DNA of 64,000 nucleotides, from NCBI GenBank assembly GCA_005887685.1, contig VBHJ01000007.1, positions 1-64,000 on the forward strand. Direction: 5' to 3'. The notes under the pieces are model-generated. The model saw nothing but the letters and a program-made list of their open reading frames with translations, had not been told where the DNA came from and made no database searches. Below, piece by piece: positions 1 to 64,000 of this stretch; the first letter of the stretch is position 1; every line of letters begins with the position of its first letter. The translations under genes were made by a program, and so were the position numbers. Origin of the DNA: Chloroflexota bacterium. GTDB taxonomy: Bacteria; Chloroflexota; Dormibacteria; Dormibacterales; Dormibacteraceae.

Positions 1-39
1 GAAGCGATCGCGATTGCCCGGTAGGCGCTGCTCATCGCG

Positions 40-354
40 TCACTCGTCCGGCCACGACGGCGGATCCCATCCTACGTTCGGCACGCTGCCCGTGCGCCAG
101 TACACGCTGCGGCGGCGCTGCATCAGCTCCTCGTCGATGAGGAACCGGCGAAGAGCCGCAAAATCGGGATGACGCCGAGAGATGATGCGGTTCACCTCAG
201 CTTCGGAATAGAGGTGAGCCGGCTGGAAGTCCTCCACGAGCCAGCGCAGCACGGCGAGCCGCTTCTTGCGCTGAACCGGAATGCGCATCAGCCTGCCCGC
301 CACGTCGACGAAATTTTCGAGCACGCGGGAATCGTCGGAGGGAGCTCGCGACAT
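40..354 (-). CDS. DUF2087 domain protein (small, possible transcription-related)
   Basis: Short protein of 104 residues. The middle part, from KKRLAVLRWLVEDF to the closing YWR, matches the DUF2087 pattern, a small helical domain often found alone or behind an ArsR-type winged helix; here there is no separate HTH in front. Starts at ATG 354 with only a weak AGG upstream. It lies 24 bases downstream of the DUF4173 membrane gene in the same direction, so it is probably cotranscribed. A short GTAC-GAAA-GTAC hairpin sits in the gap. Molecular function is unknown; a regulatory or nucleic-acid-binding role is inference only. Confidence 0.75.
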   Translation of the reverse strand: MSRAPSDDSRVLENFVDVAGRLMRIPVQRKKRLAVLRWLVEDFQPAHLYSEAEVNRIISRRHPDFAALRRFLIDEELMQRRRSVYWRTGSVPNVGWDPPSWPDE

Positions 355-378
355 GTACCTGACGAGTACGAAAGTACG

Positions 379-1902
379 TCAGCAGCCGGAGCGGCGCGCG
401 GCGGCCGCCTGTGCGTCGGACCAGTTGAACGCGGCCAGGGGGGCCGCATAGACCCGTTCACCGGCACAGGCAGCCTTGTCTACCTGGCTTTGCAGCGCCT
501 GGTCAAGAAAAGTACGCGAAGCCAGCAGCGCCGGCGTGGCGTCACTCGAAAGCTGTGACAGGTAGTCGCCGTCGATCTTGTGCGCGGTTTGCGCGTGGTT
601 CGTGTTGAACGCGACGACCAGCGCCTCCGGGTTGATGAAGTTCAAGCCCAGCAGCACAGTCAGCGCGCTTGCGACCGTTGCCCCCACGAACCACCGGCGC
701 CGCGACCACAATCCGACAAAGTCGGCGGCAAGTAACAGGAACACCACGGCGATCCATACGGCAAAGACATGGCTGTACAGGCGGAGCATCGTGAAGCCGA
801 AGGCCTCTTCGTAAAGGCTCAGGCGTCGAAACGCGACCACGTCGACCATCAACGTAAGTGCGATCGCACACTCGGCCAGGACCATGAAGGCAAGCGCATT
901 CCTGCGGTTGGAGAACTTGCTGATGCGGCTGAACAGGAAAAGCACCGCGAGCGTAATGCCGCTCACCCACAGGAGCTGGAAGAAACCTGAGCGCGCGTAG
1001 TCCGCGTAGGTCACGCCGGCGGACCTCAACGTGTCGGCGGCGGCACCACTTGCGGCCAGTACCTGGGCGATGGCGAATGCGGCGAACACAGCATCCAGGA
1101 TGGCAAGCACGACCAGCGCTTCGGTCCCGCCCAGGCGCCAGGCCGGGCCATCGAACCGATCCAAGGGCTCGGACGCCGCCAGCCGCAGCAGCCCCGCTGC
1201 GCAAAGCGATCCGACGGCGATGAACAGGACGTCGAGCAGCAACCGGCCTACGTCGATGTTCAAGTTGAAGAACGAAGCAAAGACCGGGTCGGCCGACGCG
1301 AGCAGGCCGGCGAGCAACGCGGCGATGGGGACCGCGATGAGCACGCCTCGAAGAAGCGGCACGGCGGCGGCCAACCTGCCTCGAGTCTTCAGCAGGGGCC
1401 GCCCGACAAACCCGACGCCGGCCGCGACCTGGACCAAAGCCTGCACCGCACGTGCGGCGAGCTCGGCCACCCCGAGGTCGAACGCCGACCCCCTGACGGC
1501 CACCGAGGCGGCGAGGCCAACCAGTGCCACCGCTGCGATGAGGTCCGGCCAAAGCAGCCATGGGCTGGCGCGCAGAGTGAACCAGCACGCGAACAGGGCC
1601 GCCAGCGCGACCAGGATTCTCGACTCTGGTCGTTCGAGGCGGCCGAGACGGATCACGACCACCGCGCCGATCAAGAACGTGATCGAGGCCCCGAGGCCGA
1701 ACGTTCCGGTCCGAATCCATTGGTCGGCGACGACTCCGATCAGTAGTGCTGCCACGGCAGCGGCCCACGTGGCGTTGAATCGGACCGCCGGACTCGCCCA
1801 GGAGGGAACGGTCACCGCCACCGGCTGCCATGCCGTTCCATCCCAGCGCCAACGGCCGTCCGCCGACAGCTGACCGACCTCCGCAGGAGTGACGTCCGCC
1901 AC
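379..1902 (-). CDS. DUF4173 multi-pass membrane protein with N-terminal WDG motif
   Basis: 507 residues from a GTG start. Residues about 12-28 carry a DGRWRWDGTAWQPV motif similar to the DUF2510-type W-x-DG-x-x-W motif, then roughly ten or more hydrophobic helices follow. The segment EAFGFTMLRLYSHVF is typical of the DUF4153/DUF4173 families of integral membrane proteins of unknown function. The C-terminal 80 residues (after FINPEALVVAFN) are predicted outside the membrane. It is downstream of tRNA-Ser and upstream of the DUF2087 gene on the same strand. A second protein in the window (43287-44321) carries two copies of the same small W-DG-W motif. Confidence 0.8.
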   Translation of the reverse strand: MADVTPAEVGQLSADGRWRWDGTAWQPVAVTVPSWASPAVRFNATWAAAVAALLIGVVADQWIRTGTFGLGASITFLIGAVVVIRLGRLERPESRILVALAALFACWFTLRASPWLLWPDLIAAVALVGLAASVAVRGSAFDLGVAELAARAVQALVQVAAGVGFVGRPLLKTRGRLAAAVPLLRGVLIAVPIAALLAGLLASADPVFASFFNLNIDVGRLLLDVLFIAVGSLCAAGLLRLAASEPLDRFDGPAWRLGGTEALVVLAILDAVFAAFAIAQVLAASGAAADTLRSAGVTYADYARSGFFQLLWVSGITLAVLFLFSRISKFSNRRNALAFMVLAECAIALTLMVDVVAFRRLSLYEEAFGFTMLRLYSHVFAVWIAVVFLLLAADFVGLWSRRRWFVGATVASALTVLLGLNFINPEALVVAFNTNHAQTAHKIDGDYLSQLSSDATPALLASRTFLDQALQSQVDKAACAGERVYAAPLAAFNWSDAQAAAARRSGC

Positions 1903-2014
1903 CAGAGGGATGAACCGCGCCGAGGGCCAGAGGGTTACGTCTTGTCAGATGTTGAACGACTTTGTATCCGGCCGATTTGGCCTCCTGGCACCCAAAAACG
2001 TCGATTCGATCCGG

Positions 2015-2106
2015 TGGCGGAGGGGCTGGGATTTGAACCCAGGATAGGCTTGCACCTATAACAGTTTTCAAGACTGTCGCCATCAACCGGACTCGGCCAC
2101 CCCTCC
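2015..2106 (-). tRNA. tRNA-Ser (anticodon UGA)
   Basis: Read on the minus strand the sequence begins GGAGGGGTGGCCGAG and folds as a class II tRNA: acceptor GGAGGGG pairs with CCCCTCC, the anticodon stem-loop ACAGTCTTGAAAACTGT gives anticodon TGA, a long variable arm follows, and the T-arm contains GGTTCAAATCC. The discriminator base is G, and a CCA appears to be encoded directly after it (included here). The gene lies 15 bases downstream of serS, so synthetase and its cognate tRNA are probably cotranscribed. Confidence 0.97.
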
Positions 2107-2121
2107 GTTGGGCGAAAGGGA

Positions 2122-3384
2122 TTATCGCGCCCCGATCAGTTCTACCCCGCCCATGTATGGCTTCAACGCGTCCGGCAGCGCGATCATCCCGTCGGAGCGT
2201 TGGTACGTCTCCATGATCGCGTCGATCGTCCTTGGCAGCGCCAGGCCGGAACCGTTGATCGTGTGCGCGAACCTCGGCGGTGCGCCCCGGCTCGGCCGGT
2301 ACCGAATGTTCGCCCGCCTCGCCTGGAAGTCGCTGAACACGGAGCAGGATGACACCTCGAGGTAGCGATCGAGCCCCGGAGCCCATGCATTGAGGTCGTA
2401 CTTCTTGTACTGCGCAAAACCCATGTCGCCGGTGCACATCGCCATCGCCTGATAGTGGAGCCCGAGGCGCTGCAGGATGTCTTCCGCGTCGCGGGTCAAC
2501 TGCTCGAACTCGTCTAACGAAGTCTCGGCGGTTGTCACTTTGACCAGCTCGACTTTGGAGAACTGATGCATACGGATGAAACCGCGCGTGTCCTTGCCCG
2601 CCGCGCCCGCCTCGGTCCGCCATGAAGGCGCGTACGACACGTACTTCAGCGGCAGCTGGTCGCCATCCAGGATCTCTTCGCGGTGGAAGTTCGTGACAGG
2701 GACCTCAGCGGTCGGTATCAGCCAGAGATCCCGATCCTCCACCTTGAACAGCTGGTCGGCGAACTTGGGGAGGTTCGCGGTGCCTACCATCGCAGCCGAG
2801 TTGACCAGCATCGGCGTCCACAGCTCGGTGTAGCCGTGCTCGCGGGTGTGCACGTCGAGCATGAACTGAACCAGCCCGCGCTCCAGGCGCGCACCGTCGC
2901 CGACCAGAAAGGCAAATCGCGAACCCGAGATACGCACCGCTCGCTCGAAGTCCATGATCCCGAGCGATTCACCGAGGTCAAAGTGGGTGCGCGGCACAAA
3001 ACCGAGGTCGGGCTTCTCCCCCCACTCCCTGATCACGACGTTCTCGGCCTCCGTCTCGCCGATGGGCACCGATTCGTGAAATAGGTTCGGCACGCGCAGC
3101 AGCAGGTCGTCGAGCTCGCTCTTGAGCGCATCCGCCAGGGCAAGCTCGCTCTTGGCGGCATCTGCCATCTGGCGCAGCCTCGCCTTCAGAGCTTCGTCTC
3201 GCGTCTTCGCGAACTGCTTCGACAGCTCGTTCTGCTCCGCCTTGATTTCCTCCGCCCGATGCTGGCGGGCGCGCCATTCCTGGTCCAGATCCAGGATCTC
3301 GTCCACCGGCGCCGGCTCGCCCTTCAACTCGCCGGCCCGCCGCACGGCATCTGGGTTGGCGCGGATGAATTCCAGGGAGAGCAT
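2122..3384 (-). CDS. serS: Seryl-tRNA synthetase
   Basis: Charges tRNA-Ser with serine in the cytosol. 420 residues from ATG 3384; the ORF-track start at 3489 is too far upstream, because lysS ends exactly here (TAATG, one-base overlap). The N-terminal half up to about residue 105 is the long antiparallel coiled coil that grips the tRNA long arm. The class II catalytic core follows, with motif 2 around YAPSWRTEAGAAGKDTRG and motif 3 at NGSGLALPRT. Length is normal for the family. It sits between lysS and its own substrate tRNA-Ser, a neat functional pair. Confidence 0.97.
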   Translation of the reverse strand: MLSLEFIRANPDAVRRAGELKGEPAPVDEILDLDQEWRARQHRAEEIKAEQNELSKQFAKTRDEALKARLRQMADAAKSELALADALKSELDDLLLRVPNLFHESVPIGETEAENVVIREWGEKPDLGFVPRTHFDLGESLGIMDFERAVRISGSRFAFLVGDGARLERGLVQFMLDVHTREHGYTELWTPMLVNSAAMVGTANLPKFADQLFKVEDRDLWLIPTAEVPVTNFHREEILDGDQLPLKYVSYAPSWRTEAGAAGKDTRGFIRMHQFSKVELVKVTTAETSLDEFEQLTRDAEDILQRLGLHYQAMAMCTGDMGFAQYKKYDLNAWAPGLDRYLEVSSCSVFSDFQARRANIRYRPSRGAPPRFAHTINGSGLALPRTIDAIMETYQRSDGMIALPDALKPYMGGVELIGAR

Positions 3385-4766
3385 TACGACTCCGGCTTCA
3401 TCACCGGGAACAGGATCACGTCCCGGATCGATGGCTGATCCATCAAGAGCATGACCAGGCGGTCGAGACCCACGCCCATCCCCCCGCACGGCGGCAGCCC
3501 GTACTCGACGGCGCGCAAGAAGTCCTCGTCCATCGGATGCGCCTCTACATTTCCCGCCGCACGCAACGCAGCCTGCGCCTCGAACCGCGCCCGCTGGTCG
3601 ACTGGATCGGTGAGCTCCGTGAACGCGTTGGCGTACTCACGACCCAGCATGACGAGCTCGAAACGTTCGACAAATCGGGGATCGTCCTGCCGCGGGCGCG
3701 CCAGGGGGGAGACCTCCACCGGATAGTCCAGGACGAAGGTCGGCTGGCGCAGGCGTGGCTGGACGTGCTCCTCGAAGAGATCGTTCAACTCCTCGCCCAC
3801 GGCTTGGCGGCCGGTGTGCTCGAGTACCAGGTCGGCCATCCGCTCGCGCCGGTAAGGCGGGGTGAGATCGACCGGCTCGCCCTCGTATGAAGTCTCGAGC
3901 GGCCGGCCCGCGGCCATCGCCGAAACGACGATGAGGTCTTCGGCCAGCTGCATCATGTCTTCGTAGTCGGCGTATGCCTGGTAACACTCCATCAGCGTGA
4001 ACTCGGGATTGTGCCGCGGCGAAAGGCCCTCATTCCGGAAGACGCGCCCAACCTCGTAGACCCGCTCAAATCCGCCGACCAAAAGCCGCTTCAGGTGCAG
4101 CTCAAGTGCGATGCGAAGGTAGAGGTCGCGGCCGAGCGCGTTGTGGTGCGTCTGGAAAGGTCTCGCGTGCCCGCCGCCCGGCACCTCCTGCAGCACCGGC
4201 GTCTCGACGTCGATGAAGCCACGCTCGTCGAGAAGTCCCCGGATCGCGGTGATGATCCTGGTTCGCGCCCGAAACACCTCGCGGACCTCAGGGTTGGCGA
4301 GCAGGTCGACGTAGCGCTGCCGGTAGCGGATCTCCACGTCCTTCAGGCCGTGCCACTTTTCGGGCAGCGGGCGCAGGGACTTCGTCAGCAGCCGGAACGA
4401 CTGGACTTCGACAGTGATCTCGCCGCGCTTGGTGCGGAAGATCGGCCCTGTGACGCCAATGATGTCGCCGAGGTCAAGGTCGGCGTAACGCGCGAACTCT
4501 TCGTCACCCAGGACGCTGCGGTTGGCCATCAGCTGGATGCGCCCTCGTCCGTCCTGCAGGTCCGCGAAAACCAGCCCGCCCTGCTGGCGCTTGACCATCA
4601 GCCGGCCCGCGACCGAGACGGGCTCCGAGCGCTCCGCGTCACCGAGCAGCGCCTTCGCCGCCTCGCTGCTGTGGGTCGGCTGAAATCCACGCGAGTAGGG
4701 GTCGATGCCGGCAGCGCGCAGCCGCTCGACTTTCTCCAGCCGGTCGCGCATGAACTCGTCCGCCAC
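3384..4766 (-). CDS. lysS: Lysyl-tRNA synthetase, class II
   Basis: Activates lysine and loads tRNA-Lys. 460 residues from GTG 4766, chosen over ATG 4751 because a TAACCT -10 box lies nine bases before the GTG, as at several other genes here. An N-terminal OB-fold (about residues 45-150, VSVAGRLMVKRQQGG) is followed by the class II core: motif 2 with VFRNEGLSPRHNPEFT and motif 3 near the end with GMGVGLDRLVML. Slightly shorter than the roughly 490-residue norm at the N-terminus. It overlaps serS by one base, so the two synthetases form an operon. Confidence 0.96.
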   Translation of the reverse strand: MADEFMRDRLEKVERLRAAGIDPYSRGFQPTHSSEAAKALLGDAERSEPVSVAGRLMVKRQQGGLVFADLQDGRGRIQLMANRSVLGDEEFARYADLDLGDIIGVTGPIFRTKRGEITVEVQSFRLLTKSLRPLPEKWHGLKDVEIRYRQRYVDLLANPEVREVFRARTRIITAIRGLLDERGFIDVETPVLQEVPGGGHARPFQTHHNALGRDLYLRIALELHLKRLLVGGFERVYEVGRVFRNEGLSPRHNPEFTLMECYQAYADYEDMMQLAEDLIVVSAMAAGRPLETSYEGEPVDLTPPYRRERMADLVLEHTGRQAVGEELNDLFEEHVQPRLRQPTFVLDYPVEVSPLARPRQDDPRFVERFELVMLGREYANAFTELTDPVDQRARFEAQAALRAAGNVEAHPMDEDFLRAVEYGLPPCGGMGVGLDRLVMLLMDQPSIRDVILFPVMKPES

Positions 4767-4775
4767 GACCCGAAA

Positions 4776-4781
4776 AGGTTA
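4776..4781 (-). promoter_or_regulatory. -10 box of lysS, probable leaderless promoter
   Basis: TAACCT on the minus strand ends nine bases before the GTG of lysS. There is no Shine-Dalgarno in the gap. The same spacing recurs at argC, the 40281 gene, rfbA, the flippase, the Rieske gene and the SecY-like gene, which supports a leaderless or near-leaderless transcript. Confidence 0.5.
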
Positions 4782-4785
4782 GCGG

Positions 4786-5634
4786 CTAAAGAGCGAGCTC
4801 CTGCTCCTCGGCCGCAGGGAATGAGTTCACTTCTTGCCCGCCCGCCGCGCGGTGGTTGCCCAATGCCTGCTCGATCAGCGCGTCGACCTCGATGTCGGAA
4901 TGCAGCGGGTCGTGGTGAAAGAACGCAAGCTCCTTGACCCCCGCCTGCTCGGCCAGCGACAGAGCCTCCTCGTACGTCGAGTGCCCGAACCCGGCGTGCG
5001 TCTTGTATTCCTCCGCGCTGTACTGCGCGTCGTGGACCAGCAGGTCTGAGTCGCGGCACCAGTTCGCCAGGTCTTTCACCGTCCCGTTCGTGCCGTTGGC
5101 GAACAAAGCGATCTCGTTGTCGGTCGCAAACGTGAAGCGTGAGGAACCTTCGTCGATGCGATAACCGAAGGTCGGGATTGGGTGCATCAAGAGATGCGGT
5201 GTGATACGGAGCGACCCCACCTCGAACGTCTCTCCCGGGTTCCGCTCGATGAACTCCATCTCGGCGGGCATGTGGCTCAGCTGGACCGGAAAGTACGCGG
5301 GATCCGTCTGATCGGCGAAGGCGGCTTGCAGCGACTTGGCCGATCCAGCCGGCCCAACGATGGTCAGCGTCGTCCCAGGCACGAACGCCGGCAGAAAGAA
5401 CGGAAAGCCCTGGATGTGGTCGAGGTGTGTGTGCGTGATCAGGAGGTGCGCCTGCAGCGGCTCAGTCGGACTGCATGCATTGCCGAGCTCCGCGATTCCA
5501 GAGCCCGAGTCGATGATGAGCATGTTGTTTTCTCTGTCGCGTACCTCGATGCACGTCGTGTTGCCTCCGTAGCGAAGCGTCCGGCGGCCAGGTGTTGGTC
5601 GCGTGCCCCGCGTGCCCCAGAACTTGATCCTCAT
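4786..5634 (-). CDS. MBL-fold metallo-hydrolase
   Basis: 282 residues. The metallo-beta-lactamase metal site is visible as THTHLDHIQG (about residues 90-99), with further ligands likely at LLMHPIP, the FATDNE Asp and the final FFHHDP His. The N-terminal MRIKFWGTRGTRPTPG and the GNTTCIEV strand resemble the RNase Z / PqsE / cyclic-nucleotide phosphodiesterase branch rather than beta-lactamases. Its ATG overlaps the stop of the GAF/HD-GYP gene (ATGA), so the two are translationally coupled and may act in the same signalling process. Substrate unknown; a phosphodiester is the likeliest class. Confidence 0.85.
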   Translation of the reverse strand: MRIKFWGTRGTRPTPGRRTLRYGGNTTCIEVRDRENNMLIIDSGSGIAELGNACSPTEPLQAHLLITHTHLDHIQGFPFFLPAFVPGTTLTIVGPAGSAKSLQAAFADQTDPAYFPVQLSHMPAEMEFIERNPGETFEVGSLRITPHLLMHPIPTFGYRIDEGSSRFTFATDNEIALFANGTNGTVKDLANWCRDSDLLVHDAQYSAEEYKTHAGFGHSTYEEALSLAEQAGVKELAFFHHDPLHSDIEVDALIEQALGNHRAAGGQEVNSFPAAEEQELAL

Positions 5635-7454
5635 CGAGGGGCCGCGGGCACGTAGATCTTTTTCGCGATGAATATCTCGAGCAGGTCGCGGTCGAGCTTT
5701 CCCTGGTTCGCCTCTTCATGCAGGATGTCGAGCGCGGTCGTCGGAGGGACCGCCCTCTTGTACGGACGGTCTTGCGCCGTGAGCGCGTCGTAAATGTCGG
5801 CGATCGTCATCATGCGAGCCTGCAGCGGGATCTGGTCGCCAGTGAGCCCACGTGGGTAACCGGAGCCGTCCAGCTTTTCATGATGACCGTACGCGATCTC
5901 GGGGATGCCTTTCATCACCGGCGTCCAGGGGATCTTGGTCAGGAAGTGGAAGCTGTGGGTCACGTGTGACTCCATCTCGAGGCGTTCCTGCGGATCGAGC
6001 GTCCCCTTTCGAATGCTCAGGAAACGGAACTCCTGCGGTTCGAGCATCGGATGCGCCCGTCCCGCGATGTCGTAGTAGGTCTGCTGCGCGAGGAACTCGA
6101 TCATCGATGCCTTGTCCTCGGGCATCACGCTCGGCTCGTTGGCCACGACGATGGACTCGACCCACCTGTCGAGCTGGGTCAGCTCCTCCTGGAGGCGCTG
6201 ATCGATCTCGGTGAGATACGAGCCGTTGCGCCCCGCCTGCATCGCCTCCAGCTTCTCCATCGCGTACTTGACCTGCACCGACCGCTCGATGAACTCGAAT
6301 CGCGCCTGTATCACCTCGAGCTGGCCGGGGATGAGCTTTTTGGCCTTGATGAGAATGTGCTCGCGCACACCGACCTTGCCGAAGTCGTGCAGAAGACACG
6401 CGTAGCGCAGCTCCTTGAACTGGTCCTCGGTCAGCTGGACGTCGCTGTACTTGCCGACGCCGATTTCAGTCACCGCGTGAGCGAGCGACGTCGTGAGACC
6501 TTCGACCCGCCCGGAGTGACCGGCCGTGCTCGGGTCTCGTTGCTCGATCGCCGTGACGCTCGCCTGCACAAAGCCGTCGAACAATGCCTGGATCGAGTCG
6601 ATCAAATTCTTGTTGTCCAGCGCCACAGCAGCCTGGCTGGCGATCGATTCGATCATCTCCACGTCGTCCGGCTGGAAGCTGATGACCTCCGATTCGACGG
6701 TGCCGACGGTGAGGCGCGTCTCGAACCGCCGCTTGGCGTTGATGAGCTGCACCGCGCCGACGACCTCGTTGTTGTAGTTGCGCATCGGCACCGTCAACAT
6801 CGATTTCGTCCGGTAGCCGAACTGCGAGTCAAAGCTCTTGCCCCCGGGCGGTTTGCCGGGCGGCGGGTTGTAGGCGTCGTCGTAGATCTGGCTCGCGCCC
6901 ATCGAGACCGTGTAACCCACGACCGACTTGTCGTCGACGGGCACGGTAAACGCCGAGTAGGTGCTCTTGTCGATGGAGTGGTTCTGACTCGAAGCCAGGA
7001 AGAGCTTTGCTTCGCCGCTCTCCTGCATCTTCAGCCACAGGCTTGCGCCATCCGCGTGCGTCAGCTGACGCATCGTCGTGAGGATGAACGACTGCAGTCG
7101 ATCGATGTCCTTCTCGGCCGAGAGGGCGATTCCGATCCGGTTGAGCTCGCGGAACTGGCGGTGGCGCCGGTGCGCCTCGCCCTCCAGCTGGGTGACCTGC
7201 TGTTTCAGGGCGACGTTCTCCATGGCGACCCGGACCAGCTCTCGCAAGGCGGCCGGTGAAGCGTCTGGCGGCAGCTCGATCGCCATGCCCGCCAGGCGCT
7301 CCGGCGCCTGCTGGCCCGGTCCAAGCAGGATCAGGGCAGGCTGCTCGACCTTGGCGGGGTCGGTCAGCTTTTCGGTTTCCAGGCCGGTCGCGGCCAGGGC
7401 CGTGGGCTGGTCACGGTCCAGCACATAAAGGTGAAACCTAGGCGCCGTCTTCAT
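5631..7454 (-). CDS. GAF and HD-GYP domain protein (putative cyclic-di-GMP phosphodiesterase)
   Basis: 607 residues. Residues 75-105 look coiled-coil, about 105-285 form a GAF sensor domain, and an HD-GYP phosphodiesterase module follows: GHSGRV (312-317), the HD pair in LLHDFGKVGV (H356-D357), HHEKLDGSGYPRGL (524-537) and IADIYDALTAQDRPYK (551-566). Between the HD and GYP parts there are about 165 residues, roughly 95 more than usual, with charged helical sequence at 385-485. Expected chemistry is hydrolysis of c-di-GMP, but the insertion may modulate it. Starts 9 bases after the coaX stop and overlaps the MBL gene. Confidence 0.88.
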   Translation of the reverse strand: MKTAPRFHLYVLDRDQPTALAATGLETEKLTDPAKVEQPALILLGPGQQAPERLAGMAIELPPDASPAALRELVRVAMENVALKQQVTQLEGEAHRRHRQFRELNRIGIALSAEKDIDRLQSFILTTMRQLTHADGASLWLKMQESGEAKLFLASSQNHSIDKSTYSAFTVPVDDKSVVGYTVSMGASQIYDDAYNPPPGKPPGGKSFDSQFGYRTKSMLTVPMRNYNNEVVGAVQLINAKRRFETRLTVGTVESEVISFQPDDVEMIESIASQAAVALDNKNLIDSIQALFDGFVQASVTAIEQRDPSTAGHSGRVEGLTTSLAHAVTEIGVGKYSDVQLTEDQFKELRYACLLHDFGKVGVREHILIKAKKLIPGQLEVIQARFEFIERSVQVKYAMEKLEAMQAGRNGSYLTEIDQRLQEELTQLDRWVESIVVANEPSVMPEDKASMIEFLAQQTYYDIAGRAHPMLEPQEFRFLSIRKGTLDPQERLEMESHVTHSFHFLTKIPWTPVMKGIPEIAYGHHEKLDGSGYPRGLTGDQIPLQARMMTIADIYDALTAQDRPYKRAVPPTTALDILHEEANQGKLDRDLLEIFIAKKIYVPAAPR

Positions 7455-7463
7455 CGGAGTGTC

Positions 7464-8243
7464 TTATCTAGCACCCCCGTCAGAGTTTTGAGCGTAGATA
7501 AGGCGTAAACCCTCGAGAGTGAGTAGCGGGTCGGTGGTTTCTATGACGTGGGTCAGGCCGGCGACGAGAGACGCCTGGCCGCCGGTCGCCACAACCCTCG
7601 CCTGGCCGCCCAGCTCGTCGACCATCCGCTTGACCATCCCCTCGACCTGGGCGACGAAGCCCCAGACGAGGCCGGACTGGATCGAGGCCACGGTGTTCCG
7701 GCCGATCACCGAGTCCGGCGCCACCGGCTCGACCCTGCGGAGCATCGCGGTCTGCGAGACCAGCGCATCGAGCGAGATCTCGACTCCCGGCGCGATCGCC
7801 CCGCCGAGGTAATCGCCCTCGGCGTTGATCGCGTCGTAGGTCACCGCCGTGCCGAAGTCGATCACCACGACCGGTCCGCCGTACTTCGAGTAGGCGGCCA
7901 GCGCGTTGGCGATGCGATCGGCGCCGACATCCTTCGGGTTGTCATAGCGGATGCGGACGCTGGTCTTGACGCCGGGACCGACCATCACCGGCTCGCATTT
8001 CAGGTAGCGGCGGGAGGCTTCGACCAGCGCAGGATTGATCGTCGGCACGACGCTGGAGATCACGACGCCGGTCACCACCGCGAGCTCGAGGTCCTTGAGC
8101 GCGAACAGCTGCCGTAGCTCGACCGCCAGCTCGTCCGCCGTCCATTCGCGGCGAGAGGTCAGGCGCCAGTCGGCGGCAAGACGCTCCCCTTCGAACAGGG
8201 CCAGCGTCACGTTCGTGTTGCCGACGTCGACCGCAAGCAGCAT
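7464..8243 (-). CDS. coaX: Type III pantothenate kinase
   Basis: Phosphorylates pantothenate, the first step of coenzyme A synthesis. 259 residues, the standard length. The ASKHA-fold phosphate-1 motif DVGNTN is at residues 5-10; GADRIANALAAY and VIDFGTAVTYDAI mark the active-site region and GGAIAPGV the substrate lid. It starts 14 bases downstream of argH. A TAGAGT hexamer formed partly by the argH stop lies 11 bases upstream and could be an internal promoter, but cotranscription with the arg genes is also possible. Confidence 0.96.
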   Translation of the reverse strand: MLLAVDVGNTNVTLALFEGERLAADWRLTSRREWTADELAVELRQLFALKDLELAVVTGVVISSVVPTINPALVEASRRYLKCEPVMVGPGVKTSVRIRYDNPKDVGADRIANALAAYSKYGGPVVVIDFGTAVTYDAINAEGDYLGGAIAPGVEISLDALVSQTAMLRRVEPVAPDSVIGRNTVASIQSGLVWGFVAQVEGMVKRMVDELGGQARVVATGGQASLVAGLTHVIETTDPLLTLEGLRLIYAQNSDGGAR

Positions 8244-8257
8244 GGGCGGCCCGAACT

Positions 8258-9616
8258 CTACTTCGTGAGGGGGTGCCGCGGGACGATCTTGGTCGTGCGG
8301 CGCAGCGCCGCCGCTTCCCGGCGCAATGCTTTGGCGCGCGAAGTGACTCGAAGCCGGCTCGGGCCCCCTTCGAGATCGCGCTTGGCGACGGACGCCTTGG
8401 CGTCCCAGGGGGCTGCAAACCCGCCCTCCCGCACCTGGCGGCCGACCTTCTCATGCGCCCGGCGGAACGGTGTCCCCGACCGCACCAGCTCCTCGGCCGC
8501 GTCGGTGGCCAGCAAAAGCGGGTCCGCCGCTGCGGCGAGCAGTCTTTCGCGGTCGAACTCGAGGTGCTGGACCAGAAGCGCCGCGGCTCTCAGCGAGTCA
8601 AGCACGTTCTCGACCGCGGCGAACAGCGCCGGCTTGTCCTCCTGGAGGTCCCGGTCGTAGGCCAGTGGCAGGCCCTTGAGCACGGTGGCCAGCGCCACGA
8701 GCCCGCCCAGAGATCGGCCGGCCCGGCCGCGCAGGAGCTCGGCGATGTCGGGGTTCTTCTTCTGCGGCATCAGGCTCGATCCGGTCGCGATCTCATCCGC
8801 CAGCTTCACGAAGCCGAACTCCGAGCTCGCCCACAGCACGACGTCCTCGCCCAACCGGCTGAGGTGGATTGAAGTTGAAACACACGCGTAGGCGAGGTCC
8901 AGGGCAAAGTCGCGATCCGAAACCGCATCCATGCTGTTTTCGGTAAGCGCCGGAAGTCCGAGCTCCCGCGCCACGACCCGCCGCGCCAGCGGCAGGGTGG
9001 AGCCGGCCAGCGCCCCCGACCCGAGCGGCATCCGCCCGGCTGACTCGAACGCGATGCCGAAGCGCCGCGCGTCGCGCAGCAGAGGCTCGGCGTGGGCCAA
9101 CAGGTGATGGCCGACCGTCACCGGCTGCGCGCGCTGCAGGTGTGTGTATCCCGGCATGAGCCAGGCGGCGTGCGCAACCGCCTTGGTGGAGAGCACATCG
9201 ATCAGCTGCGCAAGGCCGGCGACGGCCTCATTCGCGGCGTCGCGGCAGTAGAGCCTCAGGTCGAGTGCCACCTGGTCGTTGCGCGACCGGCCGGCGTGCA
9301 GTGCAGCCCCGGCGGGGGTGATCTCGGTGAGCCGCCTCTCGATCGCGGTGTGGATGTCTTCGTCCGAGGGTTGAAACTTGAAATCGCCGTCGTCGAGCTC
9401 CCGCTTGATCCGTCGCAGTCCCCGCTCGATCGCGGTGAGCTGGGACCGGGAAAGGAGGCCCGCGGCCTTGAGTCCCCGCGCGTGCGCGATGCTCCCGGCG
9501 ATGTCGTACGGATAGAGCTCGTAGTCAGTTTCGAGCGAAGACGCAAAGCGCTCGAGCTCGGGCAGCAGCCCGCCAGTGAATCGCCCGCTCCAGAGCTTTC
9601 CGGTGAGCTTCGCTAT
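8258..9616 (-). CDS. argH: Argininosuccinate lyase, apparent AUA start
   Basis: Last step of arginine synthesis: argininosuccinate to arginine plus fumarate. The ORF track begins at GTG 9271, but the reading frame upstream encodes a clear ArgH N-terminus (KLTGKLWSGRFTGG, then SDEDIHTAIERRLTE and HAGRSRNDQV). There is no ATG, GTG or TTG in that stretch. The only sensible start is ATA at 9616-9614, inside a 4-base overlap with the argG stop (ATAG), with AAGAGG about 8 bases upstream. This gives 452 residues, normal for the family. The signature loop GSSLMPQKKNPD is present. Confidence 0.9.
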   Translation of the reverse strand: MAKLTGKLWSGRFTGGLLPELERFASSLETDYELYPYDIAGSIAHARGLKAAGLLSRSQLTAIERGLRRIKRELDDGDFKFQPSDEDIHTAIERRLTEITPAGAALHAGRSRNDQVALDLRLYCRDAANEAVAGLAQLIDVLSTKAVAHAAWLMPGYTHLQRAQPVTVGHHLLAHAEPLLRDARRFGIAFESAGRMPLGSGALAGSTLPLARRVVARELGLPALTENSMDAVSDRDFALDLAYACVSTSIHLSRLGEDVVLWASSEFGFVKLADEIATGSSLMPQKKNPDIAELLRGRAGRSLGGLVALATVLKGLPLAYDRDLQEDKPALFAAVENVLDSLRAAALLVQHLEFDRERLLAAAADPLLLATDAAEELVRSGTPFRRAHEKVGRQVREGGFAAPWDAKASVAKRDLEGGPSRLRVTSRAKALRREAAALRRTTKIVPRHPLTK

Positions 9617-10878
9617 CTGGTCAGCCTCTTCGCGTCGCCCAGCAGCCGGCCGAAGTCGCGCGCGTGGAGCTGGCCCTGCACGCGCGCGGAAGTACGCAAG
9701 CCCATGCCCCAGAGCTTGATGAACCCGGCTGCCGCGGACTGGTCGAACTCGTCGCCTTTGCCATACGTCGCCAGGGACAGCTGGTAGAGCTGGTCAGGCG
9801 ACTTTCTGCCCACCACCTGCGATGACCCCTTGTAGAGCTTCAACCGCACCTCACCGGTGACGTGTCGCTGCGTCTCCGCGACGAATGCATAAAGGGCATC
9901 GCGAAGCGGGCTGAACCACAGGCCGTCGTAGACCATCTGGGCCCACTGCTGCGCGACGACGTCTTTGAACCTCGCGACCTCTTTGGGCAGGGTTATGTCC
10001 TCAAGCGCCTGGTGCGCCTGGAGCAAGAGCACCGCAGCCGGGGCTTCGTAGATCTCGCGTGACTTGATGCCGATGAGCCGGTTCTCGAGGTGGTCGATCC
10101 GGCCGACGCCATTTTCCCCTCCGATCTTGTTGAGCATGGTGACGAGCTCGAGCTCGGCGACCGGCTTGCCGTCGAGAGCCACCGGGACGCCTTGTTTGAA
10201 GCCGATCTCGAGATACGTCGGTTGGTCCGGACACTGGCGCGGATCGCGCGTCCACGCGTAGACGTCTTTGGGCGGCTCCGCCCACGGGTCTTCCAGGACG
10301 CCGGCTTCGATCGACCGGCCCCACAGGTTCTCGTCGGTCGAGTAGGGCTCGCGGACGGTCGCCGGCACCTCGATGCTGTGCTGCTTGGCGTACTCGATCT
10401 CGTCGTCGCGGTTCATCCCCCACTCCCGCACCGGAGCGACGACCTGCAGCTCGGGCGCGAGCGCGGCGGTCGCGACGTCAAAACGGACCTGGTCGTTGCC
10501 CTTGCCGGTGCAGCCGTGGGCCACCGCCTGGGCGCCCTCGCGGCGCGCCACCTCGACCATCATCGCGGCGATCAGGGGCCGTCCCAGTGCGGTCGCCAGC
10601 GGATATTCCTTTTCGTACACAGCGCCCGCCTGCAAGGACGGCCACACGAAAAGCTGCAGGAACGGAAGCCGGCCGTCGGCCACGTACGCCGCCGACGCGC
10701 CGGTCTTGAGCGCGCGCGCCTGGATCGCGTCGAGGTCCTTCTTCTCGCCCAGGTCGACGGTGAACGCGATGACGTCCCAGCCTTTGTCCTTCAGCCAGCG
10801 GATCGCGACCGACGTGTCGAGGCCTCCCGAATACGCCAGAACAACTTTCTTGGCGTTGGCGAGTTTCTTGTCAGGCAT
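9613..10878 (-). CDS. argG: Argininosuccinate synthase
   Basis: Joins citrulline and aspartate using ATP. 421 residues from ATG 10878; the ORF-track start at 10884 is a TTG two codons earlier. The N-type ATP-pyrophosphatase loop AYSGGLDTSVA is near residue 15, with later motifs AHGCTGKGNDQVRF and EIGFKQGVPVAL. Overlaps the argR stop by eight bases, and its TAG stop forms the ATAG junction that starts argH. Length about 20 residues over the usual 400, at the C-terminus. Confidence 0.97.
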   Translation of the reverse strand: MPDKKLANAKKVVLAYSGGLDTSVAIRWLKDKGWDVIAFTVDLGEKKDLDAIQARALKTGASAAYVADGRLPFLQLFVWPSLQAGAVYEKEYPLATALGRPLIAAMMVEVARREGAQAVAHGCTGKGNDQVRFDVATAALAPELQVVAPVREWGMNRDDEIEYAKQHSIEVPATVREPYSTDENLWGRSIEAGVLEDPWAEPPKDVYAWTRDPRQCPDQPTYLEIGFKQGVPVALDGKPVAELELVTMLNKIGGENGVGRIDHLENRLIGIKSREIYEAPAAVLLLQAHQALEDITLPKEVARFKDVVAQQWAQMVYDGLWFSPLRDALYAFVAETQRHVTGEVRLKLYKGSSQVVGRKSPDQLYQLSLATYGKGDEFDQSAAAGFIKLWGMGLRTSARVQGQLHARDFGRLLGDAKRLTR

Positions 10879-11275
10879 TGGCAAGGAGCTCTTTCAGGGC
10901 GCGCCCGGCGCTGGGCTTGCGAAGGACGGCGATGATCGTGTCGTCGCCCGCGACCGTGCCCGCGATCCCCGGCAGCTCGGCCTCGTCGATGCGGCGCGCA
11001 ACAAGGTTCGCGGTGCCGGGCGGGGTACGAATCACCGCCATCGGTTCGATGACCTCGATCGACAGGACCAGCTCGCGGACCAGCGCCGCCGAGCTGCGGT
11101 AGCCGCTGCCCGCACGAACGAGTCCCAGCTCCTGGATGTCGCGCGAGATCGTCGCCTGCGTCGCGCGCATGCCGCGCCTCGCGAGCGCGGCCGCGATGTC
11201 CTGCTGCGTGTGCACCGAGCCGCGATTGACAAGGTCGAGAATCGCCGTGTGACGCGAAGCCTTGGTCGCGGTCAT
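10871..11275 (-). CDS. argR: Arginine repressor
   Basis: 134 residues from ATG 11275, which overlaps the argD stop as ATGA; the longer ORF in the track is out-of-gene extension. The N-terminal winged helix includes HTQQDIAAALARRG and the ATQATISRDIQELGLV recognition region. The C-terminal domain carries the arginine-binding and hexamerisation motif GTVAGDDTIIAVL. It probably binds the ARG box found upstream of argC, giving autoregulation of its own operon. Confidence 0.95.
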   Translation of the reverse strand: MTATKASRHTAILDLVNRGSVHTQQDIAAALARRGMRATQATISRDIQELGLVRAGSGYRSSAALVRELVLSIEVIEPMAVIRTPPGTANLVARRIDEAELPGIAGTVAGDDTIIAVLRKPSAGRALKELLANA

Positions 11276-12429
11276 CCGGCCGCCTTGCGCATGATCCCGT
11301 GCGCCCGATCTATTTGTTGCGCCGTGAGGATCAGTGGTGGGACCAGCCGCACAGAGTGCTCGTCGACGGCGTTGACGATGAGGCCCGCCTCCAGGCATGC
11401 CTGCTGAAACGGTTTCGCCCTGGCGCCCTCGAACTCGAAGGCCTGCATCAATCCGACGCCTCGGACCTGTTTCGCCCCCAGATCCTGAAGCGACGAATGC
11501 AGAAGCTCGCCCATCTCCGCGGCGTGGCCGACAAGGCCGTCGCGCTCGATCACGTCGAGCACCGTGGCCGCGGCGGCGCAGGCGAGCGGATTGCCCCCGA
11601 ACGTGGATCCGTGATCGCCCGGCTCGAAGACGTCCGCCCGCGGGTTGGCGAGGCACGCGCCGATCGGCAGTCCGCCGCCGAGTCCCTTGGCAAGCGTCAT
11701 CACGTCCGGTGTGATGCCCGCATGCTGGTGCGCAAACCACCGCCCAGTGCGCCCAAGGCCCGTCTGCACCTCGTCGAGGATGAGCAGCAGGTTGTGCTGG
11801 TCACACCATTGGCGCACGCGCTTCAGGTACCCCGGCTCGGCGGGAATGACGCCGATCTCGCCCATCACCGGTTCGAGCATCACCGCAACGGTTCTGGCCG
11901 AGGTCGCGGACTCGATCGCTTCGACGTCGTTGTATGCCACGTGCACGAATCCCTCGGGCAGAGGCTTGAACGGGTCGGAGTATTTGTGCTGCCCGCCGGC
12001 CGTCACGGCGGCGAGCGTCCGGCCATGGAATGAGCCGGTCGTGGTGATGATCTCGAAAGCACCGTCGCGATGACGCGTTCCCCACTTGCGCGCGAGCTTG
12101 ATCGCAGCCTCGTTCGCCTCGGCTCCGGAGTTGCAGAAGAAGACGCGCGAAGGAAACGACAGCTCGACCAGTCGTCGCGCCAGCCCCACCTGCGGCTGCG
12201 TGAAGTAGAGGTTCGACGTATGAATGAGCTGACCAGCCTGTTTGGCGACAGCTGCCACCACATCCGGGTGAGAGTGCCCGAGCAGGTTGACCGCGATGCC
12301 CGCGACCAGGTCGAGGTACTCGCGCCCCGCCTCGTCGTAGACGAGACAGCCCTGCCCACGGACGAAGGTGACGGGCAGGCGGCGACCGACCTGCATGAGG
12401 TAGCGGTCCGCGAGCTCTGGGGTCGTCAC
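11272..12429 (-). CDS. argD: Acetylornithine aminotransferase
   Basis: PLP-dependent class III aminotransferase converting N-acetylglutamate semialdehyde to N-acetylornithine. About 385 residues from GTG 12429; a TTG at 12444 that overlaps the argB stop (TTGA) is an alternative start. Visible features are GVIPAEPGYL, the ILDEVQTGLGRTG loop and the PLP lysine in TLAKGLGGGLPIGA. The ORF-track start at 12558 reads into argB. Located between argB and argR; argF is absent from this position, where it stands in many Actinobacteria. Confidence 0.94.
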   Translation of the reverse strand: MTTPELADRYLMQVGRRLPVTFVRGQGCLVYDEAGREYLDLVAGIAVNLLGHSHPDVVAAVAKQAGQLIHTSNLYFTQPQVGLARRLVELSFPSRVFFCNSGAEANEAAIKLARKWGTRHRDGAFEIITTTGSFHGRTLAAVTAGGQHKYSDPFKPLPEGFVHVAYNDVEAIESATSARTVAVMLEPVMGEIGVIPAEPGYLKRVRQWCDQHNLLLILDEVQTGLGRTGRWFAHQHAGITPDVMTLAKGLGGGLPIGACLANPRADVFEPGDHGSTFGGNPLACAAAATVLDVIERDGLVGHAAEMGELLHSSLQDLGAKQVRGVGLMQAFEFEGARAKPFQQACLEAGLIVNAVDEHSVRLVPPLILTAQQIDRAHGIMRKAAG

Positions 12430-12440
12430 TTCGACGTCTT

Positions 12441-13277
12441 TCAAGGCGTGACCATCGTCCCGATGCCAGCCTCGGTGAAGAGCTCGAGCAGAAGGGCGTG
12501 CTTCGTCCGGCCGTCCACGATGTGCGCGAGGGGCACGCCGTCGAGCGCGCGCAGACACGCCTCGAGCTTGGGGATCATGCCGCCGGTCACCTCTCCCTTC
12601 TCGATGCGGTTGCGCGCGTCTTCTTTCGAAAGGACCGCAACCACATTTCCGTCTGCGCCCTGGACTCCAGCCACGTCCGTGAGGAGGATCACCTTCGCCG
12701 CCTTCAGCGCCACGGCTATCTCCGCGGCGACCGTGTCGGCGTTGATGTTGTAGGCATGCCCGTCGTAGCCGAGGCCGATCGACGCGATCACCGGGATGTA
12801 CCCCCGCGCCAGCAAAGCCGTGATCGGCTCCTTGTTCACCTGCGTGACCTTGCCCACGAATCCCATCGCCTCGTCGAGTGGCTCGGCGATGATCGTCGGC
12901 CCGTCCTCGCCACTCATTCCGACCGCCTGCCCACCGAGGCGGTGGATGGCCGCCACCAGGTCGGGGCTGACCTTGCCGGTCAGCACCATCTTCACGACCT
13001 CCATCGTGTTCTCGTCGGTGATACGCAGCCCGTTCTTGAACTCGGACTTGAGCCCGAGCCGTTCGCTCATCGCCGTGATCTCCGGACCGCCGCCGTGGAT
13101 CAGCACCGGCTGCATGCCGACGTAGCGCAGCAGCACGACGTCAAGCAGCGTCTCGTCGCGCGCGTGCTCGATGGCGTTGCCGCCGACCTTGATCACGACG
13201 ATCTGGCCGTGGAATCGCTTGATGTAAGGCAGCGCCTCGACGAGGACCTTGGCGCGCTCTTCGACTGTCAGCGTCAT
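12441..13277 (-). CDS. argB: Acetylglutamate kinase
   Basis: Phosphorylates N-acetylglutamate, the controlled step of arginine synthesis. 278 residues. The amino-acid-kinase nucleotide loop VVIKVGGNA and the LIHGGGPEI loop are at the N-terminus, and LLTDVAGV near residue 210. The N-terminal helix before the kinase core (TVEERAKVLVEALPYIKRF) resembles that of arginine-inhibitable hexameric enzymes, so feedback inhibition by arginine is likely (inference). Its ATG overlaps the argJ stop (ATGA). Confidence 0.97.
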   Translation of the reverse strand: MTLTVEERAKVLVEALPYIKRFHGQIVVIKVGGNAIEHARDETLLDVVLLRYVGMQPVLIHGGGPEITAMSERLGLKSEFKNGLRITDENTMEVVKMVLTGKVSPDLVAAIHRLGGQAVGMSGEDGPTIIAEPLDEAMGFVGKVTQVNKEPITALLARGYIPVIASIGLGYDGHAYNINADTVAAEIAVALKAAKVILLTDVAGVQGADGNVVAVLSKEDARNRIEKGEVTGGMIPKLEACLRALDGVPLAHIVDGRTKHALLLELFTEAGIGTMVTP

Positions 13278-14485
13278 GTCGTGTAGTCGGCGTTGATTCG
13301 CACGTACTCCTCCGATAGGTCACATCCCCACGCCTCGGCGTTTCCGTCGCCGAGTCCAAGCGTGGCCACGATCTCAATTTCCGGCTGCTCGAACGCCCGC
13401 CGGACGGCCTTCAGGTCGACCTCCACGCCCGTACCGCGCTCGAACACGACGAGGCCGCCGATCGTCAGGTGCAGCCTGTCGAGTGCAAGCTCGGCGCCAC
13501 TGTAGCCGAGAGCACACACGATCCGGCCCCAGTTCGGATCGCCCCCGTGCACCGCGGTCTTGACCAGGCTCGAGGAGGCGACGGCGCGGGCCGCGGTCCT
13601 GGCTTCGCCGTCCGAAGTCGCGCCGGCCACTTTCACCGTGATCAGCCTCGTCGCCCCTTCGCCGTCCCGCGCGATCGCACGTGAAAGGTCGCGGGCGACG
13701 TGCTCCATGGCGCTCTTGAGCTGCTCGGCCTCCGCGCTTCCGGCGCGGATCGGCTCGTTGCCGGCGGCTCCGTTGGCGAGCAGCAGGAAGCTGTCGTTCG
13801 TCGAGCTGTCGCCGTCCACCGTGACCTGGTTGAAGCTGCGATCGGCGATGGACTTGACGACCTTTGACATCAGGCCCGGCTCGACCGCGGCGTCCGTCGT
13901 GATGTAGGCGAGCATCGTCGCCATGTTCGGGTGGATCATGCCCGAGCCCTTGCACATTCCCCCCACGCGGACGGTGGCGCCGCCGAGGTCGAGGTCGACC
14001 TGAGCGGTCTTGGGCACGGTGTCGGTGGTCATGATCGCGCGCGCCGCGGCGACGCCTTGCTCCGGGCTCAGGTTCCCGCACGCCTGCGCGATTCCGGACT
14101 TGATCGCATCCATCGGCAGGTAGCGGCCGATCACGCCGGTCGAGCTGACCAGGACCTGGTCCGGGTCGAGGTCGAGCCGGTCCGCCGACAGCTTGGCCAT
14201 GAGCAGCGCGTCGCGAAAGCCCTGCGCGCCGGTGCACGCATTGGCGTTGCCGGAGTTGATGGTCAGGGCCTGCACGCGGTTGCGCTGCAGGTGGAGCTGG
14301 TCGATGACCACCGACGCCGACTTGACCTTGTTCGTCGTGAACACGCCGCCGGTGTCACACGGATGGGCGGAATGGATGACGCAGAGGTCGTCTCTCTGAC
14401 CGCTCGGGATCGCCGACGCGCCCGCCGTGAAGGCCTTGATCCCGCACGCCGCCGTCCCCGCCCGAAAACCTCGGGCGTATGTCAC
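13274..14485 (-). CDS. argJ: Glutamate N-acetyltransferase / ornithine acetyltransferase
   Basis: Recycles the acetyl group from N-acetylornithine to glutamate, and may also use acetyl-CoA. 403 residues from GTG 14485, which overlaps the argC stop as GTGA; the track start at 14548 is upstream extension. The self-cleavage site is in HPNMATMLAYITTDA, where the Thr of ATML becomes the nucleophile of the beta chain. The oxyanion-hole region STGVIGRYLP and DGDSSTNDS are present. Confidence 0.96.
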   Translation of the reverse strand: MTYARGFRAGTAACGIKAFTAGASAIPSGQRDDLCVIHSAHPCDTGGVFTTNKVKSASVVIDQLHLQRNRVQALTINSGNANACTGAQGFRDALLMAKLSADRLDLDPDQVLVSSTGVIGRYLPMDAIKSGIAQACGNLSPEQGVAAARAIMTTDTVPKTAQVDLDLGGATVRVGGMCKGSGMIHPNMATMLAYITTDAAVEPGLMSKVVKSIADRSFNQVTVDGDSSTNDSFLLLANGAAGNEPIRAGSAEAEQLKSAMEHVARDLSRAIARDGEGATRLITVKVAGATSDGEARTAARAVASSSLVKTAVHGGDPNWGRIVCALGYSGAELALDRLHLTIGGLVVFERGTGVEVDLKAVRRAFEQPEIEIVATLGLGDGNAEAWGCDLSEEYVRINADYTT

Positions 14486-15495
14486 GGCCACTGCACCGGG
14501 CCCTCGAGCGCGGTCGTCCGGTCGAAGCCAAACGCGATGTTGAAGCACTCGACCCCCTGCCCCGACGCGCCCTTGACCAGGTTGTCGAGAGCGGCCGTCA
14601 CCACTGCCTTGCGGCCCTGCACCGCGACGTTGACCAGGCAGAGATTGGAGTGGGTCGCGAGCTTGGTCGCCGGCGTCTTGTCGACCACCTTCGTGAAAGG
14701 TTGCCCGGCATAGAACTCGCGGTACGCATCCTGGAGCTCGGACGGCGAGCCCTTGAGGTCGAAGTAACAGGTGGCGAGGATCCCCCGAGTCATCGGCACC
14801 AGATGCGGCACAAACGTGACCTCCGGGTGGGCGGATCGGAGTCCCCCAAGCTCTTGAAGGATTTCTGGAAGGTGGCGGTGGCCTTCAATCGCGTAGGCGC
14901 TCAACGATTCGTTCACCTCGCTGAAGTGCACGCCGATTCCCGGCGAGCGACCGGAGCCGCTGACACCGGACTTGGCGTCGATCACGATGTCGGACCCGAC
15001 GAGTCCCGCCGACACCGCCGGGGCGAGGGCGAGGATGGATGCGGTCGAGTAGCAACCGGGGACGGCGACGAGCTCGGCTCTCTTGAGCTTCGCCTCGTGC
15101 AGCTCCGGCAAACCAAGCACCGCCTTCGCCAGAAGATTCGCTGCCGGATGCGGCTGCCGGTACCACTTGGGGTACAGAGACGCGTCGCGCAAGCGGAAAT
15201 CAGCACTCATATCGATCACCCGCACCCCAGCCTCGAGCCAGCCATCAACCCTGGCCGCCCCGACGTTGTGCGGCAGGCAGCTGAAGATGACGTCGATGCC
15301 GTCGACCGAAGGTTCGGGCGAGAATTCGCCGGCCAGGTCGAGGAGTGGGAAGACCTCCGAGTAAGGCTTACCGGCGTACGAGCGCGAGGTCAGCTGGCTC
15401 AGCTCGACATCCGGATGCCGCGCCAGAAGGTGCACAGCCGTCATCCCCGCGTAGCCGTTGGCCCCAGCAACAGCAGCCCTGACCTTCGTTGCCAC
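14482..15495 (-). CDS. argC: N-acetyl-gamma-glutamyl-phosphate reductase
   Basis: NADPH-dependent reduction of acetylglutamyl phosphate. About 337 residues from GTG 15495; the track uses TTG 15513. The GTG is preferred because TATACT lies nine bases before it and the protein then starts MATKVRAAVAGANGYAG. The Rossmann loop GANGYAG and the catalytic cysteine in ELVAVPGCYSTA are clear. It is the first gene of argCJBDRGH, with overlaps or very short gaps all the way to coaX. Confidence 0.95.
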   Translation of the reverse strand: MATKVRAAVAGANGYAGMTAVHLLARHPDVELSQLTSRSYAGKPYSEVFPLLDLAGEFSPEPSVDGIDVIFSCLPHNVGAARVDGWLEAGVRVIDMSADFRLRDASLYPKWYRQPHPAANLLAKAVLGLPELHEAKLKRAELVAVPGCYSTASILALAPAVSAGLVGSDIVIDAKSGVSGSGRSPGIGVHFSEVNESLSAYAIEGHRHLPEILQELGGLRSAHPEVTFVPHLVPMTRGILATCYFDLKGSPSELQDAYREFYAGQPFTKVVDKTPATKLATHSNLCLVNVAVQGRKAVVTAALDNLVKGASGQGVECFNIAFGFDRTTALEGPVQWP

Positions 15496-15504
15496 GAACG
15501 CATG

Positions 15505-15510
15505 AGTATA
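15505..15510 (-). promoter_or_regulatory. -10 box of the arg operon
   Basis: TATACT on the minus strand, five of six matches to TATAAT, ends nine bases before the argC GTG. No ribosome-binding site lies between them, so the transcript is probably leaderless. The expected -35 position falls inside the ARG box at 15518-15534, which would let ArgR block RNA polymerase. Confidence 0.6.
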
Positions 15511-15517
15511 CAAGGCG

Positions 15518-15534
15518 CTGCATAAAAATGCATA
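15518..15534 (-). promoter_or_regulatory. ARG box operator (ArgR binding site)
   Basis: The palindrome TGCAT-AAAA-ATGCA has the size and layout of known ARG boxes (two inverted T-G-x-A-T half sites around an A/T centre). It overlaps the -35 region of the argC promoter, and argR is a gene of this operon. The site assignment is inference from consensus and position. Confidence 0.65.
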
Positions 15535-15535
15535 G

Positions 15536-15558
15536 CCCTCTCCCCTCAGGGGAGAGGG
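15536..15558 (-). terminator. Hairpin ending the his operon
   Basis: A perfect 10-bp inverted repeat, CCCTCTCCCC and GGGGAGAGGG around TCA, 27 bases beyond the hisI stop. On the minus strand it is followed after eight bases by TTTTT, so it could act as a weak intrinsic terminator separating his from arg. The T-run overlaps the ARG box. Confidence 0.5.
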
Positions 15559-15584
15559 AGGAAGGGAGAGGGGCGTGGAAGCAG

Positions 15585-15887
15585 TTAGTCCGCTTCATTG
15601 AAGAAGCACGACTCCGCTCCGGTGTGGCAGGCAGGTCCGGCGGGATTGACTCGCAGCAGCACCGTGTCTGCGTCGCAGTCGAGACGCACCTCCACGACCT
15701 CCATCGTGTTGCCTGAGGTCGCACCCTTCTCCCACAGACCGCGCTCTCGAGAGCGAAACCAGGCTCGCCCTGTCTCGCGCGTCTTCCTCCACGCCTCTTC
15801 GTCCATGTAGGCCAGCATCAGGACCTTGCCCGTCTCGGCGTTCTGCACCACCGCGGGGACGAGCCCCTTCGAGAAGTCGGGACTCAC
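15585..15887 (-). CDS. hisI: Phosphoribosyl-AMP cyclohydrolase
   Basis: Opens the purine ring of PR-AMP in histidine synthesis. 100 residues, so it is the cyclohydrolase alone without a fused HisE pyrophosphohydrolase. Zinc and metal motifs are visible: [11 protein letters not shown] and the pair of cysteines in [19 protein letters not shown] is the phosphate-binding region. Its ATG overlaps the hisF stop (ATGA). hisE is not seen in the window. Confidence 0.96.
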
Positions 15888-16645
15888 TGCCTCACCTCCA
15901 GGCCCAGGGCCACCAGCTCTTGTTTTACATCCGGAATCGTCAGCTCGCCGAAATGAAAGATTGATGCGGCGAGCGCGGCATCCGCGCCGCCATTGGTCAA
16001 CGCCTCGTACATGTGCCGCGCCGAGCCCGCTCCGCCCGACGCGATGACCGGGAGGCGTACCGCGCCGCGCACGGCCCGGAGCAATTCGATGTCGTAGCCC
16101 TCATGGGTTCCGTCGAAGTCCATCGACGTGAGCAGGATCTCCCCCGCCCCCAGCTGCTCGCCAAGCGACGCCCACTCCACCGCATCGCGGCCGGTCGCGA
16201 GGCGTCCACCGTGGCTGAACACCTCCCACTCGGACGCCTCGGTGCGCTTCCGCGCATCGATGGCCAGCACCACGCACTGGGCGCCGAAGACCTCGGCGCA
16301 TCGAGTGATCAGGGTCGGATCGGCCAGCGCCGCGGTGTTGACGGACACCTTGTCCGCGCCGTGGGTCAGCAGCTCCGCCATGTCGTCCACGCTGCGCACC
16401 CCGCCGCCCACGGCGAGCGGGATGAACACCTGGTTTGCCGTTCGCTCCACCGCGTCGAGCAGGATCTTCCGCGCATCCGATGAGGCGGTGATGTCGAGAA
16501 ACACGATCTCGTCCGCGCCCTCGCGGTCGTAAGCGGCCGCGAGCTCGGCCGGATCGCCGGCGTCCCTCAGGTCCTGGAAGCGCACTCCCTTCACGACGCG
16601 TCCATCGGTCACGTCGAGGCAGGGGATGACGCGTTTGGCGGGCAT
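15884..16645 (-). CDS. hisF: Imidazole glycerol phosphate synthase, cyclase subunit
   Basis: TIM-barrel partner of HisH that makes imidazole glycerol phosphate and AICAR. 253 residues from ATG 16645 (TGATG with hisH); the track start at 16771 is extension. The catalytic aspartates are in [14 protein letters not shown] and [13 protein letters not shown], and the two phosphate sites end in AVGGGVRS and VIASGGAGS. Confidence 0.97.
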
Positions 16646-17238
16646 CACGCGCACAGAGCCACGAAGTTGGCGTAGACGCGCAGGCCGTCCGCGCCGCTCT
16701 TTTCGGGGTGGAACTGCGTGCCCATCACGTTGCCTTTTGCCGCCGCGGCGGCCGCCGAGTGGTCCGTGCATCCGATTCCCTCGGGCACGGCTTCAGGGGT
16801 GAACGAGTGCACGAAGTAGAAGTAGCTTCGGTCGTCGATCCCCTCCCACAAGGGCGACGGTGCCGTTTGGGTCGTGCGGCACCAGCCGATCACCGGTAGG
16901 CGCTCGCTGCCGGCCACCTCGACCACGCGGCCGGGCAGCAATCCGAGCCCTTCGTGGCGGCCGTGCTCCGACGACTCTTCGAACAGGAGCTGGTAGCCGA
17001 GACACACGCCGAGCACCGGCCTGCCGCGGCGCGCCAGCTCGACCAGCTGTCTGCCGAGGCCGCGACGCGAGAGCCTGTCCAGCGCCGGCGCGAACGCGCC
17101 GACGCCTGGCAGGACGATGCCGGCGGCGCGCGCCAGCTCCTCGGGATCGGCCGTGAGCCTCGCCTCTGCGCCGACGTGCACCAGCGCGCGCTCCACCGAC
17201 CGGATGTTGCCCACCCCGTAATCGACGATGGCGATCAT
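16645..17238 (-). CDS. hisH: Imidazole glycerol phosphate synthase, glutaminase subunit
   Basis: Class I glutamine amidotransferase supplying ammonia to HisF. 197 residues. The nucleophile is in [11 protein letters not shown] (Cys near residue 80), and the His-Glu pair is in QFHPEKSG. The usual GWN after the oxyanion region is GWCRTTQ here, a mild divergence. It directly abuts hisF, leaving no room for hisA, which many his operons carry between them. Confidence 0.95.
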
Positions 17239-17819
17239 CCAAGCAGTCCCTTTGAGGAAGGCACTCCAGGCCCGCCGCCCGGCGCGACCGCCTCGCGCAA
17301 CGCCAGGCCCAACGCCTTGAACGTCGCTTCGGCGACATGGTGCCGGTTGCGACCGCGGATCAGGTCCACGTGGATGGTGGCTCCGAGGTGGATCGAAAGC
17401 GCGCGCCAGAACTCTTCCAGCACCTCCGATTCGAGGGTGCCGATGCGGCCACGGAGCTCCACGTTGTATGTGAGGTATGGCCTGCGGCCCAGGTCGATCA
17501 CGACGCGCGCCAACGATTCGTCCAGCGGCGCGTAGGCCGAACCGTAGCGCGCAATGCCCGCCCGGTCGCCCAGCGCCTGCGACAGCGCCTGGCCCAGCAC
17601 GATCCCCGTGTCCTCGACGAGGTGATGCGGATCGACGTGCAGGTCGCCCGCGCCATGCAGGGTCAGGTCGAACCCGGCATAGCGCGCGACCTGCTCCAGC
17701 ATGTGGTCAAGAAAAGGAAGGCCGGTCGAAACGTCGATGCGGCCGCCGGCAATCTTCACAGTGGCCGAAAGCTGAGTCTCTTTGCTCTTCCGCGTCACGC
17801 CGATTTTCTTCTTACTCAA
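17235..17819 (-). CDS. hisB: Imidazoleglycerol-phosphate dehydratase
   Basis: Dehydrates IGP to imidazole acetol phosphate. 194 residues from TTG 17819, chosen because GAGG lies six bases upstream and the product then starts MSKKKIGVTRKSKET, matching the family; GTG 17798 is the alternative. Metal-binding repeats are visible as FLDHMLEQ, DPHHLVEDTGI and NRHHVAEATFKALG. Monofunctional, without the phosphatase domain of the enterobacterial protein. Overlaps both hisD and hisH. Confidence 0.95.
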   Translation of the reverse strand: MSKKKIGVTRKSKETQLSATVKIAGGRIDVSTGLPFLDHMLEQVARYAGFDLTLHGAGDLHVDPHHLVEDTGIVLGQALSQALGDRAGIARYGSAYAPLDESLARVVIDLGRRPYLTYNVELRGRIGTLESEVLEEFWRALSIHLGATIHVDLIRGRNRHHVAEATFKALGLALREAVAPGGGPGVPSSKGLLG

Positions 17820-19083
17820 GTCGCACCTCGATGGCGTGGGCGTGCGCGCCAAGCCCTTCCATCTGCGCGAGCCGCACGCTTGCCTCGCGGAGGGTCTCCA
17901 GGTCGCCTCGATTCAGGCTCAAGACGCTGGTGCGCTTGAGAAATGTGTGCACGCCAAGGGGGGATGCGAAGCGGGCCGCGCCCGACGTCGGCAAAGTGTG
18001 GTTCGGACCGGCGGCGTAATCGCCTAGCGGCACGGTGGCGTACTCGCCGACGAAGACCGCGCCCGCGTTGCGCACCTGCGCCGCGAGGCGTTCCGCATCG
18101 GCCGCGACGATGAGCAGGTGCTCCGGCGCGAAGTCGTTGGCCAGGCTCAGCGCCTGGTCCAAGTCGTCGGCGACGACGACGCAGCACGTGGCCTGACGGA
18201 TGATGTCCGCCCGTTCCAGGCCGCGGAGCAGGCTTTCCAGCTCCTGTTCGACGCGGTCGGCGAGCTTGGCCGAGTCAGTGATGAGGACGCCCCAGGCCAG
18301 CGGGTCGTGCTCGAGCTGCGCGGCGAGGTCGGCGGCCACGAAGTCCGGTCGCGCCGCTGCGTCGGCCAGGACGACGACCTCGGTCGGCCCGGCGATCCCG
18401 TCGACGCCGACCGACCCGAACACCTCTTTCTTCGCTAGCGTGACGTAGATGTTGCCCGGGCCGGCGACCACGTCGACTCGAGGGATGCTGGCCGTGCCGT
18501 AGGCGAGCGCGGCGATCGCCTGGGCCCCGCCCACCCGGTACACAACGTCCACGCCGGCCAGGTGCGCCGCGGCCAGGATGGCCGACGGGACGCTGCCGTC
18601 AGATCGTGGCGGAGTCGCCAGCACGACCTCTTCGACCTTCGCCACACGCGCCGGTATGACCGTCATGAGGACCGTGGAGGGATACGCCGCGCGCCCACCC
18701 GGCGCGTAGACCCCCGCTCGCCGCACGGGCCGCGTCAGCAACTTCAACCCGGGCGATCCGACGGAGGCCGCCTGGACCTGGCGCTCGTGGAACTCACGAA
18801 TGCGCCCGGCTGCGAACTCGAGCGCGGAGCGATCGGCGGGGGCCAATCGATCGAGTGCCCGTTTCAGGTCGGGCCTCGGCACCGCAAACGACTCGGCGGG
18901 CCCTGGCGCCCATCCGTCGAACCGCTTGCCCAGCTCGCGGAGGGCTGCGTCGCCCTCGGTCATGACGCGCGCGCAGATCTCGGCGACCGTGGCGCGCTCC
19001 TCGACGAACCTCGAGAGGTCCATGCGGCGCCGAGACAACGGCGAATCGAGCCATGACGCGGCGTCGAATCGCTTGACGGTCAC
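17812..19083 (-). CDS. hisD: Histidinol dehydrogenase
   Basis: Zinc enzyme that oxidises histidinol to histidine in two NAD steps. 423 residues from GTG 19083. The signature region VDGIAGPTEVVVLAD and the catalytic Glu-His of NDFAPEHL are present, as is GPNHTLPT near the C-terminus. It starts 15 bases downstream of hisG. Confidence 0.97.
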   Translation of the reverse strand: MTVKRFDAASWLDSPLSRRRMDLSRFVEERATVAEICARVMTEGDAALRELGKRFDGWAPGPAESFAVPRPDLKRALDRLAPADRSALEFAAGRIREFHERQVQAASVGSPGLKLLTRPVRRAGVYAPGGRAAYPSTVLMTVIPARVAKVEEVVLATPPRSDGSVPSAILAAAHLAGVDVVYRVGGAQAIAALAYGTASIPRVDVVAGPGNIYVTLAKKEVFGSVGVDGIAGPTEVVVLADAAARPDFVAADLAAQLEHDPLAWGVLITDSAKLADRVEQELESLLRGLERADIIRQATCCVVVADDLDQALSLANDFAPEHLLIVAADAERLAAQVRNAGAVFVGEYATVPLGDYAAGPNHTLPTSGAARFASPLGVHTFLKRTSVLSLNRGDLETLREASVRLAQMEGLGAHAHAIEVRLE

Positions 19084-19098
19084 GGCCGGACGCCTCCC

Positions 19099-19743
19099 TC
19101 AGCCACCGCCGGAGGCCCCTCTCAGCTTCGACACCACCGACTGCACCGCCGCGCTCCGCGTCTTGAGGCTCGCCTGGTTGGCGATCAGCCTCGCCGTCGA
19201 GCTGCCGAGGACCGCCGTGATGCGCAGCCGGTTCTCCTTCAGGGTCCGCCCGGTCGCCGTGAGGTCGACGATCCCGTCGACCAGTCCGACCTGCGGCGCG
19301 AGCTCGACCGAACCGTGCAGGCGAACGACCTCGACGGCTTGCCCGTGCGCATCGAACCAGGCCGTCGCGGTGCGAGGGTATTTGGTCGCGACGCGGATCA
19401 TCGGCGGCCAGGTGTCGGGTCCGTTGAGGCTCGAGGCGTCCGGCACCGCGAGCACGAGCCTGCAGCCGCCGAAACGCAGGTCGACGAGCTCGTAGTGCGA
19501 GCCGGGCGTCTCCCAGAGGATGTCCTTGCCGACGATGCCGAGGTCAGCCGCTCCGTGATCGACATAGGCGGGCACGTCGCTCGGACGAACCAGGATGACC
19601 CTCACCCCGGCCCGGTCGATGAGCAGCTGACGTCCCAGCTCGTCGGCCGTCAGTCGAGCCAGTCCGGACTTTGCCAGCACGCCGAGCGCGCCGGTCAGTA
19701 GCGCGCCGGTGGGAACTGCGATCGACACCTTTTCTTCCTGCAT
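19099..19743 (-). CDS. hisG: ATP phosphoribosyltransferase, short form
   Basis: First, feedback-controlled step of histidine synthesis. 214 residues from ATG 19743 (TGATG with hisZ). The PRPP loop region DLTATGRTLKENRL and the strand ADLGIVGKD are present, but the C-terminal regulatory domain of long HisG is missing. This short form needs HisZ, which is the gene directly upstream. Confidence 0.95.
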   Translation of the reverse strand: MQEEKVSIAVPTGALLTGALGVLAKSGLARLTADELGRQLLIDRAGVRVILVRPSDVPAYVDHGAADLGIVGKDILWETPGSHYELVDLRFGGCRLVLAVPDASSLNGPDTWPPMIRVATKYPRTATAWFDAHGQAVEVVRLHGSVELAPQVGLVDGIVDLTATGRTLKENRLRITAVLGSSTARLIANQASLKTRSAAVQSVVSKLRGASGGG

Positions 19744-21056
19744 CACGTAACCCCTCCGGCGAGCCGCCCGGCCACCTGCTCGGGAGGCAGGGACCTGCTG
19801 CGCTGACCCTCTGAAGTCCATGACACGGTGGCATCGCTGCGGCAGTGGACGAGGTTTGCCGCACCGATCGCGCGCCACCACGCTTTGGCTTCGGCCGGGC
19901 TGCGCGGCTGCGTGTCGACGACCGCTCGCATGCCGAACAGCCGCAGCGTCGAGCCGAGCCTCAACGCGGTGTTCAGGCCTGGGTCGCTCCAGGCCAGGGC
20001 CGCGTCGATCCGCGGCAGCGCGGGCGGCCGCGGCGCTCGGGTCAGCATCTCCGACACCAGGTCAAGCTGGATCATGAAACCGGTCGCGGGCGCCGGCCGG
20101 CCGAAGCGGGCGAGCAAAGCGTCGTAGCGCCCACCCTGCGCGATAGGCCGGCCGAAATCTGGTCCGTAGCCCTCGAAGATGACGCCGGTGTAGTAGTCGA
20201 AGTCCCGGATCGCGCCGAGGTCGAGCACCACGACGTCGCCGATGCCGTGCGCGACCAAGAGCTCGCGCACGTGCGCCAGCTCGGTGAGAGCAGCCTCCGA
20301 GCGACGGTTGCGCACCAGCCCGCCTGCGGCCTCCAGGATCTCCGGACCACCGCGCAAGGCGGGGAAACGGAGCAGCAGCTCGTGCTCGGCGGACTTCAAC
20401 GGCGTGCCTTCGAGAAGCGACTCGAGAGCGACGAAGTCCCGGGCCACGAGCGCCGCTCGCACCGCGGCTTTGACCCCGTCGGGCAGCTTGACCGCGTCCA
20501 TGATTCCGTGGAAGAACTCGGCGTGCCCGACGTCGATCTGGTAGCGACGGATGCCGGTCGCCTCCATGCATCGCGCGGCAAGTGCGATCACCTCGGCGTC
20601 CGCCACCGGGCCTGACGCCCCGATCAGCTCGGCTCCAACCTGATATGTCTCCCGACGCTGCTGGAAGCGCCCCTCGTCCGTGGAGAGGACCGGTCCCGAG
20701 TAGCAGAGCCTCAGCGGGAGCGCGGCTGAGCGGAGCTTGCCGGCGACGAGTCGTGCCACCGGGACGGTCCTTTCGCCGACCAGCGCCACGACGTCCCCCC
20801 GCGCGTCGCTGAACTTGAAGAGCCGTCGGCGCTGCTCCAAACCAAGCCCCACGTCGAGCACGTCCATGTTCTCGACCAGCGGCGTGATGACGTGGCGGTA
20901 GCCCCAGCGGCGCATCTCGGCCAGCAGTGACTCCTGCGCCTCGCGGAGGATCTCGGCCTCGAGAGGGAGCAGGTCGCGAAATCCGGGGACACCGCCCAGC
21001 TGGGGTGTCACCGATGGGTTAGCGGGGGTGAAGAAACCTCCGGGCCGCGGCCTCAT
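19743..21056 (-). CDS. hisZ: ATP phosphoribosyltransferase regulatory subunit
   Basis: Histidyl-tRNA-synthetase paralogue that has lost aminoacylation and forms an octamer with short HisG. 437 residues from ATG 21056; GTG 21011 (VTPQLGGVPGFRDLLP) is a possible later start. Class II synthetase-like motifs remain (RRWGYRHVITPLVE, RFQQRRETYQVGAELIG, DYYTGVIFEGYG). The C-terminal 90 residues are divergent. First gene of hisZGDBHFI. Confidence 0.93.
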   Translation of the reverse strand: MRPRPGGFFTPANPSVTPQLGGVPGFRDLLPLEAEILREAQESLLAEMRRWGYRHVITPLVENMDVLDVGLGLEQRRRLFKFSDARGDVVALVGERTVPVARLVAGKLRSAALPLRLCYSGPVLSTDEGRFQQRRETYQVGAELIGASGPVADAEVIALAARCMEATGIRRYQIDVGHAEFFHGIMDAVKLPDGVKAAVRAALVARDFVALESLLEGTPLKSAEHELLLRFPALRGGPEILEAAGGLVRNRRSEAALTELAHVRELLVAHGIGDVVVLDLGAIRDFDYYTGVIFEGYGPDFGRPIAQGGRYDALLARFGRPAPATGFMIQLDLVSEMLTRAPRPPALPRIDAALAWSDPGLNTALRLGSTLRLFGMRAVVDTQPRSPAEAKAWWRAIGAANLVHCRSDATVSWTSEGQRSRSLPPEQVAGRLAGGVT

Positions 21057-21070
21057 CTATTAGCCGGGGT

Positions 21071-21109
21071 CCCCGCGAAATCGCAGGCGCAGCCTCTGAT
21101 TTCGTGGGG
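21071..21109. terminator. Long hairpin between the TPR gene and hisZ
   Basis: CCCCGCGAAATC pairs with GATTTCGTGGGG over 12 positions with one G-T wobble, and an inner AGGC/GCCT stem closes a three-base loop. It begins 9 bases after the TPR stop in the minus direction. The only T-run (TTTT) is on the plus-strand side, so as an intrinsic terminator for the minus-strand gene it is incomplete; a role as his leader or mRNA end structure is possible. Confidence 0.4.
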
Positions 21110-21118
21110 TTTTGAACG

Positions 21119-21988
21119 CTAGCTTTCGTCTTCATCCTCATCCTCTGAGTCGGCGTCGGCCTCGTCCGAGAAGTCGATCGCCTCCCCCTCGTCCTCGACG
21201 GCGTGCATGCCCTCTTCGATGTCATCCGTCGCCGGTGTCTCGACCTGCGTCCCTTCCTCTTCTTCTTCCCCCGCAAAGACCTCGACCTCGCGGCTTAGGA
21301 GGCTCTCCTTCGTGTAGGGCCGGAACTCAACCTCTCGCTTGCGGCGCATCGGGAAGCTCGGCTTGCCGGCGAAGTGGGGATCCTGGTACGTCTCGCGGAC
21401 GATCAGCTTGACGGTGTTGCCGTCGCACGAGGTGATGCCTGCCTGGTAGCGGTTGCCCCCACGCATGAACTTGATGAGGCGGCGGGCCAGCTTGGCCTCC
21501 AGGAGGCCGAGACGCACGCCGCGCGACGTCTCGGCGTAGATGCCATCGCCTTCGACACGAAGCTCGGCGACGTCGCCCGCGGCGACCTTGGAGCAGATGT
21601 CCTCTTTCGGCGGCGAGTCCACGGTGGTGATCACCGTCTTCCCCATCTCCTCGACGAAAAGGTTTAGGTCGACCCTGGTTCCACCGACCTTGAGTCCTTC
21701 CTTCTGGTGGAGCAGCGCGTTGATGCGCGCCGCGTTCTTCTTGGCGATGGAGTTCATCGGATTGAGCTTCAGCGCCGCCTCGTAAGAAGCCTTCGCCTCC
21801 TTCAGCTTGCCGAGCTCGGAGAGCGACTTGCCCAGGCGGTTCTGCGTCTCCTCGTCGGCGCCGAAGTTTTCGATGATGAATTTGTTGAGCTTGACGGCCT
21901 CATCCCATTTGCCGGCAATGGCGAGCTGCACGGCATCTTCCGCATATTGCGAGCGGGGCTTGAGGTGTTCGCTGGTTTCGGTCTTCAA
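21119..21988 (-). CDS. TPR protein with acidic C-terminal tail
   Basis: 289 residues from a TTG start with AGGAG upstream. Residues about 14-95 hold two to three tetratricopeptide-like helices (YAEDAVQLAIAGKWDEA, LGKLKEAKASYEAALKLNP). Residues about 100-235 form a basic beta-rich domain (GDGIYAETSRGVRLGLLEAKLARRL) that resembles a HIRAN-type fold, an inference from pattern only. The last 45 residues are strongly acidic (EEEEEG, DSEDEDEDES). No signal peptide or membrane segment. Function unknown; a protein- or nucleic-acid-binding adaptor fits the layout. Confidence 0.7.
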   Translation of the reverse strand: MKTETSEHLKPRSQYAEDAVQLAIAGKWDEAVKLNKFIIENFGADEETQNRLGKSLSELGKLKEAKASYEAALKLNPMNSIAKKNAARINALLHQKEGLKVGGTRVDLNLFVEEMGKTVITTVDSPPKEDICSKVAAGDVAELRVEGDGIYAETSRGVRLGLLEAKLARRLIKFMRGGNRYQAGITSCDGNTVKLIVRETYQDPHFAGKPSFPMRRKREVEFRPYTKESLLSREVEVFAGEEEEEGTQVETPATDDIEEGMHAVEDEGEAIDFSDEADADSEDEDEDES

Positions 21989-22032
21989 AGGGGCGCGCTC
22001 CTAGGGCAGGCTGAAGGGTTTGAGGGATGCTG

Positions 22033-22038
22033 AGTATA
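22033..22038 (-). promoter_or_regulatory. -10 box of the TPR gene
   Basis: TATACT on the minus strand, about 45 bases upstream of the TTG start, leaves room for a leader with the AGGAG ribosome site. No convincing -35 is seen. Confidence 0.35.
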
Positions 22039-22078
22039 CGGACTGGCGGAGGTGCACTACGAATGTCATCCTCTCGGC

Positions 22079-23386
22079 GTGGGCAGACTGGGGTCACTCG
22101 CCGCACTGGTGATCGTGACGCTGTCCACGGCATGCGGCGGGACTGCCCCGGCCCCTCCGCCTGGTTCAGAGCTTCATCTCGGCGTGGACCTGCCCCTCAG
22201 CGGAAGCGAGGCTCGCGGCGCCGTGCCGGCGCTGTACGGGGTGCGCTTCTTCGTCCAGACCCACCCGACGCTCGACGGTTTCACGGTCAGCGTGAGGACC
22301 GCGGATGACGCATCGGGCGGTGTGCCGAACCCCAAACGAGGCGCGGCGAACCTGCGGGGCTTCCTCGCCGATCCCGCCCTGGTGGCGATGATCGGACCCT
22401 ACGACGCGGCGGTCGCCCGCCTGGAGATTCCGATCGCCAACGAGGCCGGGCTGGCAATGGTCAGCCCGGCGACGAGCAACCCGTGCCTGACCCGGAACGT
22501 CTTCACGCCCGCCCTGCTCAATCCATCGCGCACCGACATCAGCTGCAAGGCGGCGGGTCTGCCCTCGGCGGCGGACCTGCGGCCGGCCCACACCAACAAC
22601 TTCTTCAGGCTTACGACCACGGACGACCTGCAGGGAGCTGCGGTCGCCGATTACACCTTTCAGAAGCTCCACCTCCTTCGCGTAGCGGTCATCTCGGATC
22701 ACGAGACGTACGGCCAGGGCCTCGCCTATGCCTTTGCAGCCCGTTTCACCAGCCAGGGCGGCACGATCGTCGGCCGCTTCGACCTGGGGCCGACGAGCCG
22801 GGACGCCACGACCTTTCTGCGCAACGCCAAGGCGGCCGGCGCGCAAGCCATCTACTACGGCGGCGACACGCGCCCGGGCGGCTGCGAGATCCGCGCCGAG
22901 ATGAGGGCGATGTTCCCGGCGGGCGAGGCGACCCCGTTCCTGGGTGGCGACGGCATAGCGGAGGATCCCGCCTGCGTCGCGGCAGCGGGTGCCAACAGCG
23001 CGGGCATCTTCGCCAGCGTGCCGCTCGTCAACGCCGACTCGAAGCCGGGTGCCGCCACCACCATCCACGACTTCAAAAGGACGTTTGGCAGCACGAGGGA
23101 CTACGGGCCGTACACGCTGCTTGCCTACGACGCGACAGCCGTGCTCTACGCCGCTCTCGACCGGGCCATCCAGGGTGCCGGCGGCCATCTGCCGTCCCGA
23201 GCGAGCGTGACCCACGAGGTGGCGCAGACCTCCGGGCTGGCGGGAGCGACCGGGCCGCTCGGCTTCGATGCGGCCGGCGACACGACGAACCGCACGGTCT
23301 CGATCTTCGAGGCGGTAGGCTCCGATCCCCGGGCCCGTTGGAACCTCGTCGACGCGGTCGACTACAGCGCCCGGCTTCCTTATTGA
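22079..23386 (+). CDS. ABC-transporter substrate-binding lipoprotein, LivK type (first copy)
   Basis: Type I periplasmic binding protein of about 435 residues, probably for branched-chain amino acids or similar. From GTG 22079 the product begins with a short basic-hydrophobic signal peptide ending in LSTAC-GG, an imperfect lipobox; the track start GTG 22052 adds nine residues. The core resembles LivK (VDLPLSGS, MIGPYDAAVARLEIPIANEAGL, FFRLTTTDDLQGAAVADY). It is closely similar in pattern to the next gene but has no permease of its own, so it may feed the same LivHMGF transporter. Confidence 0.85.
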   Translation: MGRLGSLAALVIVTLSTACGGTAPAPPPGSELHLGVDLPLSGSEARGAVPALYGVRFFVQTHPTLDGFTVSVRTADDASGGVPNPKRGAANLRGFLADPALVAMIGPYDAAVARLEIPIANEAGLAMVSPATSNPCLTRNVFTPALLNPSRTDISCKAAGLPSAADLRPAHTNNFFRLTTTDDLQGAAVADYTFQKLHLLRVAVISDHETYGQGLAYAFAARFTSQGGTIVGRFDLGPTSRDATTFLRNAKAAGAQAIYYGGDTRPGGCEIRAEMRAMFPAGEATPFLGGDGIAEDPACVAAAGANSAGIFASVPLVNADSKPGAATTIHDFKRTFGSTRDYGPYTLLAYDATAVLYAALDRAIQGAGGHLPSRASVTHEVAQTSGLAGATGPLGFDAAGDTTNRTVSIFEAVGSDPRARWNLVDAVDYSARLPY

Positions 23387-23419
23387 TCGGGGCCGCCCGC
23401 AGACGAACTCAAGAGTGAC

Positions 23420-23449
23420 TTGACTTCGGGGGCCCTCCGAGTCGATAGT
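23420..23449 (+). promoter_or_regulatory. Promoter of the second binding-protein gene
   Basis: TTGACT and GATAGT are separated by 18 bases, a good -35/-10 pair. The start site would be near 23456, giving a leader of about 150 bases before ATG 23604. Confidence 0.5.
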
Positions 23450-23545
23450 GTGCCTCGGAGTAGCAGTTCGGCCATCCCATGTGGCCGCATTCGCCGCCGG
23501 CGCACTCTCGCCCCGACGCGAGTTGGGAAGAGGGCGGCAAGTGAT

Positions 23546-23582
23546 GGGAGGCGTCAGGTGTGGTTTTGCGCATTTGCCTCCC
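23546..23582 (+). promoter_or_regulatory. Leader hairpin upstream of the second binding-protein gene
   Basis: GGGAGGC and GCCTCCC form a 7-bp stem around a loop of 23 bases, 21 bases before the start codon and just ahead of the AAGGGGG ribosome site. It matches no riboswitch I can recognise; an mRNA-stabilising or control role is speculative. Confidence 0.3.
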
Positions 23583-23603
23583 AACCAGCACAAGGGGGAA
23601 CCT

Positions 23604-24902
23604 ATGGTTCGAGCTAGGGGACTTGGAGTCCTCTCGATGGCGCTTATGGTCGCATTCGCCTGTGGTGGCGGCGGCGGCACAAGCGGGAGCAAGGGGACGA
23701 TCAAGATCGGCTCTGACCTCCCGGTCTGTACCACTGGCGGCCAATCGACCGCCAACGGTGTCAAGTTCGCGGTAGACCAGAAGAATGCCGCCGGCGGCGT
23801 CAACGGCTACACGATCTCGTTCCAGAGCTTCGACGACTGCCGGCAGGGCGCATACGACGCCGCCGCCGGGGTCGAGAACGTCCAGACGATGCTCGGCGAC
23901 CCCAAGTTCCTCGGCATGATCGGGCCTTACAACTCGGCGGTGGCCAAGGCCGAGATCCCGATCGCTGCGCCGCAGCACTTCGTCATGATCAGCCCGTCCA
24001 ACACCGGCGTGTGTCTGACCAAGGAATCGCCGCCGCCGCAGGCGCCTTGCACCTACCACGCGGCCGACCTTCGCAACGGCAACGCCAACAACTACTGGCG
24101 CGTTGTCACGACTGACGACTACCAGGGCCCCGCGATGGCCACCTACTTCTACAAGACACTGAACGTCCACAGCGTCGGCATCCTGGATGACAGCACCGTG
24201 TTCGGTGTCGGCATCTCAGGTGCTTTCGAGACCCAGTTCAAGACCCTCGGCGGAACCGTGGTCAAGCACTCCGAATACCAGAAGGCCACGACCAGCGACT
24301 GGAAGTCGATCCTGCTCGCCTTCAAGAACGGCGGCGCAACCGGCGTCTACGTTGGCGGCACCGACGACCAGAACATCTGCATCCCGCGCAAGCAGATGAA
24401 AGACCTCGGATGGGACGTCCCATTCGGTGGCGGCGACGGCATCGAGACCACGGACTGCATCAACCAGGCCGCGGGCAATGAGCTCGGTGTGAACGCGACC
24501 TCGGCCGGGGCAGACGCTACCCAGATCCCCGGGGCGAAGTCAACGATCGACGCCTTCCACAAGCAGTTCCCCGGCGCCAACGACTTCGGCGGCTACACCA
24601 TGCAGGCCTATGACGCAGCCAACGCGTTGATGGCGGCCATCGGCCGCGCGATCAACGACGCCGGCGGCAACACTCCGACTCGCGAGCAGGTCCGGGCCGA
24701 GATGGCCAAGACCAAGGGCTTCGTCGGCGTGATCGGCACCTACGACTTCGACCAGAACGGCGACACGAGCCTCAAGATCGTGTCGATCTACACCGTGCTG
24801 AGCGTCACTGACCCAGCCAACTCCACGGGCGTCTGCGGCAAGACGCAGACAAAGCTCTGCTTTGTCTGGAAAGCTCAGTTCGACTTCGCCAAGCCCAGCT
24901 AG
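23604..24902 (+). CDS. livK: ABC-transporter substrate-binding lipoprotein, LivK type (second copy)
   Basis: 432 residues from ATG 23604, with AAGGGGG upstream; the track start at 23448 lies in the leader. The signal peptide ends in VAFAC-GGGGG, so the mature protein is probably lipid-anchored. Ligand-domain motifs: IKIGSDLPVCTTGG, NAAGGVNGYTI, MIGPYNSAVAKAEIP, WRVVTTDDYQGPAMA. Cys pairs (DDC, GVC, CTY, NIC) may form disulfides. It leads the livHMGF operon and is separated from it by a strong hairpin, so it may be made in excess over the membrane parts. Confidence 0.9.
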   Translation: MVRARGLGVLSMALMVAFACGGGGGTSGSKGTIKIGSDLPVCTTGGQSTANGVKFAVDQKNAAGGVNGYTISFQSFDDCRQGAYDAAAGVENVQTMLGDPKFLGMIGPYNSAVAKAEIPIAAPQHFVMISPSNTGVCLTKESPPPQAPCTYHAADLRNGNANNYWRVVTTDDYQGPAMATYFYKTLNVHSVGILDDSTVFGVGISGAFETQFKTLGGTVVKHSEYQKATTSDWKSILLAFKNGGATGVYVGGTDDQNICIPRKQMKDLGWDVPFGGGDGIETTDCINQAAGNELGVNATSAGADATQIPGAKSTIDAFHKQFPGANDFGGYTMQAYDAANALMAAIGRAINDAGGNTPTREQVRAEMAKTKGFVGVIGTYDFDQNGDTSLKIVSIYTVLSVTDPANSTGVCGKTQTKLCFVWKAQFDFAKPS

Positions 24903-24924
24903 TACTCTTTAGCCCAAAATCGAG

Positions 24925-24957
24925 ACGAGGAGGCCCATTACGGGCCTCCTCGTTGTT
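24925..24957 (+). terminator. Intrinsic terminator or attenuator after the binding-protein gene
   Basis: ACGAGGAGGCCC and GGGCCTCCTCGT form a perfect 12-bp stem with loop ATTAC, followed by TGTT. The T-run is short, so partial read-through into livH is likely. Confidence 0.7.
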
Positions 24958-25029
24958 AGCCAGAAGGAGGGGGCACTGGGCGCGGGCGTAGTCGGAGGCG
25001 GCGCGTCAGCCCTGCAGAGAGTGCGCTCT

Positions 25030-26040
25030 ATGGCTCTCGGCGGCATGAGCCTGATCGACTTTCTCTTCTATATCATCTGCGCCGCGGCGGTCGTACTCCT
25101 GGCTGCCCAGGCGGTCATCAACCCAACGGCTTTCGTGCAGATCACCGTCTTCGGTCTGGCCGACGGCGCCATGTACGCGCTCGTCGCACTCGGCTACACC
25201 ATGGTCTACGGCATCATCGAGCTGATCAACTTTGCTCATGGCGACGTGTTCACGATGGGCGGGTACATCAGCGCCGCGATTCTCGGCTTCTTCGCCATCA
25301 ACGAACAGACCTTCACCGCCGTCAACCTGGTCGCGATCCTGCTCGTGTTCCCCGCTGTGATGCTGATCATGGCCGCCATCAACGTCGGAATCGAACGCAT
25401 CGCTTACCGCCCTCTGCGCAATGCGCCACGGCTGGCACCGCTGATCACGGCGATCGGCATGTCGTTCGTGCTCGAGGGCGTCATGTTCCTGTGGCATGGT
25501 CCCGCCTCCGTCCACTTCCCTGACATACTCCCGCACGGGCCGGGTTTCCAGACCACGATCGGCGGCGTGTTCGTCACATTCAAAGATGGATTCGTGATGG
25601 TGACGGCCGTATTTCTTGTCACGTTGCTCGCCATCTTCATCAACCGCACCAAGCTCGGCAAGGCGATGCGCGCGACGGCGCAGGACAAGGACGCGGCGCA
25701 GCTGATGGGAATCGACATCAACCGGACGATCGCGGCGACGTTTTTCATAGGCGCGCTGCTGGCGGGAGCCGGCGGCATGATCTGGGGCCTCTACTTCAAC
25801 AACCTCTTCTACAACCTTGGCTTCCGCACTGGCCTGGTGGCGTTTACCTCCGCCGTGTTCGGAGGCATCGGCAACATCCCTGGCGCGGCTATCGGCGGCG
25901 TTCTGATCGGGCTTATCGCGGCCTATAGCGACTCCTACATCGGTTCCAAGTGGACCGAGGTCGTGATCTTCGGCATCCTGATCGGCGTCCTGGTGTTCAG
26001 GCCGACCGGCTTGCTCGGCATGCGGGTGCCTGAGAAATGA
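25030..26040 (+). CDS. livH: Branched-chain amino-acid ABC transporter permease LivH
   Basis: Inner-membrane permease of about 336 residues; starts at GTG 25021, ATG 25030 and ATG 25045 are all possible. About eight to nine hydrophobic helices. Typical LivH segments: YTMVYGIIELINFAHGDVF, AQDKDAAQLMGIDINRTI (coupling region for the ATPase) and FGGIGNIPGAAIGG. It overlaps livM as ATGA. Partners are the LivK-type lipoproteins upstream. Confidence 0.95.
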   Translation: MALGGMSLIDFLFYIICAAAVVLLAAQAVINPTAFVQITVFGLADGAMYALVALGYTMVYGIIELINFAHGDVFTMGGYISAAILGFFAINEQTFTAVNLVAILLVFPAVMLIMAAINVGIERIAYRPLRNAPRLAPLITAIGMSFVLEGVMFLWHGPASVHFPDILPHGPGFQTTIGGVFVTFKDGFVMVTAVFLVTLLAIFINRTKLGKAMRATAQDKDAAQLMGIDINRTIAATFFIGALLAGAGGMIWGLYFNNLFYNLGFRTGLVAFTSAVFGGIGNIPGAAIGGVLIGLIAAYSDSYIGSKWTEVVIFGILIGVLVFRPTGLLGMRVPEK

Positions 26041-27320
26041 CCGAACCTATCGCTGTCAGGAGACGCTCGTTGATGACCCGGCTCCATCTTCGCGAGCGGA
26101 TCCGCGATCGCGACCAGGCCATCTACGGCATCCTCATCCTCGGCGCGCTGGTCTTCCCCATGGTCACCTTGTTCATCACCGGCGGGAGTTCCGCGTATAT
26201 CTCGCAGGCCTCGCACGCAGGGACCTGGGTCCTGCTCGCGATCGGCCTCAACGTGGTGGTCGGGTTTGCGGGGCTGCTCGATCTCGGTTACGCGGCGTTC
26301 TTCGCCATCGGGGCCTATACGTATGCGATGTTCGCGTCGTCACAGCTGGGCTCATCGCCGCTCCACCACAACTACCACTTCCCGTTCTGGATGATGCTGA
26401 TCTTGGGGATGATCGTCGCCGCCGGGTTCGGCGCGCTGCTTGGATTCCCCACCCTCCGCCTGCGCGGCGACTACCTCGCCATCGTCACCCTGGGGTTCGG
26501 CGAGATCGTGCCCAATCTTGTCTACAACCTGCCGGATTGGACCAGCGGCATCAACGGGATCGGTGGCATCGACAAACCGTGGTTCCCGGCCTGGATCACC
26601 GGGCCGTGGGCCGGCGCGAACAGTATCTCGGTGATCCATGACTCGGTTTGCCGCAACCCGATTGCCCAGACGCAATTCATACCCTGCTTCAGCTTCGGCT
26701 TCGATCCGATCGCTTATTACGTGCTGATCGTCATCCTCATCTTCGGCGCCGTGATCCTGGTCACCAACCTCTACCGCTCACGGTTGGGCCGGGCGTGGAT
26801 GGCGATTCGCGAAGACGAGGTCGCCGCCGCCGCGATGGGCATCAACACCGTCACGACCAAGCTCCTGGCGTTCGCGATTGGAGCTTCGTTCAGCGGCTTC
26901 GCCGGCGCCTACTACGGGGCGAGCTTCGGTCTCGTGAGCCCTGACGACTTTCTGTTCGTGGTGTCCATCACGGTGCTTGTGATGGTCGTGCTGGGCGGGA
27001 TGGGCAACATCACGGGAGTCATCATCGGCGCCCTCGTCATCTATTTCGTCCTCAACACGTTGCTGCCTTCGCTGGCGTCCAACGCCGAGTCTCTGGCCAA
27101 TACCGTTGGCCTGGGCTCGCTCAACGCACAGAATGGGGACTGGCCAGGCCTGTACGCCGAGGTGCAGCGAATGCAGTTTCTGATCTTCGGGCTGATCCTC
27201 GTCCTGATCATGCTCCTGCGCCCGCAGGGCCTGTTCCCGAGCCGTGTCCGCGAGCAGGAGCTCAAGCACGCAGCCGTGCAGGAAGAAGGATCTGCGGTCG
27301 AGGAGGGGGTGCGAGTCTGA
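26037..27320 (+). CDS. livM: Branched-chain amino-acid ABC transporter permease LivM
   Basis: 427 residues with about ten membrane segments. Family motifs are GLNVVVGFAGLLDLGYAAFFAIGAY, RLRGDYLAIVTLGFGEI, AIREDEVAAAAMGIN (ATPase-coupling helix) and LGGMGNITGVIIGALV. The C-terminal tail after FPSRVREQEL is charged and cytoplasmic. Its TGA stop is embedded in the CTGA junction that begins livG. Confidence 0.95.
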   Translation: MTEPIAVRRRSLMTRLHLRERIRDRDQAIYGILILGALVFPMVTLFITGGSSAYISQASHAGTWVLLAIGLNVVVGFAGLLDLGYAAFFAIGAYTYAMFASSQLGSSPLHHNYHFPFWMMLILGMIVAAGFGALLGFPTLRLRGDYLAIVTLGFGEIVPNLVYNLPDWTSGINGIGGIDKPWFPAWITGPWAGANSISVIHDSVCRNPIAQTQFIPCFSFGFDPIAYYVLIVILIFGAVILVTNLYRSRLGRAWMAIREDEVAAAAMGINTVTTKLLAFAIGASFSGFAGAYYGASFGLVSPDDFLFVVSITVLVMVVLGGMGNITGVIIGALVIYFVLNTLLPSLASNAESLANTVGLGSLNAQNGDWPGLYAEVQRMQFLIFGLILVLIMLLRPQGLFPSRVREQELKHAAVQEEGSAVEEGVRV

Positions 27321-28090
27321 GCACCACCGAGAACATCCTCGAGCTCACGAACCTCACCAAGCGCTTTGGCGGGCTGGTCGCGGTCGACAACGTGAGCCTG
27401 CACATCAAGCGCGGCGAGGTGTTCGCCCTGATCGGCCCCAACGGGGCCGGCAAGACCACGTTGTTCAACAACGTTACGGGACTCTTCCAGCCGACAGCAG
27501 GTCGTGTAGTTTTCGACGGTCGCGACATCACCGGCTCGAAGCCTCACCAGGTGGCGCGGTTGGGCATCGCGCGAACATTCCAGAACATCCGACTCTTCGA
27601 CTTCATGACGTGCCTCGACAACGTGCGCGTCGGGCGTCATGTGCGCATGCACGCCACGCTTTGGGACTCGTTATTCAAGCTGCCACGGGAGCGGCGCGAG
27701 GAAGAGAAGACCACGGAGGAGGCGATGGACCTGCTTCGCTTCGTCGGCATCGCCAAGCATGCAAACCAGTACGCGCGCAACCTTCCCTACGGTCAGCAGC
27801 GCCGGCTGGAGATCGCCCGGGCCCTGGCGACCGACCCCAAGCTCCTCCTGCTGGACGAGCCCGCGGCCGGCTTCACGCCTCAGGAGAAGGTCGAGCTGAT
27901 GCAGCTGGTCAAGAAGATCCTGACGCGAGGGATCACGGTCTTCCTGATCGAGCACGACATGAAGGTGGTCATGGGCATCTCCGAGCGCATCGTGGTGCTC
28001 GACCACGGCGAGAAGATCGCCGAGGGGTCGCCGGATGAGGTCCGCAAGGACTCCAAGGTCATCGAAGCCTACCTGGGCAAGTCGGCCTAG
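27317..28090 (+). CDS. livG: Branched-chain amino-acid ABC transporter ATPase LivG, apparent CUG start
   Basis: ATP-binding subunit. The track begins at GTG 27392, which would remove the first beta strands. In frame upstream lies STTENILELTNLTKRFGGL, exactly the expected LivG N-terminus, with no ATG, GTG or TTG. The only plausible start is CTG 27317, overlapping the livM stop as CTGA, with GGAGGGGG about seven bases upstream. This gives 257 residues, the usual length. Walker A is GPNGAGKTT, signature is LPYGQQRR, and Walker B is LLLLDEPAAGF. Confidence 0.9.
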   Translation: MSTTENILELTNLTKRFGGLVAVDNVSLHIKRGEVFALIGPNGAGKTTLFNNVTGLFQPTAGRVVFDGRDITGSKPHQVARLGIARTFQNIRLFDFMTCLDNVRVGRHVRMHATLWDSLFKLPRERREEEKTTEEAMDLLRFVGIAKHANQYARNLPYGQQRRLEIARALATDPKLLLLDEPAAGFTPQEKVELMQLVKKILTRGITVFLIEHDMKVVMGISERIVVLDHGEKIAEGSPDEVRKDSKVIEAYLGKSA

Positions 28091-28115
28091 CGGGATTGCG
28101 GAGGGACAGCGGCTT

Positions 28116-28240
28116 GAGATTCGGTGCACAGACGGGCCAGATGCTAGGCGCCGCCGAGCACCGGAGCGCGCGCATCGGAATGCGTAAGCGAGGAGCGGAG
28201 ACGGCAACGACGCAGATGGCCCGTATGGGCGCCGAAGATC
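28116..28240 (+). repeat. Dispersed ~125-bp structured element, copy 1
   Basis: Lies between livG and livF. It aligns by eye with 36743-36869 at about 88% identity with one 2-base gap. Ends are inverted: TTCGG...ACGGGCCA near the left end pairs with TGGCCCGT...CCGAA near the right end, with a conserved tandem G-A mismatch inside. An inner hairpin CGCAT-CGGA-ATGCG is also shared. No ORF is conserved. It may be a structured RNA or a small hairpin mobile element. Confidence 0.75.
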
Positions 28241-28268
28241 TGCCGATGGGCCCTCCGCGAGCCCGCTG

Positions 28269-28979
28269 ATGGCGCTACTCGAGCTCGAATCGGTCAATGC
28301 GTTCTACGGACGAATCCAGGCGCTTCGCGGGATGTCGATCAGGGTCGAGAAAGGCGAGGTTGTTGCCCTCATCGGCTCGAACGGCGCGGGCAAGACGACG
28401 ACCCTGCGCACCATCTCGGGCCTCATGCATCCTCAATCGGGCTCCATCCGTTTCGACGGCCGTGACATAACCCGGACCGGACCGTCGAACATCGTCGAGC
28501 TGGGAATCTGCCAATCGCCCGAGGGCCGGCGGCTCTTCCCGCGCATGACTGTCGTCGACAACCTGTTCATGGGCGCCTACACGCGCAATGACAAGCCGGG
28601 CATTGCCTCTGACCTCGAACGCGTCTTCACGCTCTTCCCGCGGCTGAAGGAACGCCGGACGCAGATCGCGGGCACGCTGTCCGGCGGCGAGCAGCAGATG
28701 CTTGCGATGGGCCGGGCGCTGATGGCGCGGCCGAAGCTGATGATGCTGGACGAGCCGTCGCTGGGCCTGGCGCCGATCCTGATCGAGACCATCTTCAGCA
28801 TCGTGCGCGAGATCAACGCGCAGGGAACGACCGTCCTACTCGTGGAGCAAAACGCGAACAAGGCGCTGGAGGTCTCGAACCGCGGTTACGTGCTGGAGAC
28901 GGGCGTTGTCGTGCAGGAGGGATCGGGCAAGGAGCTGCTCGCGTCTGAGGGAGTGCAGAAGGCCTACCTCGGGATGTAG
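28269..28979 (+). CDS. livF: Branched-chain amino-acid ABC transporter ATPase LivF
   Basis: Second ATPase of the transporter, 236 residues from ATG 28269. Walker A GSNGAGKTT, signature LSGGEQQM, Walker B LMMLDEPSLGLAP. The gap to livG (178 bases) is unusual for this operon type and is filled by the structured repeat. Forms a heterodimer with LivG on the LivHM permease. Confidence 0.96.
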   Translation: MALLELESVNAFYGRIQALRGMSIRVEKGEVVALIGSNGAGKTTTLRTISGLMHPQSGSIRFDGRDITRTGPSNIVELGICQSPEGRRLFPRMTVVDNLFMGAYTRNDKPGIASDLERVFTLFPRLKERRTQIAGTLSGGEQQMLAMGRALMARPKLMMLDEPSLGLAPILIETIFSIVREINAQGTTVLLVEQNANKALEVSNRGYVLETGVVVQEGSGKELLASEGVQKAYLGM

Positions 28980-28984
28980 TTGGG

Positions 28985-29809
28985 CTAACGATTCGGCTGG
29001 TAGCTCACCACAAACATGTAGACCAGGACAATCGCGAAGGCGCCGTACTCGAGCACGACGTTTCTGGTGAAGCTGTCCTCGACCGTGTGCCGGACCAGGC
29101 CCCGGTTGATGTACCAGGCGATGAGCAGCATCGCCGCGAACCAACCTTCGGCCACGTAGAGATAGAGGAACAACGCCGTGATCGCCCAGGCAAGAAAAGT
29201 GACGACCTGCCCAACGAAGATCGCGAAGATGAACGCCCGTCGCGGTGCGAGCGCCACGCCGTTGATGCGGAAGCTGCGATACGACGCGAAGAACGTGATG
29301 GTGAAGATCCACAACAGCCTGAGGATCGGATTGAACGGAAGGGTGACCACCACCAGGTAAGCGCCCGACAGGACAAGGATCAGGATCGCTTCCTGGAGGA
29401 TCAGGTGGCCGCGCTTCTCCGCCTCGCGCAGCCTCAGGTAATCAAGGCGCGCCGCGATGATGAAACCCGTACCGAAGACCACGGTCAGGGCGAGGTACTT
29501 CCAAAGCTCGGGCACCAGGAGCGAAAGGCCCGCCAGCGTGATTGCGCCGAGCGCGACCGGGATGTAGTGCTCGATGCGCGGCAACTCTTCGGTTCCCCGC
29601 AGGTAGCCGAGAAGCGCCGGCGCCGCGAGGACCACCAGGCCGAGCGCAAGCGCCCAGACCTGGCCTGGCCCCAGGAGCTCCGACTTGAATCCAAGCGCGA
29701 TCGCCATGAGGATGACGGCGGCGAAGATCAGGAAGCTTCGATCTCGTTCGGCGCGTGCCGCGGAAGCCGCGGGCACGACCTTCTCCGCCAGGACTGGAGG
29801 CAGCTTCAT
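28985..29809 (-). CDS. Hypothetical multi-pass membrane protein
   Basis: 274 residues with about eight hydrophobic helices after a short charged N-terminus. I do not recognise the family. Features: RIEHYIPVALGAITLAGL, the loop DYLRLREAEKRGHLILQEA, and a C-terminus that ends right at the membrane (FVVSYQPNR). It converges on livF and follows the cupin gene, from which it is separated by a palindromic repeat; it has its own -10 box. Confidence 0.7.
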   Translation of the reverse strand: MKLPPVLAEKVVPAASAARAERDRSFLIFAAVILMAIALGFKSELLGPGQVWALALGLVVLAAPALLGYLRGTEELPRIEHYIPVALGAITLAGLSLLVPELWKYLALTVVFGTGFIIAARLDYLRLREAEKRGHLILQEAILILVLSGAYLVVVTLPFNPILRLLWIFTITFFASYRSFRINGVALAPRRAFIFAIFVGQVVTFLAWAITALFLYLYVAEGWFAAMLLIAWYINRGLVRHTVEDSFTRNVVLEYGAFAIVLVYMFVVSYQPNR

Positions 29810-29821
29810 AGTGGCTCGGGA

Positions 29822-29827
29822 ATTCTA
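29822..29827 (-). promoter_or_regulatory. -10 box of the 28985-29809 gene
   Basis: TAGAAT, five of six matches to consensus, 12 bases before the ATG. Leaves at most a five-base leader if initiation is at the usual distance. Confidence 0.4.
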
Positions 29828-29847
29828 AACGCGACCGTACCTGTCTT

Positions 29848-29886
29848 CTTCCCCATTTATGGGGAAGTACCCGGCCGTGCCGGGGG
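29848..29886. repeat. Bipartite palindromic repeat, copy A
   Basis: CTTCCCCAT-TT-ATGGGGAAG is a perfect 9-bp palindrome, followed by a second stem CCCGGC-CGT-GCCGGG and GGATGGGG. The same plan occurs at 30258 and 52782 and in part at 42541. The cupin gene ends inside it: its codons read T-S-P and then TAA made from the palindrome centre. Confidence 0.75.
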
Positions 29887-30270
29887 ATGGGGCACGCGGC
29901 CATATCGATCTTCGAGTCGCACAACGTCGTCAATCTCCGGTGTGGACACCTCGAAGATGTCCGTGTCTTCGACCGCCGTGAGGCGGTGCCGCGTTCCCGG
30001 CGTGATGTGCAGCGTGTCCCCCACCTTCATGCGTCGCGTGGCAAGAGAGCCGTCGGGCCCGCCGATCTCCATGTCGACGCTGCCCTTGATCACGTACTGG
30101 TACTCGTCCTTGCGCTCGTGGTACTGGAGCGAAAGCGCCTCTCCTTGCTTGATGTGGAGGATCTTGCCCGCGTAGCGGTCGGTGATCGCCCAGCGGAGCT
30201 CGTAGCCCCAGGGTTTCTCGACCTTGTTGCTCTCAACGCGCCCGAACTCAGGTTTGTCCTCCCCATTCAT
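29857..30270 (-). CDS. Cupin, mannose-6-phosphate-isomerase C-terminal type
   Basis: 137 residues. The beta-barrel core runs from KPWGYELRW through LHIKQGEALSLQYHERKDE to GDTLHITPGTRHRLTA, matching the small sugar-phosphate cupins related to the C-terminal half of GMP/PMI enzymes; metal ligands would be His and Glu in QYHERKDE and the later His of TRHRL. Both its start codon and its stop codon lie in copies of the palindromic repeat. Overlaps the upstream phosphohexomutase as ATGA, fitting a mannose-sugar role. Confidence 0.85.
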   Translation of the reverse strand: MNGEDKPEFGRVESNKVEKPWGYELRWAITDRYAGKILHIKQGEALSLQYHERKDEYQYVIKGSVDMEIGGPDGSLATRRMKVGDTLHITPGTRHRLTAVEDTDIFEVSTPEIDDVVRLEDRYGRVPHPPARPGTSP

Positions 30271-30302
30271 GGGGAGGTGGAGCGAAGCGCCGCAGGGGCT
30301 GA
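30258..30302. repeat. Bipartite palindromic repeat, copy B
   Basis: CCTCCCCAT-TC-ATGGGGAGG is a perfect palindrome, followed by GTGG and a degenerate second arm. On the minus strand its centre reads CCATGAATGG: TGA is the stop of the phosphohexomutase (its last residues S-T-S-P are repeat-encoded) and ATG is the start of the cupin. Confidence 0.75.
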
Positions 30303-31727
30303 TGCATGCCCAATCCCAACGATGTCTTCGAGCGCGCTCAGTCGAGCCTCCACTCCCTCGCTGTCCGCGGCTTCTGAGTAGATCCGGATCAGCGGTTCGG
30401 TACCGCTGGCCCGCAGCAGCACCCAGCTCCCGTCGGCCAGGTAAAACTTGAACCCGTCGTCCGAGCGGACTCGCTGCACCGCCACGCCCGCGACCTCCTG
30501 CGGCTCGTTCTTCTCCAACGTGTCGAGGATTCGCTTGCGGTCGGCGTCGTACGACTCGCGCTGGAGGTGGATGTCGTGCCGCGCATACGCGTGCGGCCCG
30601 ACGCGCTGCTCGAGGGCGGCGAGGATCTGGGAGATCGTCATCCCCGATTTCACCATCATGTCGGCAAAAAGCAACCCCACCAGGACGCCGTCGCGCTCCG
30701 GGATGTGGCCGCGCACCGCGTACCCGCCGGACTCCTCACCGCCGAGCAGGGCGTTCGTCTCCATCATCTTCGGCGCGATGTTCTTGAAGCCGACAGGCAC
30801 CTCGTACACCCGCTCCCCGAACTCAGCGCCGAGCTTGTCCACCATCGCCGTCATGTTCACGGTCTTGACCACCGGGCCGCGCAGACCTCGCGCTTCGAAG
30901 AGGTAGAGCATCAGCAAGGCGAAGACCTGCAGCTGATTGATGAACCGACCGGTCTCGTCGATGATGCCCACACGGTCCGCGTCACCGTCCGTGCAGACGC
31001 ACAGATCCTGGCCGCCGACCTTCATGAACGAGATGGTCGAGTCGATGTTGGGCGGGATCGGCTCTGGGTTGATGCCGCCGAACAGTGGGTTGCGCTGGTT
31101 GTGCAGCTCCGTCACCGTTGTTCGACCGCCGCCGATCAGCTCGGAGATGTAGCCATAGCCTGACCCATACATGCACTCGTGGACGATGCGCAGACCTGCG
31201 GCCTTGATCGCGTCCACATCGACCATCCGGGCAATCTGCGCGTAGTACGGCTGCCGAGGGTCGTAAGACGACACGAGGCCGTGCGCCACGCTGTGCTCGG
31301 GAGCCGGCACATCATCGAGGCCGGCGATGTTGCGCTCCAGCTCGGCGATCACCTCCGAGGGCACCGCGCTACCGGTTTCGGTCTTGTACTTGTAGCCGTT
31401 GAACAGATACGGGTTGTGGCTCGCGGTGATCACCGCCGCCCCTGTCGCCTTGCGGTCGATCACCGTCCACGACGCGACCTGTGTAGGCGACGGCCGGTCG
31501 AAGACGAGCGTCTTGATGCCGTTGCTCGCGAAGACGTCCGACACCGCGGCCGCGAAGTCCTCGGATGCAAACCTGCAGTCGTAGCCGACGATCGCCAGCG
31601 GGTCGTTCGAGCGTGACTTCATGTACTCGGCGGTGGCCTGCGCGACACGGCGTACGTTGCCGAACGTGAAATCGTCGGCGATGATGCCACGCCAGCCGTC
31701 CGTGCCGAACTTGATCGGGGTGGGCAT
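30267..31727 (-). CDS. Phosphoglucomutase / phosphomannomutase
   Basis: Interconverts hexose 1- and 6-phosphates. 486 residues from ATG 31727; the track start is extension. Alpha-D-phosphohexomutase motifs in order: catalytic serine loop TASHNPYLFNGYK, metal loop CTDGDADRVG, sugar loop GGEESGGYAVRGH, and phosphate loop LRASGTEPLIR. It follows the guanylyltransferase gene by four bases and supplies its substrate; glucose versus mannose preference cannot be read from sequence. Confidence 0.92.
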   Translation of the reverse strand: MPTPIKFGTDGWRGIIADDFTFGNVRRVAQATAEYMKSRSNDPLAIVGYDCRFASEDFAAAVSDVFASNGIKTLVFDRPSPTQVASWTVIDRKATGAAVITASHNPYLFNGYKYKTETGSAVPSEVIAELERNIAGLDDVPAPEHSVAHGLVSSYDPRQPYYAQIARMVDVDAIKAAGLRIVHECMYGSGYGYISELIGGGRTTVTELHNQRNPLFGGINPEPIPPNIDSTISFMKVGGQDLCVCTDGDADRVGIIDETGRFINQLQVFALLMLYLFEARGLRGPVVKTVNMTAMVDKLGAEFGERVYEVPVGFKNIAPKMMETNALLGGEESGGYAVRGHIPERDGVLVGLLFADMMVKSGMTISQILAALEQRVGPHAYARHDIHLQRESYDADRKRILDTLEKNEPQEVAGVAVQRVRSDDGFKFYLADGSWVLLRASGTEPLIRIYSEAADSEGVEARLSALEDIVGIGHASAPAALRSTSP

Positions 31728-31731
31728 TGGC

Positions 31732-32799
31732 CTAAAGGTAACGGGTCTTGCGGGCCCGCTTGAGCGCGTCCACCACCTTGCGCACGTCCTGCGCACGCGA
31801 CCGCGGAACCACGAGCAATGCGTCTTCGGTGTCGACGATGATCATGTCCTCGAGACCGATCCCCGCGACAAGTCGCCGATCGCCAAAGACCAGTGTCCCC
31901 GTCGTGTCCACCAGGATCGCTTCACCATCGACTGAGTTGCCCCGAGCGTCCGCGTGCACGCGGTCGCCGAGCTCGGCCCAGTTGCCGATGTCGGCCCAGT
32001 CGAAAGTCGCTGGCACGAGTCGCAGACGGTCGGTCTTCTCCATCACGCTGCGGTCCACGACCTCGACCGGCAATCGCCGGTAGGCCTGCGCGGCCGTCGC
32101 CTCATCACCGGCGAGGCGCGCGGCCACGACTTTCCGCAATCCCGCGAGATGTCGTGGCGCGTGGCGCCCGAGCTCTTCGAGGAACGTCTCCAGCCTCCAC
32201 GAAAACCACGCCAGGTTCCAGTAGTAGCCGCCTTGGCGCACGAACCGCCGCGCGCTGGCGGCGTTGGGCTTTTCCACAAAGCGGCGTACGCGCAGCGTCC
32301 CCCCCGAGGCCCGTCCCGGCGCGTGTATGTAGCCAAGCCCGGTGGAGGGAAACTTGGGCTTGAGCCCGACGGTCACGAGGTTGTCTGTAGTCCGAGCCGC
32401 GTTCACTGCCACGCGGACTGCCCTGGACACCTCAGCGCTCCCGCGCACCACGTGGTCCGCGGGAAGGGCGAGCATGACCGCGCCCGGAGCGCGCTCGCTT
32501 AGCGTCAGCGTTGCGAGGCCATAAGCGTTGGTGGTTCCCCGAGCCGATGGCTCCAGGATGAGGTGCTCCGAGTCAACCTCCGGCAGGACGGCGGCGATGA
32601 TGTCCCTCTGCCTCGTCTCGGTGAGCACAAAGACCTCATCGGCCACGGCCTTCGCGCGGTCGTAGGTCGAGCGCAGCAGCGGGCGGCCGCGTTCGCCCAG
32701 CGGTAGGACGTGCTTGGGTGTGGAGCTGCGCGAGCGCGGCCAGAGACGAGTGCCGGCGCCGCCGGCCGGGATGACCGCCACCGTCCGTTCGGCCGTCAC
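31732..32799 (-). CDS. manC: Mannose-1-phosphate guanylyltransferase
   Basis: Makes GDP-mannose. 355 residues from GTG 32799, which overlaps the metK stop as GTGA. The nucleotidyltransferase loop is [23 protein letters not shown] holds the metal Asp and FVEKPN the sugar-phosphate-binding region; FDWADIGNW is also typical. No fused isomerase domain, but the separate cupin two genes later could supply the missing part. Confidence 0.92.
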
Positions 32800-33938
32800 C
32801 TGACCTCTTCCGCGAGCTCCTTGGCCCGAGTTGTCGACTCCCACGGTGCATCGATGTCGGTGCGGCCGAAGTGGCCGTAGGCAGCGGTCTGGCGGAAAAG
32901 CGGTCGCCGAAGGTTGAGCTCCTTGATGATGCCGAGCGGGCTGAGGTCGAAGAGCCGGTTCACCGCGGCGCCGATCGCGGCCTCGGGCGCCTTGCCCGTG
33001 CCGAACGTGTCGATGCGAACCGCCACCGGTTTCACGACCCCGATCGCGTAGGACAGCTGCACCTCGCACTTCGCGGCCAATCCCGACGCGACGATGTTCT
33101 TGGCCACGTATCTCGCGCCGTACGCCCCGGCGCGATCGACCTTCGTCGGATCCTTGCCCGAGAAGCACCCGCCGCCATGTCGCGCGTATCCGCCGTACGT
33201 GTCGACCATGATCTTTCGGCCGGTCAGGCCGGCGTCGGCAACGGGTCCCCCGATGACGAACCGCCCGGTTGGGTTGATGAAAGATCGAACCGAGCCGTTG
33301 CGGAGATCAGGCGGGATCACCGCGTCGATGACGTGCTCCGCGATGTCAGACCGCAGCTGGTCCGCACCGATCTCGTCGTGGTGCTGAGTCGAAAGCACCA
33401 CGTTGTCGACGCCGTCCGGCTTGCCGTCGTCCCCGTAGCGGATCGTCACCTGGACCTTGCCGTCTGGCCTCAGGTAGCTGAGCGTCTTGTTGCGACGGAC
33501 CTCGGCCAGCTTGCGGGCCAGCCGGTGCGCGAGCGTTATCGGAAGGGGCATCAGCTCGGGCGTCTCATCGCACGCAAAGCCGAACATCATCCCCGAGTCG
33601 CCGGCGCCGCCCACATCTACGCCCGCGGCGATATCGGGCGATTGCTCGTCGATGCTGACCACGATGCCGCAGGTCTCGGCGTCAAAGCCGTACTTGGCGC
33701 GCGTATAGCCGACCTCTCGAACGGTCTGCCTGATGATGCGCGGGATGTCGACGTAGCAATCCGTGGTGATCTCCCCCACCACCATGACCAGGCCGGTGGT
33801 CACGATGGCCTCGCAGGCCACCCGGGCCAGCGGATCTTTGGCCAGGATCGCGTCGAGGATGGCGTCAGAGATCTGGTCGGCCAGCTTGTCGGGATGGCCT
33901 TCGGTGACTGACTCGGACGTGAACAGGGACGATGCCAT
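32796..33938 (-). CDS. metK: S-adenosylmethionine synthetase
   Basis: Makes SAM from methionine and ATP. 380 residues from ATG 33938, with a near-perfect AAGGAGG ribosome site; the track start at 34190 is wrong. Motifs: [17 protein letters not shown] at the N-terminus, [12 protein letters not shown], and the P-loop-like [19 protein letters not shown]. Stands with ahcY and apt, so the operon covers SAM synthesis and clearing of its by-product. The 95-base leader is GC-rich with hairpin potential, but I recognise no SAM riboswitch. Confidence 0.96.
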
Positions 33939-34033
33939 GCGGTCCTCCTTCGAATCTCCCGCGCCGGCAAGGAGCGGCCACCGGGTGGGCCGTCCCCCAA
34001 GCGCCAGGTTCATACCTCTGGGACGCGCGAATG

Positions 34034-34912
34034 CTACCCCAGCCGGATGTAGTGGATGCCCGAGTGGCGGAACAGCTTCGAGCCGCGCTGCCGGAGCAGG
34101 TCGGCTGCGGCGGCGCGAGACGAATCCATCACAGACTCGAGATGCTCCCTCTTCATTTCCCAGCTTGCCGTGGGCGCGGTGATCGGGCACAGGACGACGA
34201 TCCGGGCCCGCTGGCGAAGGCGTTCGTAGTCGCTGAGCATCTGGTGATGCAGCGACAGCTGCAGGGTCCTCGCGATCAGCTCGGGCAGGTTGTTCGGCGT
34301 CTTCTCGTATTCGCCCCCGCCCATGAGGCTGATGGCGAGGATGTCACGCGCGCCGTCGTCCACCGCTGTGTTCATCGGGGTGTTGTCGACCACGCCGCCG
34401 TCCAGGTGCTCCCGATCGTTGATCCGGACTGAAGGAAACACTCCCGGGATGGCGGTCGAAGCGAGCAGCGCCGGCGCGAGCTCGCCCGAGCGGAACACCG
34501 CCGGCTTGCCGGCGTTCATGTCGGTCGCCACGACCGCCAGCGGGATGCGGAGCTGCTCAAAGGTCGTGACGCCGCTCAGCGCCATGGCCCGATCGATGAG
34601 GCGGCGCACGTTCTGCTGCGGCATCATGCTGAGCTGGTCGCGGCGAAGCCCCGAGACGATGATGCCGAGAGGATGGGCCTGGAAGACCGCCGCCGCCTGG
34701 CGGGAGAGCCAGACCTCGCGCAGCATCATCGTCCCGGCCAGTGAAGGGTAGGCGGCGATCGAGGCTCCGTTGAGCGCCCCGACGCTGGTGCCGACGATTC
34801 TCGCGGGCCCCTCGACCCCGGCCTCGAACAGCGCCTGCAGAACACCAACTTGCGCGGCGCCTCTCGCGCCGCCTCCGCCCAGCACCCAGGTGCGCCGAGC
34901 GGAACCAAACAT
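34034..34912 (-). CDS. Patatin-like phospholipase
   Basis: 292 residues from ATG 34912, just after the ahcY stop. Patatin fold motifs are complete: oxyanion hole [14 protein letters not shown], nucleophile elbow GTSVG, and catalytic Asp in HLDGGVVDN. Acts as a serine esterase on lipid acyl chains. No signal peptide, so probably cytosolic or membrane-associated. RssA-like in size. Its place between ahcY and metK has no obvious pathway reason. Confidence 0.9.
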
Positions 34913-34917
34913 TTTCG

Positions 34918-36724
<1,807 letters not shown>

Positions 36725-36742
36725 GGCCGGAGACCTCGGCGA

Positions 36743-36869
36743 GAGATTCGGTGCACAGGTGGTCCAGATGCTAGGCGCGGCCGAGCATCGGAGCGAGCGC
36801 ATCCGTTGATGCGTGAGCGAGAAGCGCAGGCTGCAACGACGCAGATGGGCCGCATGGGCGCCGAAGATC
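36743..36869 (+). repeat. Dispersed ~125-bp structured element, copy 2
   Basis: Second copy of the element at 28116, same strand of the window but opposite relative to its flanking genes. Inverted ends are kept: GTGGTCCA pairs with TGGGCCGC through two G-T wobbles, where copy 1 has ACGGGCCA with TGGCCCGT, so several paired positions changed together. The inner hairpin is CGCATC-CGTT-GATGCG here. The tandem G-A mismatch is present in both copies. Confidence 0.75.
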
Positions 36870-36899
36870 CGTCGAGGGGCTCCGGCCGGGACTTCGGGG

Positions 36900-37850
36900 T
36901 CATACGACTGAACGAAAGTATTCAAGAGTTCGGCCCAGGCCGTCTTCCAGGCTGACCTGGGGCTGCCAGCCGAGGAGCTTTTTGGCTCGCGCGATGTCGG
37001 GCCGGCGCTGCTTGGGGTCGTCGACCGGGAGCTCGCGATGGTCGATCGTGCTGCTGGAGCCGGCGAGGCGGATGATCGTCTCGGCGAGCTCCAGCACCGT
37101 CACCTCGTGCGGATTGCCGAGGTTGATGGGCAGCTCGTCGCCCCGCTCGAGCGTCGCCAGCACGCCTCCCACCAGATCGGAGACGTAGCAAAGGCTTCGC
37201 GTCTGCGAGCCGTCGCCGTAGACGGTGAGTGGCTCGCCCCGAATCGCCTGGGCCATGAAGTTGGGCACGGCGCGGCCGTCGGACACCTGCATGCGCGGGC
37301 CGTGCGTGTTGAAGATGCGCACGATGCGCGTGTCCACCTGATGCGTGCGGTGATAGGCCATCGCGAAGGCCTCTGCGCAGCGCTTCGCCTCGTCGTAGCA
37401 GCCGCGCGGACCGATCGGGTTGACGTTGCCCCAGTAGGTTTCAGGCTGCGGGTGGACCAGTGGATCGCCGTAGACCTCCGAGGTCGACGCCAGGAGAAAT
37501 GTCGCTCCCTTAGCCCGTGCCAGGCCGAGCATGTTCGTCGTCCCCAGCGTGCCGACCTTGAGCGTATGGATCGGGTTGGAGTCGTATTGCGGCGGGGATG
37601 CCGGTGACGCGAAATGCAGCACGTAGCGGACGTCCCCGCCGATGAAGACGCCGTGGTTCACGTCGGCCTGGCGGAACTCGAAGTCGGAGTTGCTTTCCAG
37701 CGACTTGAGGTTTTGCGGCGATCCGGTGATGAAGTTGTCGATCGCGAGCACGCGCATGCCCTGGTCCAGCAGGGCCCGGCACAGATGCGAGCCGATGAAG
37801 CCGGCTCCGCCCGAGACGACCGCCCTCGGCCTGGAGCTACTCGCGGCCAA
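36900..37850 (-). CDS. UDP-glucuronate decarboxylase (UDP-xylose synthase)
   Basis: Extended SDR enzyme of about 316 residues. Start uncertain: TTG 37850 overlaps the UDP-glucose dehydrogenase stop slightly, while ATG 37910 would overlap it by 74 bases. Rossmann loop is [36 protein letters not shown] and the YDEAK active-site Tyr-Lys match UDP-glucuronate decarboxylases better than dTDP-glucose dehydratases. The upstream enzyme makes its substrate. Confidence 0.87.
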
Positions 37851-39132
37851 TGCCGCGATAGGTAAAGCCGAGGCCGCGCATCGCTTCGGGGTCGTAGATG
37901 TTTCGGCCATCCACGATGACGGGGCGGCGCATGAGCTGCTTGACCCGCGCCATGTCGAGCTGGCGGAACTCGTTCCATTCGGTGATCAGCACGATCGCGT
38001 CCGCGCCCGCCGCGACGGCGTACGCGTCCTTCAGGTACTCCACCTCGGGCATCAGGACACGAGACCTCTCGATCGCGGCGGGGTCATAGGCCCGAACCTC
38101 GGCGCCGGCGGCGAGAAGAACCTTGGCGATGCCGATGCTCGGCGCCTCGCGCATGTCGTCGGTGTTGGGCTTGAAGGCAAGGCCGAGCAAACCGATGACG
38201 CGGCCGGGTAGCTCATCCAGCGTCTCGCGCAACAAGTCGACGACGACCATGCGCTGGTCGCGATTGATCTGCATGACAGCCTGCAGGAGCTCGGGGTGAT
38301 AGTTGAATCGTTCGGAGATGGCGGCCAACGCCGCGACATCCTTGGGGAAACAACTGCCCCCCCAGCCAATCCCGGCATCGAGGTACGCGGAGCCGATCCT
38401 CTTGTCGAGGCCCATCCCCTCGGCGACGAGCTTCGCGTCGGCCCCCACGCGCTCGCTGATCCACGCAATCTCGTTGATGAACGAAATTCGCGTGGCCAGA
38501 AATGCATTCGATGCGTACTTGACCATCTCCGCCGTGTAGATGTTCGGGGTGACCAGGACCCGTGCTTCAAGCGGTGCGTAGAGCGCCGCCACTTTCAGTG
38601 CTGCCTCATGGTCGTTGCTTCCAACCACCACGCGGTCCGGGTGCATGAAGTCCTGGATCGCGGAGCCCTCGCGCAGGAATTCGGGGTTGGAAACGACCGA
38701 CGCCTTGTGCTTCGTGTTTCTTTTCTGCAGCACGCGCGAGACCATGTCGCCGGTCAGCGGAGGCACCGTGGACTTGTTGACCACGACCAGCGGTCCGTCC
38801 ATCGCGTCGGCGATCGAGCCGGCGGCCGCCTCCACGTAGGAGAGGTCCGCCTCCCCGCCCTCCCCCTCGGGCGTGCTAACCGCGATGATCGCGTACTCGG
38901 CGCCGGGCACCGCGTCGACATAAGAGGTCGTGAAACTCAGCCGCCGCGCCCTGGCGTTGCGCTCCACCAGCTCGATGAGACCGGGCTCATAGAACGGAAC
39001 CTGGTGGTTCTTGAGCTGGGCGATCTTCTTCTCGTCGATGTCGACGACCGTCACGGCATTGCCTAGGTCCGCCAGGCATGCCGCCGTCGTCAGCCCGACG
39101 TAGCCCGCACCGATGACGGCGACCTTGCTCAC
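37837..39132 (-). CDS. ugd: UDP-glucose 6-dehydrogenase
   Basis: Oxidises UDP-glucose to UDP-glucuronate. 431 residues: N-terminal Rossmann loop [17 protein letters not shown], catalytic cysteine in [12 protein letters not shown], and C-terminal UDP-binding domain with [16 protein letters not shown]. Starts 10 bases after the GT4 gene and feeds the decarboxylase next to it, giving UDP-xylose or UDP-glucuronate for surface polysaccharide. Confidence 0.95.
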
Positions 39133-39142
39133 GCCGGGGGGA

Positions 39143-40252
39143 TTATCTCAGTAGGGATTCGTAGGCCGAGATCGTCTCGCTGGCCGTTTGCCTCCAGCTG
39201 AACCTCTTTGCGCGCTGCAGCCCGGTGCGTTTCCAGCGCTCGCGGTCGCGCAGCATCTCGACTGCCGCGCGCCCGAGGGCTTCCCCGTCGCCATCCTCCA
39301 GGAGCAATCCCGCGTCATCAACCACCTCGGGCAGGCTCGAGTTCCGAAATGCGGCGACCGGGCACCCGCACGCCATCGCCTCGACGCAGGGCAGGCCGAA
39401 CCCTTCGTACCGGCTCGAGAAGACGAGGCACCCGGCCGCGGAATAGATGTCGGCGAGGGTCTCGTCGTCGACCTGGCCGACCTGGACCGCCCCGGCCATG
39501 CTCGCGGGCGCCTGGCGTCCGGCGCTGCCCGCGACCACGAGCTTCAAGCCCGGGATCGCGCCTCGAGCCGTTCGCCAGGCCGACAGCAGCGCGGCCGGGT
39601 CCTTGCGCGCGTCCAGCGCCCCGACGAACAGCAGGTAAGGTTCGGCCAGCCCCCAGCGCTCCATCACGCGGTCAGCCGCGCCCTCCCTCGGGCTGAAGAT
39701 GGGGTCGGCCGCCTCCGAGATCACCCGGAGCCGCTGGCGGCCCGCGAGCCGTAGCCGGACCGCGTCCTCGGCGGTGGCTTTGGAAACCGCGATCACGAGG
39801 TCGGCTCGCGGGAGCAGCCGCCGGACGAGCCCGTAACGAAACCGCTCCCCCCGCATGCGTGGCCCTCCCCACGCCCAGGGGATCAGGTCGTGCAGCGTGA
39901 CGACCATCGGGCACGGGCTTCGTCCGGGGAGGTGGAAGTCGATGGCGTGGTAGACGTCCGGGCCGATCCGCTGGATGTCTCGGTTAAGAGCCACCGCGTC
40001 CTCGTAGGCCGACAGCTGCCCATGGCTTCGCCGGCGGCACCCGGCCAGCCTGTATTCGCCGACCGGCAACGCGGGGGCATCGAAGGCCGCGTCGAGCAGC
40101 AAGGTGAGGCGGGAGTCGAAGCCCGCCGCGATCAGGCCTTTGAGCAGGCCTCTGGCGTAAGCCCCCACTCCGCGCCCACCGCTCGGGCCCTGCAGCGGCC
40201 TCATGTCCAGCAGCACGGACGGGCGACCGGCACCCCTCCGGGATGAGTTCAT
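39143..40252 (-). CDS. Glycosyltransferase family 4
   Basis: 369 residues, GT-B fold. N-terminal glycine-rich loop GPSGGRGVGAYARGL, and the C-terminal EX7E motif in YEGFGLPCVEAMACGCPV. Likely transfers a sugar (mannose-type by family trend) to a lipid-linked or nascent glycan on the cytosolic side. First gene of the long minus-strand run and divergent from the WecC-like gene. Confidence 0.9.
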   Translation of the reverse strand: MNSSRRGAGRPSVLLDMRPLQGPSGGRGVGAYARGLLKGLIAAGFDSRLTLLLDAAFDAPALPVGEYRLAGCRRRSHGQLSAYEDAVALNRDIQRIGPDVYHAIDFHLPGRSPCPMVVTLHDLIPWAWGGPRMRGERFRYGLVRRLLPRADLVIAVSKATAEDAVRLRLAGRQRLRVISEAADPIFSPREGAADRVMERWGLAEPYLLFVGALDARKDPAALLSAWRTARGAIPGLKLVVAGSAGRQAPASMAGAVQVGQVDDETLADIYSAAGCLVFSSRYEGFGLPCVEAMACGCPVAAFRNSSLPEVVDDAGLLLEDGDGEALGRAAVEMLRDRERWKRTGLQRAKRFSWRQTASETISAYESLLR

Positions 40253-40263
40253 GAGCGCAGGGA

Positions 40264-40271
40264 ATCATAAT
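40264..40271. promoter_or_regulatory. Overlapping divergent -10 boxes
   Basis: On the minus strand TATGAT (40269-40264) lies 11 bases before the GT4 ATG; on the plus strand CATAAT (40266-40271) lies nine bases before the ATG at 40281. The two hexamers share four bases, so polymerase can serve only one direction at a time. Confidence 0.5.
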
Positions 40272-40280
40272 TTGCCCGCC

Positions 40281-41471
40281 ATGAAGGACCTGGACCTCGT
40301 CATCGTGGGCGGCTGCGGCCATGTCGGCATGCCACTCGCCCTATCCCTCGCGGACTGCGGATACCAGGTGGGAGTCAACGACATCGACGAGGTGAAGATC
40401 GAGCAGGTCCGAGCGGGTCACGTACCGTTCCGGGAAACCGGCGCTGAGGACCTGCTTCGCAAGGTGCTGCCGACGGGCCGGCTCGAGCTGTCGCGCGACC
40501 CGGCGATGCTGAGCCGAACCCAGACGGTGATCCTGGTCATCGGCACACCGATCGACGAGTTCATGAACCCGTCCGTGCGCATCTTCGACAGGGTCCTCGA
40601 CGAGCTGACGCCGCATCTGCAGAAAGGCTCGCTGATCATCCTGCGGTCCACCGTCTTTCCGGGGACCAGTGAGACGGTCGAGCGGCGCTTGCGCGCGGCC
40701 GGCCTCGAGGCCCATGTCGCCTTCTGCCCCGAACGGATCGCGGAAGGTCACGCGCTCGAAGAGCTGCGCACGCTGCCACAGCTGGTCGGAGTCACGTCGG
40801 ATGAGGCGTTTGCCAGGGCGCGCGTGCTCTTCGAGAAGATGGGCGTCGCATCCGTCATCCAGACCACGCCGCTGGAGGCCGAGCTCGCAAAGCTCCTGAC
40901 CAACACCTGGCGGTACATGAAGTTCGCCATCGCGAATCAGTTTTTCGAGATCGTCAACCGCTCCGGGCTCGACTACAACCGGGTCCTCAACGCCATCCGG
41001 CAGGATTACCCGCGCGCGGCTGACCTTCCCGGACCTGGGTTCGCCGCCGGTCCGTGCCTGTTGAAAGACACGATGCAGCTCTCGGCGTTCACGGCCGACC
41101 ACTTCCCGATGGGCCAGGCCGCGATGCTGGTCAACGAAGGCCTCCCCGGCTACATCGTGGACACGCTCAACTCGCGCAATCCGCTTCTCGGCCGGACGCT
41201 CGGCATCCTCGGCATGGCGTTCAAAGGGGAGTCGGATGATCCTCGCGCCTCGCTGAGCTACAAGCTCCGCAAGCTGGCGCAGTTCAAGGGTGCGAGGGTG
41301 CTGTGCACTGACCCCTACATCGTCGACGAGACCTTCGAGCCGCTGGACAGGGTGCTCCGTGAGTCGGACGTCCTGGTGGTTGGCGCGCCCCATCGCGCAT
41401 ATCGCGAGCTCGAGCTCGACGGCCGCGACGTGGTCGACATCTGGGGCGTCACCGGACCAATCAAGCTCTGA
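40281..41471 (+). CDS. Nucleotide-sugar dehydrogenase, WecC/TviB-like
   Basis: 396 residues from ATG 40281, fixed by the CATAAT box nine bases upstream. Rossmann loop GGCGHVGMPLALSLADCG, STVFPGTSE, FCPERIAEGHALEEL and catalytic cysteine in FAAGPCLLKDT indicate a UDP-sugar 6-dehydrogenase of the UDP-N-acetylmannosamine or UDP-N-acetylglucosamine branch rather than UDP-glucose. Distinct from the ugd on the other side of the divergent promoter. Its TGA stop is part of CTGA at the next gene. Confidence 0.88.
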   Translation: MKDLDLVIVGGCGHVGMPLALSLADCGYQVGVNDIDEVKIEQVRAGHVPFRETGAEDLLRKVLPTGRLELSRDPAMLSRTQTVILVIGTPIDEFMNPSVRIFDRVLDELTPHLQKGSLIILRSTVFPGTSETVERRLRAAGLEAHVAFCPERIAEGHALEELRTLPQLVGVTSDEAFARARVLFEKMGVASVIQTTPLEAELAKLLTNTWRYMKFAIANQFFEIVNRSGLDYNRVLNAIRQDYPRAADLPGPGFAAGPCLLKDTMQLSAFTADHFPMGQAAMLVNEGLPGYIVDTLNSRNPLLGRTLGILGMAFKGESDDPRASLSYKLRKLAQFKGARVLCTDPYIVDETFEPLDRVLRESDVLVVGAPHRAYRELELDGRDVVDIWGVTGPIKL

Positions 41472-42490
41472 AAGTTCTCGTCACTGGCGCAGCTGGGTTC
41501 ATCTGCGGGTATCTCGTCGCCGAGCTGCTCGACGCAGGGCACGAAGTTGTTGGCGTCGACAACTTCAGCAAGTACGGCCCGGTGCGGCGGGCTTTCGAAG
41601 ACGATCCTCGGTACCGCCTCGTCGAAGGCGACGCCAAGGACGCTGAGCTGCTCACCGAGCTGGCTGTCGACTGCGACCACCTGGTGGCGGGCGCCGCCAT
41701 GATCGGCGGCATTTCCTACTTCCACGAGTTCGCGTACGACCTGCTGGCCGAAAACGAACGCATCTGCGCCGCCACCTTCGATGCGGCGCTCAGCGCGTTC
41801 CGGCTGGGCCGGCTGCAGAAGATCACCGTTCTGTCGAGCAGCATGGTCTTCGAGTCCGCGTCGGTCTTCCCCACCCCGGAAGGTGCGCAGCTGACCAGCC
41901 CTCCCCCCCGCTCGACGTACGGGTTTCAGAAGCTGGCGACGGAATTCTTCGCTCGGGGCGCGCACGAGCAGTACGGCCTGCCCTACACGATCGTCCGCCC
42001 GTTTAACTGCGTCGGCATCGGTGAGCGGCGGGCGCTCCGAGACACAGATGTGATGAGCGGCAACGTGAAGCTCGCGATGAGCCACGTCGTCCCGGACCTC
42101 GTCCAGAAGGTGATCAAGGGCCAGGATCCGCTGCACATCCTCGGCGACGGAAGCCAGGTCCGGCATTACACGTACGGCGGTGACCTGGCACGCGGCATCC
42201 GTCTCGCCATGGAGTCGGAGCAGGCGCTGAATGAGGACTTCAACCTCTCGACCGCGACCTCGACCACGGTGCGGGAGCTGGCGGAGGTGGTCTGGCGCAA
42301 GGTCCATGGGCCGGGCGAGCCGCTTCGCCTCGTCTCGGACCCGCCCTACGAGCACGACGTCCAGATGCGAATTCCGGAGGTGGGCAAGGCGCGGCGCGTG
42401 CTGGGCTTTGAGGCCACCACTCCGCTCGAAGACGTGCTCGACGAGGTGATCCCATGGATCCGCGAAGAGATCGACGCGGGACGGATTTGA
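41468..42490 (+). CDS. NAD-dependent sugar epimerase/dehydratase, apparent CUG start
   Basis: Extended SDR protein. The track starts at GTG 41582, which would delete the NAD-binding loop. Upstream in frame is LKVLVTGAAGFICGYLV, a normal SDR N-terminus, with no ATG, GTG or TTG; the only candidate is CTG 41468, overlapping the previous stop as CTGA. This gives 340 residues. Active site SSSMVF and Tyr-Lys of YGFQK. Substrate likely the uronic or amino sugar made by the upstream dehydrogenase. Confidence 0.85.
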   Translation: MKVLVTGAAGFICGYLVAELLDAGHEVVGVDNFSKYGPVRRAFEDDPRYRLVEGDAKDAELLTELAVDCDHLVAGAAMIGGISYFHEFAYDLLAENERICAATFDAALSAFRLGRLQKITVLSSSMVFESASVFPTPEGAQLTSPPPRSTYGFQKLATEFFARGAHEQYGLPYTIVRPFNCVGIGERRALRDTDVMSGNVKLAMSHVVPDLVQKVIKGQDPLHILGDGSQVRHYTYGGDLARGIRLAMESEQALNEDFNLSTATSTTVRELAEVVWRKVHGPGEPLRLVSDPPYEHDVQMRIPEVGKARRVLGFEATTPLEDVLDEVIPWIREEIDAGRI

Positions 42491-42540
42491 GCCGTTGATA
42501 CGAAGTTTCGCTCGGCCCCTTCCCGCGCCTGCGTCGCGTA

Positions 42541-42560
42541 CTTCCGCATGAATGGGGAAG
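42541..42560. repeat. Palindromic repeat, partial copy C
   Basis: CTTCCGCAT-GA-ATGGGGAAG matches the palindrome of copies A, B and D with one mismatched pair; the second arm is not seen. The ATG start of the GT2 gene is made from its centre (CATGAATGG), as for the cupin in copy B. Confidence 0.6.
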
Positions 42561-43276
42561 AGACGCCTGCGCTCTCGGTCGTGATACCGGTCTACAACGA
42601 GGGCGAGAACGTGGCGCCGACGCTTCGTGGCGTGGTCGAGCAGAGCCACGTCCGGCCGCTCGAGGTGCTGGTCGTGCATGACTTCGACGAGGACACGACG
42701 GTGCCCGTGGTCAAGCGACTCCAGGCGGAGCTGCCCGAGCTGCGCCTGCACAAGAACACGCTCGGTCGAGGCGCGCTCAACGCGATGAAGTCGGGGCTGC
42801 GCGCCGCCCGGGCGCCTTACGTCCTTATCACCATGGGCGACGGCTCGGACAATCCTGCCGACATCGATCCGATGTACCGGCTCGCCAAGGACGGAGCCGA
42901 TGTCGTGGCGGGATCTCGCTACATGCGAGGCGGCCGCCAGGTCGGCGGGCCGTTCCTCAAGCGGACCATGTCGCGCACCGCCGGGCTGTCGCTGCACTGG
43001 TTGGGCGGGCTGCCCGTCCACGACGCGACCAGCAACTTCCGGCTTTACTCCAAGCGATTGTTGAACCAGGTCACGATTGAGTCACGCGGCGGCTTCGAGC
43101 TCGGCCTGGAGCTGACTGTCAAGGCCTACCGCCTCGGCATGAGGGTGGCGGAGGTGCCGACGACCTGGCGGGACCGGACCGCCGGCGAGAGCCGATTCAA
43201 GCTGGTGGAGTGGCTGCCCAGGTACCTTCACTGGTACTGGCGCGGAATCGTTGGAAGGGTGGTCATTAATCGATAA
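42548..43276 (+). CDS. Glycosyltransferase family 2, dolichol-phosphate-mannose-synthase-like
   Basis: 242 residues, GT-A fold without membrane anchors. LSVVIPVYNEGENV at the N-terminus, the nucleotide/metal region MGDGSDNPADI in place of the usual DxD, and SRYMRGG then a C-terminal TWRDRTAGESRFK, which is characteristic of polyprenyl-phosphate sugar transferases. Starts within palindromic repeat copy C, so its first residues (MNGEE) come from the repeat. Confidence 0.88.
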   Translation: MNGEETPALSVVIPVYNEGENVAPTLRGVVEQSHVRPLEVLVVHDFDEDTTVPVVKRLQAELPELRLHKNTLGRGALNAMKSGLRAARAPYVLITMGDGSDNPADIDPMYRLAKDGADVVAGSRYMRGGRQVGGPFLKRTMSRTAGLSLHWLGGLPVHDATSNFRLYSKRLLNQVTIESRGGFELGLELTVKAYRLGMRVAEVPTTWRDRTAGESRFKLVEWLPRYLHWYWRGIVGRVVINR

Positions 43277-43279
43277 GAT
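43274..43279 (+). promoter_or_regulatory. -10 box of the 43287 gene
   Basis: TAAGAT, partly made of the GT2 stop codon, lies seven bases before GTG 43287. This is the distance expected for a leaderless transcript starting at the GTG. Confidence 0.4.
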
Positions 43280-43286
43280 GTGCCGC

Positions 43287-44321
43287 GTGAAGCGCCTGAA
43301 ATACCCGCTGGCCGCCGTCGCGATTGCCGTTTTGGTGCTGGCGCCAATGACCGCCGCTGCCGCGACGCCGACCCCCAATCCGTCGCTCGACACCATCCTG
43401 GCCAAGCCGCCCAGCACAGACTTCAACGAGCTGACCACGAGCGCCCTCAACGGGGCGTTCACTGCCCATGACTGGGCGACCCTGAACGGCAGCGGCAGCG
43501 CCGCGACCGACACCGAGAACGCCCTGAATCACGACGGCTTCGTGGCCGGGTACGGCAAAACCTGGGCGCAGGTTTCGTCTGGCCACGCGCTCATCGAGGC
43601 GGTGATGGCTTTCAACGGCGGACAGGGGGCCCGCAAGGCCCTGACCGGCCTGGAGGCCGGTGACAAATCCGACCCCGCCTACAAGCACTCGGTCACCGTC
43701 AGCGGAATCGACCCGTACTACGGCGCTCACTTCGTTGATTCGAGTAACAACGTCGTCGAAGACCTCTTTGCCTTCGCCAAGGGCAATGACGTGTTCGGCG
43801 TGCTCTTCGTGTCAGACAAGGATGACGTGGCGACGCTGGCGGTCACCCAGGCCAAGGCCCAGTTTGCCGCCGCGCCGGAAAGCACGATTCCCTCCTCGCA
43901 GTGGCCGGAGAACACCTCGCCGGCGTCGTCCTTCCCGGTTGCCGCATTTGCCATCGCGGTCGCGTTCGTGATCGTCGTCGTCGGGTTGATCGCGTTCCTG
44001 GCGCTTCGGCGTCGGAGCGCTCCCGCCATGGCCGGCGCGTACGGAATGCCGGCCGCGTACGGGATGCCGGCCGCGTACGGGACGCCAGGCGCTCCCGATG
44101 CAATGGGCGCCCCTGGTGCGATGGACACGCAAGGCGCGACCGCCGGCGCGGTTCAGATGTCGCCGGACGGCAATTACTGGTGGGATGGCCAGGCCTGGAA
44201 GGATGCCGCGCACGAAGCGCCGCCCGCCGCCCAGCGCTCGGGCGACGGAACGCTGTGGTGGGACGGTGCGAACTGGAGGCCGGTGCCCCAGGCGGCCGCC
44301 GAACAGCCGCCGGCGAGCTAA
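43287..44321 (+). CDS. Secreted or membrane-anchored protein with two C-terminal W-DG-W motifs
   Basis: About 344 residues from GTG 43287 (ATG 43278 also in frame). A signal peptide ends near TAAAAT; about residues 25-215 form an extracytoplasmic domain I do not recognise; one membrane helix (FPVAAFAIAVAFVIVVVGLIAF) follows with RRR on the inside. The tail holds a short repeat AYGMPA and two motifs, DGNYWWDGQAW and DGTLWWDGANW, like DUF2510. Its TAA stop interlocks with the rmlB stop on the other strand. Function unknown. Confidence 0.72.
   Translation: MKRLKYPLAAVAIAVLVLAPMTAAAATPTPNPSLDTILAKPPSTDFNELTTSALNGAFTAHDWATLNGSGSAATDTENALNHDGFVAGYGKTWAQVSSGHALIEAVMAFNGGQGARKALTGLEAGDKSDPAYKHSVTVSGIDPYYGAHFVDSSNNVVEDLFAFAKGNDVFGVLFVSDKDDVATLAVTQAKAQFAAAPESTIPSSQWPENTSPASSFPVAAFAIAVAFVIVVVGLIAFLALRRRSAPAMAGAYGMPAAYGMPAAYGTPGAPDAMGAPGAMDTQGATAGAVQMSPDGNYWWDGQAWKDAAHEAPPAAQRSGDGTLWWDGANWRPVPQAAAEQPPAS
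44037..44090 (+). repeat. Three tandem 18-bp units inside the 43287 gene
   Basis: Units GCGTACGGAATGCCGGCC, GCGTACGGGATGCCGGCC and GCGTACGGGACGCCAGGC encode AYGMPA, AYGMPA and AYGTPG. They form a flexible linker and are a likely site of copy-number change. Confidence 0.85.
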
Positions 44322-45337
44322 CCGACCAGCGGCCTGTAGTTGCGCTTGTAGTACTCCCAGTACTCGCCCGACTTGAGCGGGCGCCACCAATCGGGATTGT
44401 CCTGGTACCAGCGCACGGTCTGCTGCAGCCCCTCGGCAAAAGTGACGCGCGGCTCCCAACCGAGCGCTGTGATGCGCGATATGTCGAGGGCGTAGCGGTA
44501 GTCGTGTCCCGGTCGGTCGGCGACGAACTCGATGAGGCTTCGGGGCTTGCCCATGATGTCGAGCACGGCCTCGGCCACCTGCAGCCCCGTGGTCTCCGCT
44601 CCTGTGCCGACGTTGTACACACCGCCGACAGGCGCTTCGTGCAGCACCATGTCGATGGCTCGGCAGTGGTCGTCGACGTAGATATAGTCGCGAACCGCCG
44701 ACCCGTCGTTGTAGAGCGGCAACCTCATGTCGTCGATCGCGTTGGTGATGAGCACCGGGATCAGCTTTTCCGGGTACTGATAGGGCCCGTAGTTGTTCGA
44801 GCCGCGGGTCACGAGCAGCGGCAGCCCAAAGCTCTCGGCGTACGCGTGGGCGATGTGCTCACCGCCGGCCTTGCTTGCCGAGTAAGGGCTCCGAGGCCGC
44901 AGCGGGTCCTCTTCACGGGAACGGCCGCCGCTCACGTCGCCGTACACCTCGTCCGTGCTCACGAGGAGGAAGACCTCATGGCCGTATCGCCTCGCCGCCT
45001 CGCACAGCACGGCGGTGCCGCGGACGTCGGTCTCGATGAAGGCGAACGGGTCCATCAGCGAGCGGTCGACGTGCGTCTCAGCGGCGAAGTTGACGATCGC
45101 GTCAACATGGCCGGCCAGCGTGTTGACGAGGTCGGCATCGCAGATATCGCCATGGACGAAACGAAAACCTGGCCCGCCTTCGAACTCGGCGAGGTTCGCG
45201 AGGTTGCCGGCGTAGGTCAGCTTGTCGAGCACCGTGATCTCCACTTCGGGCCTGGTGCGCCGGAGGTGGCGGACGAAGTTCGAGCCGATGAAGCCCGCGG
45301 CGCCCGCGATCAGCAGACGCCTCAACGAACGGGTCAT
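44318..45337 (-). CDS. rfbB: dTDP-glucose 4,6-dehydratase
   Basis: Second step of dTDP-rhamnose-type synthesis. 339 residues: NAD loop GAAGFIGSN, TDEVYGD, and the YSASK Tyr-Lys pair, with NNYGPYQYPEKLIP typical of RmlB. Overlaps rfbC as ATGA. Ends three bases into the convergent 43287 gene. Confidence 0.95.
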   Translation of the reverse strand: MTRSLRRLLIAGAAGFIGSNFVRHLRRTRPEVEITVLDKLTYAGNLANLAEFEGGPGFRFVHGDICDADLVNTLAGHVDAIVNFAAETHVDRSLMDPFAFIETDVRGTAVLCEAARRYGHEVFLLVSTDEVYGDVSGGRSREEDPLRPRSPYSASKAGGEHIAHAYAESFGLPLLVTRGSNNYGPYQYPEKLIPVLITNAIDDMRLPLYNDGSAVRDYIYVDDHCRAIDMVLHEAPVGGVYNVGTGAETTGLQVAEAVLDIMGKPRSLIEFVADRPGHDYRYALDISRITALGWEPRVTFAEGLQQTVRWYQDNPDWWRPLKSGEYWEYYKRNYRPLVG

Positions 45338-45783
45338 TTGATCGAGGGACCCGCTGTCCAGTCGTATCCGATGGACGGGTCGTCGTGCGGGATGCGGCCC
45401 TCATCGGCCGGCGCGTAGACGTTGGACGTGATGTAGAGCAGGTGCGACAGCTCCAGTGCCCGGCAGCCGTGCGCAACGCCCGGAGGGATCTTCAAGCAGG
45501 AGGCGTGGGCATCACCCATCAGGAACTCCATGAGCTGGCCCTTGCTCGGCGACCCATCACGCGTGTCGTAGAGCGCGACCTTGAGCGCACCGATCACGTA
45601 CCACCAGTCGGTCTGGCGCTGGTGAATGTGCCACGCCTTGGCGGTTCCGGGATACATCAAGGAATGGCTCCACTGGCCGAAGTGTTCGAAGAAGTCGTCC
45701 GTCTCGCGGATGACCTCGCGAAAGAATCCCCGCTCGTCGGCATGCGTGACGAGCTCCTTCAGCACGACGCCCTCGATGCTCAT
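45334..45783 (-). CDS. rfbC: dTDP-4-dehydrorhamnose 3,5-epimerase family protein
   Basis: 149 residues, cupin barrel. RGFFREV and the catalytic-His region KAWHIHQRQTDWWYV fit RmlC, but it is shorter than the usual 180 residues and PPGVAHGCRAL replaces the common PxGFAHG. It could be a single-position epimerase or isomerase variant. Sits between rfbB and rfbA with ATGA overlaps; rmlD is not in the window. Confidence 0.82.
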   Translation of the reverse strand: MSIEGVVLKELVTHADERGFFREVIRETDDFFEHFGQWSHSLMYPGTAKAWHIHQRQTDWWYVIGALKVALYDTRDGSPSKGQLMEFLMGDAHASCLKIPPGVAHGCRALELSHLLYITSNVYAPADEGRIPHDDPSIGYDWTAGPSIK

Positions 45784-46496
45784 TGCTCCTGGCTCGCGGC
45801 GCGCGAACGGACGAAGTCGTTCACCGAGTAGTAGGCCTGGATCGACTCGCCGGCGTCGCCCCAGAAACCTTCGAGCACGTCGTACTCCATCAGACCCTGA
45901 TCCAGGTACCAGTTGTTGACGTCGGTGATCTCCAGCTCTCCTCGGCCGGACGGTTTGAGCTCCGGCAACACCTTCCAGACCGTCTCGTCATAGAAGTAGA
46001 CACCGGTGACCGCGAACTGGCTCGGCGGATCGGCAGGCTTTTCGATGATGCGCTCGATCTTGCGATTGCCGTCGAACTGGGCCACGCCGAGGTGGCGCAG
46101 GTGTTCTGGGTCCGACTCTTTGGTGAGAAAGGCCTCGACGCACGGCTTGATCGACCGCTCGAAGATGTTGTCCGCGAGAAGGACGACGCACCGGTCCTGG
46201 GCGACGAACTTCTCCGCCAGGCCGAGCGCCTCAGCGATGCCGCCGGCCTTGTCCTGGTAGGCATAGAGGAGGCGCTCGATGCCGAATTCGTGCCCGTTGC
46301 CGAGCAGGCGGAGGAACTCGCCCGCATGGGTCCCCCCGGTGACCAGCATGATCTCGTCCACTCCCGCGCCGACCAGCGACTCGATCGCGTAGTTGATCAT
46401 CGGTCGGTCGTAGATCGGAAGCAGGTGCTTGTTGGTGATGCGCGTCAGCGGATGGAGGCGGCTTCCAGTGCCGCCGGCCAGTATGACGCCCTTCAT
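45780..46496 (-). CDS. rfbA: Glucose-1-phosphate thymidylyltransferase
   Basis: Makes dTDP-glucose. 238 residues from ATG 46496, preferred over GTG 46502 because TAGAAT lies nine bases before the ATG. Nucleotide loop VILAGGTGSRLHPLT, then KHLLPIYDRPM and VLLADNIF; ELEITDVN near the C-terminus. Shorter than the roughly 290-residue RmlA, resembling the short bacterial/archaeal class. First gene of rfbA-C-B. Confidence 0.92.
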   Translation of the reverse strand: MKGVILAGGTGSRLHPLTRITNKHLLPIYDRPMINYAIESLVGAGVDEIMLVTGGTHAGEFLRLLGNGHEFGIERLLYAYQDKAGGIAEALGLAEKFVAQDRCVVLLADNIFERSIKPCVEAFLTKESDPEHLRHLGVAQFDGNRKIERIIEKPADPPSQFAVTGVYFYDETVWKVLPELKPSGRGELEITDVNNWYLDQGLMEYDVLEGFWGDAGESIQAYYSVNDFVRSRAASQEQ

Positions 46497-46505
46497 CGAC
46501 ACCGG

Positions 46506-46511
46506 ATTCTA
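46506..46511 (-). promoter_or_regulatory. -10 box of rfbA
   Basis: TAGAAT ends nine bases before ATG 46496, matching the spacing seen at other starts in the window. No ribosome-binding site lies in the gap. Confidence 0.5.
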
Positions 46512-46568
46512 GGCTTGATGATGCGGTGAGCTACAAGTCCTTGTGGCAGACTGGCCGCTGCAAAGCAG

Positions 46569-47657
46569 ATGCCTAGACCGGACAACTGGCCGCGCACCAT
46601 CCTTCACGTCGACCTCGACGCGTTCTACACGTCCGTCCACCAGCGCGACGATCCGAAGCTCCGCGGCGTGCCGGTCGCGGTTGCCGGTCGTTCCCGGCGG
46701 GCGGTCGTCATGGGCGCCTCCTACGAGGCGCGGGCTTACGGCGTCCGCTCGGCGATGCCCCTCCACGAGGCGTTGCAGCTCTGCCCACAGCTCACCGTGA
46801 TCGCGCCCGACAGTGCTCGCTACCGCGAGGCGAGCCGGCTGGTCCATCAGATCTTTCGCCGCTTCACATCGCCTGAGCTGGTCGAAGGCATCGCGCTTGA
46901 CGAGGCCTACCTCGACGTCACCGCGCGGACTCGGCATGGGACCTCAAACGCGGAGGAAGTGGCCCGCCGCATCAAATTCCAGATCCACACCGAGGTCGGG
47001 CTGACCGCTTCGGTCGGCGCGGCCACCTCGAAGCTGGTGGCGAAGGTGGCGAGCGGCACCCGCAAGCCGGACGGCCTGGTTCTGGTGCCGCCAGACACCG
47101 AGGCCGACTTCCTTGCGCCGCTGCCGGTCGGGGTCATCCCGGGCCTCGGCCCCAAGACGGAGGAAAGGCTGCACGCGATGGGCCTGCGCACGGTGGGTGC
47201 GCTGGCGACATACGAGACCCAGCGTCTGGTCCAGGCAGTCGGCACCAACGGCGCGGTGCTCCAGCGACTCGCCCAGGGACGCGACCGGACGCCCGTGGAC
47301 GGCAGCCGGCCGGCCAAGACCATCTCCGCCGAAACCACCTTCGAGAGCGACGTCAGCGACCGCGTCCAGCTCGAGGTGGCGCTGCGCGACCTCACCGACC
47401 GCGTCACCGAAAGGCTCAAGACCGACGGCGTGCGTGCCCGGACGGTCTACGTGAAGCTGAAGCTCCCGGACTTCAGGCTCGTGAGCCGCCAGGTGAGCCG
47501 GACGAGCCCGACCGACGACGTCGAGACGATCTTCCGCGCCGCGCGGTCGGCGCTGGAGAAGTCGCACGTGGAGTCGCGGGCGGTGCGGCTGATTGGGGTG
47601 GGCCTGTCCGGTCTCGAGCACCCTGCGCCCGACCTGCAGCTGACCCTTTTCGATTAG
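46569..47657 (+). CDS. dinB: DNA polymerase IV (Y family)
   Basis: Translesion polymerase. 362 residues: catalytic HVDLDAFYTSV, SYEARAYGVRS, ALDEAYLDVT (second carboxylate pair) and the little-finger/HhH part with IPGLGPKTEERL. Ends LQLTLFD, close to the QxxLF type beta-clamp-binding motif (QLTLFD). No LexA box recognised upstream. Its 3' end overlaps the convergent exonuclease ORF by 185 bases. Confidence 0.94.
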   Translation: MPRPDNWPRTILHVDLDAFYTSVHQRDDPKLRGVPVAVAGRSRRAVVMGASYEARAYGVRSAMPLHEALQLCPQLTVIAPDSARYREASRLVHQIFRRFTSPELVEGIALDEAYLDVTARTRHGTSNAEEVARRIKFQIHTEVGLTASVGAATSKLVAKVASGTRKPDGLVLVPPDTEADFLAPLPVGVIPGLGPKTEERLHAMGLRTVGALATYETQRLVQAVGTNGAVLQRLAQGRDRTPVDGSRPAKTISAETTFESDVSDRVQLEVALRDLTDRVTERLKTDGVRARTVYVKLKLPDFRLVSRQVSRTSPTDDVETIFRAARSALEKSHVESRAVRLIGVGLSGLEHPAPDLQLTLFD

Positions 47658-48330
47658 GGGTCCGGTCGACCACTGGCCGCGGCAATGCGGCCAGCACCTC
47701 GCCCACCGTCGTCCAGCCCAGCGCCGCCTCGGCGCGCTTGATCAGCCCACGAAACACCATCGCCGTCGCCCTGGCGTCATCCAGGGCGGCGTGGGCCGGG
47801 GTCACATCGAGGCCAAGCTCGTCAACAAGACGCGCGAGCCCAGGGGTCTGGCCTTTCGGGAGGTCGAGCACGAGACGCGCAAGCGCGGTGGTGTCGATGA
47901 TCGGATGCTCGAGCGGGCTCTCCAGCCCACGCCCCACGAGCCAGGTGTCGAACGCGTCGTGGCTGTGCTCGACCAGGACCGCGCCCTGCGCGAAACGCAG
48001 GAAAGCGCGCCGCGCGTCTTTGAACTCCGGCGCGCCAATGAGCATCGAGCGGTCGATGTGGTGGCGCTTGCGAGCGTAGGGGTTGATCGGCGCCCTGCAG
48101 TCGACCAGCGTGTCGAAGAAGGAGAGCGTGCCATCGAGCGTGAAGCGCTCGGCCCCGATCTCGAGGACGAGGAAAGGCGCGTTACCGGTCGTCTCGACGT
48201 CGAGCGCGACGAACTGCGCCTGCGCGAGGCGGGTCAGCGGCCCCAGCTCCGGCGCGTCGACGGCAATTTCCTCCCAAGGCACGAGCTCTGTCGCCCCGCG
48301 CGGCTTCAAGTAGAGAGGTCGCGGGCTCAT
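47473..48330 (-). CDS. DEDDh 3'-5' exonuclease, DnaQ-like
   Basis: 285 residues from ATG 48330, which overlaps the flippase stop (ATGA). Exo I motif FVALDVETTGN, Exo II region HSHDAFDTWL, Exo III HAALDDARATA. An N-terminal 40 residues precede the nuclease. The last 60 residues are Arg/Ser/Pro-rich and lie antisense to the dinB 3' end, which is odd; a stop codon may have been lost. Could proofread or trim nucleic acid ends alongside DNA polymerase IV, an inference from position. Confidence 0.85.
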   Translation of the reverse strand: MSPRPLYLKPRGATELVPWEEIAVDAPELGPLTRLAQAQFVALDVETTGNAPFLVLEIGAERFTLDGTLSFFDTLVDCRAPINPYARKRHHIDRSMLIGAPEFKDARRAFLRFAQGAVLVEHSHDAFDTWLVGRGLESPLEHPIIDTTALARLVLDLPKGQTPGLARLVDELGLDVTPAHAALDDARATAMVFRGLIKRAEAALGWTTVGEVLAALPRPVVDRTPNRKGSAAGRAQGARDRTGPPQSAAPPATPRATSPAPTARRGRSSRRRRSGSSGSPGGSRA

Positions 48331-49799
48331 CGGGCCTCCGCGAGTGCCCGCCTGGCCCAGGCGATCTCGTCTCCATTGACAGCCCTCAGGAGCAGCACCG
48401 CGGCCGCGTAGACGGCGGCGCCGGCCACGATCGGAATCGCGACCTCGAGACCCTGCAGGTTGCTCAGAGGATAGATGGCGGCGCCCATGACAAGCCCCGC
48501 GAGGATGACTCGCCAGCTGAGCGTTGCCACCGGCACCCGCCCGACGTACCGCGCGGTCAGGATCCAACCCGTGACGGCCAGCGCGAGCTCGGTCAAAACC
48601 GTCGCCCAGCTTGCCCCGATGAAGCTGAAGGGAGGGATCAGCGCCAGGTTGAGCACCACATTGGCCACCACGCTCCACGCGGCAGCCCAGGAGAAAGAGG
48701 ATTGCCGGTCCGACGCGTTCAGCGCTCCGATGAAGGTGTTGTTGATGAATGCGATTCCCAGGGCCAGGGCGAGGATCTTCAGGGCGGGCTCGGATGCTCC
48801 GTAATCGTTACCGAGGAGGACCGGCGTGAGCGGCCCGGCCAGAACGAAGATGCCGACGCTGACCGGCCAGCCCATCAGCAAGAGCGCTTTGTAGAAACGG
48901 TTCAGAGCGTCGAGCATGTCGGTCGGGCGCTCGCGGTGATAGACGGAAAGCACCGGGAACACGATCGAGAGGAACGTGATGGGCACGAAGAGAAGCGCTT
49001 CGATCGGCTTGTACGCCGCCCCGTAGTAGGAAGCGGCGAACTTGCCGTGGAACGCGTAGACCAGGGGCTGATCGATCCGGAAATAGATGATCGTGAGGAT
49101 GAAGGTGAGGGCAAAAGGGAGGCCTTTCCAGAACCATTCGCGTAGGAACGCCGGCTCGAAGCGCCATCCGACGGTGGCGATCCTCTTGGTCGCGAGGACC
49201 ACGATGAAGTACACGCAGCTGAACGCGTACTGCGCGGCGTAAGCCCACACGTAGTAGGCGACGCTTTGCTGCGTCCGGCCGCCATACACGACCAGGACGA
49301 GCAGGACGACGCTTTCGAGAATCACCGCGATGGCTTCGTAACCAAGCTGCTGCACGGCGTAGAGGCCATTCCTCAAGAGCGACGCGTACGACGTCAGGAC
49401 CATCAGGACGAACCCGGGGACGAGCAGATCGCTGAGCCCGAGCGGGATCACCAACCCGGCCAGAAGCAAGAACGCGACCACCGACATGAGAAGGCGCAGC
49501 GACATCACGTTGCGCAGATAGCGCTGGATCTCGTTGTGGTTTCGCGCTCCCTCTCGCACGAACAGCACGTTGAAACCGAGGTCCAGCACCACGCTGACGA
49601 TTGCTGTCAGGTTGATGAGCACGGTGAACGTTCCGTAGTGAGCCGGCGCAAGTCGCCGGATCATGTAGAGGACGGTCACGAGGGCGATCAGGCGCGCGAC
49701 CACCTTCGCGGTCAGCACGATCGTGGAATTGCGGAGCGCCCGCGAGCCGAGCCCGAGGCTCGCGGCCGGCGGGCCGTCTGCTAAGTCGTTGTCTGGCAA
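48327..49799 (-). CDS. Polysaccharide flippase (Wzx / MOP superfamily)
   Basis: 490 residues from TTG 49799, chosen because TACGAT lies nine bases before it and the longer ORF would run head-on into trpS. About twelve to fourteen membrane helices; LRNSTIVLTAKVVARLIALVTVLYMIRRLAPAHYGTF at the start is typical of O-antigen/teichoic-acid exporters. Probably moves lipid-linked glycans, made by the neighbouring transferases, across the membrane. Confidence 0.9.
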   Translation of the reverse strand: MPDNDLADGPPAASLGLGSRALRNSTIVLTAKVVARLIALVTVLYMIRRLAPAHYGTFTVLINLTAIVSVVLDLGFNVLFVREGARNHNEIQRYLRNVMSLRLLMSVVAFLLLAGLVIPLGLSDLLVPGFVLMVLTSYASLLRNGLYAVQQLGYEAIAVILESVVLLVLVVYGGRTQQSVAYYVWAYAAQYAFSCVYFIVVLATKRIATVGWRFEPAFLREWFWKGLPFALTFILTIIYFRIDQPLVYAFHGKFAASYYGAAYKPIEALLFVPITFLSIVFPVLSVYHRERPTDMLDALNRFYKALLLMGWPVSVGIFVLAGPLTPVLLGNDYGASEPALKILALALGIAFINNTFIGALNASDRQSSFSWAAAWSVVANVVLNLALIPPFSFIGASWATVLTELALAVTGWILTARYVGRVPVATLSWRVILAGLVMGAAIYPLSNLQGLEVAIPIVAGAAVYAAAVLLLRAVNGDEIAWARRALAEAR

Positions 49800-49808
49800 C
49801 CGAATCCA

Positions 49809-49814
49809 ATCGTA
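49809..49814 (-). promoter_or_regulatory. -10 box of the flippase gene
   Basis: TACGAT ends nine bases before TTG 49799. It lies in the 43-base gap between the flippase and trpS and fits the spacing rule of this window. Confidence 0.4.
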
Positions 49815-49828
49815 ATCCCAAGGATGAG

Positions 49829-49834
49829 TACACT
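49829..49834 (+). promoter_or_regulatory. -10 box of trpS
   Basis: TACACT ends eight bases before ATG 49843. Together with the flippase box it makes a compact divergent promoter pair. Confidence 0.4.
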
Positions 49835-49842
49835 CGTTCGCC

Positions 49843-50826
49843 ATGGTTGACCAGATGCGGATCCTCAGCGGTATGCGGCCAACCGGCCGCTTCCACCTGG
49901 GCAACTACCTCGGCGCGGCCAAGAATTGGGTCGAGCTGCAGAAGCAGTACGAGTGCTTTTTCTTCGTCGCCGACTACCACGCGCTGACCACCGAACCAGA
50001 CGGTCACAAGGCGGAAGACAAGGTTTTCGATCTGGCGGCCGACCTGATCGCAGTGGGCATCGACCCCAAACGCAGCGTCCTCTACTTGCAGTCGAAGGTG
50101 CCCGAGGTCGCCGAGCTGACGCTGTTGCTCTCCATGGTCACGCCGTTGAGCTGGGTGCAGCGCGTACCGACATTCAAGGAGATGGCGAAGCAGCACCCCG
50201 ACAACGTCAACCTCGGCCTGTTCTCTTACCCCATCCTGCAGGGCGCTGACATCTTGATGGTCAAGGGTGTGGGGGTGCCGGTCGGCAAAGACCAGCTCGC
50301 GCACCTCGAGCTCGTGCGCGAGGTGACGCGAAAGTTCAACCGCACCTACGCGCCCGTCTTTCCTGAGCCACGCGCGCTGCTTACCGAGACAAACTTGATC
50401 AAGGGCACCGACGGCAAGAAGCGAATGTCCAAGAGCGTCGGCAACATCATCGGCGTGACTGACGAACCGGAGGTCATCCGCAAGCAGGTGCTGAGCATGG
50501 TGACCGACGTCAAACGCCCGCTCAAGACTGACCCGGGTCACCCGCGGACCTGCAACGTTTGCGCCTACTACAAACTCTTCTTCAACGATTGGGAGCATTA
50601 CTGGGAGCTGTGCCGGAAAGCGCAGATCGGGTGCTTTGACAAGAAGAAGCTTCTCGCGGAGCGGTTGATCGAGCTCTTCGGGCCATTCCGAGAGGCGCGC
50701 GCCGAGCTGAGTCCAGAGCTCGTCAATACGATCCTCGACGAGGGCAGCGAGAAGGCTCGCGAGGTGGCGCACAAGACGATGGTCGAGGTGCGCAAGGCGG
50801 TCGGCCTGCCCTCCTACCTGACGTAG
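49843..50826 (+). CDS. trpS: Tryptophanyl-tRNA synthetase
   Basis: Charges tRNA-Trp. 327 residues: class I HIGH-type motif in GRFHLGNYLG, then QGADILMVKG, and KMSKS-type KRMSKSVGN. Length is normal. A CNVC pair near residue 232 (RTCNVCAYYKLF) is less common and could bind a metal. No T-box leader is visible; a -10 box lies right before the ATG. Confidence 0.96.
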   Translation: MVDQMRILSGMRPTGRFHLGNYLGAAKNWVELQKQYECFFFVADYHALTTEPDGHKAEDKVFDLAADLIAVGIDPKRSVLYLQSKVPEVAELTLLLSMVTPLSWVQRVPTFKEMAKQHPDNVNLGLFSYPILQGADILMVKGVGVPVGKDQLAHLELVREVTRKFNRTYAPVFPEPRALLTETNLIKGTDGKKRMSKSVGNIIGVTDEPEVIRKQVLSMVTDVKRPLKTDPGHPRTCNVCAYYKLFFNDWEHYWELCRKAQIGCFDKKKLLAERLIELFGPFREARAELSPELVNTILDEGSEKAREVAHKTMVEVRKAVGLPSYLT

Positions 50827-50845
50827 CCCGGATTCTCCGGATCGC

Positions 50846-50851
50846 TAAGAT
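50846..50851 (+). promoter_or_regulatory. -10 box of the Rieske gene
   Basis: TAAGAT ends nine bases before ATG 50861, again without a ribosome site in the gap. Confidence 0.5.
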
Positions 50852-50860
50852 TTGACCCGG

Positions 50861-51397
50861 ATGGCAGACGCTGCGGCCCCGAGGAAAGTCACCCGGCGCA
50901 ACTTCCTTGGCTGGTGGATGGGCATCATCCTCGGCGCCCTGACGGTCGCCGGCGCCGCACCGATCGTCGTCTACCTCTGGCCGGCACCGCCCAAGGGCCA
51001 GAAGAAGGGTCCGGTGAACGTCACGCTGGACAAGCCGATCAACCAGATGAACGACGGCGACGCGATCAAGTTCGACGCCCCCTCCACCCCCAACACCGCG
51101 TTCATCATGGCGGACGGCGGTGGCGACAACGCGCAAGGCGAGCTTGCATTCGGCGGTTTCGTCGTGAAGAACGGGAGCAAGGTCGACGTGTTCGCGATCA
51201 ACTGCTCACACCTCGGCTGCTCGGTCGCGTTGAACGCGGCGGCAAAAACCTTCGATTGCCCGTGTCACGGCTCTCGCTTCCACCTCGACGGTTCGGTTCT
51301 GCAGGGACCGGCTCCCGTACCGCTCTCGCACCTGACCTGGAAGGAGGGCAGCGACCCCGCGACGATCCAGATCGACGGGATCGTGTTGGGCTTCTGA
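50861..51397 (+). CDS. Rieske iron-sulfur protein of a cytochrome bc complex
   Basis: 178 residues from ATG 50861; the track TTG start adds three residues. Twin-arginine RRNFLG plus one membrane helix anchor the protein through the Tat route. The 2Fe-2S cluster motifs CSHLGC and CPCHGS are intact. Takes electrons from quinol at the Qo site. Stop is two bases before the cytochrome b gene. Confidence 0.95.
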   Translation: MADAAAPRKVTRRNFLGWWMGIILGALTVAGAAPIVVYLWPAPPKGQKKGPVNVTLDKPINQMNDGDAIKFDAPSTPNTAFIMADGGGDNAQGELAFGGFVVKNGSKVDVFAINCSHLGCSVALNAAAKTFDCPCHGSRFHLDGSVLQGPAPVPLSHLTWKEGSDPATIQIDGIVLGF

Positions 51398-51399
51398 CG

Positions 51400-52095
51400 A
51401 TGGCGATCCCGCACCCTCGCGACGTCCAGCTCGCGGTCGTGAATTGGCTCGACGAGCGCTACCCGTTTACGAAAGCGATCGACGAGGCGATGTACCAGCG
51501 GGTTCCGAACTTCGCCAACGCCTTCTACTACTGCTTCGGCGGGATGGTGTTCGTCATCATCGTGCTGCAGCTGCTGACCGGGATTCTTCTCGCCATCTAC
51601 TACGTCCCAGACGCAAGGGGAACTCCGGCGGCAGCGTATACGAGCGTGCTGTTCATCCAGAGCAACGTGTACCTCGGCTGGCTGATTCGCGGCGTCCACT
51701 TCTGGGGCGCGAACATCCTGATCCTCATGGTGTTGCTGCACATGGCCAGGGTGTACTGGACCGGGTCATACCGGGCGCCCCGCGAGCTGAACTGGATGGT
51801 CGGGGCAACGATGCTCCTGCTGATCCTTGCATTCGCCCTCACCGGCTACCTGCTGCCATGGGACACCAAGGCCTACTTCGCCAGTGAGGTGACGATCAAG
51901 ATCATGGGCTTGCCGCCCCCGCCCCAGCTCGGCGCCTTCATCAAGACGCTCGTCCAGGGTGGTCCGGTGGTCGGTCCTCCGACCCTTCAGATCTTCTTCA
52001 CCACGCATGTGTTCCTCTTGCCCGCCTTGATCGTCCTCTTGATGTACGTGCACTTCCGATTGATCCGCGCGCACGGGATCGCGGAGCCGCTGTGA
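51400..52095 (+). CDS. Cytochrome b, N-terminal half (b6-like)
   Basis: 231 residues from ATG 51400. Four membrane helices with both haem pairs: HFWGANILILMVLLH (H-x13-H) and HVFLLPALIVLLMYVH (H-x14-H, as in cytochrome b6). LTGYLLPWD is the family signature. The C-terminal half is a separate gene (next), as in b6f-type and many Gram-positive complexes. Confidence 0.95.
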   Translation: MAIPHPRDVQLAVVNWLDERYPFTKAIDEAMYQRVPNFANAFYYCFGGMVFVIIVLQLLTGILLAIYYVPDARGTPAAAYTSVLFIQSNVYLGWLIRGVHFWGANILILMVLLHMARVYWTGSYRAPRELNWMVGATMLLLILAFALTGYLLPWDTKAYFASEVTIKIMGLPPPPQLGAFIKTLVQGGPVVGPPTLQIFFTTHVFLLPALIVLLMYVHFRLIRAHGIAEPL

Positions 52096-52775
52096 GCGAG
52101 AAAGGCATCTCCAAGGAAGGCCCCGGGGCGGCGATCGCCGAGCCGAAAGAGGTCCAGATCATCGAGCTCGACGGTCACGGCGGCCACACGCTCGAACCCG
52201 AGTGGAAGCGGTTGCCTATCGGCCCCGATCACATCCTGTACCCGTTGCTCGTCGGGATTGCGCTCTTCCCCATTCTCATGGGCGACTCCGGCCACCACCT
52301 CGCCGACGACATGCCCGACGACGAGACCCACCCGTTCTTTCCGGATCATTTCTGGCCCTACCCCGTGATCATCATCGTGATGATGATCACGCTGGGATTG
52401 CTGGCTGCGTTCGTGCAGAAGAATCTTCAGCTGGAGGCGCCGGCGGACCCCCGAGCTGTCACCATCCCGCGACCGGACTGGTACTTCCTCTTCCTTTTCC
52501 AGTTCATCAAGCTTGGTCCTGAGCTGCTCATGGCCGTCGTCATCCCGACGGTCATCATCATCGTGTTCCTGCTGTGGCCCTTCATCGACGCCATCGCCGG
52601 CCCGCCGACCGCAAGACGGCTGGGCTGGAAGCGGTGGCCTGTACCGGGCCGCAACATCTACAGCGGCGCCGGTTTTGTGATCTTCCTGGCCATCATCGCT
52701 CTGTTGGAGGCGTGGGCACTGGCGGGTCCCGGGTTCTGCCTACCCTGGTTCACGGGGCAGGTCTGCGGGGCTTAA
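52092..52775 (+). CDS. Cytochrome b, C-terminal half (subunit IV-like), PDWY variant
   Basis: 227 residues from GTG 52092 (GTGA overlap). About three to four membrane helices. The quinol-oxidation motif is PDWY (RPDWYFLFLFQFIK) instead of PEWY. The loop GDSGHHLADDMPDDE before the second helix is His/Asp-rich. No cytochrome c or f gene follows; the operon stops here at a palindromic repeat, so the c-type partner must be encoded elsewhere. Confidence 0.92.
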   Translation: MSEKGISKEGPGAAIAEPKEVQIIELDGHGGHTLEPEWKRLPIGPDHILYPLLVGIALFPILMGDSGHHLADDMPDDETHPFFPDHFWPYPVIIIVMMITLGLLAAFVQKNLQLEAPADPRAVTIPRPDWYFLFLFQFIKLGPELLMAVVIPTVIIIVFLLWPFIDAIAGPPTARRLGWKRWPVPGRNIYSGAGFVIFLAIIALLEAWALAGPGFCLPWFTGQVCGA

Positions 52776-52781
52776 TCTCGT

Positions 52782-52826
52782 CCTCCCCATTTATGGGGAG
52801 GTGGCCCGCAGGGCCGGAGGGGCTGG
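52782..52826. repeat. Bipartite palindromic repeat, copy D
   Basis: CCTCCCCAT-TT-ATGGGGAGG is a perfect palindrome, followed by a second stem GGCCC-GCA-GGGCC and GGAGGGG. It is the most complete copy and lies entirely between genes (cytochrome b and the convergent DinB-like gene), so it may serve as a bidirectional mRNA end. Confidence 0.75.
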
Positions 52827-52835
52827 CCGAAGCCA

Positions 52836-53297
52836 CTAAGTCCTCGAGTCGTAGATTTGCTTGGTCAGCTCGATCTGCGCCAGGTGCTCGCGCGCGTGTC
52901 CGTAGTTGGAGAGCAGCCACTCGATACCCGGACGCGGAGGCCGGTCACCCCGTGGTCGCGGCTCGATGAGGTCCGCCACCGTCAGCGCGGCGAGGTGCTC
53001 AACGAGATCCTTGTCGGCCTGGTCGAGCAGCGCAAGAAGATCCGCGGCATCCGCCTCGACCTTGAACTCGGACTCCCGATCCCGCTCGGTCGCGATCATG
53101 CGCAGGGATCGGATCATCTCTCGCTCCGAGCCGAGCGTGTGTGTCACCAGGACGGCGATCGAGTTGGCTTTGGGGAGTGGGCTCCAGTTCAGCGTGCCGT
53201 GGTCGAGGCCCCGGACCTGCTCCCGAAGCTTGTCGTGAACATTGTGGTAGAGCGCACCCACGGTGCTGGCGATCATCGTCGCGCTGTCTTGATCCAT
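52836..53297 (-). CDS. DinB/DUF664-family four-helix protein
   Basis: 153 residues from ATG 53297; the track start reads into the upstream gene. Four-helix-bundle pattern with the metal His residues likely in LVTHTLGSE and NYGHAREHLAQIE. Members are thiol-dependent S-transferases or stress proteins; the exact reaction cannot be read. Unrelated to the DNA polymerase dinB despite the name. Confidence 0.82.
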   Translation of the reverse strand: MDQDSATMIASTVGALYHNVHDKLREQVRGLDHGTLNWSPLPKANSIAVLVTHTLGSEREMIRSLRMIATERDRESEFKVEADAADLLALLDQADKDLVEHLAALTVADLIEPRPRGDRPPRPGIEWLLSNYGHAREHLAQIELTKQIYDSRT

Positions 53298-53302
53298 CGC
53301 GG

Positions 53303-54777
53303 TCAAACCTTCTCCGTCACCCGATATTCGAGGTATCGCCCAAACAGTAATCGTGTATGGGCCTCGAAAGCGGGCAGGACGCTGAGCACCAGGCCCACGA
53401 TCGGGTAGAGGAAGTACTGGAGGTAGATCGCGCCCTTTTTCCAAGCCGGCCAGGAAGCCGGCTTGGGGGGCAGGATCCGCATCTCGAAATAGAGGAAAAA
53501 GATCACCGTCGACAGAAGTCGACGCTCACCCAGATCGGCACCGATGCTCCGAACATCAGGAGGACGGGCAGGAAGATCCAGTTGAGGTGATTCAGAAACA
53601 GGTTCATGAACCGCCGGAAACGCAGCCAGATCGGGATCTCCGGGTGCTTGAAGAAGCGCGCCAGCACGTATGGCACGTCGGTGATTCCCCAGGCCCATCG
53701 CTTGATCTGGTTGTACTGGCTCATGTGGGTGGAGGCGTAATCACGTGAGTTCGGTGAGTCTCCGTAGATGGGCAGCCAGACCGACTTGACGGAAAACCGT
53801 TTGCCAAACGTGAAGAACGCCTTCCAGTAGAACCGCGAATCTTCCGGGATCACGTCCTTGTCCCAGTAACCGACCTTCTGGACGAAATCGAGGCTGCAGG
53901 TGTAGCTCGAGAACGCGACGAGCCGGTGCGGCTGGGAGTGCAGGAACATCTGCCACTGCGAGGTGCTGGCGGACATGATGCGCACGGCCATGGGCACCTG
54001 CCAGATGTTGTTGTGGAACAGAGGCACTGGCTGCCAGATCATGTAGTCACGCAGAGGTTCGCGCGCGTGGTGCCAGCTGATCCACGCAAAGTACTGGGGA
54101 TGCACTCGGTAGTCCGAGTCCAGGTCGGTGATCAGGACCTTGCTGAGGTCGAACCCCTCTTCGGTCAGGACTCGCACCATCCAGCGGCCGCCCCAGTTCA
54201 TCGCCGCCGACTTGCCGATGACGATGCCGGGCTCGAGCGGATCTTTGATGTGATAGAAGCCGCGCAGCCGGTGGCCGAACTTCTCCTTCAGCCGGGCCAC
54301 GTTCTCCCACCCGGGCTTGTCCGTCTCGCGGGTGATGATGCCGACCAGCTTCAGCTCGTCGGGGTAGTTGGAGTCGACGATCGCCTGCACCGTGCGCTCC
54401 AGGACGTGGTACGGCTCGGTGTAGGTCGGCACCACGCACAGATGCAGGAACTGCAGCGGGTCGAGGCTCCCCGCCGCGTGGTCCTGGCGGCACGCCTGCA
54501 ACCAGTCTCTCTTCATGTCCCGCTGCATCCGGAAGAGGCTGCTGTAGACGCCGATCACGACGGTGACGGCGCGCACCACCCAGTACGCGTCGAAAACCAG
54601 GACCGCCCAGGCGACGACGATCGCCCCGGGCAGCTTGAAGACGATGGGTATCCAGGCGGGCGCTCCGAGAAGGATCCACGTGACGGCCCCGGGCGAGGCC
54701 TCGAAGAAGCGAGCGCCGAACCTGCGTAGAGCCTGTTCCCAGGCCGGCGCCGCCGGCGTCGCCTCGAGCACGGACAT
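53303..54777 (-). pseudogene. Membrane glycosyltransferase family 2, frameshifted near the 3' end
   Basis: From ATG 54777 the frame encodes two N-terminal helices, a GT-A domain (VVPTYTEPYHVLERTV, ITDLDSDYRVHPQYF, a region with RFYWKAFFTFG, and a QxxRW-like QIKRWAW) and two more helices, then stops at 53503. The expected C-terminal helices (LLSTVIFFLYFEMRILPP to LEYRVTEKV) continue in the -1 frame to 53303. One missing base near VDF (about 53508-53516) explains both halves. Either a pseudogene, a sequencing error, or, less likely, recoding. Confidence 0.82.
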
Positions 54778-54784
54778 GTGCCCG

Positions 54785-54790
54785 ATTATG
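54785..54790 (-). promoter_or_regulatory. -10 box of the frameshifted glycosyltransferase
   Basis: CATAAT lies seven bases before ATG 54777, an ideal leaderless arrangement, and supports this start rather than ATG 54837. Confidence 0.4.
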
Positions 54791-54829
54791 GGCTGGAATA
54801 CGAAATGGGCCGGCGCCCTTGTATTGAGC

Positions 54830-55177
54830 ATGAACAACCTTCAGCACTTCGACGGCCCGACATTCGAGGCCGACGTGCTCAACGCAGCTGAGCCTGTGGT
54901 CGTGGACTTCACCGCAGAGTGGTGCCCGCCGTGCCACATGCTGTCGCCGGTCGTGGAGCGCCTGGCCGAAGAGTTCGCCGGCAAGGTCAAGATCGGCAAG
55001 TTGGACGTCGATGCCAACCAGGAGATCGCGATCCGCTACGGGGTGATGGGCATCCCGACGCTGGGACTGTTCCGTGACGGCAAGCTCGTCGACCGCATGG
55101 TCGGCTATCCCGGCGGCCCGGCCCCGATCCGCGAGTGGATCGAGAAGACGGCAAACGTAGAGACAGCCAAAAACTAA
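54830..55177 (+). CDS. trxA: Thioredoxin
   Basis: 115 residues from ATG 54830; the long track ORF is antisense to the glycosyltransferase. Active site is WCPPC instead of the standard WCGPC, which alters redox potential in related proteins. Fold markers [32 protein letters not shown] (cis-Pro) and GYPGG are intact. Cytosolic, no signal peptide. Followed by a strong hairpin. Confidence 0.93.
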
Positions 55178-55192
55178 ACCGCGGGGTTACGT

Positions 55193-55223
55193 ATGAGAGG
55201 GAACCCAGATGGTTCCCTCTCAT
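55193..55223 (+). terminator. Hairpin after trxA
   Basis: ATGAGAGGGAACC and GGTTCCCTCTCAT form a perfect 13-bp stem with loop CAGAT, 16 bases after the stop. There is no T-run, so it may depend on other factors or simply protect the mRNA 3' end. Confidence 0.6.
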
Positions 55224-55277
55224 CGCGCGTGTGGCTACGCCGCAGGCGCTGCTCTCTTTCCGGTATACGGTTGGGAC

Positions 55278-55352
55278 TTGTCTAAGTAGCCCCCGCTAGC
55301 GAGGCTTGGGCGACCCAGGAGACAAAGTTGCGGCCGGGATGAACCCGGCCGC
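55278..55352. ncRNA. Candidate structured RNA or double hairpin between trxA and glnK
   Basis: On the plus strand TTGTCT pairs with AGACAA, enclosing two smaller hairpins (AGCC/GGCT and TGGG-CGA-CCCA), and is followed by a perfect 9-bp stem GCGGCCGGG-ATGAA-CCCGGCCGC. The layout resembles a small three-way-junction RNA with a terminator hairpin. It could instead be only the glnK 3' terminator region. I recognise no known riboswitch. Confidence 0.3.
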
Positions 55353-55377
55353 CATTGCGTTGTCGGCTACGAGTGTT

Positions 55378-55752
55378 CTAGTGCCCCCACATGGCGCGTT
55401 CGCCATGTTGCACCGTTTCCGGACCGTGTTCGCCGGTTCGAATGCGGACCGCGTCTTCGACGCCGATCACGAAGATCTTTCCGTCGCCCACCTCGCCGTT
55501 GCCTGTCCGGCCGGCCACGGCGAGCTTGTCCACCACCGCGCCGACGATCTCCGACTTCATCACCGCTTCGACCTTGAGCCGTGGCCGCAGCGAGATGTGC
55601 ACTGCGGCTCCGCGGTATTTCTCCGTGTAGCCGCGCTGGGCCCCGCAACCCTTGACCTCGGTCACCGTCACCCCCGAGACGCCGCACTCGTCCAGCACGT
55701 CCTGGACCTCCTGCAGGCGCTCGTGGCGAATGATCGCGACGACCATCTTCAT
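55378..55752 (-). CDS. glnK: PII nitrogen regulatory protein lacking Tyr51
   Basis: 124 residues from ATG 55752. Trimeric sensor of 2-oxoglutarate and ATP/ADP that gates the ammonium channel. GCGAQRGYTEKYRGA and GDGKIFVIGVEDAVRIRTGE match PII. In the T-loop, the Glu-Tyr that carries Tyr51 in E. coli is Ala-Val (YRGAAVHISL), so uridylylation or adenylylation there is impossible; Tyr46 is kept. GRTGNGEVGDGK has a one-residue insertion. Follows amt by 23 bases. Confidence 0.93.
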   Translation of the reverse strand: MKMVVAIIRHERLQEVQDVLDECGVSGVTVTEVKGCGAQRGYTEKYRGAAVHISLRPRLKVEAVMKSEIVGAVVDKLAVAGRTGNGEVGDGKIFVIGVEDAVRIRTGEHGPETVQHGERAMWGH

Positions 55753-55775
55753 GGCAGATCCACTCCCGTTTGAAG

Positions 55776-57278
55776 TCACGCCGGTGACACCTCCTTATGC
55801 GACGTCGCGACCGGTTCGTGGTTCGGGTGCGGGTTGACGGTCGGCGTGTCCGGTTGCCGGTACACACCACCTGGGACCGGCATGAACGACTCGGGGTAAC
55901 CCCACATGCCGTGCTCGCTGATGTCCAGGCCCTCCATCTCCTCGCCGGCCGAAACCCGCAGGCCGACCGTCTTCTTGATGATCCAGAAGAGACCGTAGCT
56001 CAAGGTGAACACGGTGACAAACGCCACCCCGACGGCGATCGCCTGCGCGCCCAGCTGGTGGAAGCTCCCCGTGTAGAACAGTCCGCCCTGGCCCACGCCG
56101 TTGAACTTGGCGAGCGCGGGGGTCGTGAAGAGACCGCAGCTCAGGGTGCCCCAGATCCCGGCGAGCCCATGCGCAGGCAGCGCGCCGACCGGGTCGTCGA
56201 GGTACTTGTCGATGACCAGGACGCCGCACACGACGATCACGCCGGCGACGGCGCCGATCACGATCGCGGCCCACGGTTCGACGTAGCCCGATGGCGCCGT
56301 GATGGCGACGAGCGCGGCGATCGCGCCGTTGCCGATCATGCCCACGTCCATCGTCTTGGTGATGAAGTAGATGGTCGCGAGAGCTGCGACAGCGCCTGCA
56401 GCGGCGGCCAGGTTGGTGACCACGATGATGTCGGCGAAGTGGAGGTTGGTCGCGTTCAGGGTCGAGCCCGGGTTGAAGCCGAACCACCCGAACCAAAGGA
56501 TCAGCACGCCGAGCTGCGCGAGCGGCATGTTGTGACCGGGGATCGCGTTGGACCGGCCCCTCTCGTACTTGCCGATGCGGGCGCCGAGCAGAAGCAGGCC
56601 CGCCAGGCCGGCGGTCGCGCCCGTAAGGTGCACCACCGTCGAGCCCGCGAAGTCCTGTGAGCCAAGCGTGGCCATCAGGAAGCCACCCCCGAACAGTTGG
56701 TGGCTGATGAGCGGATAGATGAAGGCGGCAAATGGAATGCCGAACAGGATGTAGACGATGAACTTGGTCCGCTCGATCATCGTGCCCCAGACGATCGCCA
56801 GCGAGACCGCGCAAAAGACGAACTCGAAGAACCACTTGGCAGCGGCCGGAGTGGTGCTGGCCGCGATGGCCGGCAAGTTCAGCTGCGAACCGGGGCTGAA
56901 GGTCGGGAAGAAACCGCTGCCTCCGATGAACGCGAAAAGGCCACCCGCACCGAAGGCGAACCCAAAGCCGACCGCCCAGTAGGCGATGGAGCTGACGCTC
57001 AGGTTGGTCACGACCTTCGCGACCACCGTGCCGACGTTCTTCATGCGGCTGAATCCGACTTCGAGCATTGCGAACCCGGCCTGCATGAACATGACAAGAC
57101 AGGCGGCCACGATCACCCAGACGGTGTCCGCCGCCACGCCGGCGGCCTGCGTCGCGGTGGTGTCGTCGGCAAGAACGGCGATCGGGATGAGTCCGGCGAG
57201 CACTGCGACGCCCGCCGAGATCCCAAGCACGCGTCTGCGGCGAATGAGCGCTTTCCAGAAGTCCATGGGTACCGGCAA
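55776..57278 (-). CDS. amt: Ammonium transporter
   Basis: About 500 residues from TTG 57278, preceded by GGAGGTGA; ATG 57266 is a close alternative and the track start is too long. An N-terminal signal-like helix, then eleven membrane segments. The twin pore histidines are in VVHLTGATAGLAG and LPAHGLAGIWG. The extended cytosolic tail (GMWGYPESFMPVPGGVYRQP) is longer than in E. coli AmtB and could contact GlnK, encoded next. Confidence 0.94.
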   Translation of the reverse strand: MPVPMDFWKALIRRRRVLGISAGVAVLAGLIPIAVLADDTTATQAAGVAADTVWVIVAACLVMFMQAGFAMLEVGFSRMKNVGTVVAKVVTNLSVSSIAYWAVGFGFAFGAGGLFAFIGGSGFFPTFSPGSQLNLPAIAASTTPAAAKWFFEFVFCAVSLAIVWGTMIERTKFIVYILFGIPFAAFIYPLISHQLFGGGFLMATLGSQDFAGSTVVHLTGATAGLAGLLLLGARIGKYERGRSNAIPGHNMPLAQLGVLILWFGWFGFNPGSTLNATNLHFADIIVVTNLAAAAGAVAALATIYFITKTMDVGMIGNGAIAALVAITAPSGYVEPWAAIVIGAVAGVIVVCGVLVIDKYLDDPVGALPAHGLAGIWGTLSCGLFTTPALAKFNGVGQGGLFYTGSFHQLGAQAIAVGVAFVTVFTLSYGLFWIIKKTVGLRVSAGEEMEGLDISEHGMWGYPESFMPVPGGVYRQPDTPTVNPHPNHEPVATSHKEVSPA

Positions 57279-57565
57279 CGACGTCACCTCCGTGTCTTCT
57301 CCCTGGCGCCATTGGGCGCTCTGGCTGATGAGGTCAGCGTATGGACTGCCGGTTCCGCTCAAAACGTGTGGATTGGCCGAATTGGCCTCCCCCGCCTTGT
57401 GCCCTTCGCACGAGACAGGCACCGCTGTGGGTGTGCCGAATTCGTGCGAACCGCACAGAAAGGAAGGCCACCAATTCGTGCCAGGCTCACCTGATCGTTT
57501 GGCCGTCCGCTTTCTACGATCACTTTGGGACCCGTCAGATCTCGGGTATTTCGTGGAGGGTGTTC
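57279..57565. other. Divergent amt-glnA intergenic region
   Basis: 287 bases without a gene, the longest gap in the window. It must hold the promoters of amt-glnK and glnA. A GTGCG-AAC-CGCAC hairpin and a direct repeat AATTCGTGC lie near 57440-57475, and TACGAT near 57517 may be a glnA -10 box. I cannot identify a GlnR, NtrC or AmtR operator by eye. Confidence 0.4.
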
Positions 57566-59011
57566 ATGGCGGTAGAGACAAAGTCGGTCAGCAGGACGAG
57601 TCCGCGCGAGGTCCTGGAACGCGCGAAGGCTGAGGGCGTCGAGGTCGTCGACGTCCGCTTCGTCGACCTTCCGGGCACCTGGCAGCATTTCAGCCTTCCC
57701 CTGGGCGAGCTGGAGGTCGACAGCTTCAAGGAGGGCCTCGGATTCGACGGCTCGAGCATCCGCGGCTTCCAGTCCATCGACGAGAGCGACATGCTCCTGA
57801 TCCCGGACCCGGACTCGGCCACGATCGATCCGGTCCTTTCCCACAAGACGCTTTTCCTGATCTGTGACGTGATCGACCCGATCACGCGGGAGCCCTACTC
57901 ACGCGACGCCCGCTTCATCGCCAAGAAGGCGGAGGAGCACCTGCGCAGGTCCGGCATCGCCGACATCAGCTACTGGGGCCCTGAGGCGGAGTTCTACCTC
58001 TTCAACTCCCTGCGCTTCGATCAGAACGCGCACAGCGGCTACTACTACATCGACTCGGAGGAAGGGATCTGGAACTCGGGCAAGAACTCCGAGCCGAACA
58101 TGGCGTTCCGGCCACGGCACAAGGAGGGCTACTTCCCGGTTCCGCCGACCGACAAGCTTCAGGACCTGCGCTCCGAGATCATGCTCAAGCTGATCGATGC
58201 GGGCGTCCGCGTCGAGGTGCAGCACCATGAGGTCGGCACCGCGGGCCAGGCCGAGATCGACATGCGATTCGACTCGCTGACCAAGATGGGCGACAAGATG
58301 ATGGTCTACAAGTACGTCATCAAGAACGTCGCGGCGCAGCACGGATATGTCGCGACCTTCATGCCCAAGCCTCTCTTCCAGGACAACGGTTCCGGGATGC
58401 ACGTCCACCAGAGCCTGTGGAAGGACGGCGAGAACCTGTTCGCCGACGCGAAGGGCTACGCCGGGCTCAGCCAGACCGCCGTCTACTACATCGGCGGCCT
58501 GCTCAAGCATGCGCCGGCGCTGCTTGCGATCTGCGCGCCGACCACTAACTCTTACCGCCGGCTCGTGCCCGGCTACGAGGCCCCGATCAACCTCGTTTAC
58601 TCAAAGCGCAACCGCTCGGCGTGCGTGCGCATCCCCATGTACTCGACCAACCCGAAGACCAAGCGCGTCGAGTTTCGCTCGCCAGACCCGGCCGCCAACC
58701 CCTACCTGGCGTTCTCGGCCTGCCTGATGGCCGGCCTCGACGGCATCAAGCACAAGATCCTTCCACCGGAGCCGGTGGACAAAGACATCTACGAGCTGGA
58801 GGGCGAAGAGAAGGCAAAGATCAAGTCGGTGCCCGGCTCGCTCGCCGAATCGCTCGACGCGCTCGAGAAGGACAACGCGTTTTTGCTCGAGGGCGGCGTC
58901 TTCACCAAGGACGTGGTCGAGACGTGGATCGACTACAAGCGGAAGAAGGAAGTCGACGCGGTCGCGCTCCGGCCGCACCCGTGGGAGTTCATGCTCTACA
59001 GCGACGTCTAA
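57566..59011 (+). CDS. glnA: Glutamine synthetase, type I
   Basis: Assimilates ammonia into glutamine. 481 residues from ATG 57566 with GGAGGG six bases upstream. Motifs: FDGSSIRGFQSIDESDM, the metal-site EAEFYLF, NGSGMHVHQSLW, KRNRSACVRIP, and the flap with HHEVGTAGQAEID. The adenylylation-site region reads DKDIYELEGEEKAK, keeping a Tyr, so GlnE-type control is possible. Ends with a good terminator. Confidence 0.97.
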   Translation: MAVETKSVSRTSPREVLERAKAEGVEVVDVRFVDLPGTWQHFSLPLGELEVDSFKEGLGFDGSSIRGFQSIDESDMLLIPDPDSATIDPVLSHKTLFLICDVIDPITREPYSRDARFIAKKAEEHLRRSGIADISYWGPEAEFYLFNSLRFDQNAHSGYYYIDSEEGIWNSGKNSEPNMAFRPRHKEGYFPVPPTDKLQDLRSEIMLKLIDAGVRVEVQHHEVGTAGQAEIDMRFDSLTKMGDKMMVYKYVIKNVAAQHGYVATFMPKPLFQDNGSGMHVHQSLWKDGENLFADAKGYAGLSQTAVYYIGGLLKHAPALLAICAPTTNSYRRLVPGYEAPINLVYSKRNRSACVRIPMYSTNPKTKRVEFRSPDPAANPYLAFSACLMAGLDGIKHKILPPEPVDKDIYELEGEEKAKIKSVPGSLAESLDALEKDNAFLLEGGVFTKDVVETWIDYKRKKEVDAVALRPHPWEFMLYSDV

Positions 59012-59024
59012 AAAAACACTCCAG

Positions 59025-59061
59025 AGGGCCTCGGCGCGTGCCGGGGCCCTTTCTTGTTTTT
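59025..59061 (+). terminator. Intrinsic terminator of glnA
   Basis: AGGGCCTCGGC and GCCGGGGCCCT form an 11-bp stem (one G-T) with loop GCGT, followed by TTTCTTGTTTTT. It ends where the -10 box of the next gene starts. Confidence 0.9.
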
Positions 59062-59066
59062 AGACT
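59061..59066 (+). promoter_or_regulatory. -10 box of the SecY-like gene
   Basis: TAGACT ends nine bases before ATG 59076, directly abutting the T-run of the glnA terminator. Confidence 0.45.
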
Positions 59067-59075
59067 TCGCTCCCG

Positions 59076-60302
59076 ATGGCACGGCTTTGGTCGCTGGTCG
59101 ATCGGAGGGCGCTGGCCGCGACCGCGCTGTGCCTGGTGGCATGGCGGTTGCTGGGCCAAATACCTATCTCCAACGTGACGTCTGCCTTCATCACGACCCG
59201 CCTCGACAACCTGAGCGGCCTGGGACTCTTCCCCGCGATCGGCCCCAACAGCATTCCGCTCGCCTCCTACAGCGTGGGAGAGATAGGGATCGCGCCTTAC
59301 GTCGAAGCGTTGATCGTGATGAGCCTGCTCACGCTCATCTCGAGCCGGGTCAGGCACATGGCCCGAAATGCCGAGGGCCGGGTCACTCTTACGCGGTGGG
59401 CACGAGCGCTCGCTTTGCTGTTGACCTTGGGCCAGGCGTACGGGCTCACGGTGCTCTACCAGAACACGATTCCCCCGGTCTTCGGACCTCTCGACTGGTT
59501 CACGCGGCTGGCTGTGTGCCTCGAGCTGGCCGGCGGCACGGCCCTGATGATCTTGCTCGCCGACGCCATGGACGAGTTCGGCCTTGGCTTCGGCAACGGC
59601 GCCCTGATCTTCTACGCCCTTGGCCCGCTCGGGACCGAGGTGCACAGGATCGCCGGCTACTTCGCCACCTCGCCATCGGCCGAGGCGCTGTACCGGCCGC
59701 TGGCCCTGTGGGCGGCCTTCACGGTCGGCGTCACGATCGCCGGCGTGGCGGTTCTACTTGCCGTGCGACGCGTTTCGGCGCCGACGACCAAGAAGGTGGC
59801 GAGCCGTCCGACAGCGCTCCGCTTGCTGATGTCTGGCGTCCTGCGCCCGCCACAGTTCACCTTCGCGATCATGTTCCTGCCGACGATCGTGGCCAACTAT
59901 TACGCCTCGACGAATTCGTCGGGCATTGAGTGGTTCAGGGTCAACTGGGGCCCGTACGGCACCTCCGTCTGGCTCGACGCCGCGTACCTCATCCTCGAGG
60001 CGGCGTTGGTCGTCTTCTTCGCCGTCTTCGTCGCCGCGTACGAGTACCGCATCCTGCACACGCCGTCGCACCTGAGGACGCATGTGACGAGACTTGCGCT
60101 CATCGGTGGGTTGTTCCTGGCGCTCGCGGTCATTGCGGTTCCGGTGGCCGATCACCTTCTGACCGGCGCGGCGGGCAATGTCATCCCGATGAGCGGGGCC
60201 GAGGTCTTGCTGGTGGTGGCCATGGTGTTGATCACGGTTCGCCTGATCGAGGGACACAAGACGGAGGCTCCATTCACCAGGGCGCCGAGCGGACTTCCCT
60301 GA
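59076..60302 (+). CDS. SecY-family protein (divergent paralogue)
   Basis: 408 residues with about ten membrane helices in SecY order. Diagnostic SecY segments are recognisable though divergent: SVGEIGIAPYVEALIVMSLLTLI (normally LGIxPYIxASIIxQLL), the helix pair around EGRVTLTRWARALALLLTLGQAYG, and GTALMILLADAMDEFGLGFGNGALIF (normally LxWLGExIxxxGIGNG). The cytosolic loops that contact ribosome and SecA are reduced. No secA2 or accessory Sec genes adjoin it. May be a specialised translocon or a repurposed paralogue. Confidence 0.75.
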   Translation: MARLWSLVDRRALAATALCLVAWRLLGQIPISNVTSAFITTRLDNLSGLGLFPAIGPNSIPLASYSVGEIGIAPYVEALIVMSLLTLISSRVRHMARNAEGRVTLTRWARALALLLTLGQAYGLTVLYQNTIPPVFGPLDWFTRLAVCLELAGGTALMILLADAMDEFGLGFGNGALIFYALGPLGTEVHRIAGYFATSPSAEALYRPLALWAAFTVGVTIAGVAVLLAVRRVSAPTTKKVASRPTALRLLMSGVLRPPQFTFAIMFLPTIVANYYASTNSSGIEWFRVNWGPYGTSVWLDAAYLILEAALVVFFAVFVAAYEYRILHTPSHLRTHVTRLALIGGLFLALAVIAVPVADHLLTGAAGNVIPMSGAEVLLVVAMVLITVRLIEGHKTEAPFTRAPSGLP

Positions 60303-60350
60303 TTCGGCAGATCTGACGTCCGGAAGTGCGCTAAAGGCCCAGCCGGCCGG

Positions 60351-62147
60351 CTACATCCCGAGCATCGCGCGCGCGCGCAGGGCGATCGAGATCGCGACGC
60401 GTGTTTCCGGGTCGTCGAGCTGCAGGCCGGTCAGAGCCTGGATGCGCTCGACGCGATACGTCATGGAGTTGATGTGAATGCCGAGCTGCCGCGCGGCGGC
60501 CCGCCGGATCCAGCGCGCCGCCGATAGCGCCTCCAGCGTTTCCAGCAGCGGCGTATCCCGGGATTGTGCGTACTGGAGCAGAGGACCGAGCAGCTCATCG
60601 ACGAACCTGCGCAGCGCTTCGGGGCTCTGGACCTCGAGCAGCAGCCGGAATGCACCAAGCGACCGGTAGGACGCGACCCGTCCGCGGCTCCCCGCACGGC
60701 GGGTGAGTCGCAGCGCCTGCCGCGCCTCGATGTGCGATCGCGCGAGCTCCCCGACTCCGTTGGCGAGGTTGCCGATGCCCACCGAGGCTGAGCCCGGCTT
60801 CATCACCGGTGCGGCCGCGGCGAGAATCTGGGCCGCCAGCTTCTCGACCGTCGCGAGGTCACCCGCGAGCTCGTCCGGGACCAGGAAGACAGCCGATGCC
60901 GGGCGGACGAGGGTCAAGGCGCCAGGCAGCCGGGAGCGGACCAGCCCGATCAAAGCCGCGTCCAGCCGGTCTTGCTGGCCGCGCGCGGCGAGGGCCGCCT
61001 CGGTCTTGTCGTCATCGGCCTCGAGCACGACGACCCAGGCCCGCTGCGGAAGCCGGTGACCCAGGCGCTCGGCCTGGCGGGCGATTCGCTCCGACTCCTC
61101 CGCCTCGAGGCCGCCGGCGAGGACCTCCTCGACGAGGTCGCCGCGGAGGCGGCGCTCGACCTCCGCCGCGGCGCGTTCCTTCGCCAGCTCCAGCGCGAGG
61201 ACGGTGGAGCCGTGCTCCAGCGCACGGACCCGTCCCTCGGCGTCCATCTTCTCTTCGTCCACACCGACCGCAAGAAGGCCCAGCATCTCCGCGCCCGCGC
61301 GCACCGGGACGACGTCCAGCGGCCGCGGGGGCCGCCCCGCGTTGATGCGCAGCTCGCGTCCGATCGCGCCGGCCGGCGCCGGGACGTGAATTCGCTGCGG
61401 CATCCCGTCCGATGACTCCCCCCCTCCCCGGACCCGGTATCCGTCGGCGGAGTAGAGCGCGGCGCGCCCGCCCGCGAGCGAACCGATCACATCGAGGATC
61501 GAGGAGATGCCGGCGCCGTCGAGCGAGAGCTTGGTGAACCGCTCATGGATGTCGTGCGAGAGCTGGATCTCGGCCAGCTGCACCTCGGTGCGCCGCTGCA
61601 GCTCGCTGCGTTCGAGGATCCCGGCGACCTGGGCGGCGATCGCACGCAGGAAGTCGATGTCGCCGGAGTTGAACTCGCGTCGCTCCGTGCTCTGCACGTT
61701 GATCACCCCGACCAGGCGGGGGCCCGACTCGATCGGCACGGACGCCATGGAGTGGAAGCGGTCTTCGTCGAGACCGGGCACCCACTTCCAGTGCGGCTCC
61801 CGGCTCACATCCGGCACGACGGCCGGCCGCCGGGACTCGGCGACCCAACCGGTGATGCCCTCCCCGACCTTCATGGTCACCTTGCCGACCATGTTCTCGT
61901 TGAGACCGTTGGTGGCGGTCAAGAGCAGCTCGCGGCCAGGCGGGGTCAGCAGATAGAGGGAGCAGACGTCCGTGCCGATGGCGGAGGTCGTTTCCCGGAT
62001 GATCAGCTCAAGCAGCTCGTCGGGCCGCTGGGTCGAGGCGGCGGCCTGGGCCAGGCGGACCAGGAAGTTCAGCTCCCGGGCGGCAAGGCTCGAGTCCGGG
62101 ACCCCGGTCGTCACCTGCACGCCCGCCACGTTACGTCTCGTCTTCAT
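60351..62147 (-). CDS. GAF-domain PucR/CdaR-type transcriptional regulator
   Basis: 598 residues. Residues about 30-180 form a GAF sensor (GEGITGWVAESRRPAVVPDV, SVPIESGPRLVGVINVQS). A middle region of about 300 residues includes a degenerate GGDEF-like linker usual in this family (SVGIGNLANGVGELARSHIEARQAL). The C-terminus is a PucR-type HTH (RRAAARQLGIHINSMTYRVERIQALTG). Divergent from the aminotransferase gene, which it may control. Confidence 0.88.
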   Translation of the reverse strand: MKTRRNVAGVQVTTGVPDSSLAARELNFLVRLAQAAASTQRPDELLELIIRETTSAIGTDVCSLYLLTPPGRELLLTATNGLNENMVGKVTMKVGEGITGWVAESRRPAVVPDVSREPHWKWVPGLDEDRFHSMASVPIESGPRLVGVINVQSTERREFNSGDIDFLRAIAAQVAGILERSELQRRTEVQLAEIQLSHDIHERFTKLSLDGAGISSILDVIGSLAGGRAALYSADGYRVRGGGESSDGMPQRIHVPAPAGAIGRELRINAGRPPRPLDVVPVRAGAEMLGLLAVGVDEEKMDAEGRVRALEHGSTVLALELAKERAAAEVERRLRGDLVEEVLAGGLEAEESERIARQAERLGHRLPQRAWVVVLEADDDKTEAALAARGQQDRLDAALIGLVRSRLPGALTLVRPASAVFLVPDELAGDLATVEKLAAQILAAAAPVMKPGSASVGIGNLANGVGELARSHIEARQALRLTRRAGSRGRVASYRSLGAFRLLLEVQSPEALRRFVDELLGPLLQYAQSRDTPLLETLEALSAARWIRRAAARQLGIHINSMTYRVERIQALTGLQLDDPETRVAISIALRARAMLGM

Positions 62148-62171
62148 GCCAGGTCTCGTGTAGATAGCACA

Positions 62172-63653
62172 ATGAACGACCCGCTGGCTAGTGTGGCCGA
62201 TACAGACTGGCTTTTTGTGCTGGGGGCGCTACTGTTAGGCGGCAAGGTGTCGTCCGCACACTCCGGTCAGTGGCGCGAGCATTTCGCCGGGGTGGACCTG
62301 CCCGTCCCAACCCTCGGCGGAGGGACCGTCACTGGCATCAACTTCGACAACGCCGCCAGCACGCCGCCGCTCAAGCGCGTGCGCGACCTGGTCAACGGCT
62401 TCTCGGACGTCTACTCGAGCGTCCACCGGGGCACCGGGTACAAGTCGCGGCTGTCGACCGAGGCATACGAGCAGGCGCGGGAGCGCGTGGCTCAATTTCT
62501 CGGCGTCGACGAGAAGCACCAGGTCGTCATCTTCGTCAAGGGGACGACCGACGCCTTGAACCGGATCGCGGCCGAGGAGGCGCGGCTCGACGGCCGCCAG
62601 GTGCTGGTGACCGAGATGGAGCATCATGCCGACCTTTTGCCCTGGCGGCATCGCAGCGGCCACGTGATGGTCGGCCTGTCGGACGACGGGCACATCGACC
62701 TCGACGCGATCGAGTCCGCGTTGAAGCAAAGCCACGGCAAGATCAGCCTGGTGGCCGTGTGCGGCGCGTCGAATGTGACGGGTTTCGTGTCGCCCATCCA
62801 CGACGTCGCCGAGCTCGCCCATCGCTACGGCGCACGCATCTCCGTCGATGCGGCGCAGCTGGCGCCCCACCACCGCATCGACGTGCGCCCGGCGGACGAT
62901 CCCGGGCACCTCGACTTCGTATCGCTTTCCGGGCACAAGATGTACGCGCCCTACGGCGCCGGGGTGCTGGTCGCGCCACGCGAATTTTTCGCGGGCGCCC
63001 CTGAGGTCATGGGCGGCGGGGCAATCGACATCGTCACGTGGGACGACACGGTCTGGGCCGACCTGCCGGACCGCGAAGAAGCCGGGTCTCCGAACGTGAT
63101 CGGCGCCGTCGCCATGGGCGCAGCCATCGAAACGCTGCTCGAGCTCGGCTTCGACGAGATGCTCGACCACGAATCCAGCCTTGGATCGCGAATGCTCGGC
63201 GGTTTGAGTGACATCGGCGGGGTCGGCGTCCTCGGCAGCGTTGAAGCATGCACGCCGGGTGGCCGGCTGGCGCTCGCCAGCTTCGTCGTCGAGGGCCTGC
63301 ATCACGGTCTGGTGGCGGCGGCGCTGAGCCACGAGTGGGGCATCGCCGTGCGCCACGGATGCTTCTGCGCCAATCCCTACGTCTTCCATCTCCTGCACAT
63401 GGGCAGGGATGAGGTGGTCGCGGTGGAGGGCGAGGTGACGGCCGGACGGCGCAAGGCTCTACCCGGCGCGGTGCGCGCGAGCCTTGCTCCTTACAACACG
63501 GAGGCCGAGGTCGACCGGTTCCTCGAGGCGGTGCGCCAGGTCGCCCGCGGCAAGGTCAAGGCAACATACGAGCAGGCGGCCGATGGCACATACGCGCCTG
63601 CTGGCGGATGGCCCCGGGTGCCTAGCCTGCTCCACGCCTTCGTGAAAGACTAG
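62172..63653 (+). CDS. Class V aminotransferase-fold enzyme (cysteine-desulfurase-like)
   Basis: 493 residues from ATG 62172; the track ORF runs back into the antisense of the regulator. PLP enzyme: NFDNAASTPPL, EMEHHADLLPWR, and the cofactor lysine in SLSGHKMYAPYGAGVLV. HGCFCANPYVFHLL has cysteines near where desulfurases carry the sulfur-accepting Cys. About 50 residues of N-terminal extension and a long tail are atypical for SufS/IscS, and no suf or isc genes adjoin it, so the substrate is uncertain. Confidence 0.85.
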   Translation: MNDPLASVADTDWLFVLGALLLGGKVSSAHSGQWREHFAGVDLPVPTLGGGTVTGINFDNAASTPPLKRVRDLVNGFSDVYSSVHRGTGYKSRLSTEAYEQARERVAQFLGVDEKHQVVIFVKGTTDALNRIAAEEARLDGRQVLVTEMEHHADLLPWRHRSGHVMVGLSDDGHIDLDAIESALKQSHGKISLVAVCGASNVTGFVSPIHDVAELAHRYGARISVDAAQLAPHHRIDVRPADDPGHLDFVSLSGHKMYAPYGAGVLVAPREFFAGAPEVMGGGAIDIVTWDDTVWADLPDREEAGSPNVIGAVAMGAAIETLLELGFDEMLDHESSLGSRMLGGLSDIGGVGVLGSVEACTPGGRLALASFVVEGLHHGLVAAALSHEWGIAVRHGCFCANPYVFHLLHMGRDEVVAVEGEVTAGRRKALPGAVRASLAPYNTEAEVDRFLEAVRQVARGKVKATYEQAADGTYAPAGGWPRVPSLLHAFVKD

Positions 63654-63661
63654 TCAGCGCA

Positions 63662-63853
63662 ATGCTCAAGTTTCTCGTCGAGGTGCTGCTGGCGATCTTC
63701 CTCCACCCCGTCGCTTTCGTTCTCTGCGTGATCGACATCGTCAATCGCAAAGAGATGGGCGGCGTGGCGAAGGTGCTGTGGATCATCATCAGCTTCTTCT
63801 GGGGTATCGGCCCCATCCTCTACATCCTTCTTGGCGGTGGAAAGTTCTGGTAG
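63662..63853 (+). CDS. Small membrane protein, PLDc_N-like
   Basis: 63 residues with two membrane helices. KVLWIIISFFWGIGPILYILLGG matches the short N-terminal domain of cardiolipin-synthase-like phospholipases (PLDc_N), which also exists as a stand-alone protein of unknown function. Starts eight bases after the aminotransferase stop. Confidence 0.8.
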   Translation: MLKFLVEVLLAIFLHPVAFVLCVIDIVNRKEMGGVAKVLWIIISFFWGIGPILYILLGGGKFW

Positions 63854-64000
63854 CACGCTGAGGGATCGCGCGGCGACCAGGGCGCTGGTCCTGGGTCTGC
63901 TCGCGTTGCCGTTCGGCCTGTTGGCGCCGTTTGCGATTTTCAGCGGAGCGCGCTCACTGCGGAGGATTCGTGCGTCCGACGGAGCGCTGCGTGGAGCAAC
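63837..64000 (+). CDS. DUF4190-like membrane protein, 5' part only
   Basis: Open frame from GTG 63837 running off the window, too short for the ORF track. It overlaps the small membrane gene by 17 bases. The visible product begins MESSGSTLRDRAATRALVLG and continues with a hydrophobic helix (LLALPFGLLAPFAIFSGARS), resembling DUF4190-type small membrane proteins. Start and family are tentative. Confidence 0.5.
   Translation, partial: MESSGSTLRDRAATRALVLGLLALPFGLLAPFAIFSGARSLRRIRASDGALRGA

Follow-up and report, generated by a model that had tools for sequence, protein, structure and literature searches.

A hairpin-shaped repeat with mirrored arms and a conserved core, probably a mobile element, fills the livG/livF spacer of a Chloroflexota bacterium

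The spacer between livG and livF in a Chloroflexota bacterium (GenBank assembly GCA_005887685.1) is filled by one inserted unit, which we regard as probably an old, MITE-like, short non-coding and hairpin-shaped mobile element that is mobilised by a factor acting in trans. The window is the whole 64,000-nt stretch analysed (contig VBHJ01000007.1, positions 1–64,000) and belongs to a draft genome of 264 contigs. Genes around the copies were called from the open frame and third-position GC.

Results

Extent and copies of the element

The inserted unit is 178 bp long (28091–28268, + strand) and occupies the entire spacer from the livG stop to the livF ATG, flush at both ends. livG (27392–28090, + strand), whose TAG stop ends at 28090, encodes an ABC ATPase with a branched-chain amino-acid C-terminal domain (Pfam ABC_tran and BCA_ABC_TP_C). 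livF (28269–28979, + strand), an ABC ATPase gene with its ATG at 28269, was assigned from Pfam ABC_tran and from the gene order, which includes two BPD_transp_2 permeases at 25021–27320. A sequence-only reading of the window had described a repeat of about 125 bp at 28116–28240, with one further copy at 36743–36869 that was about 88% identical. BLAST reproduces both sets of coordinates exactly, at 87% identity, and finds eight more copies in the same genome, giving ten. The unit itself proved longer: arm complementarity, which extends ~25 nt past each end of the 125 bp, and empty sites in relatives put it at ~178 bp, of which 28116–28240 is the inner portion.

This inner portion (+ strand) carries the core that recurs in many phyla, CCAGATGCTAGGCGC...GCAACGACGCAGATGG in the window; the core of the element is CCAGATGCnAGGCG...GCAACGnnGCAGATGG. 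On either side lie the left (28091–28115, + strand) and right (28241–28268, + strand) outer arms, both locus-specific and complementary to each other, with GCGGGATTGCGGAGGG on the left pairing with CCCTCCGCGAGCCCGC on the right. The stem halves named from the sequence, ACGGGCCA/TGGCCCGT and GTGGTCCA/TGGGCCGC, are present, with G-T pairing in the second copy as described, and the tandem G-A mismatch (CCAGATGC opposite GCAGATGG) occurs in both window copies.

The second copy is a unit of 176 bp (36724–36899, + strand), as delimited by empty and filled sites in relatives, and lies between TCA repeats at 36721–36723 and 36900–36902. It separates an epimerase/GDP-mannose dehydratase-like gene (36900–37910, – strand, Pfam), whose TGA stop at 36902–36900 is kept, from a phosphoribosyltransferase gene (36200–36724, – strand, Pfam Pribosyltran). 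The latter has a GTG start at 36724–36722 that is made at the element edge, where relatives have ATG.

Insertion, empty sites and target duplications

The element inserts as one unit, and relatives have empty sites. In the nearest relative (G007, livG ~92% identical) the livG stop directly abuts the livF ATG, with GGCCTAG followed at once by ATGGCG. The element is absent from this junction in all 28 other resolved genomes of the same genus, family and class, and the genus members lacking it there have a spacer of 0–13 nt. At the phosphoribosyltransferase junction, G008 is filled and has the insertion in common with the window's genome, G007 retains GTCACGGCCGGGACTT alone, a remnant that lacks the core, and the empty sites of G010, G011 and G022 have an overlapping stop and start. 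Further loci show more empty sites, with flanks that are 96–97% (L012/L264) and 95% (L019/L265) identical.

Target-site duplications were clearest in Desulfobacterales, where the copies have constant ends (GATGG..TCGTAAAAAGTC) and are flanked by 6-bp repeats. The repeat is perfect in 9 of 11 copies, with a mean match of 5.55/6 against 3.29 after shuffling (maximum 4.82). In the window's genus target duplications are only partly preserved (TGA plus a few nt). Together with the empty sites, the duplications in this related clade support the mobile hairpin that had been offered as one option. In six Desulfobacterales copies (L106, L112, L136, L160, L171 and L173) we also observed two tandem left arms, both of which could pair with the single right arm to give two alternative folds.

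Among 385 loci we found no autonomous copy with a gene between element halves; the two matches were both merely ~170-bp spacings. Two candidates, a pair of ends spanning 1.1 kb in G066 (L352) and another of 1.27 kb (L353), were rejected as autonomous elements, being separate elements around host genes.

Fold, covariation and strand

The predicted RNA fold has an energy of –72.5 kcal/mol (z –6.4), and none of 200 shuffles was as good. Covariation strongly supports it. Across 51 pairs in 71 copies, pairing is possible in 94.3% of cells, compared with 37–41% when the partners are slid, and 548 double-change cells are observed against 142 in shuffles. Double changes occur at 42 of the 51 pairs, which bears out the earlier suggestion of a selected nucleic-acid structure insofar as the structure is maintained. 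As the shuffle statistics ignore relatedness, orthologous copies were examined as well (see below).

In this family the tolerated mismatches are strand-biased. Of the wobble mismatches in the outer 14 nt, 49 are G.T when read on the CCAGATGC strand and 10 when read on the reverse strand, and among single-arm differences between orthologs the corresponding numbers are 21 and 4. Other phyla, outside this family, show a weak bias, or the opposite one in the core; we therefore do not generalise it, and a general strand bias was rejected. Because C-to-T changes on an exposed strand would also produce it, the bias shows which strand is single or folded and is silent on whether that strand is RNA. 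Internal mismatches are also conserved, namely the tandem G-A and GGCCGACC/GACCGCCC in the ortholog group L005/L030/L279.

Arms and core evolve at different speeds

Each arm is matched to its own partner. On average 12.46 of 14 positions pair within a copy, compared with 5.08 of 14 with the arms of other copies, and 500 shuffles never exceeded 5.75. In 18 orthologous pairs compared over 16 arm positions, we counted 36 mirrored changes, 36 single-arm changes and 6 other both-arm changes. The 42 both-arm changes compare with 12 expected if the arms changed independently (odds ratio 32). Thus, the arms being made once from the target at insertion was rejected as the main cause, since orthologs keep changing in mirror image.

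The core behaves differently. In two Selenomonadales genomes mean identity is 94% for the cores and 66% for the left arms, and each arm complements its partner. The orthologous copies L224/L363 have their arms in common and differ in their cores, as do L218/L361 in part. In G022, L269 and L275 have unrelated arms and 97% of the core in common, compared with 87–89% identity to their own orthologs. Cores have thus been replaced within arms that stayed. The simplest account is that conversion between copies homogenises the cores of paralogs, while the arms remain and drift together; alternatively, a mobile core may displace older cores within resident arms.

An origin of the arms from pre-existing host hairpins was rejected for the window's genus because the empty sites have none. 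In Selenomonadales it may still apply: at the L227 site, where G061 has a core-bearing element, G062 and G068 (L358 and L357) have a plain hairpin, GGCCGGGAGGG-loop-CCCTCCCGGCC.

Variant copies were also seen. L352 (G066:C58, ~1480–1650) has the same ends, GACGAACTTGTAAAAAGT...GACTTTTTACGAAGCCATC, around a different core, GTCATTCCCG...GGAATGACG, that is akin to another widespread repeat, and the ends may therefore be common to several core types. L353 (1410–1510) has a core without its middle, CCAGACGCA meeting GCGCAACGCCGCAGATGG, with AAGGATT repeats kept on both sides. L253 (G007:C98 region) and L010 contain a small GC-rich GGGGTCCCCATGCCGAAGGCATGGGAGGC-like hairpin within the element, resembling an inserted REP-like unit.

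The mirrored changes could arise without selection on the fold if template-switch replication (quasi-palindrome correction) copied one arm onto the other, a process that would be compatible with mobility. Half of the mirrored changes (18/36) are transversions, which no G-U intermediate allows and which agree with copying in a single step. Simple homogenisation does not, however, predict the strand bias of the mismatches tolerated between orthologs, nor the conserved internal ones. We consider template switching a possible explanation of the arms, if a rather unlikely one.

Placement at stop/start junctions

At 27 of 31 copies (3-kb loci with both neighbours resolved; some copies are orthologous and not fully independent) the neighbouring genes are codirectional. 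At these 27 junctions the genes lie opposite the CCAGATGC strand in 21 cases and on the same strand in 6. By script, 20 copies have TGA immediately before the element and an in-frame TGA-containing start at its other edge, which is GTGA in 18 of them. A GAGG/AAGG-like motif lies at most 16 nt before the start in 17 such copies, usually as GAGG ~8 nt ahead of GTG. At many copies of the window's genus the element edge furnishes the ribosome site, which is GAGG-like, and the start codon, GTG. For L002, L003, L004, L012 and L019, whose empty relatives are known, the native start is an ATG overlapping the stop (ATGA), and it is GTG after insertion. The genes are left intact since insertion falls at stop/start junctions. 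Two accounts would fit this placement: targeting of ATGA by the ends, or survival of such insertions alone.

Distribution across genomes and phyla

The further copies expected in the genome and its relatives exist: 39 of the 61 genomes searched, the window's own included, carry at least one, and two Selenomonadales genomes carry at least 40 each. By record title, the core-end pattern occurs, among the matches listed, in Desulfobacterota, Negativicutes, Peptococcaceae, Nitrospirae, Rokubacteria, Gemmatimonadetes, Acidobacteria, Chlamydiae, beta- and gammaproteobacteria and Myxococcales; many of these records are bins from metagenomes, and a single unexpected phylum could reflect misbinning. The element is, however, also present in isolate genomes, namely Sporomusa malonica, Geothermobacter hydrogeniphilus and Geomobilimonas luticola. 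Carriage by a plasmid or phage was rejected, as no record of either kind matched. In G067 many contigs start near the end repeat of the element (positions 74–114). Short-read assembly thus seems to break at the element, and bins from metagenomes may hold more copies than are counted.

Relation to known families

Over the element, neither the window nor 12 loci gave an Rfam match at the gathering cut-off, or any at E<=1. The core sequence turned up in no relevant paper. We know of no described repeat family that combines mirrored outer arms, a constant middle and insertion between neighbouring genes.

REP and REPIN sequences are extragenic palindromes with a strand-specific fold that are mobilised in trans by a RAYT transposase. 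The element is likewise an extragenic palindrome with a strand-specific fold. It differs in its longer unit, in the target duplications of one clade, and in the absence of Y1/RAYT (PF01797) from all 8 family genomes tested and also from G061 and G063. RAYT was therefore rejected as the mobiliser and, judged by this search, the element is not a REPIN/RAYT system.

Ordinary MITEs have constant terminal repeats, whereas the element has a conserved core and ends that vary between loci, which by their descriptions sets it apart from Correia, Chunjie and ERIC. It shows three of the four MITE features considered: it is short, non-coding and multi-copy, has terminal inverted repeats, although of locus-specific sequence, and in one clade has a target-site duplication. 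A partner insertion sequence with the same ends, as MITEs have, was not seen within the 385 loci. Correia, Chunjie and ERIC (reviewed in PMC10969869) resemble it in being short, non-coding, palindromic, multi-copy and intergenic, and Chunjie is likewise reported to sit inside an operon without disturbing it.

Multi-copy intergenic "predicted short RNA elements" with a central palindrome, GRCGTAGCGCTGCTACGCC, were described in Geobacter metallireducens (Aklujkar et al., 2009; PMC2700814, Additional file 4) and reported there, as RNAs, for Geobacteraceae and Desulfotalea only. Reverse-complemented, this palindrome is exactly the tip GGCGTAGCAGCGCTACG(C/T)C of the deltaproteobacterial copies L115, L126 and L127; the tip of the window's own copy differs from it. 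Thus, the Geobacter branch of the element was probably seen in 2009. The legend of that description is silent on arms, insertion, target duplication and other phyla, and relative to it the behaviour of the arms and the span across phyla appear new.

The 2009 label implies an RNA element, either a multi-copy small RNA or a hairpin that processes or stabilises mRNA. The stable fold, the occurrence on one strand of G-U and purine-purine mismatches, and the conservation of the core across phyla would suit this. Against it, the mRNA of the genes would carry the opposite strand in 21 of the 27 codirectional junctions, and no promoter-like or terminator-like site was found at the liv copy. We therefore consider an RNA function unlikely.

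We also judge it improbable that the copies are a family of transcription terminators placed after genes, with the core hairpin between an A-run and a T-run. In low-GC clades the element does look like a terminator, the core lying between AAAAAG...CTTTTT, and a gene that points towards the element frequently has its stop codon directly at the right end (27 versus ~9 by hand count). However, the T-run is missing in the window's genus, a scan for an intrinsic terminator (GC stem plus T-run) at the liv copy was negative, and copies lie within operons between codirectional genes.

Discussion

The position of the element between livG and livF, with the livF start just past the hairpin, had suggested a cis regulator that sets the ratio of the two genes; this is very unlikely, as the element is at this junction only in this genome of 29 resolved, which argues for a private insertion and not a conserved liv regulator, and as the same element lies between unrelated gene pairs elsewhere.

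We thus favour a mobile hairpin. One long imperfect hairpin would form from the conserved core and the near-palindromic arms, and its folded CCAGATGC strand is probably recognised by a putative enzyme acting in trans. We infer a folded single-strand intermediate; the whole unit would insert at once, here into the livG/livF junction, with no specific role at liv. In the window's genus the element edge would rebuild the start codon and the ribosome site. After insertion, mirrored changes would keep the arms complementary, and gene conversion among copies would refresh the cores. Several findings speak against a mobile hairpin: no autonomous transposon with the element's ends in the 385 loci, no Y1/RAYT transposase in the 8 family genomes tested, locus-specific ends unlike the constant ones of ordinary MITEs, target duplications that are only partial in the window's genus, and a strand bias that is inconsistent in other phyla.

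More tentatively, the class might be defined by its conserved middle and not by its ends; this middle would be swapped or refreshed between copies and recurs across many phyla, and the arms of each copy would co-evolve on site. One of its lineages would enter ATGA overlaps and rebuild both signals, with TGA kept upstream and GAGG-N8-GTG supplied downstream.

If true, the mobile-element reading would unite into one family repeats of many phyla that have been noticed one by one or have escaped notice. Mirrored arms next to a homogenised core would provide a natural experiment on structure selection versus template-switch repair, and the copies described here would show a mobile element entering overlapping operon genes without destroying either.
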